Notes under the pieces: generated by a model
The model's database searches: none
What the model was told of the DNA's origin: nothing
What the model saw: only the letters and a program-made list of their open reading frames with translations
Origin: a virus
Length of the DNA: 41,227 nt
IMG/VR virus record: IMGVR_UViG_3300005915_000044
Location: 1 to 41,227 of that record
Reading direction: 5' to 3' (one strand)
Shown: positions 1 through 41,227 of the stretch, piece by piece
Layout: every line of letters begins with the position of its first letter
How positions within the stretch are numbered: position 1 is the stretch's first letter
Made by a program: the position numbers and the translations under genes

Positions 1-258
1 CCAGGAAACGTGCGCCTGAGTAGCAACTGTCAAATCAGTCTCTGGCTCATTGATAAGTGTAGTTGACCTAACACGAGCTTTGGTAGCTCGAAACTTGTTA
101 GGTTTGCGAATAGTAATGGTTTGTCCAACTTTCTTAAACTCATTCTTATACGCACGATAAACATTTCTTGCCATTCCGAGATTATTCAGAAGCTGCATCA
201 GAGCTTCCTTAGCTATAATACTCGGAGTAAGCAAATTCGTATTTGCTGGTGTAGGCAT
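1..258 (-). CDS. Major capsid (coat) protein, N-terminal part only
   Basis: The first 86 codons are visible and the frame stays open through the window edge, so the C-terminus lies outside. The protein starts MPTPANTNLLTPSIIAKEAL, then has a basic stretch (YKNEFKKVGQTITIRKPNKF) that I recognise from P22 gp5-like coat proteins of uncultured phages; coat subunits build the icosahedral shell. The start is fixed by AAGGAG at 265-270, six bases upstream, overlapping the end of the scaffold gene. The gene order portal-scaffold-coat supports the call independently. Confidence is limited by the fragment length. Confidence 0.75.
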   Translation of the reverse strand, partial: MPTPANTNLLTPSIIAKEALMQLLNNLGMARNVYRAYKNEFKKVGQTITIRKPNKFRATKARVRSTTLINEPETDLTVATQAHVSW

Positions 259-268
259 AACTTACTCC

Positions 269-1270
269 TTATTTAGATTGCTTTTCTCTCCAGGCTCTAT
301 ACTCTTTAGGACTCATGTTGTTAGGATCTTTTTCCGTAACACCAGTTGTCTTTACAGATTCAATAGGAGTTGGAGCTTTTGATAGTTTTTTAAGAGGTTT
401 AGACTTTTCTTCAGTCTTTTTCTCTGGTTCCTTAGTCAATCGTACTTCAATCTTACCAACTTCTTTAGCAACCCTTATAGGGTCGAGTGCGGAAATTCTT
501 TCAGACTCAGCAGGATCACTTGCAAGAAAATGCATTATATCCTCAGGAATTTCTGTATCCAAGAGAATTTGTGTTAACTCAGGACTGATAATGAGATCTT
601 CGTTAAGGACAAGGGTAGTAAAATCTTCATACTTTTCTTTCCCTCTATCCATAGCATCATCAAGCCCATTGTACGTTTCTGTAACTGCTTGCTTTTCCTC
701 TTTGCCTTCAATCTCCTCTACTACAGTTGCTTGCGAAGCCTTGAACCTAACGTCAATTTTCCAGTCAGTAAGAGCTTCAATATAATCATCCTCATCGTCA
801 AAATCTTCTTTTACTGGCTTATCTTTGTCAGGAATTTTACTTGAAAGCTCTTTCACCTTAGCTTCTGCTTCGATTCTTTTCTCCTTCTCAAATTCAGTTT
901 GCCTTTCTGCGGTTCGCCATTTCTTCGTCAGCTTACCGATTCTTTTCGTAACACTAGGCGAGTCAGACTCAGACTCAGATTTAGGCTTAGACTCTACCTT
1001 CTTTTCCTCAGTTTCTACTTTCTTCTCTTCTTTAGTCTCAGCCGTAACCTCAGGCTTAGCCTCTTCTTTTTCCTCTTCTTTCTTCTCTTCTTTCTCGGAA
1101 GTGTCTGGTTCTTCCCTTGGAATTACTGCATCAGACTTACCAACATCATCAGCCTTAGTTTCCACAGGCTCAGTTGAATCAACAGACATCATGTTTGGAT
1201 TATCTACTCCATTAACAACAACACCTGCTTCAATTTCAACTTCTTTAATTTCTTCTATAGTCTTTAACAT
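269..1270 (-). CDS. Probable head scaffolding protein
   Basis: 333 aa, extremely rich in Glu and Lys. Residues about 50-110 are almost entirely E/K/S/P low complexity, followed by a predicted helical, coiled-coil-like region (about 115-150) and a basic C-terminus ending in RAWREKQSK. A charged helical protein between portal and coat is the standard position of the assembly scaffold, which nucleates the procapsid and is then removed. No sequence-level family match can be claimed by eye; the call rests on composition and position. AAAGGAG lies about 8 bases before the ATG. Its stop overlaps the coat gene's ribosome-binding site, so the two are probably translationally linked. Confidence 0.65.
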   Translation of the reverse strand: MLKTIEEIKEVEIEAGVVVNGVDNPNMMSVDSTEPVETKADDVGKSDAVIPREEPDTSEKEEKKEEEKEEAKPEVTAETKEEKKVETEEKKVESKPKSESESDSPSVTKRIGKLTKKWRTAERQTEFEKEKRIEAEAKVKELSSKIPDKDKPVKEDFDDEDDYIEALTDWKIDVRFKASQATVVEEIEGKEEKQAVTETYNGLDDAMDRGKEKYEDFTTLVLNEDLIISPELTQILLDTEIPEDIMHFLASDPAESERISALDPIRVAKEVGKIEVRLTKEPEKKTEEKSKPLKKLSKAPTPIESVKTTGVTEKDPNNMSPKEYRAWREKQSK

Positions 1271-1330
1271 TCTTCGGTCTCCTTTGCAGGCTTTTAACCT
1301 GAAGCTTAGAATTGTCTAATACAGTTAAAT

Positions 1331-1345
1331 GGTTAATAATTGACC
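1331..1345. repeat. Dispersed palindrome copy 1
   Basis: GGTTAATAATTGACC. Read on the minus strand it is preceded by CAAGAAA, matching the AAGAAW flank of the other copies. One base departs from the GGTCAA half-site. It contains the TAA stop of the 37-aa ORF. Confidence 0.7.
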
Positions 1346-1446
1346 TTTCTTGATACCTTACGTACTACAGCAACATCTCCATTCATCATAGATCTAATAG
1401 AGTTTTTATGTTGAGGTAATTTCTTTTTCTTAGCAAACTCATTCAT
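1333..1446 (-). CDS. Small basic ORF after the portal gene
   Basis: 37 aa, starting MNEFAKKKKLPQHKN and ending VSRKVNY. The ATG overlaps the portal stop (ATGA), which suggests translational coupling; there is no good independent Shine-Dalgarno sequence. The stop codon lies inside a copy of the dispersed palindrome (1331-1345). Very basic, no recognisable domain. It could be a real small virion or accessory protein or a chance frame. Confidence 0.4.
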   Translation of the reverse strand: MNEFAKKKKLPQHKNSIRSMMNGDVAVVRKVSRKVNY

Positions 1447-3469
1447 TTGTTTCTTCGACATCCTTCTTCTCCTTTTTATTCTCAACAAATTCAACAGCCT
1501 TTAAATTCATTTGCTGAACAATAGCAGCTAACTTTATGTTTTCTTGCTCAAGCTTGACTTGCTGTTCCTCCAACTGAACTTGCGACTCCTGGAATGTAAC
1601 CTGAGTATCTTCTAGTTTAATCTGCAACTCCTGCAATTTCAACTCACCCTGCTGTAATTTTAGTTGACCTTCCTGTAGTTTCAATTCACCCTCTTGCTGT
1701 TTCAGCATAACCTCAGGCGGAGGAGGTGGTGGAGGCGGAGGCGGAGGAGGAGTACCACCGTCACGAATGATAGCTGCATCCTCCTTTTTCTTCCTGATTT
1801 CTGGAGGAAGAAGAAACTCCAGCCGCTCAGAAATTTCCTCTGCGCCATTCCAGTCCATTGCTTTTGCGTACAAGTCTCCGATAAGAGGTGCAGCATCAGG
1901 GTAATACTGAATAAACTCCTGCATTGACTGTCTCGCTTCAGTTCTCTGAGTTGTGAAACTCGGTCCGACCGAGACGACAATGTCATAAGTGCCTACAGAA
2001 AGGTCGTTAGTAATTTGCGTTACTCCATCGACTTTCTTTTCTTCGTTAACAGTTGCAAACTCTTGTTCTCCATTATCAAGGCCCATTCTAACTACACGCT
2101 CAGTATCAAGAATACCTGGAGCCATATCTATAAGTACTCTACCAAGCTGCTCAATAGACCTTGACAAATTATCTATAAAGCCAAACGTCCCAACATCTCC
2201 TTCTTTTTTCCTTTCGACTATAGCTTTTCCACTTCGCTCATTGCTCTGCATTCCCATTGAAGCTTTTTGCAAACCAATGGTATCTCGCATTTCTTGGTCA
2301 GTGCCCTGAATCCGCTCAATCATAGCACTTGATGCTTGCGGCGGGGCTTCTCTCTTTGGCCAACCTGGAGCTTTCTCGTCAAAGTTAACAAGTAAATATG
2401 AGTAATTTTCATGCTGAGCTCTTTTCCATTGTTTCTCGTGCCCACTAATCTGCGCAGGAGTAACAAAATAAGGAACCTTAGGCTGTAAAGCAACTACCTC
2501 AGTATCTACCGAATTCCAGTAATTATACATTCGCTGCGAGTCTTTACCATTTCTGATCAGACCTCTAACAACTCTCTTGCCGCCAATATTAAGCTCTTTA
2601 CCCCAAACGGGGATTACTGGAATATACTTCTTTCCTACCCACTCTTTACTCTGAAGAACACTATCCCCAGAAACTAAGTACCACATGATCGTATAAGACT
2701 CTACAACCCTTTCCCCAGTAACAGTGTCCTCTTCAGTAATCTGAGCTTTCTCTACTGTTCTACCGTCTTCCAGAAAGTATATCGTTTTCTTATGCGGTTC
2801 TTTTACAAAGTACTCAGCAAGTCTAACAGTATCTTTATCGCACCAACCGTCTACGTACTGACTACTTTCAGTATTAAACGGCATAGGCTCTTCGTTGTAC
2901 TTTTCTTTATACTCATCTCTAGCCATATCAGTAATAATTATACAGTACAGAGAATCCGATCTATCATACTCACTACCTTTGCCCCAATAAACTGCTAGAG
3001 CATTATCTATCTTTTCTATATAAGCTTCTTGATCTTTAGAAGTATCGTTTACATACTTAGTAACTACCCTCATAGCTCCATAGCCGCAAGTAACAGCGTG
3101 CTCAAAAGCATGATCAATAGCTATATCAGATTTAGAAATTGCTTGTACATGCTTGACCCAACCACTAAGAATTCTTGCAACTTCAATATCTCCATAAGAA
3201 TCAACCGGAACAACTTTAATCGAAGGCCTGTTCATTCGCTGATCACCAACTACTTGGTCAATAAACGCAGGCATTTTATTAATAGTTAAGCAAGGCTTCT
3301 GAGCTGCAGTTCTTCGAGCTTTAACATCTGCTGGCCACTGAGCTCCTTCAATAGCGACAAACTCAAGATCTTCAAGAGCTACCTTACGATTATCATCATC
3401 GTCGTCTTGAGCAGTCTTTATCCTATCTTGAACTTCTTTAAGTATCTTTTTATCTTTTTCTGTAGTCAC
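1439..3469 (-). CDS. Portal protein, P22 gp1-like
   Basis: 676 aa. The N-terminal half carries features I recognise from P22-type portals, such as FVAIEGAQWP, LTINKMPAFIDQVVGDQRMN and RPSIKVVPVD. The dodecameric portal forms the DNA entry and exit channel at one capsid vertex and docks the terminase. Odd features are C-terminal: twelve consecutive prolines (DNA 1707-1742), then eight to nine uninterrupted 7-residue units of the type KLQEGQL/KLQQGEL/KLEQENI, a long parallel coiled coil, where P22 has its helical barrel. The start is GTG, one base overlapping the preceding TAG, with GAGG about 8 bases upstream. Confidence 0.9.
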   Translation of the reverse strand: MTTEKDKKILKEVQDRIKTAQDDDDDNRKVALEDLEFVAIEGAQWPADVKARRTAAQKPCLTINKMPAFIDQVVGDQRMNRPSIKVVPVDSYGDIEVARILSGWVKHVQAISKSDIAIDHAFEHAVTCGYGAMRVVTKYVNDTSKDQEAYIEKIDNALAVYWGKGSEYDRSDSLYCIIITDMARDEYKEKYNEEPMPFNTESSQYVDGWCDKDTVRLAEYFVKEPHKKTIYFLEDGRTVEKAQITEEDTVTGERVVESYTIMWYLVSGDSVLQSKEWVGKKYIPVIPVWGKELNIGGKRVVRGLIRNGKDSQRMYNYWNSVDTEVVALQPKVPYFVTPAQISGHEKQWKRAQHENYSYLLVNFDEKAPGWPKREAPPQASSAMIERIQGTDQEMRDTIGLQKASMGMQSNERSGKAIVERKKEGDVGTFGFIDNLSRSIEQLGRVLIDMAPGILDTERVVRMGLDNGEQEFATVNEEKKVDGVTQITNDLSVGTYDIVVSVGPSFTTQRTEARQSMQEFIQYYPDAAPLIGDLYAKAMDWNGAEEISERLEFLLPPEIRKKKEDAAIIRDGGTPPPPPPPPPPPPEVMLKQQEGELKLQEGQLKLQQGELKLQELQIKLEDTQVTFQESQVQLEEQQVKLEQENIKLAAIVQQMNLKAVEFVENKKEKKDVEETNE

Positions 3470-3660
3470 TATGAATCCTCTTTAGATACTCCAACCATAT
3501 TAGAGTCATGAAATGTTTTATGAAGAAGTTTCTCTGGTGACTCTGCATTTGCTATTTTTACATACGTTTCTACGTCTACCGGAGAATACTTCCATATAGC
3601 ACTTGTATTATACCTAACAGAAAGCATTTCTTTTCTTTTATTATACTCTACTATTTCCAT
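3469..3660 (-). CDS. KTSC-domain small protein
   Basis: 63 aa. The pattern Y...L.VRY...AIWKYSPVDVETYVKIANAESPEK matches the KTSC domain, a small domain often found near lysyl-tRNA synthetase homologues and in phages, with unclear (possibly RNA-binding) function. It is wedged between large terminase and portal with one-base junctions on both sides, so it is co-translated with them. No strong Shine-Dalgarno sequence is visible before its ATG, consistent with coupling to the terminase stop directly upstream. Confidence 0.6.
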   Translation of the reverse strand: MEIVEYNKRKEMLSVRYNTSAIWKYSPVDVETYVKIANAESPEKLLHKTFHDSNMVGVSKEDS

Positions 3661-5136
3661 CTAAAGTCCCATCCAGGCTTGACCTGAGTCAATCATTCCA
3701 TTACTATAACGACTAAAAAAATCATCATCATCTTCTTCTTTTGTAGCAAAAACTCTTGTAGCTGAATTCGAAAAATACTCCGTAAGACAAAGTGCATCTG
3801 CAATATTTGGGCTTGCAATACCGCGAGCTTTTAAATCCTTCTTAGACTCTACGATATAACCTCCGTGAGCATTGAATTTGTATCTAACACAAGCAAGTTC
3901 ACTTGCAAGTTGCTGCCCAAGAGTTTCAGTTTCTCCATTTACTTTAGTATCAGGAAATGAATACTTTCCAAGTAAGCAATTATCTCTTACCCTTATCCAC
4001 AACTCATCTCGTAAGCGATTATACTTTTCCATATTACTTGAAGAATTTGCCACGTTAACTTGATACAGATTCTTCATATGGTGTTTTTCTAGCCAGTCAG
4101 CAACGCCTGCTCCAACGCCAATTACATCTATAGCACAGCCACTAGCTTCTGTTTCCTGATAAGTCTGATTTATAAACCCACCAAGATCAATCGTATTCAG
4201 CTTTCTAAAAGTTTCCCAGGGTTTAATTATCAACCCTTGTCTTGGAAGAATAATAGAACTATCATCACCATACCGAGCAACATCTACACCAAGATACAAA
4301 GGCTCATCTTCAGCTACTTCAAACTCCTGTCCAATACACTGCTCTGCTGTCCAAAGCGGAATCAATGTATCATCGTCTTGAAGCGGGGGATTTCCCTCTA
4401 CGCGAATTCTAAAGACGTTTGAATCTACCCCATACTTCATTGCAAAATACTTAGGCATTGAAGGATCTACATTTGTAGACTCCCTTGAATCAAAATGAAA
4501 CTTTTTCCATTGCTTGCTGATCTCAGCGTGAAAATGCGTATCGTAAAAGTACCCAGTATTCTTAGTCATATTTCCAATAAGAAGAACTTTATTATCTGGC
4601 TGAGTCATTGCACCTTCAAGTGGCACAAATGTCGGGTCAGGAATTCCTGAAGCTTCATCACAAATAATCAATAGATGATCTGCGTGAAGTCCGGCAAGAG
4701 TCTCTGCTTGTTCCTCTTTCGTAGCTCTAATAGACGGAGAAATTAATCTCAGCCAATATTCTTTTGGTGCTTCTTTATGTTGAATAGAATCTTTTCTAAC
4801 TATAAACTCATCAGCTACAATAGACTGCCTAAGCCACTTAGAAATTTCCGCAAGAAAAATATCTCTTAACTGCCTATTAGTTGGTGCAGTCACTACTACT
4901 TTTGCGTACGGTCTAGTAACTAAAAACCATAATGCTATCCATGAAGCACTTGTATCTTTGCCAACTCCATGACCACTACGAACAGTAACTCGTTTCTCTT
5001 TTCCTATAGCCTGAAGAATCTCAATTTGCTGAGTTGATGGAACTGCTTTAATGCACTCCGAAACAAACTGCAAAGGACTCCGTTTCCACTCAGAAAGTTT
5101 CTTCAGTACTGATTTATTTATATTTGTTTCAACCAT
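3661..5136 (-). CDS. Terminase large subunit
   Basis: 491 aa. It is the packaging motor that translocates and cuts concatemeric DNA. ATPase domain: Walker A GHGVGKDT near residues 55-62 and Walker B LLIICDEAS near 155-163. Nuclease domain: GVDVARYGDDSS near 283-294, a second acidic site in CAIDVIGVG near 334-342, and a C-terminal NIADAL segment, the usual RNase H-like layout. Length is normal for TerL. The ATG has no recognisable Shine-Dalgarno sequence; a copy of the dispersed palindrome ends about 15 bases upstream, which is unusual in this genome. Confidence 0.93.
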   Translation of the reverse strand: MVETNINKSVLKKLSEWKRSPLQFVSECIKAVPSTQQIEILQAIGKEKRVTVRSGHGVGKDTSASWIALWFLVTRPYAKVVVTAPTNRQLRDIFLAEISKWLRQSIVADEFIVRKDSIQHKEAPKEYWLRLISPSIRATKEEQAETLAGLHADHLLIICDEASGIPDPTFVPLEGAMTQPDNKVLLIGNMTKNTGYFYDTHFHAEISKQWKKFHFDSRESTNVDPSMPKYFAMKYGVDSNVFRIRVEGNPPLQDDDTLIPLWTAEQCIGQEFEVAEDEPLYLGVDVARYGDDSSIILPRQGLIIKPWETFRKLNTIDLGGFINQTYQETEASGCAIDVIGVGAGVADWLEKHHMKNLYQVNVANSSSNMEKYNRLRDELWIRVRDNCLLGKYSFPDTKVNGETETLGQQLASELACVRYKFNAHGGYIVESKKDLKARGIASPNIADALCLTEYFSNSATRVFATKEEDDDDFFSRYSNGMIDSGQAWMGL

Positions 5137-5150
5137 TAGCTTTTAAGAAT

Positions 5151-5165
5151 AGTCAATTTTTGACC
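5151..5165. repeat. Dispersed palindrome copy 2
   Basis: AGTCAATTTTTGACC, flanked on the plus strand by TTAAGAAT before and TAATTTACTTT after. It lies between the fibre gene (whose TAG stop touches it) and the large terminase start. Confidence 0.85.
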
Positions 5166-7132
5166 TAATTTACTTTCTTTGTAGTATTACTTGCGTCCAT
5201 AACTATCACTCCGTCACCAGCCCAATAATCATCTACTTCATCACCAACAAAAAAGTGATCAGCAGCAGTCGTAACTATTTGGTAAAGTTGTTCATCAGTA
5301 CTAGTACCAGTTGCCTCAACAGCACCAAGTGTTAGTCTTTTCGCAGTAAAAGTTCCACTACCATCACCCTCTTTTTCATGCTGCTTGTTGCTGACAATGC
5401 TGGCATCCGCAACAGCGCCTTGATACACCCGAGAACCGTCATACAGGACTGCGAGTTGGTTGTCGCTGTCGTGGAGGGCAATTAAGGTTCGCTCGGGGGA
5501 TAGGTTCAGGTTGCTGATTGTGCCTGATGCGTCACGACCAGTCACAGCGGCTTCATTATAGGACGCAAGCCCATAAACATACCGTAACGCAGTTGACTGC
5601 ACAGTGCCGCTTACAGTGTCTATATCTCCAGCGGCACCAGCGGCACGCAGGGCATCCGTTGAATATATCTCAATGGTCAGAGTAGTACCAGTGCGATTAA
5701 CAGATAAATATAGCACAGTGCATACGGCAATTTCTGTCGACGCATCTATAAATGCTATTGTAGAACCAGTAGTATTGTATAACTTTAATTGATAATGCGT
5801 ATCAGCCGTTGACTGATAAGCCATTGCCAAAATTGCATCACCACCAGCATCTTTAATGTCGAGCATATCATCGTCGGCGCTGGCTACAGCCCACACACCA
5901 AAACCTGAATTAGTCGCATCCGTCAGCGCAGTTACATCCACATCCACCCAATGTGTAAAATCAGTAATCGCCCCTACACCCTGATCAGAGGTGACATAAG
6001 AATCCTCGTCCCGGTCCATCGCGGTAACTGTAATTACATTGGTGGCGATTGAAGCGGTACCAGATGAGCTATCAGCGAATCCGGTGTAGTCCTCTTTGAT
6101 TACAACAGTCGAATCATCCAACACCGTTGTCGTTGAGGCCGCAGTTTTTGAAGTGATTAGGCGCTGAGTGTCGTAGTCGATTTCTGCGGTAATGCCGTTG
6201 GCTTTTTTGTTTGTGACTGTGCGAACCGTGACGTTATCTACGGTTCCCGCAAAAGCAGCATCGGCTGCAATAACTGTGTAATCGTAATCATCATAGACAG
6301 TCAAATCCTCTATGTACGTCCCAGAGACACTTCTTGTAGTTCCGTAGACAGCCGCCCTGGTTCTATACCGAACAGTCCCCGCTGTTCTTTCTATCGTAAA
6401 TGCAAACCTGTCGGTTCTGTCTGTAGACGCTCTTGCCTGAAAAATCCCACCCGCAGTTCCCGCAACTTTACGAGCCTTGCCGGTCAGTGCGCCTGCGGTA
6501 CAATCTGGACACCAGCCGGTGCCTGCGGTCCAGCTATCGAAGGTGCATTCTTGGAGGGTTACGTCGTCTATTTCAAAGGCTATGCCGTTGAAGCCAACAC
6601 CAGCAATGCCTATTCCAATAGCTGTAGCCGCTGCTACGAAATATCCAGAATAAGTTGCCTCTACTCCAGTTGGAGTAAGCGCGAAACAATTTCCTGCAAC
6701 AGCCGCCGCAGCAGTAAGGGCTGTTCCTGCATAAATTGCAGTAGACGCCCCTGCATTTAAACGAGCTTTCAAAGTTAAAAAATAAGTCTTTCCTACTGTC
6801 GTTGTTGCCAATATAAAAGCAAGATCATCAGCGCCACCATTACCAAGCATATACATCTTGCCAGCGACAGTTGTATTTATATCAAGTGTTGCCAAACCGC
6901 TGTTGCCCCAATTATTAGCCCCACTCATATCTGAGTCAGTGCCGGTAACAGAATTAGCACCGAGGCTCGTATCATCAAACCCGCTGTCTGTTACGAGGTT
7001 CGGGCCGACTGTCTCAACGGTATTGCAGCAAAGATCAGTCCCACCAATTTCACCTGCGGCAAGAGTAATATCATATTCAGTTTTCACATCACTATACTGT
7101 GGAGCCATATTTGCTCTAATTGATGGTTGCAT
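5165..7132 (-). CDS. Large virion structural protein, fibre/appendage type
   Basis: 655 aa from the chosen start. Rich in Thr, Ala, Gly, Ser and Asp, with many short beta-strand-like segments. A region around GPNLVTDSGFDD...WTAGTGWCPDC resembles the carbohydrate-binding or jelly-roll repeats seen in tail fibre and appendage proteins. A C-terminal segment (TLIALHDSDNQLAVLYDGSRVYQG) looks like a LamG or concanavalin-like strand. The start is ATG at 7132 because GGAGG lies just upstream and the ATG overlaps the previous stop (TGATG); a longer frame to 7180 lacks this. GC content is higher than in neighbouring genes, typical of exchanged fibre modules. Exact function unknown. Confidence 0.6.
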   Translation of the reverse strand: MQPSIRANMAPQYSDVKTEYDITLAAGEIGGTDLCCNTVETVGPNLVTDSGFDDTSLGANSVTGTDSDMSGANNWGNSGLATLDINTTVAGKMYMLGNGGADDLAFILATTTVGKTYFLTLKARLNAGASTAIYAGTALTAAAAVAGNCFALTPTGVEATYSGYFVAAATAIGIGIAGVGFNGIAFEIDDVTLQECTFDSWTAGTGWCPDCTAGALTGKARKVAGTAGGIFQARASTDRTDRFAFTIERTAGTVRYRTRAAVYGTTRSVSGTYIEDLTVYDDYDYTVIAADAAFAGTVDNVTVRTVTNKKANGITAEIDYDTQRLITSKTAASTTTVLDDSTVVIKEDYTGFADSSSGTASIATNVITVTAMDRDEDSYVTSDQGVGAITDFTHWVDVDVTALTDATNSGFGVWAVASADDDMLDIKDAGGDAILAMAYQSTADTHYQLKLYNTTGSTIAFIDASTEIAVCTVLYLSVNRTGTTLTIEIYSTDALRAAGAAGDIDTVSGTVQSTALRYVYGLASYNEAAVTGRDASGTISNLNLSPERTLIALHDSDNQLAVLYDGSRVYQGAVADASIVSNKQHEKEGDGSGTFTAKRLTLGAVEATGTSTDEQLYQIVTTAADHFFVGDEVDDYWAGDGVIVMDASNTTKKVN

Positions 7133-8517
7133 CAAGCACCTCCATCCACCCAAGGACCAGGCCCGCTTGCAGCGAGCCAATCATAAACTCCAGCAGATGT
7201 TTCTATTGTCCAGAATGTAATATTATGACTTATTGCTGCTGCTGTATTTGACACCTTATCAGCATCATCAAGAGCTGTTCCGTCAAGATAAATCAAATCA
7301 CTTGCTCCAGCCTTTATGTGAACATCTTCTGTAACTGCACAAGTGAAGGTAAAATTCAACCCTTCCGCAGCTGTTGGTAAAGTATAAGTAGCTGCTGCAC
7401 CCTGCCCAAGGTTACTTATTAATGTCCCTCTACATTCCTGAGTTGTCCATGTATCAGTTGCTGTCATTACATTTTCTTCTGACCCAGAAGAAAGATTTCC
7501 CTCAATTAAAACATTACCAATAAGATATGCTGCCCAATTTGTATCAGCCCCAGTAGCTGTTGCATAAAGCCCATAAGTTACTGTTGTTCCAGCTGCGTCA
7601 CCAACTGCTGATGCGAATAAACCGTAAGTATTTTTAGCTCCTGCTGCACTTGATCCAGTATTCGAAGCAGCAAAATACCCACCATAAAGAGTTGTTGTAG
7701 CTACACTTGTATCTACACCACTTTTTATCACAGAAGTATATTCACCATAAAGAGTCTGTGCTGCTTCTGTTACAACAGCAAAACTTGCAACTTCAGTATA
7801 CTGCCCATAAAGTATATGCCCAACTGTAGCAGTATCTATTAGGCTGGTATAAATACACTTATTTGCATTACTAGCAGTTGTTTGAACAACAGATAAAATA
7901 CCATCAGGATCTGTATGTGCAGTAGTTCTGCCATCTATGTAAACTTTTTCTGTAGCTCCAAGCAAAGTCAAATCATCTCTATACGCAGCTATTGTAGTTC
8001 TGCCAGTACCACCCTGAAGCACAGTAACGGGAATAGAAATAATCCCCATAGAAGTAGGTCCCCAAGCTGTTCCATCCCAAATAAAACTTTGTGCCTCACC
8101 TGGAGTAATTGTAAAGGTAACAGTATTTGCTACAACATCTTGATCATTCGTACTGGTATCATTATTTACTACTGTAAAAACTTTACCGGCTGTAGCGATA
8201 GTCGGAGTAGCAAGAGTCTGAGCATTTCCAGCTCCGTTCAAAGTAATTACTGTTCCGACATAAGCATCAATGATTGCAGCTGTAGTTGCTACACTCGACG
8301 CCGGGTCTGTCGCTGCAGTCATTGCTCCCAGAGTACCAGCTGCTACAAAGACAGTCCAAACCGCATCTCCATAGATATACCAAGTTTGTGTATCTGTTTC
8401 AAACAGCCTATCTCCTGGATTCAAGCCGGGGTGCAGTGCTAACGTAGGCTTTGTATCAGCAGCAAGACACATAAAATACTTTACATTTGGGTGCTCCCAA
8501 GGTCCGCGTACAGTCAT
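7132..8517 (-). CDS. Fibre-like virion protein
   Basis: 461 aa. An N-terminal module (about 1-55, MTVRGPWEHPNVKYFMCLAA...DTQTWYIYGDAVWTVF) is shared with the 54-aa protein encoded next to it. Residues about 60-150 (TLATPTIATAGKVFTVVNND) and the C-terminal GTLISNLGQGAAATYTLP segment are paralogous-looking beta modules, separated by repeats of YGxY/YGLFA type (LYGQYTEV, LYGEYTSV, LYGGYFAA, TYGLFASA, TYGLYATA). Low-complexity beta repeats and composition fit a trimeric tail or head fibre. GGAGG overlapping the previous stop precedes the ATG. Confidence 0.6.
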   Translation of the reverse strand: MTVRGPWEHPNVKYFMCLAADTKPTLALHPGLNPGDRLFETDTQTWYIYGDAVWTVFVAAGTLGAMTAATDPASSVATTAAIIDAYVGTVITLNGAGNAQTLATPTIATAGKVFTVVNNDTSTNDQDVVANTVTFTITPGEAQSFIWDGTAWGPTSMGIISIPVTVLQGGTGRTTIAAYRDDLTLLGATEKVYIDGRTTAHTDPDGILSVVQTTASNANKCIYTSLIDTATVGHILYGQYTEVASFAVVTEAAQTLYGEYTSVIKSGVDTSVATTTLYGGYFAASNTGSSAAGAKNTYGLFASAVGDAAGTTVTYGLYATATGADTNWAAYLIGNVLIEGNLSSGSEENVMTATDTWTTQECRGTLISNLGQGAAATYTLPTAAEGLNFTFTCAVTEDVHIKAGASDLIYLDGTALDDADKVSNTAAAISHNITFWTIETSAGVYDWLAASGPGPWVDGGA

Positions 8518-8518
8518 C

Positions 8519-8683
8519 TTAACCTCCTAATACCCAGGCAGAGCCAGAGTAAAGATATGTACTTCCAGTATCTGATTCATAAAATTCGCTTCCAGTACAC
8601 ACAAAATCAGTAGGCTTTGTGTCAGTAGAAAGCCCTATGTATCTTTTTGAGTATTCTTTTTCATACGGACCTGTTACAGCCAT
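8519..8683 (-). CDS. 54-aa paralogue of the fibre N-terminal module
   Basis: The protein begins MAVTGPYEKEYSKRYIGLST and continues DTKPTDFVCTG...GSTYLYSGSAWVLGG. It aligns along its length with residues 1-55 of the next gene, sharing [TA]V.GP[YW]E, DTKPT and the TW/TY.Y.G.AW motif. It has its own AAGGAG 9-10 bases before the ATG, and its last codons form the ribosome-binding site of the fibre gene. It may be a separately made adaptor or attachment domain, or a remnant of a duplicated fibre gene. Confidence 0.65.
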   Translation of the reverse strand: MAVTGPYEKEYSKRYIGLSTDTKPTDFVCTGSEFYESDTGSTYLYSGSAWVLGG

Positions 8684-8695
8684 TATTAATTCTCC

Positions 8696-9046
8696 TTATG
8701 CAAACCAACTTTCTACTATACGTTCACTTTCTTCAAACTCTTCTTCAGTAGTTTTTTCCTTAAGAAATTCTCTCCATACTTCCCAACGGAGTTTATTATC
8801 TAACTTTCTACGAACTTCTCTTGCTTTCATTCCGTTTAAATAAGTTACTCGACAATGACACCTTCTACAAAGCCAAACAAGTCTCTTGGGTCTATAGATA
8901 ATATGATGCCTATCTAATTCTTCCCAAGATCTCATTTGAGTTTTACATTTTCTACATCTATACTTATACGAATCTGCTTTAATTACACTACCGATTATAT
9001 CTAGCAGACAAGCTTCGATTTGCTCTTTGTCGGTAACAGCCAGCAT
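8696..9046 (-). CDS. HNH-family endonuclease with Zn-binding cysteines
   Basis: 116 aa. It has CRKCKTQ near residue 31, RHHIIYRP near 46 (the HH of an HNH finger) and WLCRRCHCRVT near 59; two CxxC pairs enclose the His motif, as in zinc-stabilised HNH nucleases. HNH proteins of this type often sit next to phage terminases and can assist packaging cleavage, or act as free-standing homing nucleases. The C-terminal third is charged and helical. The start is supported by AAAGGA 5 bases upstream. Confidence 0.75.
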   Translation of the reverse strand: MLAVTDKEQIEACLLDIIGSVIKADSYKYRCRKCKTQMRSWEELDRHHIIYRPKRLVWLCRRCHCRVTYLNGMKAREVRRKLDNKLRWEVWREFLKEKTTEEEFEESERIVESWFA

Positions 9047-9168
9047 TCTTTTCCTTTTACTACTTTAAAAATTGCTCCGATATCGTCACTATAATTAACT
9101 ACAAACCTAAAAGCATCTTCTTCGGGTAATTCTTTAGGTGGTTGTACTGGTGAGTTATTAGATATCAC
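9001..9168 (-). CDS. Small ORF with GTG start, possibly a 3' exon
   Basis: From a GTG at 9168 (AAAGG 6-7 bases upstream) the frame encodes 55 aa, beginning ISNNSPVQPPKELPEEDAFR and ending LLPTKSKSKLVC. It overlaps the HNH start by 46 bases. The same frame stays open upstream to 9261 without any ATG, GTG or TTG, and the upstream part still reads like protein (NVWDKPAPGRVVAVATN). It may therefore be the downstream exon of a gene interrupted by the HNH element at 9340-9855, or an independent small gene. Confidence 0.45.
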   Translation of the reverse strand: MISNNSPVQPPKELPEEDAFRFVVNYSDDIGAIFKVVKGKECWLLPTKSKSKLVC

Positions 9169-9185
9169 TTTGTATCCTTTTGCCG

Positions 9186-9330
9186 TACAGTTCGTCGCAA
9201 CGGCGACGACCCTGCCGGGGGCGGGTTTATCCCAAACATTGCCCGGTGTTGCGAGCTGAGATTACTAGAAATGTTTGTCCAGGTCGCTCCCCAGCGTTGC
9301 CTGTATTAACCTAGTAACTCAGCCCGCATC
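9186..9330 (-). ncRNA. GC-rich structured segment downstream of the HNH/AP2 gene
   Basis: Much richer in GC than its surroundings and dense in hairpins: a 7-bp stem TCGTCGC/GCGACGA (9192-9209) with a 4-base loop; CCGGG/CCCGG (9215-9246) enclosing GTTT/AAAC; and a long pairing 9251-9268 with 9311-9327 (17-18 bases, one bulge, one G-U type mismatch) that encloses CAGG/CCTG and CGCT/AGCG. This is compatible with an intron core or another structured RNA. I do not see a diagnostic group I or group II core, so the class is undetermined. Confidence 0.45.
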
Positions 9331-9337
9331 CAAGAAT

Positions 9338-9352
9338 GGTCAATAATCGACG
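9338..9352. repeat. Dispersed palindrome copy 3
   Basis: GGTCAATAATCGACG, with CCAAGAAT before and GATTGACTTAAAA after on the plus strand. The TGA stop of the HNH/AP2 gene falls inside it. Confidence 0.75.
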
Positions 9353-9852
9353 GATTGACTTAAAATATGTTTGCGAAATTCCTCGTTGTCTATTCCATCG
9401 ACTTCATTAAGGCAAGCAAATTCATCTCGCCATAAAATCGCTGCTGCATTATAAGCTAAAGCTGCCTCAACTTCTGTGTTATATTGCCCTAAATGAAATC
9501 TCTTTCCGTATTGGTAAATATACGCCGCATAAAAACTATTATCTTTGCGAAGATGAACTCCCTTAAATCTCCTACCTTTATGCGGTCGCATGTTCCACAT
9601 GTTTTGTGTCTCAGAACATGCTCGTAAATTTTCCTTCTGGTTGTTGAACCCATTATGATCTTTATGATCAATATCAACACCATCTGGGACGCTCATAATT
9701 AAGCGGTGCATAGTAATACTGTTACCATTCATTGTAACATACTCATTACCAGGTTTACCTGAAACACACCAGCTAAAATTTTCTGTTAAGTATTTATAAT
9801 CTTCATCATCTACTTGTGCTACTCTTCCTTGCGTAAGCTGTATTTCTTTCAT
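9340..9852 (-). CDS. HNH homing endonuclease with AP2 domain (copy A)
   Basis: About 170 aa. N-terminal strand-rich part MKEIQLTQGRVAQVDDEDY, then MHRLIM and the HNH core DIDHKDHNGFNNQKENLR (about residues 61-78). The C-terminal AP2-like DNA-binding part contains RFKGVHLRKDNSFYAAYIY and KRFHLGQYNTEVEAALAYN. Such selfish nucleases cut related phage DNA and spread themselves. I prefer the second ATG (9852), 7 bases from AAGGAG and matching the start of copy B (MKEIPLTQ); the first ATG at 9855 is possible. Structured sequences lie on both sides, so it may be intron-borne. Confidence 0.9.
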   Translation of the reverse strand: MKEIQLTQGRVAQVDDEDYKYLTENFSWCVSGKPGNEYVTMNGNSITMHRLIMSVPDGVDIDHKDHNGFNNQKENLRACSETQNMWNMRPHKGRRFKGVHLRKDNSFYAAYIYQYGKRFHLGQYNTEVEAALAYNAAAILWRDEFACLNEVDGIDNEEFRKHILSQSVDY

Positions 9853-9884
9853 CATATTACTCCTTATATGATCTCCTAAGTAGA

Positions 9885-9934
9885 GTGGGAAAGTAGTGGA
9901 GTTACTACCTTTCGGGCTGCATACCCTATCCCAC
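9885..9934 (-). ncRNA. Three-way-junction-like structured segment upstream of the HNH/AP2 gene
   Basis: Outer stem GTGGGA (9885-9890) with TCCCAC (9929-9934) encloses a hairpin AAGTAGT/ACTACCTT (9891-9911) and a GGG/CCC hairpin (9914-9926). It lies immediately after the small terminase stop and before the HNH ribosome-binding site. On the minus strand it contains a tiny frame ATG CAG CCC GAA AGG TAG. It could be the 5' part of an intron whose 3' part is 9186-9330, or an mRNA leader structure. Confidence 0.4.
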
Positions 9935-9936
9935 GT

Positions 9937-10422
9937 TTAAAATCCGCTGTCGTCTAACTGGGATAATTGACTTACTAAATCATTTTTTGGTAAAACAGTT
10001 TCTCCTTCTTGTATTTCTATAATATCAGTATCATCTAAAGCAGCATCTTGTTTTTCTAGGTGGATTAAATGAGCTACCAAACCTTTTATCTCAGATGGTT
10101 TTCCTTCTACGACTAATTCCTTATCTTTAAGTATTTTATAAGAGGCAACAAGATCTCTAAGGCTTGCATCTTCAATTTTATCGGGTGTAATAGCCTCGAG
10201 AACTCGGGCTTGTAGTTCAGTAAGTTGAAGGGACTGAATTTCTCTATATTGCAGCAGCAATCCCTGTTTGTTCTTTATGTCTGCTATTCGACTTCGGAGG
10301 GTTGGAGCAGAGATACCGAGCTCAACTGCGACCGCCGGGATCTTTTCCCCGCGCATAAGCAGATCAAGAGCTGCGTCCATATCTACGTCAAGAGGCTGTC
10401 GCCCTGAGTTAGCTCCGCCCAT
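9937..10422 (-). CDS. Probable terminase small subunit (HTH DNA-binding)
   Basis: 161 aa from ATG 10422. The N-terminal helix-turn-helix region (DAALDLLMRGEKIPAVAVEL followed by GISAPTLRSRI, about residues 10-40) is followed by a helical central part and an acidic tail. A small HTH protein heading the late operon that contains TerL fits the small terminase, which recognises the packaging site. Fibre and HNH genes separate it from TerL, so another HTH role remains possible. ATG 10422 is chosen over an upstream TTG because it overlaps the previous stop (TGATG); AGGAG lies about 10 bases upstream. Confidence 0.6.
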   Translation of the reverse strand: MGGANSGRQPLDVDMDAALDLLMRGEKIPAVAVELGISAPTLRSRIADIKNKQGLLLQYREIQSLQLTELQARVLEAITPDKIEDASLRDLVASYKILKDKELVVEGKPSEIKGLVAHLIHLEKQDAALDDTDIIEIQEGETVLPKNDLVSQLSQLDDSGF

Positions 10423-10646
10423 CAGTTCAATACTCCTGTGTAAAGGCAAATGAAACTTCCATCGGCTGCTTGGTTTTGAAGACTGCAGTTACCTGAGGGT
10501 CCTGGGGAATATCTTGTACAACTCGAGTCCCCGCCGGGCTTGGCCAAGCAAGAATATTTTGTAACAAGTTTCCTGAAGTCTGCCTTAGGCTCCGGGATAT
10601 TGCTGCTGTCGCGAAGAAATTCAGTTAATTGTTCTGCTGCTTCCAT
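10422..10646 (-). CDS. Small cysteine-rich protein, first gene of the leftward operon
   Basis: 74 aa beginning MEAAEQLTEFLRDS. Four cysteines in the C-terminal half (YSCLAKPGG, DSSCTRYSPG, GNCSLQ, SFICLYTG) suggest metal binding or a compact fold. I do not recognise the family. The ATG at 10646 has AAGGGCAG upstream; a longer frame to 10733 would run into the -35 box of the promoter and is unlikely. Its stop overlaps the start of the presumed small terminase. Confidence 0.6.
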   Translation of the reverse strand: MEAAEQLTEFLRDSSNIPEPKADFRKLVTKYSCLAKPGGDSSCTRYSPGPSGNCSLQNQAADGSFICLYTGVLN

Positions 10647-10704
10647 GTTTGTTCTGCCCTTACATAGATTTAAATTGTCAATTCTTCTTCCATTACGTAA
10701 GTTC

Positions 10705-10733
10705 ATCATACCATGTATGATTCTAGAAGGCAA
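10705..10733 (-). promoter_or_regulatory. Sigma70-type promoter for the leftward late operon
   Basis: On the minus strand: TTGCCT (10728-10733), 17-bp spacer, TATGAT (10705-10710), with the spacer ending ATGG, an extended -10 (TGn). About 60 bases upstream of the first gene. The architecture is identical to the five plus-strand promoters found in the window. Confidence 0.65.
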
Positions 10734-11489
10734 GGATTATATTGTTTCTATATAAAATAATTTGTCAGTATATAGAGTCAATTTTTGACTATTCTGGGAA
10801 TTTGTTCTTTTTTGTTCTTTTTTGCCTTCCAGACTTTTCATTCTATTTTCTTACCTTGGGGAAATCTGGGTGTTATATATACAAAGAGCAAAACCTCAAA
10901 GACCTGCCAGCCCCCCATAAGGATCGGGCAAGCCGAACCAATCTGACGCAAACCGCTTTTCGATACTTGTCGAAGTGTCGAAGTGTATGGGTTGACCGCA
11001 AAGCTGAACCCGAGTTCAGGTTCATGTACATACAGTTGGCATACTACTTGCATGCGGTCGGCTGCGAAAACGGCAGGGATATGGGGGGTTGTACCTGCTT
11101 GCAACAACCATACCAAATGAATGGGATTCATTAAGTAATTGCGAACACATCGTTAATGATACACTTTTAATCCCCAATGATAACGGTATGTTACAGACCG
11201 AAAAATGTGGGACACTTGTGTATCGCGGACACTAAACGGGACAGTATTTCACAACCGGGCATTTAACCAATATACCAATATACTGTGTAATATCAATGGG
11301 TTACGTTTATTTCAGATATATGGCTGAATTGGCATACGTTGTGCAATATATATGGGCAGAACGTAACGGGATTGAAACGACACCGACTTGACGGTCGATT
11401 GAAACGAACCCAAAGTTCATTGACAATTTGCGGGATGACTTCCCAAAATTAATCCGACTTTTTAATGGGCCCCAAAACGGGAGGCCATT
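10734..11489. other. Divergent intergenic region without a convincing gene
   Basis: Between the leftward late block and the rightward block. It holds palindrome copy 4 (10776-10790), a T-rich stretch (10800-10860), then a less AT-rich segment (10890-11110) with no ribosome-binding site followed by a credible frame. Near the right end is an 11-bp direct repeat GATTGAAACGA at 11370-11380 and 11397-11407 (27-bp period). A possible weak plus promoter TTAACC-17-TGTAAT overlaps the 11260-11290 area. It may contain regulatory DNA or an unrecognised RNA. Confidence 0.5.
10776..10790. repeat. Dispersed palindrome copy 4
   Basis: AGTCAATTTTTGACT, a fully symmetric variant in which both outer bases changed together. 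Read on the minus strand it is preceded by CCAGAAT, the conserved left flank. It lies upstream of the leftward promoter at 10705-10733. Confidence 0.85.
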
Positions 11490-11654
11490 ATGAAAAAGGA
11501 AAAGACTGAATTTCAATGTAATTTTTGTTTGCACGTTTTTAAAAAATACCTTGGGCCAAAAACATTTGAAGTATCTTGCCCAAAGTGCCGTGAAATTGAC
11601 GTTATGCCAACAGCATTTTTTGGTATTCAAACTAAACGAGACAAAAACGAATAA
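11490..11654 (+). CDS. Small zinc-ribbon protein (Com-like)
   Basis: 54 aa. QCNFCLHVFKKYLG then VSCPKCREIDVM gives two CxxC knuckles about 18 residues apart, the spacing of small Com-type zinc fingers; Mu Com is a translational activator of the mom gene. GGGAGG lies 5 bases before the ATG. A perfect 12-bp inverted repeat (ATTAATCCGACT at 11448-11459, its complement at 11675-11686) brackets the gene. It could bind RNA or DNA; the similarity to Com is in pattern only. Confidence 0.7.
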   Translation: MKKEKTEFQCNFCLHVFKKYLGPKTFEVSCPKCREIDVMPTAFFGIQTKRDKNE

Positions 11655-11748
11655 ACAAACTGGGACCATTGAATAGTCGGATTAATCAAATCCGTGCTTT
11701 CCATTGAGTACCTTCTTAATTGCAATCAAAAATTAAGGGGATATAAAA

Positions 11749-12225
11749 ATGGCGAAAAGATTGATAGACTGGACAATATCCGACAAAGGCGCATTGAACC
11801 TGAATGAATACAATTCAGATAAAGATGCAAAGATCATTACGCTGGAAACATTTGACCTGACCAAGATCTGGCCTACGTTTAACGACTTCAATGAAGTGCA
11901 AAAACACTTTACGGTCTACGGGACAAAACAGATTCTGGCCGACTCCGGGGCGATGATTAAGGACGCCAAAGGCAAAGCTGAAAAAGCCAAGGCAAAGTTT
12001 CAGTTGGCTTTGGATGGCAAGCTTCACGGACCAAGGGCAAATGGTACAGCAAATGCCGAAAACAAAAAGATTGTTGATACGGTCAAGACTACCAGCAAAA
12101 TAATTTCATTCGAAGGCCTGATGCTGAAAAAGATCACTTTTCCCGATACATTCACGGAAGAAGATCAAAAGAAACTGACCGAATTTATGGCCCTTGAAGT
12201 CAAGGGAACACAGAAGAAAAAGTAG
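11749..12225 (+). CDS. Hypothetical phage protein, 158 aa
   Basis: It starts MAKRLIDWTISDKGALNLNE and ends in a Lys tail (VKGTQKKK). The central part (YGTKQILADSGAMIKDAKGK, then LALDGKLHGPRANG) resembles in layout the protein at 24755-25174 (FGMSHKLGDAAAGKKGQEA, then LMAGNWSVRAPA), so the two may be diverged relatives. Family function unknown. AAGGGGAT lies about 7 bases before the ATG. GC content is higher than in the tiny genes that follow, which may reflect high expression. Confidence 0.7.
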   Translation: MAKRLIDWTISDKGALNLNEYNSDKDAKIITLETFDLTKIWPTFNDFNEVQKHFTVYGTKQILADSGAMIKDAKGKAEKAKAKFQLALDGKLHGPRANGTANAENKKIVDTVKTTSKIISFEGLMLKKITFPDTFTEEDQKKLTEFMALEVKGTQKKK

Positions 12226-12284
12226 TTTAACCAAAGCAAGAAGGTATTCAGTAGAAAGCATGGAGGGTTCGAAGGGAGAAAGAT

Positions 12285-12461
12285 ATGGAAAAACATGATA
12301 AACGCTCATATTTGGAATTAGCAAGAAACAATATGGAATTAATCCGCCAGCAGCTAAACTATATTGAAATTGCAGTACTTGATTGTCCTGAACAATATCC
12401 AGAAAGTGTAATTGAACAACTTTATAATAAAATATATAAAGCCTTTGATTGTATCAGATAA
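12285..12461 (+). CDS. Hypothetical small helical protein, 58 aa
   Basis: It begins MEKHDKRSYLELARNNMELI; almost entirely helical with two likely amphipathic helices and no known domain. AAGGGAG about 7 bases before the ATG. No clear promoter of its own. Confidence 0.6.
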   Translation: MEKHDKRSYLELARNNMELIRQQLNYIEIAVLDCPEQYPESVIEQLYNKIYKAFDCIR

Positions 12462-12527
12462 TTTAATCTCCCTCCGTACTTTCTATAGAAAGCATGAATT
12501 TGCAAGCAAATTTGAAAGGAGTCCAAA

Positions 12528-12635
12528 ATGTTAAGTAAAATGCACAAAACTGCTGAAATAGCTTTACTTGAAACTTTAGGAATACTGATAATAGCAAATA
12601 TAATTATCTGGGGATTTCTATTACACCAGATTTAA
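12528..12635 (+). CDS. Tiny single-span membrane protein, 35 aa
   Basis: MLSKMHKTAEIALLE is followed by one hydrophobic helix (TLGILIIANIIIWGFLLHQI). AAAGGAG lies 8 bases before the ATG. A real product is likely from the good ribosome-binding site and the clean membrane helix; function unknown. Confidence 0.55.
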   Translation: MLSKMHKTAEIALLETLGILIIANIIIWGFLLHQI

Positions 12636-12703
12636 GGTAATGCTGTCTCTTTTATAGCAAAAATTTTTTAAATCTACTTAAATGAAACAAACTTCCCAGA
12701 AAG

Positions 12704-12718
12704 GTCAAATATCGACCA
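12704..12718. repeat. Dispersed palindrome copy 5
   Basis: GGTCAAATATCGACC with CCAGAAA before and ATATTTACTTAAAA after. It lies about 35 bases left of the large inverted repeat. Confidence 0.8.
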
Positions 12719-12753
12719 TATTTACTTAAAAATTTATAAGATATTTAGTAACA

Positions 12754-13006
12754 TTTGTAACAATGAAACGGTGAAACGATGAAACAGGTGTAGACGTCCC
12801 CAAATATTCTAAATTACTGCTTCGTTTTAAATTACTTCTCAGTGTTTCTGGTGTTGAGTTCTCAGTATATAAATATATATATTATAAAAATAATACCTTA
12901 AAAAGAAAATCTAAAAACAGTAAGCAGTAATTTAAAAATAAATAGTAATTTAAAAAGAGGGGACGCCTATACCTGTTACATGGTTACATTGTTTCATTGG
13001 TACAAA
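12754..13006. repeat. Large iteron-bearing inverted repeat, candidate replication origin or partition site
   Basis: Left arm 12754-12801 and right arm 12959-13006 are inverted copies, identical at 37 of the inner 45 positions. Each arm reads inward as four 8-bp units: left TTTGTAAC, AATGAAAC, GGTGAAAC, GATGAAAC; right TTTGTACC, AATGAAAC, AATGTAAC, CATGTAAC. Both end in AGGTnTAGnCGTCCCC. The 157-bp core is very AT-rich and has a second inverted pair (AAATTACTGCTT at 12811-12822 and its complement near 12922-12933). Iterons plus an AT-rich core are typical of origins; a MITE-like element is possible, but no target duplication is seen. Confidence 0.6.
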
Positions 13007-13044
13007 AGTTATTAATTTAAATTACAATAGGTACATAAATTACC

Positions 13045-13073
13045 TTGACTACTTGGTTAAAATATGGTATAGT
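13045..13073 (+). promoter_or_regulatory. Sigma70-type promoter
   Basis: TTGACT (13045-13050), 17-bp spacer ending ATGG, TATAGT (13068-13073). Extended -10. It drives the gene starting at 13132. Confidence 0.8.
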
Positions 13074-13131
13074 TAGTTTATATCATGAACCAGGCGACTT
13101 AAGCTGTTAATATCAACCAAGGAGATAGAAA

Positions 13132-13440
13132 ATGGAATCTGAAACAAGAGTAAGAGGTGTAATACAAAATGCTGAGTACGTTGATTTAGCTTTGACTGAA
13201 GGCAGAGAATTTATAGTTCTTTGCGACAACGAGAAAGATGCAGATTCAAAAAGAGTTTCACTGTTTAGTGTGCGAAGAAAACTGAAATCAACCGACCAAA
13301 GAAAGATTAAAATAAGTAAACAACTAATTGGAGAACAGTGGGTTGTAAAGATTAAAAGAGAAGAACAACAAGTACTGGAAGTTGTAGATGGAGCATTTGT
13401 TCCAGTGCAAAGTAAGGAGATACGGAATGAGTCTGATTAA
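13132..13440 (+). CDS. Hypothetical protein, 102 aa
   Basis: It starts MESETRVRGVIQNAEYVDLA. The predicted alternation of strands and charged residues (VSLFSVRRKLKS, WVVKIKREEQQ) suggests a small beta-rich fold. Unrecognised. AAGGAGATAG precedes the ATG, about 60 bases after a strong promoter. It overlaps the following HNH gene by 14 bases. Confidence 0.65.
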   Translation: MESETRVRGVIQNAEYVDLALTEGREFIVLCDNEKDADSKRVSLFSVRRKLKSTDQRKIKISKQLIGEQWVVKIKREEQQVLEVVDGAFVPVQSKEIRNESD

Positions 13441-14014
13441 GTTATGGAATGACAATTTAAGATCATTGTCTGGGCAGGTTGCTGAAGTAGATCCCTGGGA
13501 TAACGAAAGAGTATCAAAGTATAAGTGGAGAGCAAAGCAATCTGGAACACACAGAAAAACTTACTATGCTTATATAGTAGCATACGATAAAAGACTTGAA
13601 TTACAAACATTTATACTTGGTCGTACCAAGAAAGGTAAGCAAATAGATCACCGAGATGGAGATGGTTTAAACTGTAAAAACTATAATCTTAGAGTATTGT
13701 CAGTTAGACAGAACCAACAAAATAGACACTCAGAAACAACCTCAAAATATCCCGGCGTCAAGGCGTCTGGAAAGAAATGGGTAGCTTCAGTAAAATACCG
13801 TGGAAAGTCAGTTCACCTCGGAACTTTTGCTACTGAAAAAGAAGCTTTTGCTCATTATCAACTGTATGTATTAATTACTTTTGGTGAAGAAGTTCTGCAG
13901 CCAGAAGATAATATAATTACTGTTCCAAGTCAAGATGTACAGCGAATGATGTATCTTATGAGAAAAGATGGTTATTCAGACAAAGAAATAGACGAACATA
14001 TTGCTTTGTTATAA
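13427..14014 (+). CDS. HNH endonuclease with AP2-like domain (copy C)
   Basis: 195 aa from ATG 13427 (AAGGAG 7 bases upstream). HNH core KQIDHRDGDGLNCKNYNLR (about residues 67-85), then SKYPGVKASGKKWVASVKYRGKSVHLGTFATEKEAFAHY, the AP2-type strands. The C-terminal extension VQRMMYLMRKDGYSDKEIDEHI resembles the short helical repeats (xxMxxDGYSDxEIxxxI) added to some homing nucleases. It differs from copies A and B in having Gln where they have the His of MHR/MHK. Probably mobile. Confidence 0.85.
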   Translation: MSLIKLWNDNLRSLSGQVAEVDPWDNERVSKYKWRAKQSGTHRKTYYAYIVAYDKRLELQTFILGRTKKGKQIDHRDGDGLNCKNYNLRVLSVRQNQQNRHSETTSKYPGVKASGKKWVASVKYRGKSVHLGTFATEKEAFAHYQLYVLITFGEEVLQPEDNIITVPSQDVQRMMYLMRKDGYSDKEIDEHIALL

Positions 14015-14037
14015 ATGTTACAGTTGTTATATAATCA

Positions 14038-14066
14038 TTGACAGTTGGTTCGTAACATGGTATAGT
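14038..14066 (+). promoter_or_regulatory. Sigma70-type promoter
   Basis: TTGACA (14038-14043), 17-bp spacer ending ATGG, TATAGT (14061-14066); extended -10. The spacer end and -10 (AACATGGTATAGT) closely match the promoter at 13045-13073. It precedes the gene at 14106. Confidence 0.8.
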
Positions 14067-14105
14067 CAGTATATGGAATGAAAATTTAAACAAGGAGATT
14101 TGAAA

Positions 14106-14267
14106 ATGTTTAGAATTTATTACAAAATTTATATTAGTGATCCTTGGGTACTGTATGGTCGATCAAACAGTAATGAAGAAGCTGAAGATTGTTGGCAAAG
14201 CTGTGCTGATGTTCATCCTGAATGTGCTTTAAGAATGACTAAAGAAAGGGAAATAAAAAGAATATAA
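14106..14267 (+). CDS. Hypothetical protein, 53 aa
   Basis: It begins MFRIYYKIYISDPWVLYGRS, then NSNEEAEDCWQSCADVHPEC with a basic tail (KEREIKRI). A short strand pair then a helix; three cysteines. AAGGAGATTTGAAA precedes the ATG, about 40 bases after a strong promoter. Unrecognised. Confidence 0.6.
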   Translation: MFRIYYKIYISDPWVLYGRSNSNEEAEDCWQSCADVHPECALRMTKEREIKRI

Positions 14268-14315
14268 TCCCGGTCATTCGCTGAACCAAACACTTAATCA
14301 ACGGAGGTATTCATG

Positions 14316-14380
14316 TAAACAATTTAACTTAACCACAGGGAATAGTGTTAGGGTTTCTTGTGGTTAAGGTTGATTGTTTA
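14316..14380 (+). other. Long stable hairpin after a start-stop codon pair
   Basis: Arms 14317-14337 and 14359-14379 pair over 21 positions with two mismatches and one G-U; ten consecutive perfect pairs (CTTAACCACA/TGTGGTTAAG) close a 21-base loop. No T-run follows, so it is not a simple terminator. Directly before it, ACGGAGG sits 5 bases ahead of ATG-TAA (14313-14318), so a well-placed ribosome-binding site leads to a one-codon frame at the base of the stem. This could be a regulatory leader or small RNA. Confidence 0.5.
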
Positions 14381-14394
14381 AACCAAGCAAAATT

Positions 14395-14409
14395 GGTCAA
14401 TTTTTGACC
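14395..14409. repeat. Dispersed palindrome copy 6
   Basis: GGTCAATTTTTGACC, perfect. On the minus strand it is preceded by TAGTAAGAAT, so it is inverted relative to the local direction of transcription. 14 bases after the long hairpin and upstream of the gene at 14443. Confidence 0.9.
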
Positions 14410-14442
14410 ATTCTTACTAACCACAGCAAGGGAGATTCTAAA

Positions 14443-14688
14443 ATGAAAAGAAACAAGCTGAATTCAAAAGGACTTAGGGCGAACAAGACCAACCGCAAAG
14501 CAACTGGGTACAGCCTCAAAGTAGCTTGTCTGTATCGTGGCAGCCCGGAACAAAGACTGCATAATTTATCTGATGCTCAGATTGAAATTGCTAATGCTTC
14601 CACACTTCACATAGATAGTCCGTTTATTGTCATAGCTGATGGTAGACGTTATCCCGCTGTTGCAGCAAAGATTGCCGGAAGGATTTAA
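14443..14688 (+). CDS. Hypothetical basic protein, 81 aa
   Basis: It begins MKRNKLNSKGLRANKTNRKA; a very basic N-terminus followed by LKVACLYRGSPEQRLHNLSD and a strand-rich end (FIVIADGRRYPAVAAKIAGR). It may bind nucleic acid. ATG 14443 follows AAGGGAG at about 9 bases; the longer frame to 14374 crosses the palindrome and hairpin and is rejected. Confidence 0.6.
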   Translation: MKRNKLNSKGLRANKTNRKATGYSLKVACLYRGSPEQRLHNLSDAQIEIANASTLHIDSPFIVIADGRRYPAVAAKIAGRI

Positions 14689-14724
14689 TTCACAACAATT
14701 ATACTTAATTAAGGAGATCTAAAA

Positions 14725-15120
14725 ATGGCTATTATCGAATTAACTGATACACCACAGTCAATGCTTATAAAGATGTCAAAAGGAAATCCTGGATCGCTTA
14801 ACATTATGCTAGATATTATTAAAAAGCATCCCGCAATAGACCCGCAAGCTTTAATGGGAGGTATTGGTGCAATTATGTTACTTGATACATGGGAGATTTA
14901 TGGTACTGATATTTATATTCTCTGGAATGACAAATGTGGTCAAGATGTTCGAAAGTTACTGGTATTATTACGAGCTACACAACTTGGTTTCTTTTCACAA
15001 ATAAAACTTCAAGAAATGGCGGCAGACCAAATGCGTGAAGTTAATATCACTGCTGAAGAATTTACTGAGCTTGATGAAAGAGTGTGTGAACAACTTGAAG
15101 ATTTCCAAAAACCTGAGTAA
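14725..15120 (+). CDS. Conserved phage hypothetical protein, 131 aa
   Basis: It begins MAIIELTDTPQSMLIKMSKG. The layout (IELTDTPQSM, GNPGSL, DTWEIYGTDIYILWNDKCGQD, then a helical LLRATQLG segment) is one I recognise from many unrelated phage genomes as a conserved protein of unknown function. AAGGAGATC precedes the ATG. Sits at the head of a run of overlapping small genes. Confidence 0.75.
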   Translation: MAIIELTDTPQSMLIKMSKGNPGSLNIMLDIIKKHPAIDPQALMGGIGAIMLLDTWEIYGTDIYILWNDKCGQDVRKLLVLLRATQLGFFSQIKLQEMAADQMREVNITAEEFTELDERVCEQLEDFQKPE

Positions 15121-15149
15121 TCTTTTATTTAGTTAAGGAGGTGATTAAG

Positions 15150-15650
15150 TTGAGTATTGAACAAGCAGTTGAAAATGTAGTAGGTGGCATGGATTTAGTA
15201 CTTGTGCCATGTACTGATGAAAGGAACAGAAATGTTCTGCGTACTACAGCTTTTAGGCTAAGAAAAAGGCTGGAACAAAACAAGTCACTTAAGAAAGCCG
15301 CAAGAAGTGTAGGAATAACAAAAGTAGAAATAGACGGTCAGTTGTTCCTAAAAATTTATTCAAGGAAAGAGTTACAACTATACACCTTGGATGAAGATGG
15401 AGAATTAGTTGAGTTGGTTGACAGTAAAAAGGCTCATTCCGAAGATTTAGCTATTCTTAAGAAAATGCTAAAAGATAAAATATCAGACACAGAAATTTTT
15501 GAAATTATGACTGGACCGTACAAGTGGTCAGAGTCTGATATTCTTGAAGAATTAGCCAAAGAAGAGGAATTGGTTCAGGATATAGAAGAAAAACCACTAA
15601 TCCCGCAGGATGTTGAAAAGCGGGAGAAACTAAACTTGGAGGATTTGTGA
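15150..15650 (+). CDS. Hypothetical protein with TTG start, 166 aa
   Basis: TTG 15150 is chosen because AAGGAGG (15135-15141) is 8 bases upstream; an in-frame GTG at 15141 lies inside the Shine-Dalgarno sequence and cannot be used. N-terminal half basic (FRLRKRLEQNKSLKKAARSV), then a short strand region and a long acidic helical tail (LEELAKEEELVQDIEEK). Unrecognised. Stop overlaps the next start (TGATG). Confidence 0.65.
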   Translation: MSIEQAVENVVGGMDLVLVPCTDERNRNVLRTTAFRLRKRLEQNKSLKKAARSVGITKVEIDGQLFLKIYSRKELQLYTLDEDGELVELVDSKKAHSEDLAILKKMLKDKISDTEIFEIMTGPYKWSESDILEELAKEEELVQDIEEKPLIPQDVEKREKLNLEDL

Positions 15651-15898
15651 TGGGAGAAAGAGATATGTTACAAATGCTTAAACTGGCTCAATCGTGTACT
15701 GATATTATTGCATGTATAAGTTTAATTAAGTCCAGCAATGACTCAGACGAAGTAAAATTATTCATTAAACTTATTACAAACGCTAAACAATGTATTATTC
15801 CTTCTACTACATTAGACCAAGTTAAATTGTCTATCAAAGAAGGAAATGGGGACTTTAATAAAATTCAACAACACTGCATAGATTTAGGTGTAGTATAA
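15650..15898 (+). CDS. Hypothetical helical protein, 82 aa
   Basis: It begins MGERDMLQMLKLAQSCTDII. Predicted all-helical with three cysteines. GGAGG 6 bases upstream lies in the end of the previous gene; ATG 15650 overlaps its stop, so translation is coupled. Unrecognised. Confidence 0.65.
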   Translation: MGERDMLQMLKLAQSCTDIIACISLIKSSNDSDEVKLFIKLITNAKQCIIPSTTLDQVKLSIKEGNGDFNKIQQHCIDLGVV

Positions 15899-15914
15899 AA
15901 AGGGAGGACTTGAA

Positions 15915-16279
15915 ATGAAAGAAAAAGATTATTCATATTTAGAAGGTAAAGAAGTAAAGATTTTGCCAAAAACAAATGGCTGCGGAATAGGTATAGTAGG
16001 TGGCTGCGACTTTGATATAGGGATTACAATTATAGATAAAGAAGATAAGAGCAAATACCTTTTTGTCTTATTGGCCCTTCAGCAGCTAATTACTACCCAA
16101 AATCTGATTTCAAAGAAGCTATGCGTTTGCACCAAGTAGAATTTGAGTTTTATGTCGCAATGCTGGAACAAGGAGAATGTGATTTTAGCAAAGAGCCAGA
16201 AGACGGCTACGGTATACCGGAGTTACTGCACAGCTTATCTGGTGGAGCAAGCCCCGATCACTGCCCCTTTGGGCAATAA
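15915..16279 (+). pseudogene. Conserved small phage protein split by a -1 frameshift
   Basis: Frame 1 starts at 15915 (GGGAGG upstream), MKEKDYSYLEGKEVKILPKT, and would stop at 16139. After KYLF at the T-run near 16058-16063 the -1 frame continues as CLIGPSAANYYPKSDFKEAM and runs to TAA at 16277-16279 with convincing coding character. The joined protein (about 121 aa) matches a conserved phage pattern I know (DIGITI...YLFCL.GPS). Explanations: a real mutation, programmed -1 slippage on CTTTTTG, or a one-base homopolymer error (T5 for T6). Confidence 0.7.
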
Positions 16280-16291
16280 AGGAGAATTAAT

Positions 16292-16486
16292 ATGAACGGA
16301 AGAAAAGCAAAGAAGATCAGAAAAGGCGGGCTTGTCTTTGAAGCAACTCCAGCTGAGTACCGCAGAGCAAAGAAGACTTACACCAGAAAAGGAAGTCCTG
16401 TTTATGCAGCAAAAATCAACGTACCCAGGAAGTGTAAAGTACTTGGGAGTTATACTAACTATAAAAGCTCTATAGCGGGGTATTAA
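16292..16486 (+). CDS. Small very basic protein, 64 aa
   Basis: It begins MNGRKAKKIRKGGLVFEATP; about a third Lys/Arg, no acidic cluster. It may bind RNA or DNA. AAAGGAG 7 bases before the ATG. Unrecognised. Confidence 0.65.
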   Translation: MNGRKAKKIRKGGLVFEATPAEYRRAKKTYTRKGSPVYAAKINVPRKCKVLGSYTNYKSSIAGY

Positions 16487-16487
16487 T

Positions 16488-16916
16488 ATGAGTTTATACA
16501 ATCTTATGCACGGAACAACTCAAGCAACATTTTATATTCTTCCAATGCTTGGTAAGCATCCAGACGAATATCCCCGTTTCAGGGATTGTTTCTTATCTGA
16601 TTCAGAGCACGAAGAGTATAACAACTTTATACATATTTATACTCGAACTGGCGGAGGAAATAGAGAAGGGTATTTAGAAGAAAACCAAGAAATGCGGCAG
16701 ATGAGTGGGTTTGTAGTTGACTTTGATGACAGTTTTGACAGTACTTTTGCGTCCTGGGTCTTTAAAATACCGGAACAATGGAAAGCTGATTTTGACCTTA
16801 TAGTAAAAGGAAAAATACTTGAAATTAGCCAAGAGTATAAAGATCAGTTGAAGATTGTATTTCCTAAGTTAGCAGATCAATTTGATAAATTATTTACTGC
16901 GGAGACAGTAGAATGA
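16488..16916 (+). CDS. Conserved phage hypothetical protein, 142 aa
   Basis: It begins MSLYNLMHGTTQATFYILPM. The segments EYPRFRDCFL, IYTRTGGGNREGYLEENQEM and VVDFDDSFDSTFASWVFKIP are the hallmark blocks of a protein found in many lytic phages; its function is unknown to me. The start overlaps the previous stop region; no strong Shine-Dalgarno sequence (weak GGGG). Confidence 0.8.
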   Translation: MSLYNLMHGTTQATFYILPMLGKHPDEYPRFRDCFLSDSEHEEYNNFIHIYTRTGGGNREGYLEENQEMRQMSGFVVDFDDSFDSTFASWVFKIPEQWKADFDLIVKGKILEISQEYKDQLKIVFPKLADQFDKLFTAETVE

Positions 16917-17083
16917 AAGAACCATGCAACTGCGGGGCAACTGATTGCCCTCGATGCTATCCAGCGGACTGGAAAGATAATTTGCTTTACGATTTATACT
17001 TGGATGAAGGCACAAACCAGTCTTACGAAGAATGGAAAGCTGAGTATGAAGCTAATGAAGTAGAATATAAATTGGAGAAATAA
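16913..17083 (+). CDS. Small Cys-motif protein, 56 aa
   Basis: The N-terminus MKEPCNCGATDCPRCYP holds four cysteines (CxC, then CxxC), probably a zinc knuckle, followed by an acidic helix rich in Glu and Tyr. ATG overlaps the upstream stop (ATGA). A common companion of the preceding gene in phage genomes, function unknown. Confidence 0.65.
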   Translation: MKEPCNCGATDCPRCYPADWKDNLLYDLYLDEGTNQSYEEWKAEYEANEVEYKLEK

Positions 17084-17269
17084 ATGAAAATTATAATTGT
17101 TCAATGGGTTACAGAAGAAGAGTGGGGCTATGGCAAAGCGATGCGCGTAATTATATCAGATCATAAACGGTTTATTCCTGGGTCAAGATTTGACTTTGGG
17201 TTTTTTAATATCGCCACAGACGAAGGTTATACTATTATTTCGCTGCCAAAGGAGAATCAAAATGACTAA
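17084..17269 (+). CDS. Hypothetical protein, 61 aa
   Basis: It begins MKIIIVQWVTEEEWGYGKAM; short beta strands and aromatic residues (RFDFGFFNI). Starts directly after the previous TAA, with TTGGAG about 9 bases upstream. Unrecognised. Confidence 0.6.
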   Translation: MKIIIVQWVTEEEWGYGKAMRVIISDHKRFIPGSRFDFGFFNIATDEGYTIISLPKENQND

Positions 17270-17465
17270 AGACTTTTACGACAAAACTATGTCACTGTAT
17301 AAAGACGGAGGAGTTCCTGAGAAAATAATTGCCGAAATTTTTATCTGTAAAGTATTTGACGACGTTCCCGGCTTTGACGGCTATATATCAGGAAATGCTA
17401 TATCCCGGGCTGCTGAAGCAATTACTAAGTTTTATAACGAAAAAGATGCTGAGGTAGAGAAATAA
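17262..17465 (+). CDS. Hypothetical helical protein, 67 aa
   Basis: It begins MTKDFYDKTMSLYKDGGVPE. ATG 17262 follows AAAGGAG; a longer frame from 17190 has no ribosome-binding site. Contains GNAISRAAEAITKFYNEKDA. Unrecognised. Confidence 0.6.
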   Translation: MTKDFYDKTMSLYKDGGVPEKIIAEIFICKVFDDVPGFDGYISGNAISRAAEAITKFYNEKDAEVEK

Positions 17466-17473
17466 CAAAGAAA

Positions 17474-17488
17474 GGTCAAATATTGACT
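17474..17488. repeat. Dispersed palindrome copy 7
   Basis: GGTCAAATATTGACT with AAAGAAA before and AAATTCACTTAGAA after; 8 bases after a stop codon, upstream of the AAGGAG of the next gene. Confidence 0.85.
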
Positions 17489-17511
17489 AAATTCACTTAG
17501 AAGGAGAAATC

Positions 17512-17733
17512 ATGGAACTTAACATAATAGACTTAACAGAAAATGAACTTGCTTATCTTAAACCAAAAAATGAAGACAGAAAAAAAGCAAGAGCCGGATT
17601 TGCTGCGGCATGTGAGTATATAGAGCATACAGAGAAAGAATTATGGGAAACTGTTTATGACCTTTTCCCGAGGACTAAAGATAAAAGTCCGTCTATCGAC
17701 TGGAAAAGAAAAACTATATTCTATAAAGAATAG
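17512..17733 (+). CDS. Hypothetical protein, 73 aa
   Basis: It begins MELNIIDLTENELAYLKPKN. Helical, charged; FAAACEYIEHTEKELWETVY may form a coiled coil. AAGGAG 7 bases before the ATG. Unrecognised. Confidence 0.65.
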   Translation: MELNIIDLTENELAYLKPKNEDRKKARAGFAAACEYIEHTEKELWETVYDLFPRTKDKSPSIDWKRKTIFYKE

Positions 17734-17744
17734 GAGATTTACTG

Positions 17745-17858
17745 ATGTCAATATACCTTGTACAAGATACGACCTTTAAAGTAGTAGCTATCAGAATTGT
17801 GTTTTTCATATTCGGAGTTATGTGTGGATATGCTTGGTGCTGGAAGGCTTTGAATTAA
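17745..17858 (+). CDS. Tiny membrane protein 1 of 3, 37 aa
   Basis: MSIYLVQDTTFKVVAI followed by one hydrophobic span (RIVFFIFGVMCGYAW). TAGGAG about 9 bases upstream. Stop overlaps the next start (TAATG). First of three chained single-span proteins. Confidence 0.55.
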   Translation: MSIYLVQDTTFKVVAIRIVFFIFGVMCGYAWCWKALN

Positions 17859-17962
17859 TGGAGACTCTGCTTTGGGTGTTACTGTTCTGGGTCGTGGTGT
17901 TTGCAGTATTACCAATAACAGTTTACAAAGTAAGTCGTTGGTTGAAGAGGAGAAGAAAATAA
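17858..17962 (+). CDS. Tiny membrane protein 2 of 3, 34 aa
   Basis: METLLWVLLFWVVVFAVLPI is a hydrophobic span followed by a strongly positive tail (SRWLKRRRK), implying N-out/C-in topology by the positive-inside rule. Start and stop overlap its neighbours (TAATG at both ends), so translation is coupled. Confidence 0.55.
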   Translation: METLLWVLLFWVVVFAVLPITVYKVSRWLKRRRK

Positions 17963-18084
17963 TGGACTACACAAATTTAATGCCAGTATTATGGGGATTG
18001 TTTAGTTATTGTCTTGGACTAATACTTGGTACTTTGTTTGGTATGTCAGTAAAAGAAAATAAAGGAGGAAGTAATGAAAAATGA
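17962..18084 (+). CDS. Tiny membrane protein 3 of 3, 40 aa
   Basis: MDYTNLMPVLWGLFSYCLGL, one span with GLILGTLFG, then a hydrophilic tail (KENKGGSNEK). AGGAGAAGA precedes the ATG, which overlaps the previous TAA. The Gly-rich span could oligomerise. Overlaps the next gene by 11 bases. Confidence 0.55.
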   Translation: MDYTNLMPVLWGLFSYCLGLILGTLFGMSVKENKGGSNEK

Positions 18085-18226
18085 GCCGTTGAAGATTTAC
18101 CAGCAGATTAAAAAGCTGGAAAAGAAATTTGAGACAGCTGGTAAGATTGAGCGAGCAAGAATTATGAAGAAATGCTTGGTATTAGAGAAACGGCTTAACT
18201 TATTAACTGGTAAAAGGGAGAAATAA
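18074..18226 (+). CDS. Small coiled-coil protein, 50 aa
   Basis: It begins MKNEPLKIYQQIKKLEKKFE; basic, helical, heptad-like leucines (KKLEKKF, KKCLVLEKRL). AAAGGAGG 6 bases before the ATG. Unrecognised. Confidence 0.6.
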   Translation: MKNEPLKIYQQIKKLEKKFETAGKIERARIMKKCLVLEKRLNLLTGKREK

Positions 18227-18254
18227 AGATACTTTACCAGCTTACATAAATTCC

Positions 18255-18283
18255 TTGTATTCTGTGCGTTATCGTGGTATTAT
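18255..18283 (+). promoter_or_regulatory. Sigma70-type promoter
   Basis: TTGTAT (18255-18260), 17-bp spacer ending GTGG, TATTAT (18278-18283); extended -10. It lies in an 90-base gap before the gene at 18318. Confidence 0.7.
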
Positions 18284-18317
18284 GTACTTATGAAGTAAAC
18301 AATTAATGGAGGAAATT

Positions 18318-18527
18318 ATGCAATGTTCCAGTCGTGGATGTAATCAAGAAGTTATGCCAAAGGTAGATAAAAGTAAGCCTTCCTTATGCTACTGGTATCG
18401 TGGAGCTGCTTGCCCAGATAAAATTATGGCTCATTGGGCATTTGGAACCCAGCACGAAGAAAAGCCGCTTTGTTACTACCATGAGAAAGTAGCAGAGGGA
18501 AAGTTTAATTTGGGGTACTCAAAATGA
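18318..18527 (+). CDS. Small Cys/His-rich protein, 69 aa
   Basis: It begins MQCSSRGCNQEVMPKVDKSK. CSSRGC, then C and C...CYYHEK make a plausible zinc-binding module. The start is ATG 18318 because GGAGGAAATT lies just upstream; the ATG at 18306 overlaps that ribosome-binding site. First gene after a promoter. Unrecognised. Confidence 0.65.
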   Translation: MQCSSRGCNQEVMPKVDKSKPSLCYWYRGAACPDKIMAHWAFGTQHEEKPLCYYHEKVAEGKFNLGYSK

Positions 18528-18757
18528 AAGCCTGTCCGTCAGATGAGTCAATACGTAACTGGAAAAGAACGTCTGAAGAGTATCTTGAGGAGTGGAGTAG
18601 AGTAGATAGTATAAACGAACTCACTCGACAAAGAAAGGTAGACAAGAAAAGAATTATCAAACTTTGTATTGCATTAAAAGAGGCTAAGAAAAGACTATCC
18701 ATAATCTATAAAGGGAGGATTTGTAATGAGCAACCCAACAGTCGCTGCCGTACATGA
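18524..18757 (+). CDS. Hypothetical helical protein, 77 aa
   Basis: It begins MKACPSDESIRNWKRTSEEY; basic, helical (LTRQRKVDKKRIIKLCIALK). ATG overlaps the previous stop (ATGA). Its C-terminus overlaps the next gene by 32 bases. No known domain. Confidence 0.55.
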   Translation: MKACPSDESIRNWKRTSEEYLEEWSRVDSINELTRQRKVDKKRIIKLCIALKEAKKRLSIIYKGRICNEQPNSRCRT

Positions 18758-18956
18758 AGCATTGAGAGTTATTGTAAAGAACAAAGACGCTAAGGCACTT
18801 AATTACTGCGTAGATTATGCTCTTGCCGGGTTGAGTATGACTGGGAATGAGCTTGAAACGCAAATTCTTTATGTCCTTAATAACATGATTCACTGGAGAG
18901 GGGATGACGCTACAGCAGTGAGAAAGATACTGAAGGAGTATAAAAATGAAAGATAA
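18726..18956 (+). CDS. Hypothetical helical protein, 76 aa
   Basis: It begins MSNPTVAAVHEALRVIVKNK. The helical repeat pattern (ALNYCVDYALAGLSM, LNNMIHWRGDDATAVRKIL) recalls small phage HEAT-like or helical-bundle proteins. GGAGGATTTGTA precedes the ATG. Confidence 0.6.
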   Translation: MSNPTVAAVHEALRVIVKNKDAKALNYCVDYALAGLSMTGNELETQILYVLNNMIHWRGDDATAVRKILKEYKNER

Positions 18957-19230
18957 AGACGTCTCAGAAGTATTCGAAACACTTTCAGAATCTTTTCAGT
19001 TTGTGATGAAGAAAGCATCTGAGGAAAAGAAATCCAGTTTAGTTATTCTTGCTGATGATGATAATCCTAATGCAGATAGTTTATGTATGAGCCTAAATTC
19101 CGCTGGCAATATGGAGATTCTTTCCCACGGACTGGTTGCACTTATTACTCAAAATAGCGAACTTCAAAGAGTTTTCTTGCAAACTTATATTATGGATAGA
19201 CTTGGAGGAAAAAATGACAGTAGAATATAG
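18946..19230 (+). CDS. Hypothetical protein, 94 aa
   Basis: It begins MKDKDVSEVFETLSESFQFV. An acidic segment (LADDDNPNADSLC) lies between helices. AAGGAG about 5 bases upstream, overlapping the previous gene by 11 bases. Unrecognised. Confidence 0.65.
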   Translation: MKDKDVSEVFETLSESFQFVMKKASEEKKSSLVILADDDNPNADSLCMSLNSAGNMEILSHGLVALITQNSELQRVFLQTYIMDRLGGKNDSRI

Positions 19231-19432
19231 AGTAGAGTTAAAAATTGAGTGTGGTGAGTGCGGGGTAGATCTTACAAGATTTGGCTCAATCTATAATAAC
19301 TCAATTATTACAGAGCCTTGTCCTAATTGTCTAGAAAAAGAATTTGCTAGAGGTCATAATGCAGGAGAAATACTTGGTTATGCTCATGGTCGTACAGATG
19401 GATTTAACGAAGCAAGCATGAAAAGAAATTAA
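19214..19432 (+). CDS. Small zinc-ribbon protein, 72 aa
   Basis: It begins MTVEYRVELKIECGECGVDL; CGEC and CPNC about 27 residues apart form a likely zinc ribbon. The C-terminal part is a helix with Gly-His pairs (ARGHNAGEILGYAHGRTDGF). ATG 19214 follows GGAGG; longer frame rejected for lack of ribosome-binding site. Confidence 0.65.
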   Translation: MTVEYRVELKIECGECGVDLTRFGSIYNNSIITEPCPNCLEKEFARGHNAGEILGYAHGRTDGFNEASMKRN

Positions 19433-19644
19433 TGAAAGAGAGCCTTGGTACATGGGGCTGGAGTTCCTTAATAGCTGAGATCATTGTGGTCTTACTGCTG
19501 TTAGCTTTCGCACGGCTTGAAACTCCAGCTCCATTAAACCAATCCAAGGCATTTTATGGTCATACCAGTGATGGATACCATTCACCTTGGCTTTTAAAAC
19601 TTAAATCTGGCAACGACCAGACAGTAAAACGGAGGATTAAGTGA
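19432..19644 (+). CDS. Small single-span membrane protein, 70 aa
   Basis: MKESLGTWGWSS then span LIAEIIVVLLLLAFA, followed by a hydrophilic, probably exported part (KAFYGHTSDGYHSPWLLKLK). Starts inside the previous stop (TAATG) without its own Shine-Dalgarno sequence, so it is coupled. Function unknown. Confidence 0.6.
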   Translation: MKESLGTWGWSSLIAEIIVVLLLLAFARLETPAPLNQSKAFYGHTSDGYHSPWLLKLKSGNDQTVKRRIK

Positions 19645-19823
19645 CAATCTCAAAAAGAATGCTGACGAAGTGGAGAAAGGAAGCGCTTGTAGAAATAAAA
19701 GGATATAAAACTTTACCAGAAGGAGACTCTAAATTTAAACTGTGCTTTATAAATGCTTTTAGTGAACGCATTCTTCTCCTCACACAAGAACTACTTGACC
19801 AACAATTACTGAAAGGAAAGTAA
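19641..19823 (+). CDS. Hypothetical protein with GTG start, 60 aa
   Basis: It begins MTISKRMLTKWRKEALVEIK; basic helical N-terminus and leucine-rich C-terminus (LLLTQELLDQQLLKGK). GGAGGATTAA precedes the GTG, which overlaps the previous stop (GTGA). Unrecognised. Confidence 0.6.
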   Translation: MTISKRMLTKWRKEALVEIKGYKTLPEGDSKFKLCFINAFSERILLLTQELLDQQLLKGK

Positions 19824-19824
19824 A

Positions 19825-20130
19825 ATGAGTTTATCTATTAATGTTACAGAACATATCCCCGGCCAAGTTGCTATTGGCAATGTTGAGTATGGAACAATAA
19901 TTACTGGCGTTGCAGGAGCTCCCAATTCAGTTTATATAAAAGTAAAGAAGCGATCTTGCGGAGCAGGAGTTGAACTAAAATTTAAAGACAAATGCTCAGT
20001 TCTTATAAATATTCAGTATGGTACTATGCGACAAATCCCCGGAGGTCAAGGTGTTAATCTTCTTGACGGAACTTTAGACTTACGTGTTTCTGACTGCCCT
20101 GAAAGATCAATGAAAGGAGATTGCCTCTAA
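19825..20130 (+). CDS. Hypothetical beta-rich protein, 101 aa
   Basis: It begins MSLSINVTEHIPGQVAIGNV; mostly short strands with conserved-looking glycines (YGTIITGVAGAP, QIPGGQGVNLLDG). GAAAGGAAAG precedes the ATG. No known domain; could bind a ligand or be structural. Confidence 0.6.
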   Translation: MSLSINVTEHIPGQVAIGNVEYGTIITGVAGAPNSVYIKVKKRSCGAGVELKFKDKCSVLINIQYGTMRQIPGGQGVNLLDGTLDLRVSDCPERSMKGDCL

Positions 20131-20315
20131 TGGAAAGAGTAGAGTGCTTACAGGAAGAGGATAAGTCAGGAGATCAAAGTAATTATGGACATTGTCCGTA
20201 TCTTAGATTGAAGGATTGTACTTGTGATAATGTTGAAGTAAACTCAGGAAACAGCGATGCTTGGTGCTTTTGTATTCATAACCCCGAAGAATGTAAGGAG
20301 GTAGATGATGCTTAA
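20130..20315 (+). CDS. Cysteine-rich small protein, 61 aa
   Basis: It begins MERVECLQEEDKSGDQSNYG. Seven cysteines (VEC, GHC, DCTC, WCFC, EEC) indicate metal binding. ATG 20130 overlaps the previous TAA and follows AAAGGAG; a longer TTG frame is unlikely. Unrecognised. Confidence 0.6.
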   Translation: MERVECLQEEDKSGDQSNYGHCPYLRLKDCTCDNVEVNSGNSDAWCFCIHNPEECKEVDDA

Positions 20316-20511
20316 AAAAGAGCTTGAAGAAATAATTAGAGAGCAAGCTAGAAAAATAGAAACATTATGGAGTAAAATTAAATTACTAGAAACTGAGGTA
20401 GGCATATATAAAAAGTCTGTTAAATATACTGATGATTTTAGTCATGCTACAGCAACTGTAGCTGATGCACTTGCTCATACAATATCAGATTTACGAAGGA
20501 GGATAAGATGA
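20308..20511 (+). CDS. Small coiled-coil protein, 67 aa
   Basis: It begins MLKKELEEIIREQARKIETL, a continuous heptad helix to about residue 38. Two adjacent ATGs exist; 20308 is preferred because it is 6 bases after AAGGAGG, against 3 for 20305. Unrecognised. Confidence 0.6.
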   Translation: MLKKELEEIIREQARKIETLWSKIKLLETEVGIYKKSVKYTDDFSHATATVADALAHTISDLRRRIR

Positions 20512-20717
20512 ATTTTAGACTCTTGGGTAATACTGAGCATGGAGGAATGTCTTTGCATAATAATTTTGGATATGCTATGTGTCCGTATAAAAAAGCTCCA
20601 ATGCCTTGTGGAACTTGGTGCGCTTTATTTCACTTAAACGAAAACAGAAAAAGTGTTATGCAAGCTTGTGCTGGTAAAACTATTTACTTTGGGGAGAAAG
20701 ATGAAACGACCACTTAA
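20508..20717 (+). CDS. Small Cys/His protein, 69 aa
   Basis: It begins MNFRLLGNTEHGGMSLHNNF. Cys at AMCPYKK, PMPCGTWCAL and MQACAG may bind metal. AGGAGGATAAG precedes the ATG; its end overlaps the ligase start by 17 bases. Confidence 0.6.
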   Translation: MNFRLLGNTEHGGMSLHNNFGYAMCPYKKAPMPCGTWCALFHLNENRKSVMQACAGKTIYFGEKDETTT

Positions 20718-21591
20718 AGCTCCCAACAAATCAATTACAGACGAAGAGCTGAAGTTGCTGCCATACCCAGTTTTTGGCTCTCCAAAGATAGATGGATTTA
20801 GATGTCTGATTGACGAGATACCTAAAACCAGCTCTATGAAACCACAACCTAATCCCTTTGTAATGAAAGAACTAAGTAAACCTGAATTGTGCGGGCTGGA
20901 CGGTGAGCTTGCTATAGGCGATCCAAGTGATCCTAATGCTTTCAATATTTCCACCGGCCCACTCCGCAGGCACTATGGAGAACCAGATTTTCATTTTTAT
21001 GTCTTTGATCAGTGTTTAACTGGAAGTGATAATTACTTTGACCGATGGATTAGTAAAGACTACGAAAGATTTCTTAATAACTATTCTCGAGTAATAGTTC
21101 TAAAGCAAATAGCTTTGTCAAAACCCTCCGCAGTATTACAGTACGAGCAAGCTTGCTTAGAAATGGGTTACGAAGGAGCAATGATTAGGACAGCCAGTGG
21201 CTTGTATAAACAAGGTCGAGCTACGTTTAACGAAATGAACATCTTTAAACGAAAGCCATATGAAGATACTGAGGGAGTTATCATAGGACTTGCTGAGCAG
21301 CTGACTAATCTTAACCCAAAATTTATAGACGAAATGGGACTGACTAAGCGGTCGAAAAATAAAGAGAACATGGTTGGGGCTGGTACACTTGGTAGTTTTA
21401 TAATGCAGGGTAAAGAGTGGGAAAAACCTTTTAATTGTAGTCCAGGAAATCTTGACCATAACGAGAGGAAGTACATTTGGGAAAATCCGTCAGAATTTCT
21501 TAACAAAATAGGAACCTATAAATATCAGAAGCATGGCTCGATAGATGCTCCGCGAAGTCCCATTTTTCTCAGATGGTATAAATCATTATAA
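20701..21591 (+). CDS. ATP-dependent DNA ligase, T7-like
   Basis: 296 aa. It seals nicks using ATP. Motif I SPKIDGFRCL near residue 26-36 (adenylated Lys in KIDG), motif III GLDGELAIG near 66, motif IV YEGAMIRT near 156-163, motif V FKRKPYEDTEGVIIG near 182-196. The short length with a C-terminal OB-like part (GTLGSFIMQG...) matches T7-type phage ligases. ATG 20701 is preceded by GGGGAGAAAG; a longer frame upstream lies in the previous gene. Part of DNA replication and repair. Confidence 0.92.
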   Translation: MKRPLKAPNKSITDEELKLLPYPVFGSPKIDGFRCLIDEIPKTSSMKPQPNPFVMKELSKPELCGLDGELAIGDPSDPNAFNISTGPLRRHYGEPDFHFYVFDQCLTGSDNYFDRWISKDYERFLNNYSRVIVLKQIALSKPSAVLQYEQACLEMGYEGAMIRTASGLYKQGRATFNEMNIFKRKPYEDTEGVIIGLAEQLTNLNPKFIDEMGLTKRSKNKENMVGAGTLGSFIMQGKEWEKPFNCSPGNLDHNERKYIWENPSEFLNKIGTYKYQKHGSIDAPRSPIFLRWYKSL

Positions 21592-21599
21592 CCAAGAAA

Positions 21600-21614
21600 A
21601 GTCAAAAATTGACC
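21600..21614. repeat. Dispersed palindrome copy 8
   Basis: AGTCAAAAATTGACC with CCAAGAAA before and GCGTTACTTAAATCA after; 8 bases after the ligase stop. Its flanks are nearly identical to those of copy 11, 17 kb away in oppositely transcribed DNA. Confidence 0.85.
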
Positions 21615-21643
21615 GCGTTACTTAAATCAATGGAGGCGATTGA

Positions 21644-22024
21644 ATGTGTAAATACTGCGGGAAAGACGAAACACTAATACCAATGGAATCAGGCGTTAAG
21701 GTGCCTATGGTCTGTTCTGGGTGCGGTTCTTCTGCGGGGCACTGGAACTGGAAGCAAATTAGGCGGGCTCTTGAAGCCCTCGAAACTAAGAACGCCGCGC
21801 TTGTGGCTGAGATAAATTCCGTCAAGGCCATGCACAACGGCTATGACCCAGAGTGCCGGGCAGCGATGCCGACACTAAAAGAACCGAAATCATTAAAAGC
21901 AGCGGTTGAAAGTCTTTTAGATGAATCAGAAGGAATGCTTAATGCTGCGGTAGATGAAATGGTAATATCAAGTGACCGAGCCGACCGAGCCGAAGAAATG
22001 GCGCGGGTGTGGCTGAAAGAATAA
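21644..22024 (+). CDS. Zinc-ribbon plus coiled-coil protein, 126 aa
   Basis: N-terminal CKYCGKD and CSGCGSS form a zinc ribbon; residues about 35-60 (IRRALEALETKNAALVAEIN) a coiled coil; the rest is acidic helix. Base composition is richer in GC than the flanking genes, suggesting acquisition from another phage. GGAGG 6 bases before the ATG. Confidence 0.65.
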   Translation: MCKYCGKDETLIPMESGVKVPMVCSGCGSSAGHWNWKQIRRALEALETKNAALVAEINSVKAMHNGYDPECRAAMPTLKEPKSLKAAVESLLDESEGMLNAAVDEMVISSDRADRAEEMARVWLKE

Positions 22025-22206
22025 CCGAGCTTGAAGCCGCACTCAAGCGCATTGTAAAGTGGTCTGGAGAGTTCCCACCTACTGGAAGATATTGGGACCA
22101 CGAGAAAACTGATGAAATGAGTTATGAAGCAGCATTTGGTAGCAATGGAACAAGAGATTACATGCGATCTATTGCTCGTGACGCCTTATCTTCAGAACTT
22201 GAATAG
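22009..22206 (+). CDS. Hypothetical helical protein with GTG start, 65 aa
   Basis: It begins MAERITELEAALKRIVKWSG, with a C-terminal DYMRSIARDALSSELE helix of a type common in small phage proteins. Overlaps the previous gene by 16 bases; no strong Shine-Dalgarno sequence. Same GC-richer segment as its upstream neighbour. Confidence 0.55.
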   Translation: MAERITELEAALKRIVKWSGEFPPTGRYWDHEKTDEMSYEAAFGSNGTRDYMRSIARDALSSELE

Positions 22207-22215
22207 GAGGTTGTA

Positions 22216-22362
22216 GTGAAAATAACCAAACTACCGTCTTACAACAACTTTATTCTTAGAGTAAAAAATGCTACGCTAATGAAAGATGTAACTGCAGAAA
22301 TGATTAAAGGATTTTTATGGTCACAGAAATGTAAAGCATATCTAAAAATCAAAAGGAAATGA
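22216..22362 (+). CDS. Hypothetical small basic protein, 48 aa
   Basis: GTG start after TAGGAGG (8 bases). MKITKLPSYNNFILRVKNAT, basic C-terminus (KCKAYLKIKRK). The stop overlaps the start area of the next gene. Unrecognised. Confidence 0.5.
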   Translation: MKITKLPSYNNFILRVKNATLMKDVTAEMIKGFLWSQKCKAYLKIKRK

Positions 22363-22370
22363 GGTATTTT

Positions 22371-22811
22371 ATGAAAAGTGAAGTCAAAATACCGGAGGGA
22401 ACCGAAGAAGAAAGAATTATGTATCTAAAGCTGGCTAAGAAATTTGGGTTAAAGCTAGTTAAGGAGGAGAAAGTTGTTAGTCCAATCCCAGGGAAGGTAA
22501 AAGTTCTTAAGGTTATAAGTTATTGCTGTTTGTGTGAGACTACTTCAATCACATTTATAAGAATGCTTAAATATACAGATAAAATGTGGAGGAAGGATAA
22601 GTATATAACTGGTGCAGAAGCTAAGAAAGTACCAAGGTTATGCTTACGAGAAGATAGGCTTGATTGTTGCAGTAATTGCGAAGCTTTTCTTATGGGAAAA
22701 GAGAAAATAGAGCTGGTTAGAATGATTACAAGAGCAAGTTCACCAGCCCTTGTTGGTTTAGTAAGTAAACGAGCTCTTGAGGATATACGAATGGAGAAGG
22801 AGGAGGAATGA
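22371..22811 (+). CDS. Zinc-binding hypothetical protein, 146 aa
   Basis: It begins MKSEVKIPEGTEEERIMYLK. CCLCET and CCSNC suggest a zinc site about 60 residues apart. ATG 22371 is chosen because GAGG is 6 bases upstream; ATG 22359 is only 2 bases from AAGGA. Unrecognised. Confidence 0.6.
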   Translation: MKSEVKIPEGTEEERIMYLKLAKKFGLKLVKEEKVVSPIPGKVKVLKVISYCCLCETTSITFIRMLKYTDKMWRKDKYITGAEAKKVPRLCLREDRLDCCSNCEAFLMGKEKIELVRMITRASSPALVGLVSKRALEDIRMEKEEE

Positions 22812-22978
22812 GTGAAGAAATCAAAAAATTAAAGGCTTTATTAAAAAGAGCTAAAGAGCATTTAGAGTACTGTAACTACGGAGATTCGTGGGAACGTGAG
22901 TGTTCTGTTGATTTACAAAAAGATCTTGATACGTATTTTAAGGGGGAGCAAGAATGCCAAGAAGAAAAGAAGTTTTAG
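22808..22978 (+). CDS. Hypothetical helical protein, 56 aa
   Basis: It begins MSEEIKKLKALLKRAKEHLE, coiled-coil-like; then ECSVDLQKDLDTYFKGEQEC. Preceded by GGAGGAGG; overlaps neighbours at both ends. Unrecognised. Confidence 0.6.
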   Translation: MSEEIKKLKALLKRAKEHLEYCNYGDSWERECSVDLQKDLDTYFKGEQECQEEKKF

Positions 22979-23130
22979 AAATGATTAAGAAAGGTATAGA
23001 GAACGACGCAGAGTATTATAGCGGTAAACCCTTTAGCGGAAAGAATGTTGCTGAGTATTTTGGCAAACAAGGTGCGGCGATTTCAGCGTTAGCTGGCATT
23101 ATTAAAACGCTTTTACCTGAGGAGGAATGA
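22954..23130 (+). CDS. Hypothetical small protein, 58 aa
   Basis: It begins MPRRKEVLEMIKKGIENDAE. The block KPFSGKNVAEYFGKQGAAIS looks like a short helix-turn-helix, so DNA binding is possible. GGGGGAGC precedes the ATG, which lies within the previous gene. Confidence 0.55.
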   Translation: MPRRKEVLEMIKKGIENDAEYYSGKPFSGKNVAEYFGKQGAAISALAGIIKTLLPEEE

Positions 23131-23131
23131 G

Positions 23132-23287
23132 ATGGGAGAATACGCAGATGAAGCGATGGAACGTGATCTAGATATACAGCAATGGGAAGAATATACTCCA
23201 CAAGAAGGAGAAGATCGCTGTCCAGAATGTGGGTGTCTTGCTGTGTGGTGCACTTGTAACGAGATTGATCCAATAGTAAGGAGGTAG
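23132..23287 (+). CDS. Small zinc-knuckle protein, 51 aa
   Basis: It begins MGEYADEAMERDLDIQQWEE and has CPECGCLAVWCTC, a five-cysteine cluster typical of small phage zinc proteins. GGAGGAATGAG precedes the ATG. Unrecognised beyond that. Confidence 0.6.
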   Translation: MGEYADEAMERDLDIQQWEEYTPQEGEDRCPECGCLAVWCTCNEIDPIVRR

Positions 23288-23291
23288 AAAA

Positions 23292-23336
23292 TTGTCTCAG
23301 ATAGCTAAAGTCTGGTTTGAAGAATATTTAAACTAA
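23292..23336 (+). CDS. 14-codon mini-ORF resembling the start of a downstream gene
   Basis: TTG start 7 bases after AAGGAGG; product MSQIAKVWFEEYLN. The protein encoded at 24068 starts MSQIASTWFAEARKL, so this looks like a truncated duplicate of that start. It could be a relic left when the promoter/RHH/HNH segment inserted, or a leader peptide just upstream of the promoter at 23347. Confidence 0.4.
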   Translation: MSQIAKVWFEEYLN

Positions 23337-23346
23337 TAAAAATATC

Positions 23347-23375
23347 TTGACTTCTTTAAAATCATATGATATTAT
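23347..23375 (+). promoter_or_regulatory. Sigma70-type promoter
   Basis: TTGACT (23347-23352), 17-bp spacer ending ATGA, TATTAT (23370-23375); extended -10 (TGA). It precedes the RHH gene by about 30 bases. Confidence 0.75.
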
Positions 23376-23404
23376 AATTATATAATGACGCAGAAAGGAA
23401 TAAA

Positions 23405-23569
23405 ATGGAACCAAGAAAGCACATTCATAGTACACTAAACGCAGAGCAATTTAAAACAACTAAAAAGGTAATTGCTGAATTGGCAATGGAAATGCAAAAA
23501 TTTATTAGACTTGCAGTTATCGAAAAATGTGAGAGGGAAAATGAAAGAGATACCATTAACTCAGAATAA
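23405..23569 (+). CDS. Ribbon-helix-helix-like protein, 54 aa
   Basis: RKHIHSTLNAEQFKTTKKVI has an N-terminal strand then helix, followed by AELAMEMQKFIRLAVIEKCE, the layout of Arc/MetJ repressors. A small DNA-binding regulator is plausible. AAAGGAATAAA precedes the ATG. Its 3' end overlaps the HNH gene by 29 bases in another frame. Confidence 0.6.
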   Translation: MEPRKHIHSTLNAEQFKTTKKVIAELAMEMQKFIRLAVIEKCERENERDTINSE

Positions 23570-24056
23570 GTTTGCGTTAGTAGATGATGAAGATTTTGAG
23601 CGATTGAGTCAGCATAAGTGGTGTGTTCTGCAGCATGGATTAACGTATTATGCTATGAGAAATCAAGGTGCATCTATTTATATGCACAAAGAAATTTACG
23701 GTCAAAAACATTTTTCTGAGTTGCAAATAGATCATATAGATAATAATGGACTTAATAATCAAAAAAGTAATTTAAGATATTGTACACAGCAACAAAATAC
23801 TTGGAATAGACAAAAAACTAAAGGTAGCTGTGCTTCTAGATATAAGGGTGTATACTATAGAAAAGACAGGGGTAATTGGATAGCTGGAATAACAGTAAAT
23901 GGATTGTATATTCATTTAGGCTCAGTAACTGTAGAAGAAGTAGCTGCAATATTGTATAATTACGCGGCAGTAAAGTACTTTGGTGTATTTGCTTACATTA
24001 ATAAATTACCAGATAAATATGAGCAATTATTTAAAGAAGCAAAACAATTATTATAG
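23541..24056 (+). CDS. HNH homing endonuclease with AP2 domain (copy B)
   Basis: 171 aa. It starts MKEIPLTQNKFALVDDEDFE, close to copy A (MKEIQLTQ...VDDEDY). MHKEIY and HNH core QIDHIDNNGLNNQKSNLR (about residues 63-80); AP2 part SRYKGVYYRKDRGNWIAGIT and IHLGSVTVEEVAAILYNYAA. ATG 23541 matches copy A's start and follows GAGAGGG; the longer frame to 23472 is inside the RHH gene. Likely a free-standing mobile nuclease. Confidence 0.9.
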   Translation: MKEIPLTQNKFALVDDEDFERLSQHKWCVLQHGLTYYAMRNQGASIYMHKEIYGQKHFSELQIDHIDNNGLNNQKSNLRYCTQQQNTWNRQKTKGSCASRYKGVYYRKDRGNWIAGITVNGLYIHLGSVTVEEVAAILYNYAAVKYFGVFAYINKLPDKYEQLFKEAKQLL

Positions 24057-24067
24057 GAGATTTAAAA

Positions 24068-24475
24068 ATGTCACAAATAGCGAGTACATGGTTTGCTGAA
24101 GCGCGAAAACTAGAGATGGATCAGGCGATATTTCTCAGGGTTGCGAATAAAACTGAGCAAACTGACTTGGCAGTTTCACTTGAGAAAGAACGTGAGGATT
24201 TTGCAGCTTTAGATCCTGTTCATGCCAGCCAATTATTTATAAATAAAGTTTTGAAAGCTATGAAGCAGTACGTTGTAGTGGAACGAAAATACCGCACTCC
24301 TTTCACAGCATTCTTTAAAGATACTGATGGAACCATGTCTAAGATCTCTGTTGACCCCGAAAGACATCGAATGATTAGGCTGGCAATTAAAGATGGTCTG
24401 AGCAGAGAAGAAGTTGAAGAAGCTTTGAATGGCTTAACTGATGAGGAAGTAGGTGAATTTTACCCTGAAATATAA
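24068..24475 (+). CDS. Hypothetical protein, 135 aa
   Basis: It begins MSQIASTWFAEARKLEMDQA. A middle basic segment (MKQYVVVERKYRTPFTAFF) and a C-terminal acidic helix (LSREEVEEALNGLTDEEVGE). AGGAGATTTAAAA precedes the ATG. Family not recognised. Its first 14 residues are echoed by the mini-ORF at 23292. Confidence 0.65.
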   Translation: MSQIASTWFAEARKLEMDQAIFLRVANKTEQTDLAVSLEKEREDFAALDPVHASQLFINKVLKAMKQYVVVERKYRTPFTAFFKDTDGTMSKISVDPERHRMIRLAIKDGLSREEVEEALNGLTDEEVGEFYPEI

Positions 24476-24497
24476 TTTTGTAGTTTGAATATAATTC

Positions 24498-24526
24498 TTG
24501 CAATCTGAATTTATATATGTTATATT
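24498..24526 (+). promoter_or_regulatory. Sigma70-type promoter
   Basis: TTGCAA (24498-24503), 17-bp spacer ending ATGT, TATATT (24521-24526); extended -10. About 45 bases before the RHH-like gene at 24571. Confidence 0.7.
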
Positions 24527-24570
24527 GGTGAACATGATGAAGGATCAATTTTACGAAAGGAGGTTAATCT

Positions 24571-24738
24571 ATGCGGTACATTCAAGCGTCTGTCTCAGAC
24601 GAAGATCACAGAGAGTTTTCTAAGTTTGCTTTCGTTCATGAGCCGCAGTTGACGCTTAATGAACTGATTGAGACATCTATAAAGAAGTATATGGGGTTGT
24701 ATAAAGAGGAAAATTTACCAAGTACCACAAACACTTAA
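24571..24738 (+). CDS. Second small RHH-like protein, 55 aa
   Basis: It begins MRYIQASVSDEDHREFSKFA; a strand then LTLNELIETSIKKYMGLYKE, a pattern like Arc-type domains. GAAAGGAGGTTAATCT precedes the ATG. Regulatory role inferred only from the fold guess. Confidence 0.55.
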   Translation: MRYIQASVSDEDHREFSKFAFVHEPQLTLNELIETSIKKYMGLYKEENLPSTTNT

Positions 24739-24754
24739 CTGAAGGAGATTTACA

Positions 24755-25174
24755 ATGGCAAAAGCTGAAGCTGTAAAGACAGATGTAGAAGTCCCGGTAG
24801 AAGAGAAGAAGAAAAAAGTAAAACGCCTTTCCAAGACAATCGAAGGAAAAATTCTGACAATCGTTGAAGGTGTAACTGGCACAGTTCTGAAGTTTGACTT
24901 CGAGAAGTTGCCCGCAGCTATCCAGGATTCATTCGGCTGCTTTGGTATGAGCCATAAACTGGGCGATGCCGCTGCTGGTAAAAAGGGCCAAGAAGCTATT
25001 GACTCCATCAACAAAGTCTTCGAAGGCCTCATGGCTGGCAACTGGTCTGTTCGTGCCCCGGCTGCTGCGAAGATTACTAAGAAGGGTATCATGGAGAAAT
25101 TCGATGCCATGCCTGAAGGTAAAGAGAAGGAAATTGCCAAGGGTCTTCTGACAAGTCTGGGTCTGTTGGGCTAG
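24755..25174 (+). CDS. Conserved phage protein of unknown function, likely highly expressed
   Basis: 139 aa. N-terminal Lys/Val/Glu-rich tail (VEVPVEEKKKKVKRLSKTIE), then FGCFGMSHKLGDAAAGKKGQ and MAGNWSVRAPAAAKITKKGI, blocks I recall from many phage genomes without a function. Codon use is distinctly GC-richer (CTG, GCC, AAG) than in neighbours, and it ends in two strong hairpins, both hints of high expression. AAGGAGATTTACA precedes the ATG. Possibly related to the protein at 11749-12225. Confidence 0.75.
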   Translation: MAKAEAVKTDVEVPVEEKKKKVKRLSKTIEGKILTIVEGVTGTVLKFDFEKLPAAIQDSFGCFGMSHKLGDAAAGKKGQEAIDSINKVFEGLMAGNWSVRAPAAAKITKKGIMEKFDAMPEGKEKEIAKGLLTSLGLLG

Positions 25175-25199
25175 TACATTCGCTCATGACCCAACTCCC

Positions 25200-25268
25200 G
25201 AGCCAGGTTCTATCCTCCTCCTGGCTCGTTTACTGGGTGAAGGAAGTGGTACAATGCTTCCTTCGCCC
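25200..25268 (+). terminator. Tandem hairpins, probable terminator
   Basis: First stem GAGCCAGG/CCTGGCTC (25200-25207 with 25220-25227), 8 bp. Second stem 25235-25246 with 25257-25268, 12 bp including one G-U, 10-base loop, followed by TTCATCTCTTTAT. T-run is imperfect, but stem strength and position after a highly expressed-looking gene support termination or mRNA stabilisation. Confidence 0.6.
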
Positions 25269-25299
25269 TTCATCTCTTTATAAAATCAAGGAGCAAGAT

Positions 25300-25641
25300 A
25301 TGGAGATTACACTAACTGGTACACGAGCTTTTGGTCCAGCACGAAAGGATTCTGACTGGGATTTTGTTATGTGCTATTGGGATGCGGATATAATAAGAAG
25401 GATTTTAGCCGAAGAAGGAATCGAAGTTCAAGACCAAAGTGAGATAAATCCTGTTTATCTTGGATTTAAAGTGACTTTAGGTAGTACAGTTATTCAAGTT
25501 ATTTGTGCTTCAAGTCGAGAAGAGTATAAACAGTGGAAGTACGCTACTAAACAAATGCTAAATATATCTCCGATTGAAGATAGAGATGAAAGACATAGGC
25601 AATTTCAAAAGTTCTTTACAGATAAAAAATCCTGCTTGTAA
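25300..25641 (+). CDS. Minimal nucleotidyltransferase-like protein, 113 aa
   Basis: MEITLTGTRAFGPARKDSDW then DFVMCYW: the G[ST]xxxG...SDxD signature of the pol-beta nucleotidyltransferase fold. Target unknown; relatives modify proteins, RNAs or antibiotics, or act as MNT-type antitoxin. No HEPN partner is adjacent. ATG 25300 follows AAGGAG; the longer frame would run through the terminator hairpins. Confidence 0.7.
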   Translation: MEITLTGTRAFGPARKDSDWDFVMCYWDADIIRRILAEEGIEVQDQSEINPVYLGFKVTLGSTVIQVICASSREEYKQWKYATKQMLNISPIEDRDERHRQFQKFFTDKKSCL

Positions 25642-25695
25642 ATCAGCTCACAATGATTGCGACTTTACTTTTAACGACTAAGGAGGAAGAAAATA

Positions 25696-26631
25696 ATGAC
25701 CGAAATTGTACTGGATAACTCTAAACGAAATACATTTAGATCTTGTAAGATGAAGTATCTTTTACAAGTAATCATGGGTCTGCAAAGTAACTTTGGCTCA
25801 ACTGCTTTACGTTACGGATCTTGCTGGCACGCAATCCAAGAGGGATTTCACAAATGGGTTGTAGCTAATGGCTGGCCAGCTGATTCTACAGAACTTATGC
25901 AAGCCGTTTCTGATGGTCTTGAGCTTGGCCAAAAAACGTACATTAAGGATTCTGAGGCCAAAGAATTTTACGACGACTTTAAAAACTTCAACACCGCTGT
26001 AAATGGTTTTAGTAAGTATTTGGATTATTTTACAGATGATCAGAACCATATGAAGATCATTTCTACAGAGCAGAAGTTTCAGTGCCATATCGAACCTGAG
26101 AACAAGGTTGAGGATAAGATTCTTTCAAAACTTCCGTCACTTATCTTTACGGGTAAAATAGATCTCTGCGTAGAAATGGATAGTTCCAAGTGGTTGTTTG
26201 ACTTCAAAACTACTGGATGGTATCTTGACAAAGTAATTCAGCAAGCCAACAGATCTCCACAGCTCATAGGATACTCCTATGCCGGTAAGAAGATTCTTGA
26301 CTTTGACCCCGCTGGATGCCTCCTTTCTTTTGCTTATATCGGAGCTACTCGGTCAAAGAAAACTGGTGAGTACGGTAAGATTCGTTATGACTTTAGACGA
26401 GTACCACAACTGTACACCAATGGGGATATTGAAGCATGGAAATTATCTTTCATTGATACAGCAAGAGAAATCTACTTTCATACTAAGGAAGATTATTGGC
26501 CTGAAAGTTTTGACAACTGTTTTCAGTATGGAGCTTGTCCGTATTTGAGGCTTTGCCAGCAGCATGTTCACCCCAGCGAGTTAAATACAGAAGGCTTTCA
26601 TGTAGCGCATTGGGATGTTTTGGATAACTGA
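25696..26631 (+). CDS. PD-(D/E)XK nuclease of the Cas4/RecB-like family with Fe-S cysteines
   Basis: 311 aa. H45 (CWHAIQE), D156 (TGKIDLCVE) and D169-F-K171 (LFDFKTT) form the nuclease core; a following IQQANRSPQLIGYSYA matches the QxxxY motif. C17 plus C275, C281 and C287 (CFQYGACPYLRLC) give the one-plus-three cysteine pattern of a 4Fe-4S clamp. Probably a 5'-3' exonuclease working with the Sak4-like ATPase downstream in recombination. AGGAGG precedes the ATG. Confidence 0.85.
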   Translation: MTEIVLDNSKRNTFRSCKMKYLLQVIMGLQSNFGSTALRYGSCWHAIQEGFHKWVVANGWPADSTELMQAVSDGLELGQKTYIKDSEAKEFYDDFKNFNTAVNGFSKYLDYFTDDQNHMKIISTEQKFQCHIEPENKVEDKILSKLPSLIFTGKIDLCVEMDSSKWLFDFKTTGWYLDKVIQQANRSPQLIGYSYAGKKILDFDPAGCLLSFAYIGATRSKKTGEYGKIRYDFRRVPQLYTNGDIEAWKLSFIDTAREIYFHTKEDYWPESFDNCFQYGACPYLRLCQQHVHPSELNTEGFHVAHWDVLDN

Positions 26632-27026
26632 TGATTACAAGAAGAGGATTTATGAAATCTGCGTTAGCCTCTATTGGACTTTTAACTGTAAGTCCTATGG
26701 TTGCTAATAGAATATTCTTTCAGTCGGAAAGTAATATACTTCTTCCAGTTGATAATATTTCCTGGTTTTATGTTACAGCAATTAAAGATGAAAGATCTAT
26801 CGAGCCAATGCTGTATGCTTTACAAAGTAGATTGAAGTTTGAATATAAATCTGGGGCAATATTTAGACCGTTTACAAAGAAAGAACTTCCTGTTCCAGGA
26901 GCCGTATATGGCGCTAAAGTATTACCATCTGGTTTACGGTATACAGAAGGCTATGATATTAACGAAGATAGGGTTTTAATTAGACTAGATGCCGCAGTAA
27001 TACGGGGATTAGCTCAGTCTGGTTAG
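26631..27026 (+). CDS. Protein with Tat-type signal peptide
   Basis: 131 aa. The N-terminus MITRRGFMKSALASIGLLTV has RRGFMK followed by a hydrophobic stretch and SPMVA, a twin-arginine signal with possible cleavage near A25. The mature part is short, beta-rich (WFYVTAIKDERSIEPMLYAL, VPGAVYGAKVLPSGLRYTEG). ATG overlaps the nuclease stop (TGATG). The last eight codons (from RGLAQSG back) lie in the tRNA-Pro gene, so the reading frame ends on tRNA sequence. Function unknown. Confidence 0.65.
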   Translation: MITRRGFMKSALASIGLLTVSPMVANRIFFQSESNILLPVDNISWFYVTAIKDERSIEPMLYALQSRLKFEYKSGAIFRPFTKKELPVPGAVYGAKVLPSGLRYTEGYDINEDRVLIRLDAAVIRGLAQSG

Positions 27027-27080
27027 AGTACGTGGTTTGGGACCACGGAGTCACTGGTTCAAATCCAGTATCCCCGACCA
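27003..27080 (+). tRNA. tRNA-Pro (anticodon TGG), CCA encoded
   Basis: Acceptor CGGGGAT/ATCCCCG, D stem GCTC/GAGT, anticodon stem CGTGG/CCACG with loop TTTGGGA, T stem ACTGG/CCAGT with loop TTCAAAT, discriminator A, encoded CCA. A complete, canonical cloverleaf. It probably compensates for host codon supply. Its 5' third overlaps the end of the Tat-signal gene, and palindrome copy 9 starts five bases after the CCA. Confidence 0.95.
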
Positions 27081-27085
27081 AGAAA

Positions 27086-27100
27086 CGTCAATAATTGACC
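27086..27100. repeat. Dispersed palindrome copy 9
   Basis: CGTCAATAATTGACC with CCAAGAAA before and ATTTAAGGAGG after; between tRNA-Pro and the Shine-Dalgarno sequence of the Sak4-like gene. Confidence 0.8.
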
Positions 27101-27119
27101 ATTTAAGGAGGAATAGAAA

Positions 27120-27842
27120 ATGCCCAACGCTAAAGATGTTTCAGTAAACAGTGAATGGCTTAAAGTAATGAGTGTAGGAAATAGTGGAACTGGAAAATCG
27201 GTTTTTGCTTCTAGTTTTCCAACTCCTGGATTTGTTTTTGACTTTGGTGGAGAAATTCTTTCTTATAGAGGACTTGATTTTACTTATGAGCAATACGATG
27301 TTAGTCCACTTGGTTGGTCGAAGTTTGAAAAAGATTTTGTTGTTGTAAAGAAAGATGTTAAGGATGAAGAATATCAAACAGTAATAATTGATAACCTTAG
27401 TGCAATGACTGATTTATGTATGGAGAAAGCTTTACAATTAGATCCTCGGAGAAGTAAAACTGACGGCCCAATGTGGCAAGTACATTATGCAATGGTCAAA
27501 AATCTCATGGAGGGCAGGCTCAGACAAATGTTAAATCTTAACTGTAACCTAATCTTCATAGCTCATCTTGACCCAATTAAAGATGAGGATGGCGCTATTG
27601 TAGGTGTCGAGCCAAGTTTGACTGGTAAACTTTCTGGTGATGTACCAAGTTATTTTGATGAAGTTGCTTACCATACTACTAAGAGAGAAGGCGGGAAAAC
27701 TAAGTGGATGATCCAAACAGTTCCTATTGGCAGAAACCACGGACGAAGTAGAGCTTCTGGTAGAGCTGGTTTGTTGCCAGAAGTACTCGAAAATGACTAC
27801 CAGCTTTATATGGATTATTTAACCGGAAAGAAAAAGAAATAA
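27120..27842 (+). CDS. RecA-like ATPase, Sak4-type recombination protein
   Basis: 240 aa. Walker A VGNSGTGKS near residue 19-27, Walker B YQTVIIDNLSAM near 83-94, sensor-like CNLIFIAHLDP near 141-151. Short RecA-fold phage ATPases with this layout are Sak4-like single-strand annealing/recombination proteins that act with an SSB, which follows directly. AAGGAGG precedes the ATG. Confidence 0.82.
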   Translation: MPNAKDVSVNSEWLKVMSVGNSGTGKSVFASSFPTPGFVFDFGGEILSYRGLDFTYEQYDVSPLGWSKFEKDFVVVKKDVKDEEYQTVIIDNLSAMTDLCMEKALQLDPRRSKTDGPMWQVHYAMVKNLMEGRLRQMLNLNCNLIFIAHLDPIKDEDGAIVGVEPSLTGKLSGDVPSYFDEVAYHTTKREGGKTKWMIQTVPIGRNHGRSRASGRAGLLPEVLENDYQLYMDYLTGKKKK

Positions 27843-27923
27843 ATTATACTAACACTACAACAGAAAAGGAGAAAAAGAATAAGGATTACTAACTAACAAT
27901 TACTAACAACTAGGAGAATCACA

Positions 27924-28454
27924 ATGGCTAAGAAACAAGCAGCAAGCGCAGAACCAGAAGTTGATAACGCTGAAGGAAATGATCTTGGTGACAGCTTAGG
28001 TGAGCTGGACTTTAATGTAGATGATGAGTTCAAACCCGAACCGCTTATTCCTAAAGGTAGCTATCACGGAGTAGTTACAAAAATTTCCTTTGAGCCAGCG
28101 AAGTCTTGTATTGCGTGGAGTGTTTGTCTCCACGACAACGGCGGAGCAATGAATGACGGAGAAACTCCAATTGATGGAGCTTATGTTTACTACCGTAACT
28201 GGCTCCCGAAACCTGGGGATGAGGACGAGTTGACTAAGTCCGGTAGAAATAACAAGAGACAGAGTAAGATCAATATGCTCAAAGATTTTTCCGAAGAGCT
28301 CGGTATTGATATGTCTACTCCGGCGAAGATTGCTACGTCCCTTGCCGAAGTTGAATGGGTCGGTCTGGAAGTAGATGCTGATGTAGATATTAACGAGTAT
28401 CAGGGCAGGTTTAGCAATCAGATTAACCGGATGCATAAGAGTAAGATGTTTTAG
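27924..28454 (+). CDS. SSB-like protein (DUF669-type)
   Basis: 176 aa. Acidic N-terminus, then IPKGSYHGVVTKISFEPAKS and SVCLHDNG...AYVYYRNWLP, the OB-fold-like beginning of DUF669 phage proteins; C-terminal half with INMLKDFSEELGIDM and FSNQINRMHKSKMF. Such proteins pair with Sak/Sak4 recombinases and are thought to bind ssDNA. Lacks the acidic C-terminal tail of host SSB. TAGGAG precedes the ATG. Confidence 0.7.
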   Translation: MAKKQAASAEPEVDNAEGNDLGDSLGELDFNVDDEFKPEPLIPKGSYHGVVTKISFEPAKSCIAWSVCLHDNGGAMNDGETPIDGAYVYYRNWLPKPGDEDELTKSGRNNKRQSKINMLKDFSEELGIDMSTPAKIATSLAEVEWVGLEVDADVDINEYQGRFSNQINRMHKSKMF

Positions 28455-28462
28455 AGAGTATG

Positions 28463-28556
28463 TCAGCGGTGGTGGAATTGGTAGACACAGGGACTACAGG
28501 AGAATATTTCCCGGAGACTGCTTCACTCCGTGCAGGTTCGAATCCTGCCCGCTGAT
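28463..28556 (+). tRNA. tRNA-Leu-like class II tRNA with abnormal anticodon arm
   Basis: Acceptor TCAGCGG/CCGCTGA is perfect; the D arm TGGTGGAATTGGTAGACAC is typical of tRNA-Leu; variable arm CGGAG/CTCCG; T arm GCAGG-TTCGAAT-CCTGC. The anticodon region can only form GGGA/TCCC around a 15-base loop (CTACAGGAGAATATT), about 8 bases too long, and the discriminator is T with no CCA encoded. The anticodon therefore cannot be assigned. It is either degenerate or deliberately unusual. Confidence 0.7.
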
Positions 28557-28573
28557 ACATTGTTCCGAACTTC

Positions 28574-28636
28574 GGGGAGTAGGTTCCTTTGTAGGTTTCC
28601 TTGATTTTCCTGCAGACGGTTTCCAGCCTACTCCCC
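28574..28636 (+). other. Perfect 10-bp stem downstream of the tRNA-like gene
   Basis: GGGGAGTAGG (28574-28583) pairs perfectly with CCTACTCCCC (28627-28636) across a 43-base pyrimidine-rich loop; TTTTT follows ten bases later. It could be a terminator, a tRNA-processing signal or a small structured RNA. No tRNA features (no GTTC-type T loop). Confidence 0.45.
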
Positions 28637-28669
28637 TTCGCCACCTTTTTAAAGAAAAGGGAGTAAGAA

Positions 28670-28921
28670 ATGAGATTAGAAAATCTGTACGAGAATTTTG
28701 GTTTAGCTACTCCAGAAATACAAGCTCAATATATTACTGACTACAGACTCCGCAGAGCTGAAGATATGGCTAAACCTTCCACATGGCCTAAGAAGAAAAA
28801 GACCGCAAAGAAAGCCTCGAAAGCTAAGATCGTACTCACCGAAGAAGAAGAAACTTTAATGAAATTATTAGGCCTTAAAAAGAAAGACGTTGTAGCGCTG
28901 CGCGCGCTTGGGGAGGAATAA
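28670..28921 (+). CDS. Hypothetical Lys-rich protein, 83 aa
   Basis: It begins MRLENLYENFGLATPEIQAQ. Middle KKKKTAKKASKAK basic patch, then a C-terminal helix with LMKLLGLKKKDVVALRAL that resembles a small DNA-binding unit. GGGAG precedes the ATG. Directly before the ParB-methyltransferase gene; may be its partner. Unrecognised. Confidence 0.6.
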   Translation: MRLENLYENFGLATPEIQAQYITDYRLRRAEDMAKPSTWPKKKKTAKKASKAKIVLTEEEETLMKLLGLKKKDVVALRALGEE

Positions 28922-28923
28922 AT

Positions 28924-30234
28924 ATGCTTGACGCTAAGATTCACACAGTAGACCCATCCACAGTAATTCTAAGTGGAGACAGGCCCAGGCAAAGGAAAGA
29001 CGTCGGGGAGATAAAGAAGCTTGTAGAATCTATTAAAACTTATGGACAAATTCAGCCCATTGTAGTTACCAGAAAGATGGAGCTTATTGCGGGAGGACGA
29101 AGACTTGCCGCCTGTATCCTTGGGCAGTTCCAAGCACAGATTTGTTTCTCTGACGAAATGGACCAATTAGTTTTACGGGAGATGGAGCTGGAAGAAAACG
29201 TGCAAAGGAAGAATTTAACTCCGGCTGAAGAGTCTATTGCAATAGCTAGTCTGGTAGAATTTAGACAAGCTCGTCTTGGCAAACCTACCCAAGGAAAGCA
29301 GGGTGGATACACTCTTGAAAAGGCTGCTGAGGACATCGGCAAGACAAAGGGAACTGTTATCGAAGCTATGAACATAGCGGAGATGCTTAAGAGTTTCCCC
29401 AACCTTAGTGAAGCAAAGACTAAGAGTGAAATTAAATCCTCCTACAAAGGTCTGCAAAGAATAGCAAATAACATCGAAGCCTTAAGTACGTTTGAGGAAT
29501 TAATTAAAGTTAACAGTCACTTCGATCTTGTTAATGCGGACGCGATTAAGCACATGCCCACAATAGAAGACAAGTCTATTGATTTACTGTTTACTGATCC
29601 AATTTATGGAATTGATATAGATAAAAATGCTATGTCAGTTGGTGGGCATACCGGAGGAGATTTAACAACTACAGGTATAAAATATGACGACGATCTTGAA
29701 ACTGCTATTTCTTTGTGTAGACTTCTTGCTGTGGAGTCCTTCCGTTTTTGTAAGGATAATGCTCATGCTTATGTATTTTGCGGCAGGGATAGGTTTATAT
29801 TTCAGTTGGTGTACGACATAATGCTAGACGCTGGGTGGGATGTATTAAAGTGGCCTATGGTTTGGGTTAAGGGAAAGTCTGGGCAAAACAATCAGCCAGA
29901 AAGATGGCCTAGTTCTACTTATGAGGCTATTTTATTTGCAAGAAAACCTGAGTCAAAAATTGTACTACAGGGTAAACCTGACTGGATTCAATGCGATAAA
30001 GTACTTAACTCAGAACGAATTCACCAAGCTGAAAAACCTGTAGCTCTATGTAAAGAATTAATTTCCAGAGTAACTGTACCTGGGCAGAAGATGTATGATC
30101 CATTTATGGGCAGTGGTGCATTGATTGAAGCTGCTTGCGAAATGAAGTTGCTTGTAACTGGCTGTGAATTAGCCGTGGAATCTTACGCTGCGGCCGTAAC
30201 CAGAATGTCTCAGTGGCAGGAGAGGAATAAGTAA
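28924..30234 (+). CDS. ParB-domain / DNA methyltransferase fusion
   Basis: 436 aa. ParB-like N-terminal domain: KTYGQIQPIVVTRKMELIAG then GGRRLAACI (about residues 38-66), followed by an HTH-like region (TLEKAAEDIGKTKGTVIEAM, about 130-150). Methyltransferase from about 200: motif IV TDPIYG (224-229) and later motif I YDPFMGSGALIEAA (about 392-405), the IV-before-I order of beta-class N6-adenine/N4-cytosine enzymes. DPIY replaces the usual DPPY. Likely methylates phage DNA against restriction, targeted by the ParB/HTH part. GGGGAGG precedes the ATG. Confidence 0.85.
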   Translation: MLDAKIHTVDPSTVILSGDRPRQRKDVGEIKKLVESIKTYGQIQPIVVTRKMELIAGGRRLAACILGQFQAQICFSDEMDQLVLREMELEENVQRKNLTPAEESIAIASLVEFRQARLGKPTQGKQGGYTLEKAAEDIGKTKGTVIEAMNIAEMLKSFPNLSEAKTKSEIKSSYKGLQRIANNIEALSTFEELIKVNSHFDLVNADAIKHMPTIEDKSIDLLFTDPIYGIDIDKNAMSVGGHTGGDLTTTGIKYDDDLETAISLCRLLAVESFRFCKDNAHAYVFCGRDRFIFQLVYDIMLDAGWDVLKWPMVWVKGKSGQNNQPERWPSSTYEAILFARKPESKIVLQGKPDWIQCDKVLNSERIHQAEKPVALCKELISRVTVPGQKMYDPFMGSGALIEAACEMKLLVTGCELAVESYAAAVTRMSQWQERNK

Positions 30235-30479
30235 TGGATCTTTATGATGAAGTAGAAGAAGAAATAGCAAAACAGCATGAAAAGTGGGGAGTACAAAATC
30301 ATTCACCAGCTTATTGGATGATAATTTTAATGGAAGAAGTTGGCGAAGCTTGCAAAGAACTTTGTGGAAAGGGTGTTGATCTTAAAGCTTACAGAGAAGA
30401 GATGGTGCAAGTAATTGCTGTTGCTGTCTCTGCATTAGAGTGTTTTGACAGAGAGGAGGAAGTAAATGCGAGAACCTGA
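30234..30479 (+). CDS. MazG-like nucleotide pyrophosphohydrolase, 81 aa
   Basis: HEKWGVQNHSPAYWMIILME, EEVGEACKEL and YREEMVQVIAVAVSALE give the two helices with acidic residues (ExxxE...EExxQ) of the MazG/DUF550 fold, which hydrolyses NTPs or (p)ppGpp. The usual final Asp of the second motif appears to be Gln, so activity is uncertain. ATG overlaps the previous stop (TAATG). Confidence 0.7.
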   Translation: MDLYDEVEEEIAKQHEKWGVQNHSPAYWMIILMEEVGEACKELCGKGVDLKAYREEMVQVIAVAVSALECFDREEEVNART

Positions 30480-30798
30480 ATTTATAACGTCAAAGACAAT
30501 AAGTAATCCAACTGATGTAAAGCCTACCTACGATGATATTCAGACAACGCAGCAAGCAATTAATATGGCTGTTGCTGAGAATCGTGTAGTTCGATACCTG
30601 ACTAGAAAATCTAGTAAAGAAATCATGGCTCAGGTAGACGATAAAAAGGGCTGTAAGTTACTGAAACCTGATAGAGAATCTGAGCAAGTAGCTATTGTTC
30701 CTGCTGGTATTAACGACTTTGATTTTGAGAATGTGGATACTACAATAGTTACTGCTGTGCCACCAAGTAAAAGTAAAATTATATTACCGTTCAATTAA
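30466..30798 (+). CDS. Hypothetical protein, 110 aa
   Basis: It begins MREPEFITSKTISNPTDVKP. Middle AINMAVAENRVVRYLTRKSS; C-terminus VPPSKSKIILPFN. No known domain. GAGGAGG precedes the ATG, which overlaps the MazG-like gene by 14 bases. Confidence 0.6.
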   Translation: MREPEFITSKTISNPTDVKPTYDDIQTTQQAINMAVAENRVVRYLTRKSSKEIMAQVDDKKGCKLLKPDRESEQVAIVPAGINDFDFENVDTTIVTAVPPSKSKIILPFN

Positions 30799-30802
30799 GA
30801 AT

Positions 30803-30817
30803 GGTCAAATATTGACG
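30803..30817. repeat. Dispersed palindrome copy 10
   Basis: GGTCAAATATTGACG with TTAAGAAT before and ATGTGACTGGAA after; 4 bases after a stop and upstream of the DUF5662 gene. Confidence 0.85.
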
Positions 30818-30841
30818 ATGTGACTGGAAAGGAAAATTAAG

Positions 30842-31294
30842 ATGTATTGGGAATATTTAAAGTATATAATTGAGCATAAGAAAAATGTTGGTATTGAGTG
30901 TTTAAAAATGGGAATGTTCTTTCACGCTATTACTCATGACTTATCAAAGTTTCGTCCGTCAGAATTTATACCATACGCAAAATTTTTTTATGCAAAAAGT
31001 AGAACAACTAACTATAAAAAGTCTGATGAAGATGATCTTAACTTTTTAGAGGGCTGGAATCATCACCAAAAACGAAATAAGCACCATTGGAATTACTGGG
31101 TATCAGTAACGCGGAAAGATGAAATTATTGCTCTACCAATGCCTATGAAGTATGTTAGACAAATGATAGCCGATTGGCGCGGAATGAGTAGAAAATTTGG
31201 AGGGACTTGGGAAAAATATTATCGAGAGAATCAAAAAGATTTTATTTTACATCAAGAAACGATTTTTAATATTAACTATTTATCTGGAAGATAA
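30842..31294 (+). CDS. DUF5662-type phage protein
   Basis: 150 aa. HKKNVGIECLKMG, AITHDLSKFRPSEFIPYAKF and WNHHQKRNKHHWNYW are the characteristic blocks of a conserved phage family (DUF5662), His/Asp-rich like an HD-type metal site. Catalytic activity is not known to me. GAAAGGAAAATTAAG precedes the ATG. Confidence 0.75.
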   Translation: MYWEYLKYIIEHKKNVGIECLKMGMFFHAITHDLSKFRPSEFIPYAKFFYAKSRTTNYKKSDEDDLNFLEGWNHHQKRNKHHWNYWVSVTRKDEIIALPMPMKYVRQMIADWRGMSRKFGGTWEKYYRENQKDFILHQETIFNINYLSGR

Positions 31295-31444
31295 TTATTT
31301 ATAGAAGCGTCCTCATTTGCCCCACGTTGGGTGATCTCGAGGTAGGACATACCATAACACCTATTTAAATAGATCACGCCACCACCGGGCAATGACGGAC
31401 CCACACGGCATGTTTAGACTACCTTTAAACTTGGAGGAACAAAA
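31295..31444. other. Structured gap before the DUF7768-like gene
   Basis: 150 bases without a gene and less AT-rich than its surroundings. GTCCTC near 31310 can pair with GAGGTAGGAC near 31339-31348, enclosing CCCA/TGGG; a further GC-rich run (CACCACCGGGCAATGACGG) follows, then GTTTA/TAAAC just before the Shine-Dalgarno sequence. It may be a leader RNA; no known riboswitch signature recognised. Confidence 0.35.
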
Positions 31445-31786
31445 ATGAAACGAATACTTATAATTTCTCCGTACTCAGGAGATATAACTCTCCACGAAGC
31501 TTACCTACGGCTTTGCATAGCTCATGTAATAAGCAGAGGCCATGCTCCGTTTGCAACTCATTATATTTACCCAAACTTTCTTAATGACAGTAATCCAGAA
31601 CAACGAAAGCTTGGTATGGAAATGGGACAGGCTTGGGGATCAATGGCTGATGAGTATTGGGTATTTAGAGATCATGGCATAAGCTCTGGTATGACAGATG
31701 ATATGATTTATTTTAAATCAGCTTTTCCAGAGACTACTATGAAAAGTGTTTATTTAGATAAGGGAGGAGTAAATAATGAGAGTTGA
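31445..31786 (+). CDS. DUF7768 / nucleoside-deoxyribosyltransferase-like protein
   Basis: 113 aa. RILIISPYSGDITLHEAYLR, GHAPFATHYIYPNFLNDSNP, and a C-terminal WVFRDHGISSGMTDDMIY block: a Rossmann-like fold of phage proteins related to YspA/DUF4406-type nucleotide-binding enzymes. Probably nucleotide metabolism, next to the polymerase. GGAGGAACAAAA precedes the ATG; overlaps the polymerase start by 11 bases. Confidence 0.7.
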   Translation: MKRILIISPYSGDITLHEAYLRLCIAHVISRGHAPFATHYIYPNFLNDSNPEQRKLGMEMGQAWGSMADEYWVFRDHGISSGMTDDMIYFKSAFPETTMKSVYLDKGGVNNES

Positions 31787-34151
31787 AATTGCTGGACCCA
31801 CTGATGCTGCTATTATGTTTTGTGGAGAAGCCCCCGGTGCTGAGGAGGATAAAGTTGGTAAACCTTTTGTTGGCTATGCGGGAACTACTTTTAACAATTT
31901 ACTTAGCCAAGCTGGGATTGCTCGATATCAATGCCTTGTTACTAATGTAGCGAAAGAGCGACCACCAGCAAACAAGATTTCTTATTTCTTCGAAGACAAG
32001 AGGTGTACAATTCCCAAGCCTAAAATGGCAGAATGGGTAGATGAACTCAAAAGAGATATTGAGCTTTATAGGCCAAACTTAGTTGTGGCACTAGGATCTA
32101 CTGCATTGTGGGCGTTGACTGGAGAAAAGAAGATCTCAGATTTTCGTGGCTATATAATTGAATCTACACTTGTTCCAGGTGTGAAAGTACTACCAACCTA
32201 TCACCCACAAGCAATTAACTGGGATTGGAAGTTGTACTTTCAAACTGTACTGGATTTGCGTAAGGCTCTTAGGAATAGTGAAACTCCCGGGATGCCTGAG
32301 TTCAAGCAAGTATTTCAGCCCGGTGTTGACGTAAGAACTTTTATCAATTACATGGAGGAGATGATAGCGAGTCCTGAGTTTACCAAACTTGCTATAGATG
32401 TTGAAACAGTGCAACCCGGTAGTCACATTGAAGAACTTGGTCTTAGCCATGATCCTAACTTTGGTATATCAATCTTCCTTATTAAAGGCCGAGCCCCGGC
32501 GCTACCAGAGAAGGATGAGTTGCTCTTATGGCAGACATTTGTTAGACTTGTAGAGTGTAAGAAATGTGTTATGCAGAATGGAGCTTATGATATTGGCGTC
32601 CTTTGGTATAATCAGCATATCTTAGTAGAGAATCTGTGGATGGATACGCTGATTGCTGCACATGTGTGCTGGCCAGAGTTGCCAAGAGATCTTGGATTTC
32701 TTGGTTCTATTTGTCTGGACGTTATTCCGTGGAAGAATGGCTCTGCAAAGACTAAAGATTACAACCCTGCTGATGCAGCTAATACTCTTGGTATTGCTGA
32801 GGTGCTTGATAAAGAGCTTGATGCGCAGGAAGTCAGGCATACGTTTGACTTTGAGATGAACTTAATTCCTGTGGCACTTATGATGCAGCTGCAGGGAATT
32901 GAAGTCAACGTTGAGAAGCAGCAAGAGCTTATTGAAAGTTGGACCATAAAGAGAAACAGATTAAAGGCTGATCTCTCTGCACTTATCGGTAAGGATATAA
33001 ACTTTAATTCCCCGAAGCAGATGTCACAGCTTCTGTACTTTGATCTTGGACTTCCTGTTCAGTACAAGAGAAGAAAGTCCGTTAAAGATACTCGCACCAT
33101 GACTTGTGATGCCGCAGCTCTTAGAACTCTTGCTCGACTTGTTCCAGACAATCCTGTCTTCAATCTTATTTTGGACTACAAAAAAGCTGGTACATTGTTA
33201 CGTTTTCTTGATGTTAAACTTTCTCCGGAGAATAGGGTTCATACGAGTTATAATATCACCGGAGCTGCTTCCGACGATGAAGAAGATACAAAGAAAACTA
33301 AACGAAGCTTTGGTAGATGGAGTTCTTCAAAGTCAATTATTCTTCCTTTCGGTAGCGGCAATTTACAGAACATACCCCCGGAAGCAAGAAAGATGTATAC
33401 GGCTAGACCTGGTTGGAAAATCATTGAGGCTGACTATGCACAAGCTGAGGCAGTTGTTGTGGCATACCTTGTTGGTGATCAGAAGCTGAAACAAATGTTC
33501 AAAGATGCTTTTGGATTGTCTCATACTGAGAAAGCTAAATACGATATTCATAAGCTTACGTTTGCTCAGATGATTGGTATAGATATTGATCAGGTTACTC
33601 CAGAGCAGAGAACTGCTGGAAAGACTGTCAGACACGCAACTTCGTATTCTGCTGGTCCACAGGTACTTGCTAATAGACTTGGGTTGAAGCTTGCTGAAGC
33701 AAAGAAACTTATGGACCTTTATCATAAAGCTAATCCAGCGCTTAGAATGTGGTACAGCTCTATTCAGGAAGAGATTAAAAGAAGTAGAACATTAACTAAT
33801 CTACTTGGCAGGAAGCATAAGTTCTTAGACCGCTGGGGTGATCCTCTGTTTAGAAGTTCTTACTCCTTTAAACCTCAGTCTACTGTTGGTGATCTATTAA
33901 ATGAGTCTTTGTTAAAAGTCTACGATAGTTTGCTTGATGTTCCTTACGAGATAATGATTCTTCTACAGCTTCATGATGCTATCTATGTTATGGTAGAAGA
34001 TGAAAATGTAGATACAACTATAAAACTTATGAGAAAACATATGATACGGGAGTTGACTTATGGTAATGAAAGTTTTATTATTGACTGCGACTTTAAATTG
34101 AAAACATCTTGGGCTGAAGGTGAAGAGCTTGAGATTAATTGGAGGGAGTAA
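31776..34151 (+). CDS. Uracil-DNA glycosylase / family A DNA polymerase fusion
   Basis: 791 aa. Residues 1-165: family-4-type UDG (GEAPGAEEDKVGKPFVGYAG 17-36, TYHPQA 141-146) without the N-terminal CxxC of Fe-S UDGs. About 200-350: 3'-5' exonuclease (LAIDVET 205-211, QNGAYDIGVL 267-276). About 400-791: polymerase, motif A EADYAQAEA (Asp553), motif B RTAGKTVRHATSYSAG with His620 at the position of E. coli Phe762, motif C QLHDA (His733, Asp734) with Ala where HDE has Glu. GGGAGGAG precedes the ATG. Main replicative polymerase. Confidence 0.92.
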   Translation: MRVEIAGPTDAAIMFCGEAPGAEEDKVGKPFVGYAGTTFNNLLSQAGIARYQCLVTNVAKERPPANKISYFFEDKRCTIPKPKMAEWVDELKRDIELYRPNLVVALGSTALWALTGEKKISDFRGYIIESTLVPGVKVLPTYHPQAINWDWKLYFQTVLDLRKALRNSETPGMPEFKQVFQPGVDVRTFINYMEEMIASPEFTKLAIDVETVQPGSHIEELGLSHDPNFGISIFLIKGRAPALPEKDELLLWQTFVRLVECKKCVMQNGAYDIGVLWYNQHILVENLWMDTLIAAHVCWPELPRDLGFLGSICLDVIPWKNGSAKTKDYNPADAANTLGIAEVLDKELDAQEVRHTFDFEMNLIPVALMMQLQGIEVNVEKQQELIESWTIKRNRLKADLSALIGKDINFNSPKQMSQLLYFDLGLPVQYKRRKSVKDTRTMTCDAAALRTLARLVPDNPVFNLILDYKKAGTLLRFLDVKLSPENRVHTSYNITGAASDDEEDTKKTKRSFGRWSSSKSIILPFGSGNLQNIPPEARKMYTARPGWKIIEADYAQAEAVVVAYLVGDQKLKQMFKDAFGLSHTEKAKYDIHKLTFAQMIGIDIDQVTPEQRTAGKTVRHATSYSAGPQVLANRLGLKLAEAKKLMDLYHKANPALRMWYSSIQEEIKRSRTLTNLLGRKHKFLDRWGDPLFRSSYSFKPQSTVGDLLNESLLKVYDSLLDVPYEIMILLQLHDAIYVMVEDENVDTTIKLMRKHMIRELTYGNESFIIDCDFKLKTSWAEGEELEINWRE

Positions 34152-34152
34152 A

Positions 34153-34341
34153 ATGAGAGAATCTGTTTTTATACAACTTAGATCTTATGTTCATACTCAA
34201 CATAATTCAAATTTTCATTTTGATAAATTATCTTGGGCAACTAAGATTTGGATAAAATGCTTATGTACTGTAATTGACAATCGACTTAAGGTAATTGAAG
34301 TAAGACAAACAGAAATTGAAAATCACTTATTGGAGGAATAA
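34153..34341 (+). CDS. Hypothetical protein, 62 aa
   Basis: It begins MRESVFIQLRSYVHTQHNSN; helical with an amphipathic middle (LSWATKIWIKCLCTVIDNRL). ATG 34153 follows GGAGGGAG; overlap with the polymerase end is avoided. Unrecognised. Confidence 0.6.
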   Translation: MRESVFIQLRSYVHTQHNSNFHFDKLSWATKIWIKCLCTVIDNRLKVIEVRQTEIENHLLEE

Positions 34342-34345
34342 AGCC

Positions 34346-34735
34346 ATGCCAAAATCTGTCGTGATTTCTGTTAGTACTACAGCTGAACGAGATATAATAA
34401 TAAGAAATATATATGACCAGTTAATCAACGATGTAGATCCTTCTTGTACTGTGCAGAAAGATAGAGTGAATCGTATAAGAATACTTTACAACGAAGGTCT
34501 TGCTGACGATAGTCCAAGAAGTCTTATATGTACTTACATTGTAGTTATACTTCCAATCATTTTTAGTCTAGCCCCGTTGGGTAATATTACTGGTAAAGTT
34601 AACTTTCACTTAGATACTACAATTAAAAAACTTACAGACCTTCTTAATAAACTTAATTCATTACAGGGAGAAAGAGTAATAGAAGAAAATACTGATGTCT
34701 CGACGTTTGATAATCTGGTACGCTGCTTAACTTAA
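34346..34735 (+). CDS. Hypothetical protein with one hydrophobic segment, 129 aa
   Basis: It begins MPKSVVISVSTTAERDIIIR. LICTYIVVILPIIFSLAPLG (about 65-84) is hydrophobic and could be a membrane helix; flanks are charged helices. GGAGG precedes the ATG; the longer frame to 34316 overlaps the ribosome-binding site. Confidence 0.6.
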   Translation: MPKSVVISVSTTAERDIIIRNIYDQLINDVDPSCTVQKDRVNRIRILYNEGLADDSPRSLICTYIVVILPIIFSLAPLGNITGKVNFHLDTTIKKLTDLLNKLNSLQGERVIEENTDVSTFDNLVRCLT

Positions 34736-34746
34736 AGGAGAATGTG

Positions 34747-35952
34747 ATGTCGAGACATTTAAAAAACTGGCATGACTCGTACATAAAATTACAAGAAAAC
34801 ACTGAGCCAGCTAAGATCTTTGACATATGGACTGGGTATTCAGTAATAGCAGCAGCCTTAAGAAGAAAAGCATATCTTCAACTTGGGAGATTAGTTTACT
34901 ACCCTAATTTGTATGCAGTGCTTGTGGCCGACCCTGGTATTGCTCGAAAAACGCAGGCAATAAAATACGGAGTACAGTTTTTAAATACAATACCTGAAAT
35001 TGTTACTTGTGCAGATTCATCCACTAAAGAAGCAATGACAGACGATATGGAGAACAGCGCCTTAGACGAATTAATGGAGAACGGTGAGCAGTTAAGACAT
35101 AGCTCGCTGAATATTATCTCCAAAGAATTTGAATCTTTTCTTGGGCAGAAAAAAGAGAATACAAGAATGCTGGTAGCGTTGACTGATTTATTTGACTGTC
35201 CAGATGATTGGGGATCAAGAACCAGACACGGGCCAAGTAATAAAATCGTACGGCCTTGGCTGAATCTTCTTGCAGCTACTACACCAGATTCTCTAGCAAG
35301 TTGTCTTCCAGCAAGTGCTATTGGCGGAGGCCTTACTTCTAGAATATTATTTATTTGGGCAGAGAAAAAGAAAGGTAGAATAGCAATACCGGAGCTTACT
35401 CCAGCAGAGATAAAACTTACTGAGAAGTTAGAAAAGGACCTGTACCAGATTAGTAGAATCTCTGGTGAGTATCAAATGACAGAAGGGTGTAAAAGTAACT
35501 GGGTTGATTGGTATAACAACTACGACGAAGATGAAAACGGGGAAAGAATCTGCACAGATACTTCGTTTAAAGGCTGGTATTCTAGAAAGCCTACCTACAT
35601 TATTAAACTTGCTTTGCTCAGAGCTGCTGCTACTTCTAACATACTTACTATTCAATGGTATCATGTAGAAGAAGCTATTGAAGCTATTAAACAGGTAGAA
35701 CTAACAATGGGTAAGGCGTTTAAGGCTATTGGAAAATCTGATATCACTGCTGAGGTAGACAACGTCTTAAGTATTATTACTAACTTTCAGTGGATTTCAG
35801 AGAAACAACTTATGACAATAGTCTGGCGGGATATAGATTCAGCTAAGTTTGAAAATGTAATAGTTACACTAATGAAAACTGGGAAAGTTGAAAGAAAATA
35901 TAAAGGACCTAAAGATGAACCGGGTATCTGGTATCACTATACAGGGAAGTAA
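34747..35952 (+). CDS. DUF3987-type helicase/primase-like replication ATPase
   Basis: 401 aa. Early block WTGYSVIAAALRRKAYLQLG, then LYAVLVADPGIARKTQAI (Walker A-like but with Arg-Lys-Thr and no second Gly), NIISKEFESFLGQKK (Walker B-like), LLAATTPDSLASCLP and GGGLTSRILFIW are the landmarks of DUF3987 phage/plasmid proteins. C-terminal region with a winged-helix-like ending (FENVIVTLMKTGKVERKYKG). Probably the replicative helicase. ATG 34747 lies 6 bases after AAGGAG. Confidence 0.75.
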   Translation: MSRHLKNWHDSYIKLQENTEPAKIFDIWTGYSVIAAALRRKAYLQLGRLVYYPNLYAVLVADPGIARKTQAIKYGVQFLNTIPEIVTCADSSTKEAMTDDMENSALDELMENGEQLRHSSLNIISKEFESFLGQKKENTRMLVALTDLFDCPDDWGSRTRHGPSNKIVRPWLNLLAATTPDSLASCLPASAIGGGLTSRILFIWAEKKKGRIAIPELTPAEIKLTEKLEKDLYQISRISGEYQMTEGCKSNWVDWYNNYDEDENGERICTDTSFKGWYSRKPTYIIKLALLRAAATSNILTIQWYHVEEAIEAIKQVELTMGKAFKAIGKSDITAEVDNVLSIITNFQWISEKQLMTIVWRDIDSAKFENVIVTLMKTGKVERKYKGPKDEPGIWYHYTGK

Positions 35953-36034
35953 AACTATCTGCACTGCCGCAGGTACTCAAGAAATAGTACCCACAGCGTC
36001 CAAAATAGTAGAACTGTTACACAAGCAGTTATGA
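35915..36034 (+). CDS. Possible small ORF at the end of the replication block, 39 aa
   Basis: MNRVSGITIQGSKTICTAAG then IVPTASKIVELLHKQL. It overlaps the end of the helicase-like gene by 38 bases in another frame, with AAAGGA about 7 bases before the ATG. Protein-like but short; it may simply be a chance frame in the convergent region. A GGTACT/AGTACC hairpin (35972-35991) lies within it. Confidence 0.35.
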   Translation: MNRVSGITIQGSKTICTAAGTQEIVPTASKIVELLHKQL

Positions 36035-36046
36035 GTATAAAATTTC

Positions 36047-36466
36047 TCATTTCAGTAACTTAGCTTTTCCATATTCTCTTGCGCCAGTATAACCAAGATA
36101 ACCAACACCAAAAACTCCCCAAAGAGATTCTGGAATTGCAGTGAGCCAAGACTTCATACCAACAGCAATTTGAGTTGCAGCTTCGGGATTAAATACTGAA
36201 AGTATTCCCATCGGAATAGCTGCTAAAATCATAAGGTACATAACATAAAGAAAGCTTGGTCGTGCTCTTGAGGTCCAGGGATCAGAACTTTTTGCTTCAG
36301 CAAGTATAGCAGAAAGCTGAATTTCCTGGGCCTTAAACTTTCCGTCCTGAGCCATTTTTATAGCTTGTAATTTAAACTTCTCTTTATCTGCAGCATCAAC
36401 AAAGAACTTATCTGCAACTGTATCAATGCCCCCCATAATTGCTTTACCAATTCCAAGAACATCCAT
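36047..36466 (-). CDS. Holin, GTA-type 3TM family
   Basis: 139 aa. A charged helical N-terminus is followed by SSDPWTSRARPSFLYVMYLM, the family signature, then membrane helices about 70-92 and 105-128, ending GYTGAREYGKAKLLK. Holins permeabilise the inner membrane at lysis. It is the last gene of the minus-strand lysis cassette, two bases after DUF5675, with GGAGG 6 bases before the ATG. Confidence 0.85.
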   Translation of the reverse strand: MDVLGIGKAIMGGIDTVADKFFVDAADKEKFKLQAIKMAQDGKFKAQEIQLSAILAEAKSSDPWTSRARPSFLYVMYLMILAAIPMGILSVFNPEAATQIAVGMKSWLTAIPESLWGVFGVGYLGYTGAREYGKAKLLK

Positions 36467-36467
36467 T

Positions 36468-36860
36468 TCATACCTCCATTATTTCTATAGTTGTTATATC
36501 AACTCCAGTCATAGCGTCTATAAACGCTTTAAAGGTTTTACCTGAATTCAACACAGCTCTATCACCTTGCAGTTTTCCAAAGTATTGGGCAATCAGTACG
36601 CAGCCTTTTGTATGTCTTGTTACATTTCCGCTGTGAATAAGGATATAATCTCTTCCAGGAACATCCATAATTGTAAAAGTCATTCCGTACTTAGGACTGT
36701 TAACTCGCTTTAAATTGTACATGCCTGGAGGAATATTTGAAACATTACTTCTATTATCAAGGTCTGGTGGCTCTAATGTCACACAGAATACATGGTCATT
36801 AATAAGCATTACACCAAAGGTACCATCTTCAGCTTCTTCAACTCTAATAAGTTTTATCAT
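36468..36860 (-). CDS. DUF5675 protein, probable lysis/cell-wall role
   Basis: 130 aa. CVTLEPPDLDNRSNVSNIPP, VPGRDYILIHSGN and TRHTKGCVLIAQYFG are the family blocks; H76 and C87 have the H...GC order of YkuD-like L,D-transpeptidase sites, though homology is not shown. Its position next to the holin suggests an endolysin or wall-binding function. Separated from the neighbour upstream by three bases. Confidence 0.75.
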   Translation of the reverse strand: MIKLIRVEEAEDGTFGVMLINDHVFCVTLEPPDLDNRSNVSNIPPGMYNLKRVNSPKYGMTFTIMDVPGRDYILIHSGNVTRHTKGCVLIAQYFGKLQGDRAVLNSGKTFKAFIDAMTGVDITTIEIMEV

Positions 36861-36863
36861 TAG

Positions 36864-37163
36864 TTAACCCTTCGTAAGTTTTACCATTAACGATACTGCT
36901 TTGTCTACTCTGTCAAGCTTGTCGTCGATCTTTATAAAAGCGTTTACGTTTAGTCCAATAACAAAAATTCCAATAGTGACTAGTATCCCCATAATTAGTT
37001 TAAACATAGTTAAGCTCACCTTTTCCTTTTCTATTTGGTCGATTCGCTTATGTGAGTCGCTAGCAGTTTTACAGTTTCGCTCTAGCTTTTTATCCTGATT
37101 TTCAAGATGTTGCTGAACTCCGGAATGCTCAAAACAAATACAATTTTTTTTATTCTCAGTCAT
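36864..37163 (-). CDS. XhlA-like membrane protein, lysis accessory
   Basis: 99 aa. N-terminal CICFEHSGVQQHLENQDKKL and a coiled-coil helix, then one span (MFKLIMGILVTIGIFVIGLN, about 53-72), then another short helix. The layout of coiled coil plus one membrane helix resembles XhlA/hemolysin-type lysis proteins; a spanin-like role is possible. No convincing Shine-Dalgarno sequence is visible (weak GGAGTAGTG). Confidence 0.6.
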   Translation of the reverse strand: MTENKKNCICFEHSGVQQHLENQDKKLERNCKTASDSHKRIDQIEKEKVSLTMFKLIMGILVTIGIFVIGLNVNAFIKIDDKLDRVDKAVSLMVKLTKG

Positions 37164-37180
37164 AGCACTACTCCAATCAA

Positions 37181-37639
37181 TTACCGAATGAAATAAGGCT
37201 TATCATTTTCAGCAGATGCTAATCTAAATGTATCTCTTTGTGGTTCAATAAAGTACAGTCCTTCTACAGTTAAGACTAAATTAACCGCGTGAACTGTATC
37301 TTTGCCATTAAGCTTTGTAACCGCACACTCAAAGAAAGACCACGGTACTTTGTCTCTTCTAATAGTGCGAATATGCTGCGACAGGGCAGCTGCAAAGTCG
37401 TCACAATCCCAAGCACCTTTGATATACGGAAGTTGATCTATTACATTAACTGCTATCACTTCTTTAACATCTTTGAGTGTAGGCATCCAGTAATTTATAT
37501 CCATAAACCAAGCATGCCCAGGTTTACTTGTTCTACCCATTATAAGTTCAAGCCACAACATCTGCAACTTATCAAATATTTGTTCTCTAGTAATAGGCGC
37601 ACCATCAGTATACTCTTTATCTTCCCAAGGCCATTGCAT
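37181..37639 (-). CDS. Cysteine-peptidase/transglutaminase-like protein in the lysis cassette
   Basis: 152 aa. WDCDDFAAALSQHIR (Cys79), HAVNLVLT (His117) and YFIEPQRD (131-136, Glu132 or Asp136) give the Cys-His-acid order of papain/transglutaminase-like folds; phage proteins annotated as agglutinin C-terminal (MOA-related) domains share WxCxDYA...HAxN...EPQ. It may cleave wall peptides or be an accessory virion enzyme. No signal peptide. Confidence 0.65.
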   Translation of the reverse strand: MQWPWEDKEYTDGAPITREQIFDKLQMLWLELIMGRTSKPGHAWFMDINYWMPTLKDVKEVIAVNVIDQLPYIKGAWDCDDFAAALSQHIRTIRRDKVPWSFFECAVTKLNGKDTVHAVNLVLTVEGLYFIEPQRDTFRLASAENDKPYFIR

Positions 37640-37640
37640 A

Positions 37641-37925
37641 TTATTTCACCCTTTTTAAACTAGTGTTAGTAATTTTAGCTGCTGTAGAAACTATAACATT
37701 TCCAAGATCCTCTACTCTTTCCTTTGTCTCCATAGATCTATTTCTTGCTTCGTTTACCCCACTCTGAAGCCCATCTATAGCTCCACGAATTCTTGGTATC
37801 TCCTCAAATAAAACTTGTAGACCGCATTTTTGCTCAACTTTCTGCTGACCTTTATCATCAGTCATATTCCAGTGTATAAATAGTTTACAATCTTCACAGT
37901 TTTTACATATGCATTTCTTCTTCAT
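37641..37925 (-). CDS. Hypothetical Cys-cluster and coiled-coil protein, 94 aa
   Basis: N-terminus MKKKCICKNCEDCKLFIHWN has four close cysteines and another at KCGLQVL, likely a metal site; residues 40-85 are amphipathic helix (RIRGAIDGLQSGVNEARNRS). No membrane segment. One-base junction with the following gene; AGGAATAGAA precedes the ATG. Confidence 0.6.
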   Translation of the reverse strand: MKKKCICKNCEDCKLFIHWNMTDDKGQQKVEQKCGLQVLFEEIPRIRGAIDGLQSGVNEARNRSMETKERVEDLGNVIVSTAAKITNTSLKRVK

Positions 37926-37933
37926 TTCTATTC

Positions 37934-38833
37934 CTATGCTGTATCAAGTTGGAAAAGTTTACCTATCGAAGCAGAGGGTCTATAAGTAGTTCCATGACTA
38001 TGGGAATCTCCAGCTAACCCATCCGCTGACCCATCTCCAGTATTTGCTGCTCTGTGGTAACTAATTGGTGGATTATAATTAAATCCTGGAGCTGCATAAA
38101 GTCCTGAAGCATAGGCTTCAACTTCAGTATGTACATGAGTAGCAAGTTCAGCTTTTGTAAGTGAGTGTCCAGGCTGAGTCCAAGTTCCTCCAGCTGTACC
38201 GCCGTTCCCGGTATAAGCTTGTGCACCACCAGATACAGCTAAAACTGTATCAGCTCCGGTAGCTAATGCTTTCCATCCAGGCGGAGCAGTATTTAAATAC
38301 ATCCATATTACTGTACTACTATTACCAAGCATAAACACAGATGCTGCCATATTATTTGTTGGTAAAGTAATATTATTTGTTCCATCACTAATGCCAGTAA
38401 ACGTAGGAGTATCTGCAGCTCCTAAACCTAAAGTAGTTCTTGCAGCTGCAGCAGTAGCATCATCTAGTATAGTTTTTGCATAAGCTGATACACCAAGAGT
38501 AGTTAAAACTGCACTTGCTGTAGTATCGTCTAAAATTGTTTTAGCAAAAGCTGATGCTGTAGTAGCCCCAATTATATTATCCTCAGTCCACTGCTGTACA
38601 CCATCAGAGTCTTTTAAAATAAGTCTATACTCTCCGTCAAGCCATACCATAGCTTCCCCGTTAGTATCTAAAACTATAGGGTTTGTATTAGCAATAGTTG
38701 CGGCGGCGTTTGAGTAAGTTTCTTTTGGAGTTGTGGTACCAGTAGCATAAGTGTATAACAAACCTCCGGCTAACGCAATTCCAGTAGCAGATTCCCCTTT
38801 GAATTTAGGATATACTAGTATTTCTCCTGCCAT
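37934..38833 (-). CDS. Tail fibre with collar-type C-terminus
   Basis: 299 aa. N-terminal MAGEILVYPKFKGESATGIA...LYTYATGTTTPKETYSN...VWLDGEYRLILKD is a fibre-attachment domain common in podoviruses. Two AKTILDD(T/A)TA..TLG repeats (about 100-135) precede a collar-like C-terminus (GWKALATGADTVLAVSGGAQ; THVHTEV; SHSHGTTYRPSASIGKLFQL). It probably binds the host surface. AAAGGAG precedes the ATG. Confidence 0.8.
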   Translation of the reverse strand: MAGEILVYPKFKGESATGIALAGGLLYTYATGTTTPKETYSNAAATIANTNPIVLDTNGEAMVWLDGEYRLILKDSDGVQQWTEDNIIGATTASAFAKTILDDTTASAVLTTLGVSAYAKTILDDATAAAARTTLGLGAADTPTFTGISDGTNNITLPTNNMAASVFMLGNSSTVIWMYLNTAPPGWKALATGADTVLAVSGGAQAYTGNGGTAGGTWTQPGHSLTKAELATHVHTEVEAYASGLYAAPGFNYNPPISYHRAANTGDGSADGLAGDSHSHGTTYRPSASIGKLFQLDTA

Positions 38834-38862
38834 AGCTTACTCCTTTTAATTTCATTAAGAAT

Positions 38863-38877
38863 GGTCAAATTTTGACC
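38863..38877. repeat. Dispersed palindrome copy 11
   Basis: GGTCAAATTTTGACC with TTAAGAAT before and GCGATACTTAATCA after on the plus strand, although both flanking genes run on the minus strand. Confidence 0.9.
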
Positions 38878-38884
38878 GCGATAC

Positions 38885-41227
38885 TTAATCAGTTGGGCTT
38901 GCAGACTTCTCCTGACCTTCGCGGAGCGTCCGAAAGATAAAGTTTGCGTTTGGTTTCTGCCGTTCTGCTCTGGTAAATTCTCTAGCTAATACTCTAGCTT
39001 TTACCATTCTAGTTAGTAAACCTTTAGTTCTTAGCGCTACTGCTACTGCTTCCTTGTTATTATTTACAGCTTTCGTAAGAGCTTTCTTATCGCCACTAAC
39101 TAAAGCGTCTATAACATCTTTCATACCACTGGCTCGTTCAAGTTTAAACCCCTGCGCTATGTCATACTCGCGAGAAGTTTTACCTTCCACTGCAGTCTTT
39201 GGTCCGAGTGTTCTTTGCAGAAGTTGTTTTTTACTTAGCTTGTATATCGCGTTACCAGTAGTTCCATGAACTGTATAGAGTTTATCACTCTTTCTTTTAC
39301 TCTTTACAGCCTTGTATGCTTGCAGTAATCTACTAACCATCACCGGGGTTAGTTCTTTACCTAATTGTTCCAAGCCTTTATCTTTACCTACAGCCTTACC
39401 AACCTCAAGCATACCGGATGCTGTTGGGCCAAGTCCCTGAGGAAATATACCAGCACCTGGTTGATACGACAACTTAGCATGACGCCATGCAGCCTTTGTA
39501 TCTCCCTTAGCCAGAGAAGTAATTACGTTAAGAGCTTCTCCCCAGGTAATACCAATACCCATAGCGTTAGACATATCTGTATCAAGGAATTCTCGTAGTG
39601 TATAATTAATACCTGTTGTGTATGCAATCCACTTCATAAGTCTAAGTAGACCAGCTGCTCTATGTTCTCCAGTAACTTTGGTATAATCAGTTTCCTTAGT
39701 CCAGTCGCCCTTTTTCTTTCCTAACAGCTTATCAAATTCACCAAGGTCGTAGATGAACTGAGCTTGTTTAAGTGTGTAAGATGAGAACTGAAAAGCTACC
39801 CTAGCTGCGGGGTTCCAGAACATCTTCGGCATACCAAGTTTACCGTATCTAAACTGTGTTTTATGTACAGTCTTGATTCCAGCTTTCATAGCGTTAGCAT
39901 CAGATGCACCCTTACTCTTAGCTTTCAAGTAACCAGCCAGATACGCATGTTTTCTATTTCCAAGCTCTACGGTATTAAAGAAGACTCCTACTATAGATCT
40001 AACCTTCTCCATACCTTCCGGCATCTCACCTTCAGTCAGAACATTGGGTACTTCTCTTGCAACACCAGACTTATCAAAAAGTGCGTTAGCTTTTTTTCTA
40101 TCTGTAAGCATCATTACTTCAGACAATGCTGAATACTTTTCTCCAGCATATGCTACCGTATTTAACCGCTGAGTGAAATTGACCAACGCTGATCTTGGAT
40201 TAAGGCCAAGAGTTCTAATCCACTGAAAGGAAGTAATAGCCCCGGCAAGCCAATCAAACGGGGTCTTATCTCTGCCCATGTAGTGTTCGACTAATGCCTT
40301 AGTATACGGTTTCATATTCTGCGGCATATTATCATACAGATTTTTTTTGATTAACTTAACTGCTGGCTCGTCAAACATCTTTCTCGCCAAACCAAACAAG
40401 TAAGCTTCGTATGCTTTCATAGCACTGAATGAGTAACCCTTCTTACCCTTTCGTGGATTAAAGAATCTAAAGAATACCGAGCTAGGAAGTTGGTCATAGG
40501 TAACCAGTCTTCCACCTTCCATATTACTGATGGCAGCTTCAAGTTCGTTTACTCTATTCTTGTATCCTGTAATAGCTATCTTGTTTGTAGACTTCTTTAA
40601 TTTTGCTTTGGTACTATCAAGTTCTTTCTTAAATATATCTAGCAGTTCTTTCTTGTCAAACAAATGCGGCAGATAATCATTAATCTTTCTGCTGAGAATG
40701 TTGTACGCTTCAGCTTCATTTGCTGGTAAACTTTTTACATAGTCCTTATTAAGAAAATCTCTTGCTTGCTGCTTGATTGATTCATGCTTTCTGTATTCCT
40801 CTGGTGAAAGATCTTTCGTTTTTCTACCTCTGCGAAGATCTGCAGCTTCAGATTTGATTGCGTCGTAAAGCTTTTTATCCTCAAAGCTTAAGTCTTTTAT
40901 TTTACTTTTCTTAGGTACTTTACTTGCAACGGCGTGGAGTATTCTCTTATAAGCTTCTTCACTTCCAGCAGCTCTCCGAGCATACTCAGTAATCATTGCT
41001 TCGTAATTTTCTTTAAAGAAGTCATAAGCTTTCTTTTCATTCTTGGTTAGCTTGTCTGCTGTTATTTGACCGTCTAAAGCTTTACCAACTCTAGAGTCTG
41101 AAATACTTCCTGGCTCTATATTCTTAGTCGCTTTTTCATAAGCTCCGTAGTTTCTGTAAATGAAAGCATTGCCAGCATCTTCTGCATCAGACAAAGCTTC
41201 AAAGACTTGCTTAGCAATAGGATCTCT
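38885..41227 (-). CDS. Large polyvalent / internal virion protein, C-terminal part
   Basis: About 780 aa are visible; the frame stays open to the window edge (a TTG at 41194 is not a likely start), so the N-terminus is outside. Long charged helices (SPEEYRKHESIKQQARDFLN, NKIAITGYKNRVNELEAAIS), then a helical region with WIRTLGLNPRSALVNFTQRL and PKMFWNPAARVAFQFSSYTL, a pattern I associate with the C-terminal LPD domains of phage polyvalent proteins that are injected with the DNA. Exact domain names need a profile search. Followed by palindrome copy 11. Confidence 0.65.
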   Translation of the reverse strand, partial: RDPIAKQVFEALSDAEDAGNAFIYRNYGAYEKATKNIEPGSISDSRVGKALDGQITADKLTKNEKKAYDFFKENYEAMITEYARRAAGSEEAYKRILHAVASKVPKKSKIKDLSFEDKKLYDAIKSEAADLRRGRKTKDLSPEEYRKHESIKQQARDFLNKDYVKSLPANEAEAYNILSRKINDYLPHLFDKKELLDIFKKELDSTKAKLKKSTNKIAITGYKNRVNELEAAISNMEGGRLVTYDQLPSSVFFRFFNPRKGKKGYSFSAMKAYEAYLFGLARKMFDEPAVKLIKKNLYDNMPQNMKPYTKALVEHYMGRDKTPFDWLAGAITSFQWIRTLGLNPRSALVNFTQRLNTVAYAGEKYSALSEVMMLTDRKKANALFDKSGVAREVPNVLTEGEMPEGMEKVRSIVGVFFNTVELGNRKHAYLAGYLKAKSKGASDANAMKAGIKTVHKTQFRYGKLGMPKMFWNPAARVAFQFSSYTLKQAQFIYDLGEFDKLLGKKKGDWTKETDYTKVTGEHRAAGLLRLMKWIAYTTGINYTLREFLDTDMSNAMGIGITWGEALNVITSLAKGDTKAAWRHAKLSYQPGAGIFPQGLGPTASGMLEVGKAVGKDKGLEQLGKELTPVMVSRLLQAYKAVKSKRKSDKLYTVHGTTGNAIYKLSKKQLLQRTLGPKTAVEGKTSREYDIAQGFKLERASGMKDVIDALVSGDKKALTKAVNNNKEAVAVALRTKGLLTRMVKARVLAREFTRAERQKPNANFIFRTLREGQEKSASPTD

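Follow-up and report, generated by a model that had tools for sequence, protein, structure and literature searches.

A mirrored iteron array around an AT-rich core is a probable replication origin in tailed phages that carry DUF3987 and UDG-PolA genes

The window, meaning the whole stretch of DNA analysed here, is a complete IMG/VR record of 41,227 bases. Its gene content includes podovirus-like genes for portal, scaffold and terminase, together with a ligase, an exonuclease, a Sak4-like protein and the replication genes listed in Table 1; a gene at 28924-30234 encodes a fusion of ParB_N with an N6/N4 DNA methylase. tRNA-Pro is predicted twice in the replication-gene region, with different anticodons (27003-27080 and 28462-28558), and two HNH endonuclease genes of one shared PHROG lie among the early genes (13388-14014 and 23472-24056). 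The element under study occupies a gap free of ORFs of at least 60 codons, which is followed by a sigma-70-like promoter and the early genes; a similar promoter lies to the right of the element in the relatives L067, L094, L170 and L180.

Table 1. Coordinates of the element (12703-13073) and of the genes discussed with it
Feature	Position	Strand	Remarks
Left-neighbour gene, 158 aa, no family	11749..12225	+	41-53% in closest element-bearing relatives
Dyad GGTCAAATATCGACC, immediately outside left arm	12703..12717	no strand	1 of 12 dispersed GGTCAANNNTTGACC copies
Left arm, 57 nt	12745..12801	+	Ungapped extension
Left iterons TTTGTAAC AATGAAAC GGTGAAAC GATGAAAC, four 8-bp units	12754..12785	+	
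GACGTCCCC block, closes left arm	12793..12801	+	GTCCC-type block also in L066, L067, L180, G034
Left inner inverted-repeat arm, within the core's pyrimidine-rich flank	12807..12847	+	
AT-rich core	12864..12923	no strand	Rank 2 in the record by 60-mer instability
Right inner inverted-repeat arm	12915..12955	-	
Right arm, 57 nt, starts GGGGACGCC	12959..13015	-	Ungapped extension
Right iterons, inverted, four 8-bp units; minus strand TTTGTACC AATGAAAC AATGTAAC CATGTAAC	12975..13006	-	
Sigma-70-like promoter TTGACT-N17-TATAGT, extended -10	13045..13073	+	Reads into early genes
UDG + family A DNA polymerase fusion (UDG-PolA)	31776..34151	+	In the replication module accompanying the element
DUF3987 helicase-like protein, predicted C-terminal winged helix	34744..35952	+	Candidate initiator

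An earlier note, made from the letters of this DNA, had described two arms (12754-12801 and 12959-13006) as inverted copies lying 157 nt apart, and this is exactly what is found: 40 of 48 positions are identical, as are 37 of the 45 inner ones. Ungapped extension lengthens the arms to 57 nt (12745-12801 and 12959-13015), which are 82% complementary. The remaining anatomy of that description was likewise seen, namely four 8-bp units per arm (12754-12785 on the plus strand, 12975-13006 on the minus strand), a GTCCCC block ending each arm and facing the AT-rich core, and an inverted pair belonging to the core itself (12807-12847 and 12915-12955, 80% match with the register shifted 2 nt). The runner-up among 48-nt inverted arms across the whole window matches at just 30 of 48 positions, and the alignment score of the arms is 59, compared with a mean of 13 and a maximum of 27 for shuffles.

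The 8-bp units of both arms share the consensus NNTGWAAC. Tandem TGWAAC pairs (at most one mismatch) occur six times in the element and once elsewhere in the window, with 1.1 expected. GTCCCC by itself is common (6 copies in the window versus 6.0 expected); GTCCC-type blocks stand at the matching place in several relatives. By eye, several relatives have an inner CAGTGTTT box; with the pattern tried it was not enriched in the window. The core ranks second among the 60-mers of the record, 0.4 kcal behind the least stable one (-58.1 versus -57.7 kcal/mol). In some records the core has a strong local purine switch; that of the window is weak, ranking 195 of 8202. A scan of the window placed DnaA-box-like sites only at 3993, 5952 and 36632, none of them within the element or close to it. 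The GC-skew minimum falls at 10.96 kb, ~1.9 kb from the element, where gene direction switches, and because the skew follows gene orientation it does not discriminate between readings of the element.

The palindrome GGTCAANNNTTGACC, one copy of which adjoins the element, is present 12 times in the window when up to two mismatches are allowed (positions 1331, 5151, 9338, 10776, 12703, 14395, 17181, 17474, 21600, 27086, 30803 and 38863), mainly between genes; 1.4 copies are expected and none of 100 shuffles reached 12. The dyad also adjoins the element in L121, L169 and L180, and is beside or inside it in several relatives. These palindromes might be a dispersed operator or a small RNA hairpin.

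Relatives were collected through ligase, portal and neighbour-gene searches. Six of them (L066, L067, L094, L169/L168, L170 and L180) have the full layout at the same gene position, and L121 has a half-copy, its contig stopping inside the core. The order is constant: tandem units of 7-9 bp, a GTCCCC-type block, a pyrimidine-rich flank, the AT-rich core, and then the mirror image. In seven of the eight element-bearing records compared, no 60-mer is less stable than the core; the window is the exception, at rank 2. The units themselves differ, with TGWAAC in the window and GTAATCG or GTAACGCA forms in relatives. The earlier note had proposed looking for covarying arms in related phages, and they are there: the letters vary between phages and agree within a phage. 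Within-phage arm scores are 59, 58, 36, 37, 35, 55 and 25, where shuffles average 12-14. Each of the seven lies above the highest value among 1000 shuffles (maxima 21-27); the lowest score, that of G030/L180, is 25 against 21. For six of seven left arms the best partner is the right arm of the same phage. Such agreement would be expected of paired sites bound by one sequence-specific protein. Since the element is single-copy in the genome and keeps a constant position in relatives, a MITE or other mobile element, one of the findings that the earlier note had named as fatal to its own reading, was rejected. An ECF-sigma promoter (TGAAAC/TGTAAC-N17-CGTC, noticed by eye in both arms) was dropped as well, because its letters are not conserved in relatives.

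The comparison was widened beyond close relatives. Searching named phages at the DNA level with the element region gave no match, and a search of viral contigs with the arm-letter pattern gave 63 chance-like matches, none with paired TGWAAC arrays; these 63 contigs later served as unrelated controls. A scan with the DUF3987 protein of the window found >500 relatives, and the polymerase was also present in all 39 of the long DUF3987-relative records checked. The survey set comprised 33 of these long records, all with UDG-PolA and DUF3987, read fully or nearly so. Inverted arms scoring at least 20 surround the least stable 60-mer in 16 of the 33, and an element is called in 20 of 33 when lower-ranked positions are included at a threshold of 23, both thresholds having been set after the first scores were known. 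No element was called in 13 of 33 records, which may still carry one, as the detector is blind to gapped or diverged arrays. A score of 20 was reached at 9 of 231 other low-stability positions, and several of the nine are the element itself at a lower rank. Portal relatives lacking the PolA/DUF3987 module had no arms (0 of 9, and 0 of 63 at other ranks), and a single unrelated contig of 63 had arms at its least stable 60-mer. In that contig (L006:1241), a poly-A least stable 60-mer lies between inverted arms of repeated GTCTCC/ATGTGTCCACGG.

Position and flanks were also consistent across the survey. Every called element (20 of 20) lies 10.8-21.4 kb upstream of PolA and on the PolA strand, the distance in the window being 18.9 kb; 30% of other low-stability loci fall in that band, giving p ~4e-11, a somewhat generous value because the band was defined from the elements themselves. 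Read towards the core, 22 of 31 elements have two pyrimidine-rich inner flanks and none has two purine-rich ones, compared with 20% and 13% of control loci. Of the named phages with both genes, MW202489, MW202554 and Desulfofustis phage show clear arms where their DNA is least stable, Microcystis phage Mel-JY34 has weaker arms, Kuura presents only a weak case, and TGCAT arrays occur close by in vir526; this detector called no element in PaP2, EBPR podovirus 3, Vibrio ABTNL-3 or Aeromonas P5. The ParB_N-methylase, found in nearly all survey records, accompanies the element nearly as well as the replication genes do, and methylation of the origin by this protein is possible.

The reading of the locus as a candidate origin, which the earlier note had put forward, passed all of the available comparative tests (architecture, unstable core and association with replication genes), and on these sequence comparisons the element is very probably the replication origin of the phage. 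The best reading is a bidirectional origin in which mirrored initiator sites surround a melting core. Several copies of the initiator would occupy the tandem iteron array in each arm, placing two complexes head to head around the core; once the arrays on both sides were filled the AT-rich core would melt, one helicase would be loaded per direction, and the two helicases would depart oppositely. The phage's own PolA would then replicate the DNA in both directions.

The most likely initiator appears to be the DUF3987 helicase, and we put the chance that it binds the iterons at about even. It would read them through its C-terminal winged helix, in the way that SaPI Rep and Cch2 bind iterons through their C-terminal domains (PMC7581432). 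Elsewhere, DUF3987 was predicted to act as a replication helicase in mobile elements (PMC5862659). The only Pfam match of the protein is DUF3987, its P-loop-like motif is atypical, and a search by sequence found no solved relative. A model of the C-terminal 80 aa gives a winged helix with a MarR-like fold (pLDDT 84); the full-length model (mean pLDDT 40.8) is too poor to use. The gene (34.7-35.9 kb) lies 22 kb from the element (12.75-13.0 kb). Between phages, arm similarity tracks the helicase C-terminus (rho 0.12) no better than the N-terminus (0.14), and the binder is therefore not pinned down by this comparison.

Other functions were weighed against that of an origin. The arms could be operator or enhancer arrays through which a phage regulator controls the 13045-13073 promoter, with the core acting as a promoter or bend. 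In the window, as in several relatives, a good sigma-70-like promoter does follow the right arm, and the GGTCAANNNTTGACC dyad adjoins the element. However, a promoter has no need of mirrored arrays ~160 nt from each other on either side of the genome's least stable DNA, and the element tracks replication genes across phages that otherwise share little, so we consider transcription control unlikely. An origin and a promoter may overlap, as they do in lambda. It is less probable still that the element works as a long hairpin transcript or as a DNA cruciform, serving as a structured RNA or as a recombination or processing signal. The region forms a strong hairpin in each of the seven phages tested (RNA z -5.2 to -11.8), but any inverted pair of arrays would fold likewise, no Rfam family matches at threshold, and weak matches to miRNA precursors merely mirror the long hairpin; moreover, in G027 and G030 the arms align only with gaps and their repeat numbers are unequal. 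From sequence alone a hairpin and mirrored protein sites cannot be separated.

Two further alternatives seem very remote. A pac site for packaging, in which a cut lies between small-terminase sites in the style of SPP1 pacL-pacR, would fit the gene at 9937-10449, ~2.3 kb away, whose weak HTH match makes it a possible small terminase, and it would fit the L121 contig, which terminates within the core. Several contigs nevertheless continue through the core. In addition, 13 element-bearing records have PolA and DUF3987 and no detectable relative of the window's portal, TerL or TerS candidate, while PolA, DUF3987 and the element are all missing from nine records whose portal is related. The element thus belongs to replication and not to packaging, being present without packaging relatives and absent from portal relatives that lack PolA and DUF3987. 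We give equally little credence to a parS-like partition site, which the earlier note had offered as its alternative on the grounds that TGAAAC resembles half of parS and that the phage encodes a ParB_N protein. The 16-bp palindrome TGTTTCACGTGAAACA has no match here even at three mismatches, and the protein is the ParB_N-methylase fusion, in which no HTH domain was matched.

In a search of open-licence papers, none was found that describes origins of this kind in tailed phages. Such origins may constitute a widespread and undescribed class, defined by mirrored phage-specific iterons at the melting minimum of the genome together with a DUF3987 winged-helix helicase and UDG-PolA, although we regard this generalization as evenly balanced. 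Most lytic phages seen only in metagenomes have no known origin; in this lineage of hundreds the origin would be locatable from its letters, as the least stable 60-mer between inverted arms upstream of PolA. DUF3987, a domain still labelled as of 'unknown function', would gain a testable role as an initiator, and arm pairs with different letters, such as those of G056 (CATGTAC) and G063 (TTGTAGG), provide material for tests of specificity.

Among known systems, origins of lambda-type phages and iteron plasmids also have tandem iterons adjoining an AT-rich unwinding element. Their iterons lie on one side of the AT-rich region, whereas the arrays here are mirrored on both sides and have no DnaA box in or near them. 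Herpes simplex oriS has inverted initiator boxes on either side of an AT-rich spacer (PMC12543377), but these are single boxes and the initiator is the SF2 helicase UL9, so the likeness is one of layout only and no kinship is claimed. The closest parallel in arrangement is with PICI/SaPI origins, where two sets of short iterons surround an AT-rich melting region and the letters differ between elements (PMC6092414); the window element has the same layout of iteron sets flanking an AT-rich region, and an initiator-helicase that binds iterons by its C-terminal domain (PMC7581432) would match the candidate as modelled here. The differences are that those are satellites, whereas these are tailed phages encoding their own DNA polymerase; that the helicase there is of the DUF927 or D5/Primase_C type and the candidate here is DUF3987; that the origin there is immediately 3′ of the initiator gene and here would be 22 kb away, if DUF3987 is the initiator; and that the window element adds a GTCCCC block and pyrimidine-rich flanks. 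Because it neither lies behind its candidate initiator gene nor goes with a DUF927/D5 helicase, we do not file it as a PICI origin, yet by analogy it would work like one. A PICI-type layout in full-size phages bears on the source of the replicons of these satellites.
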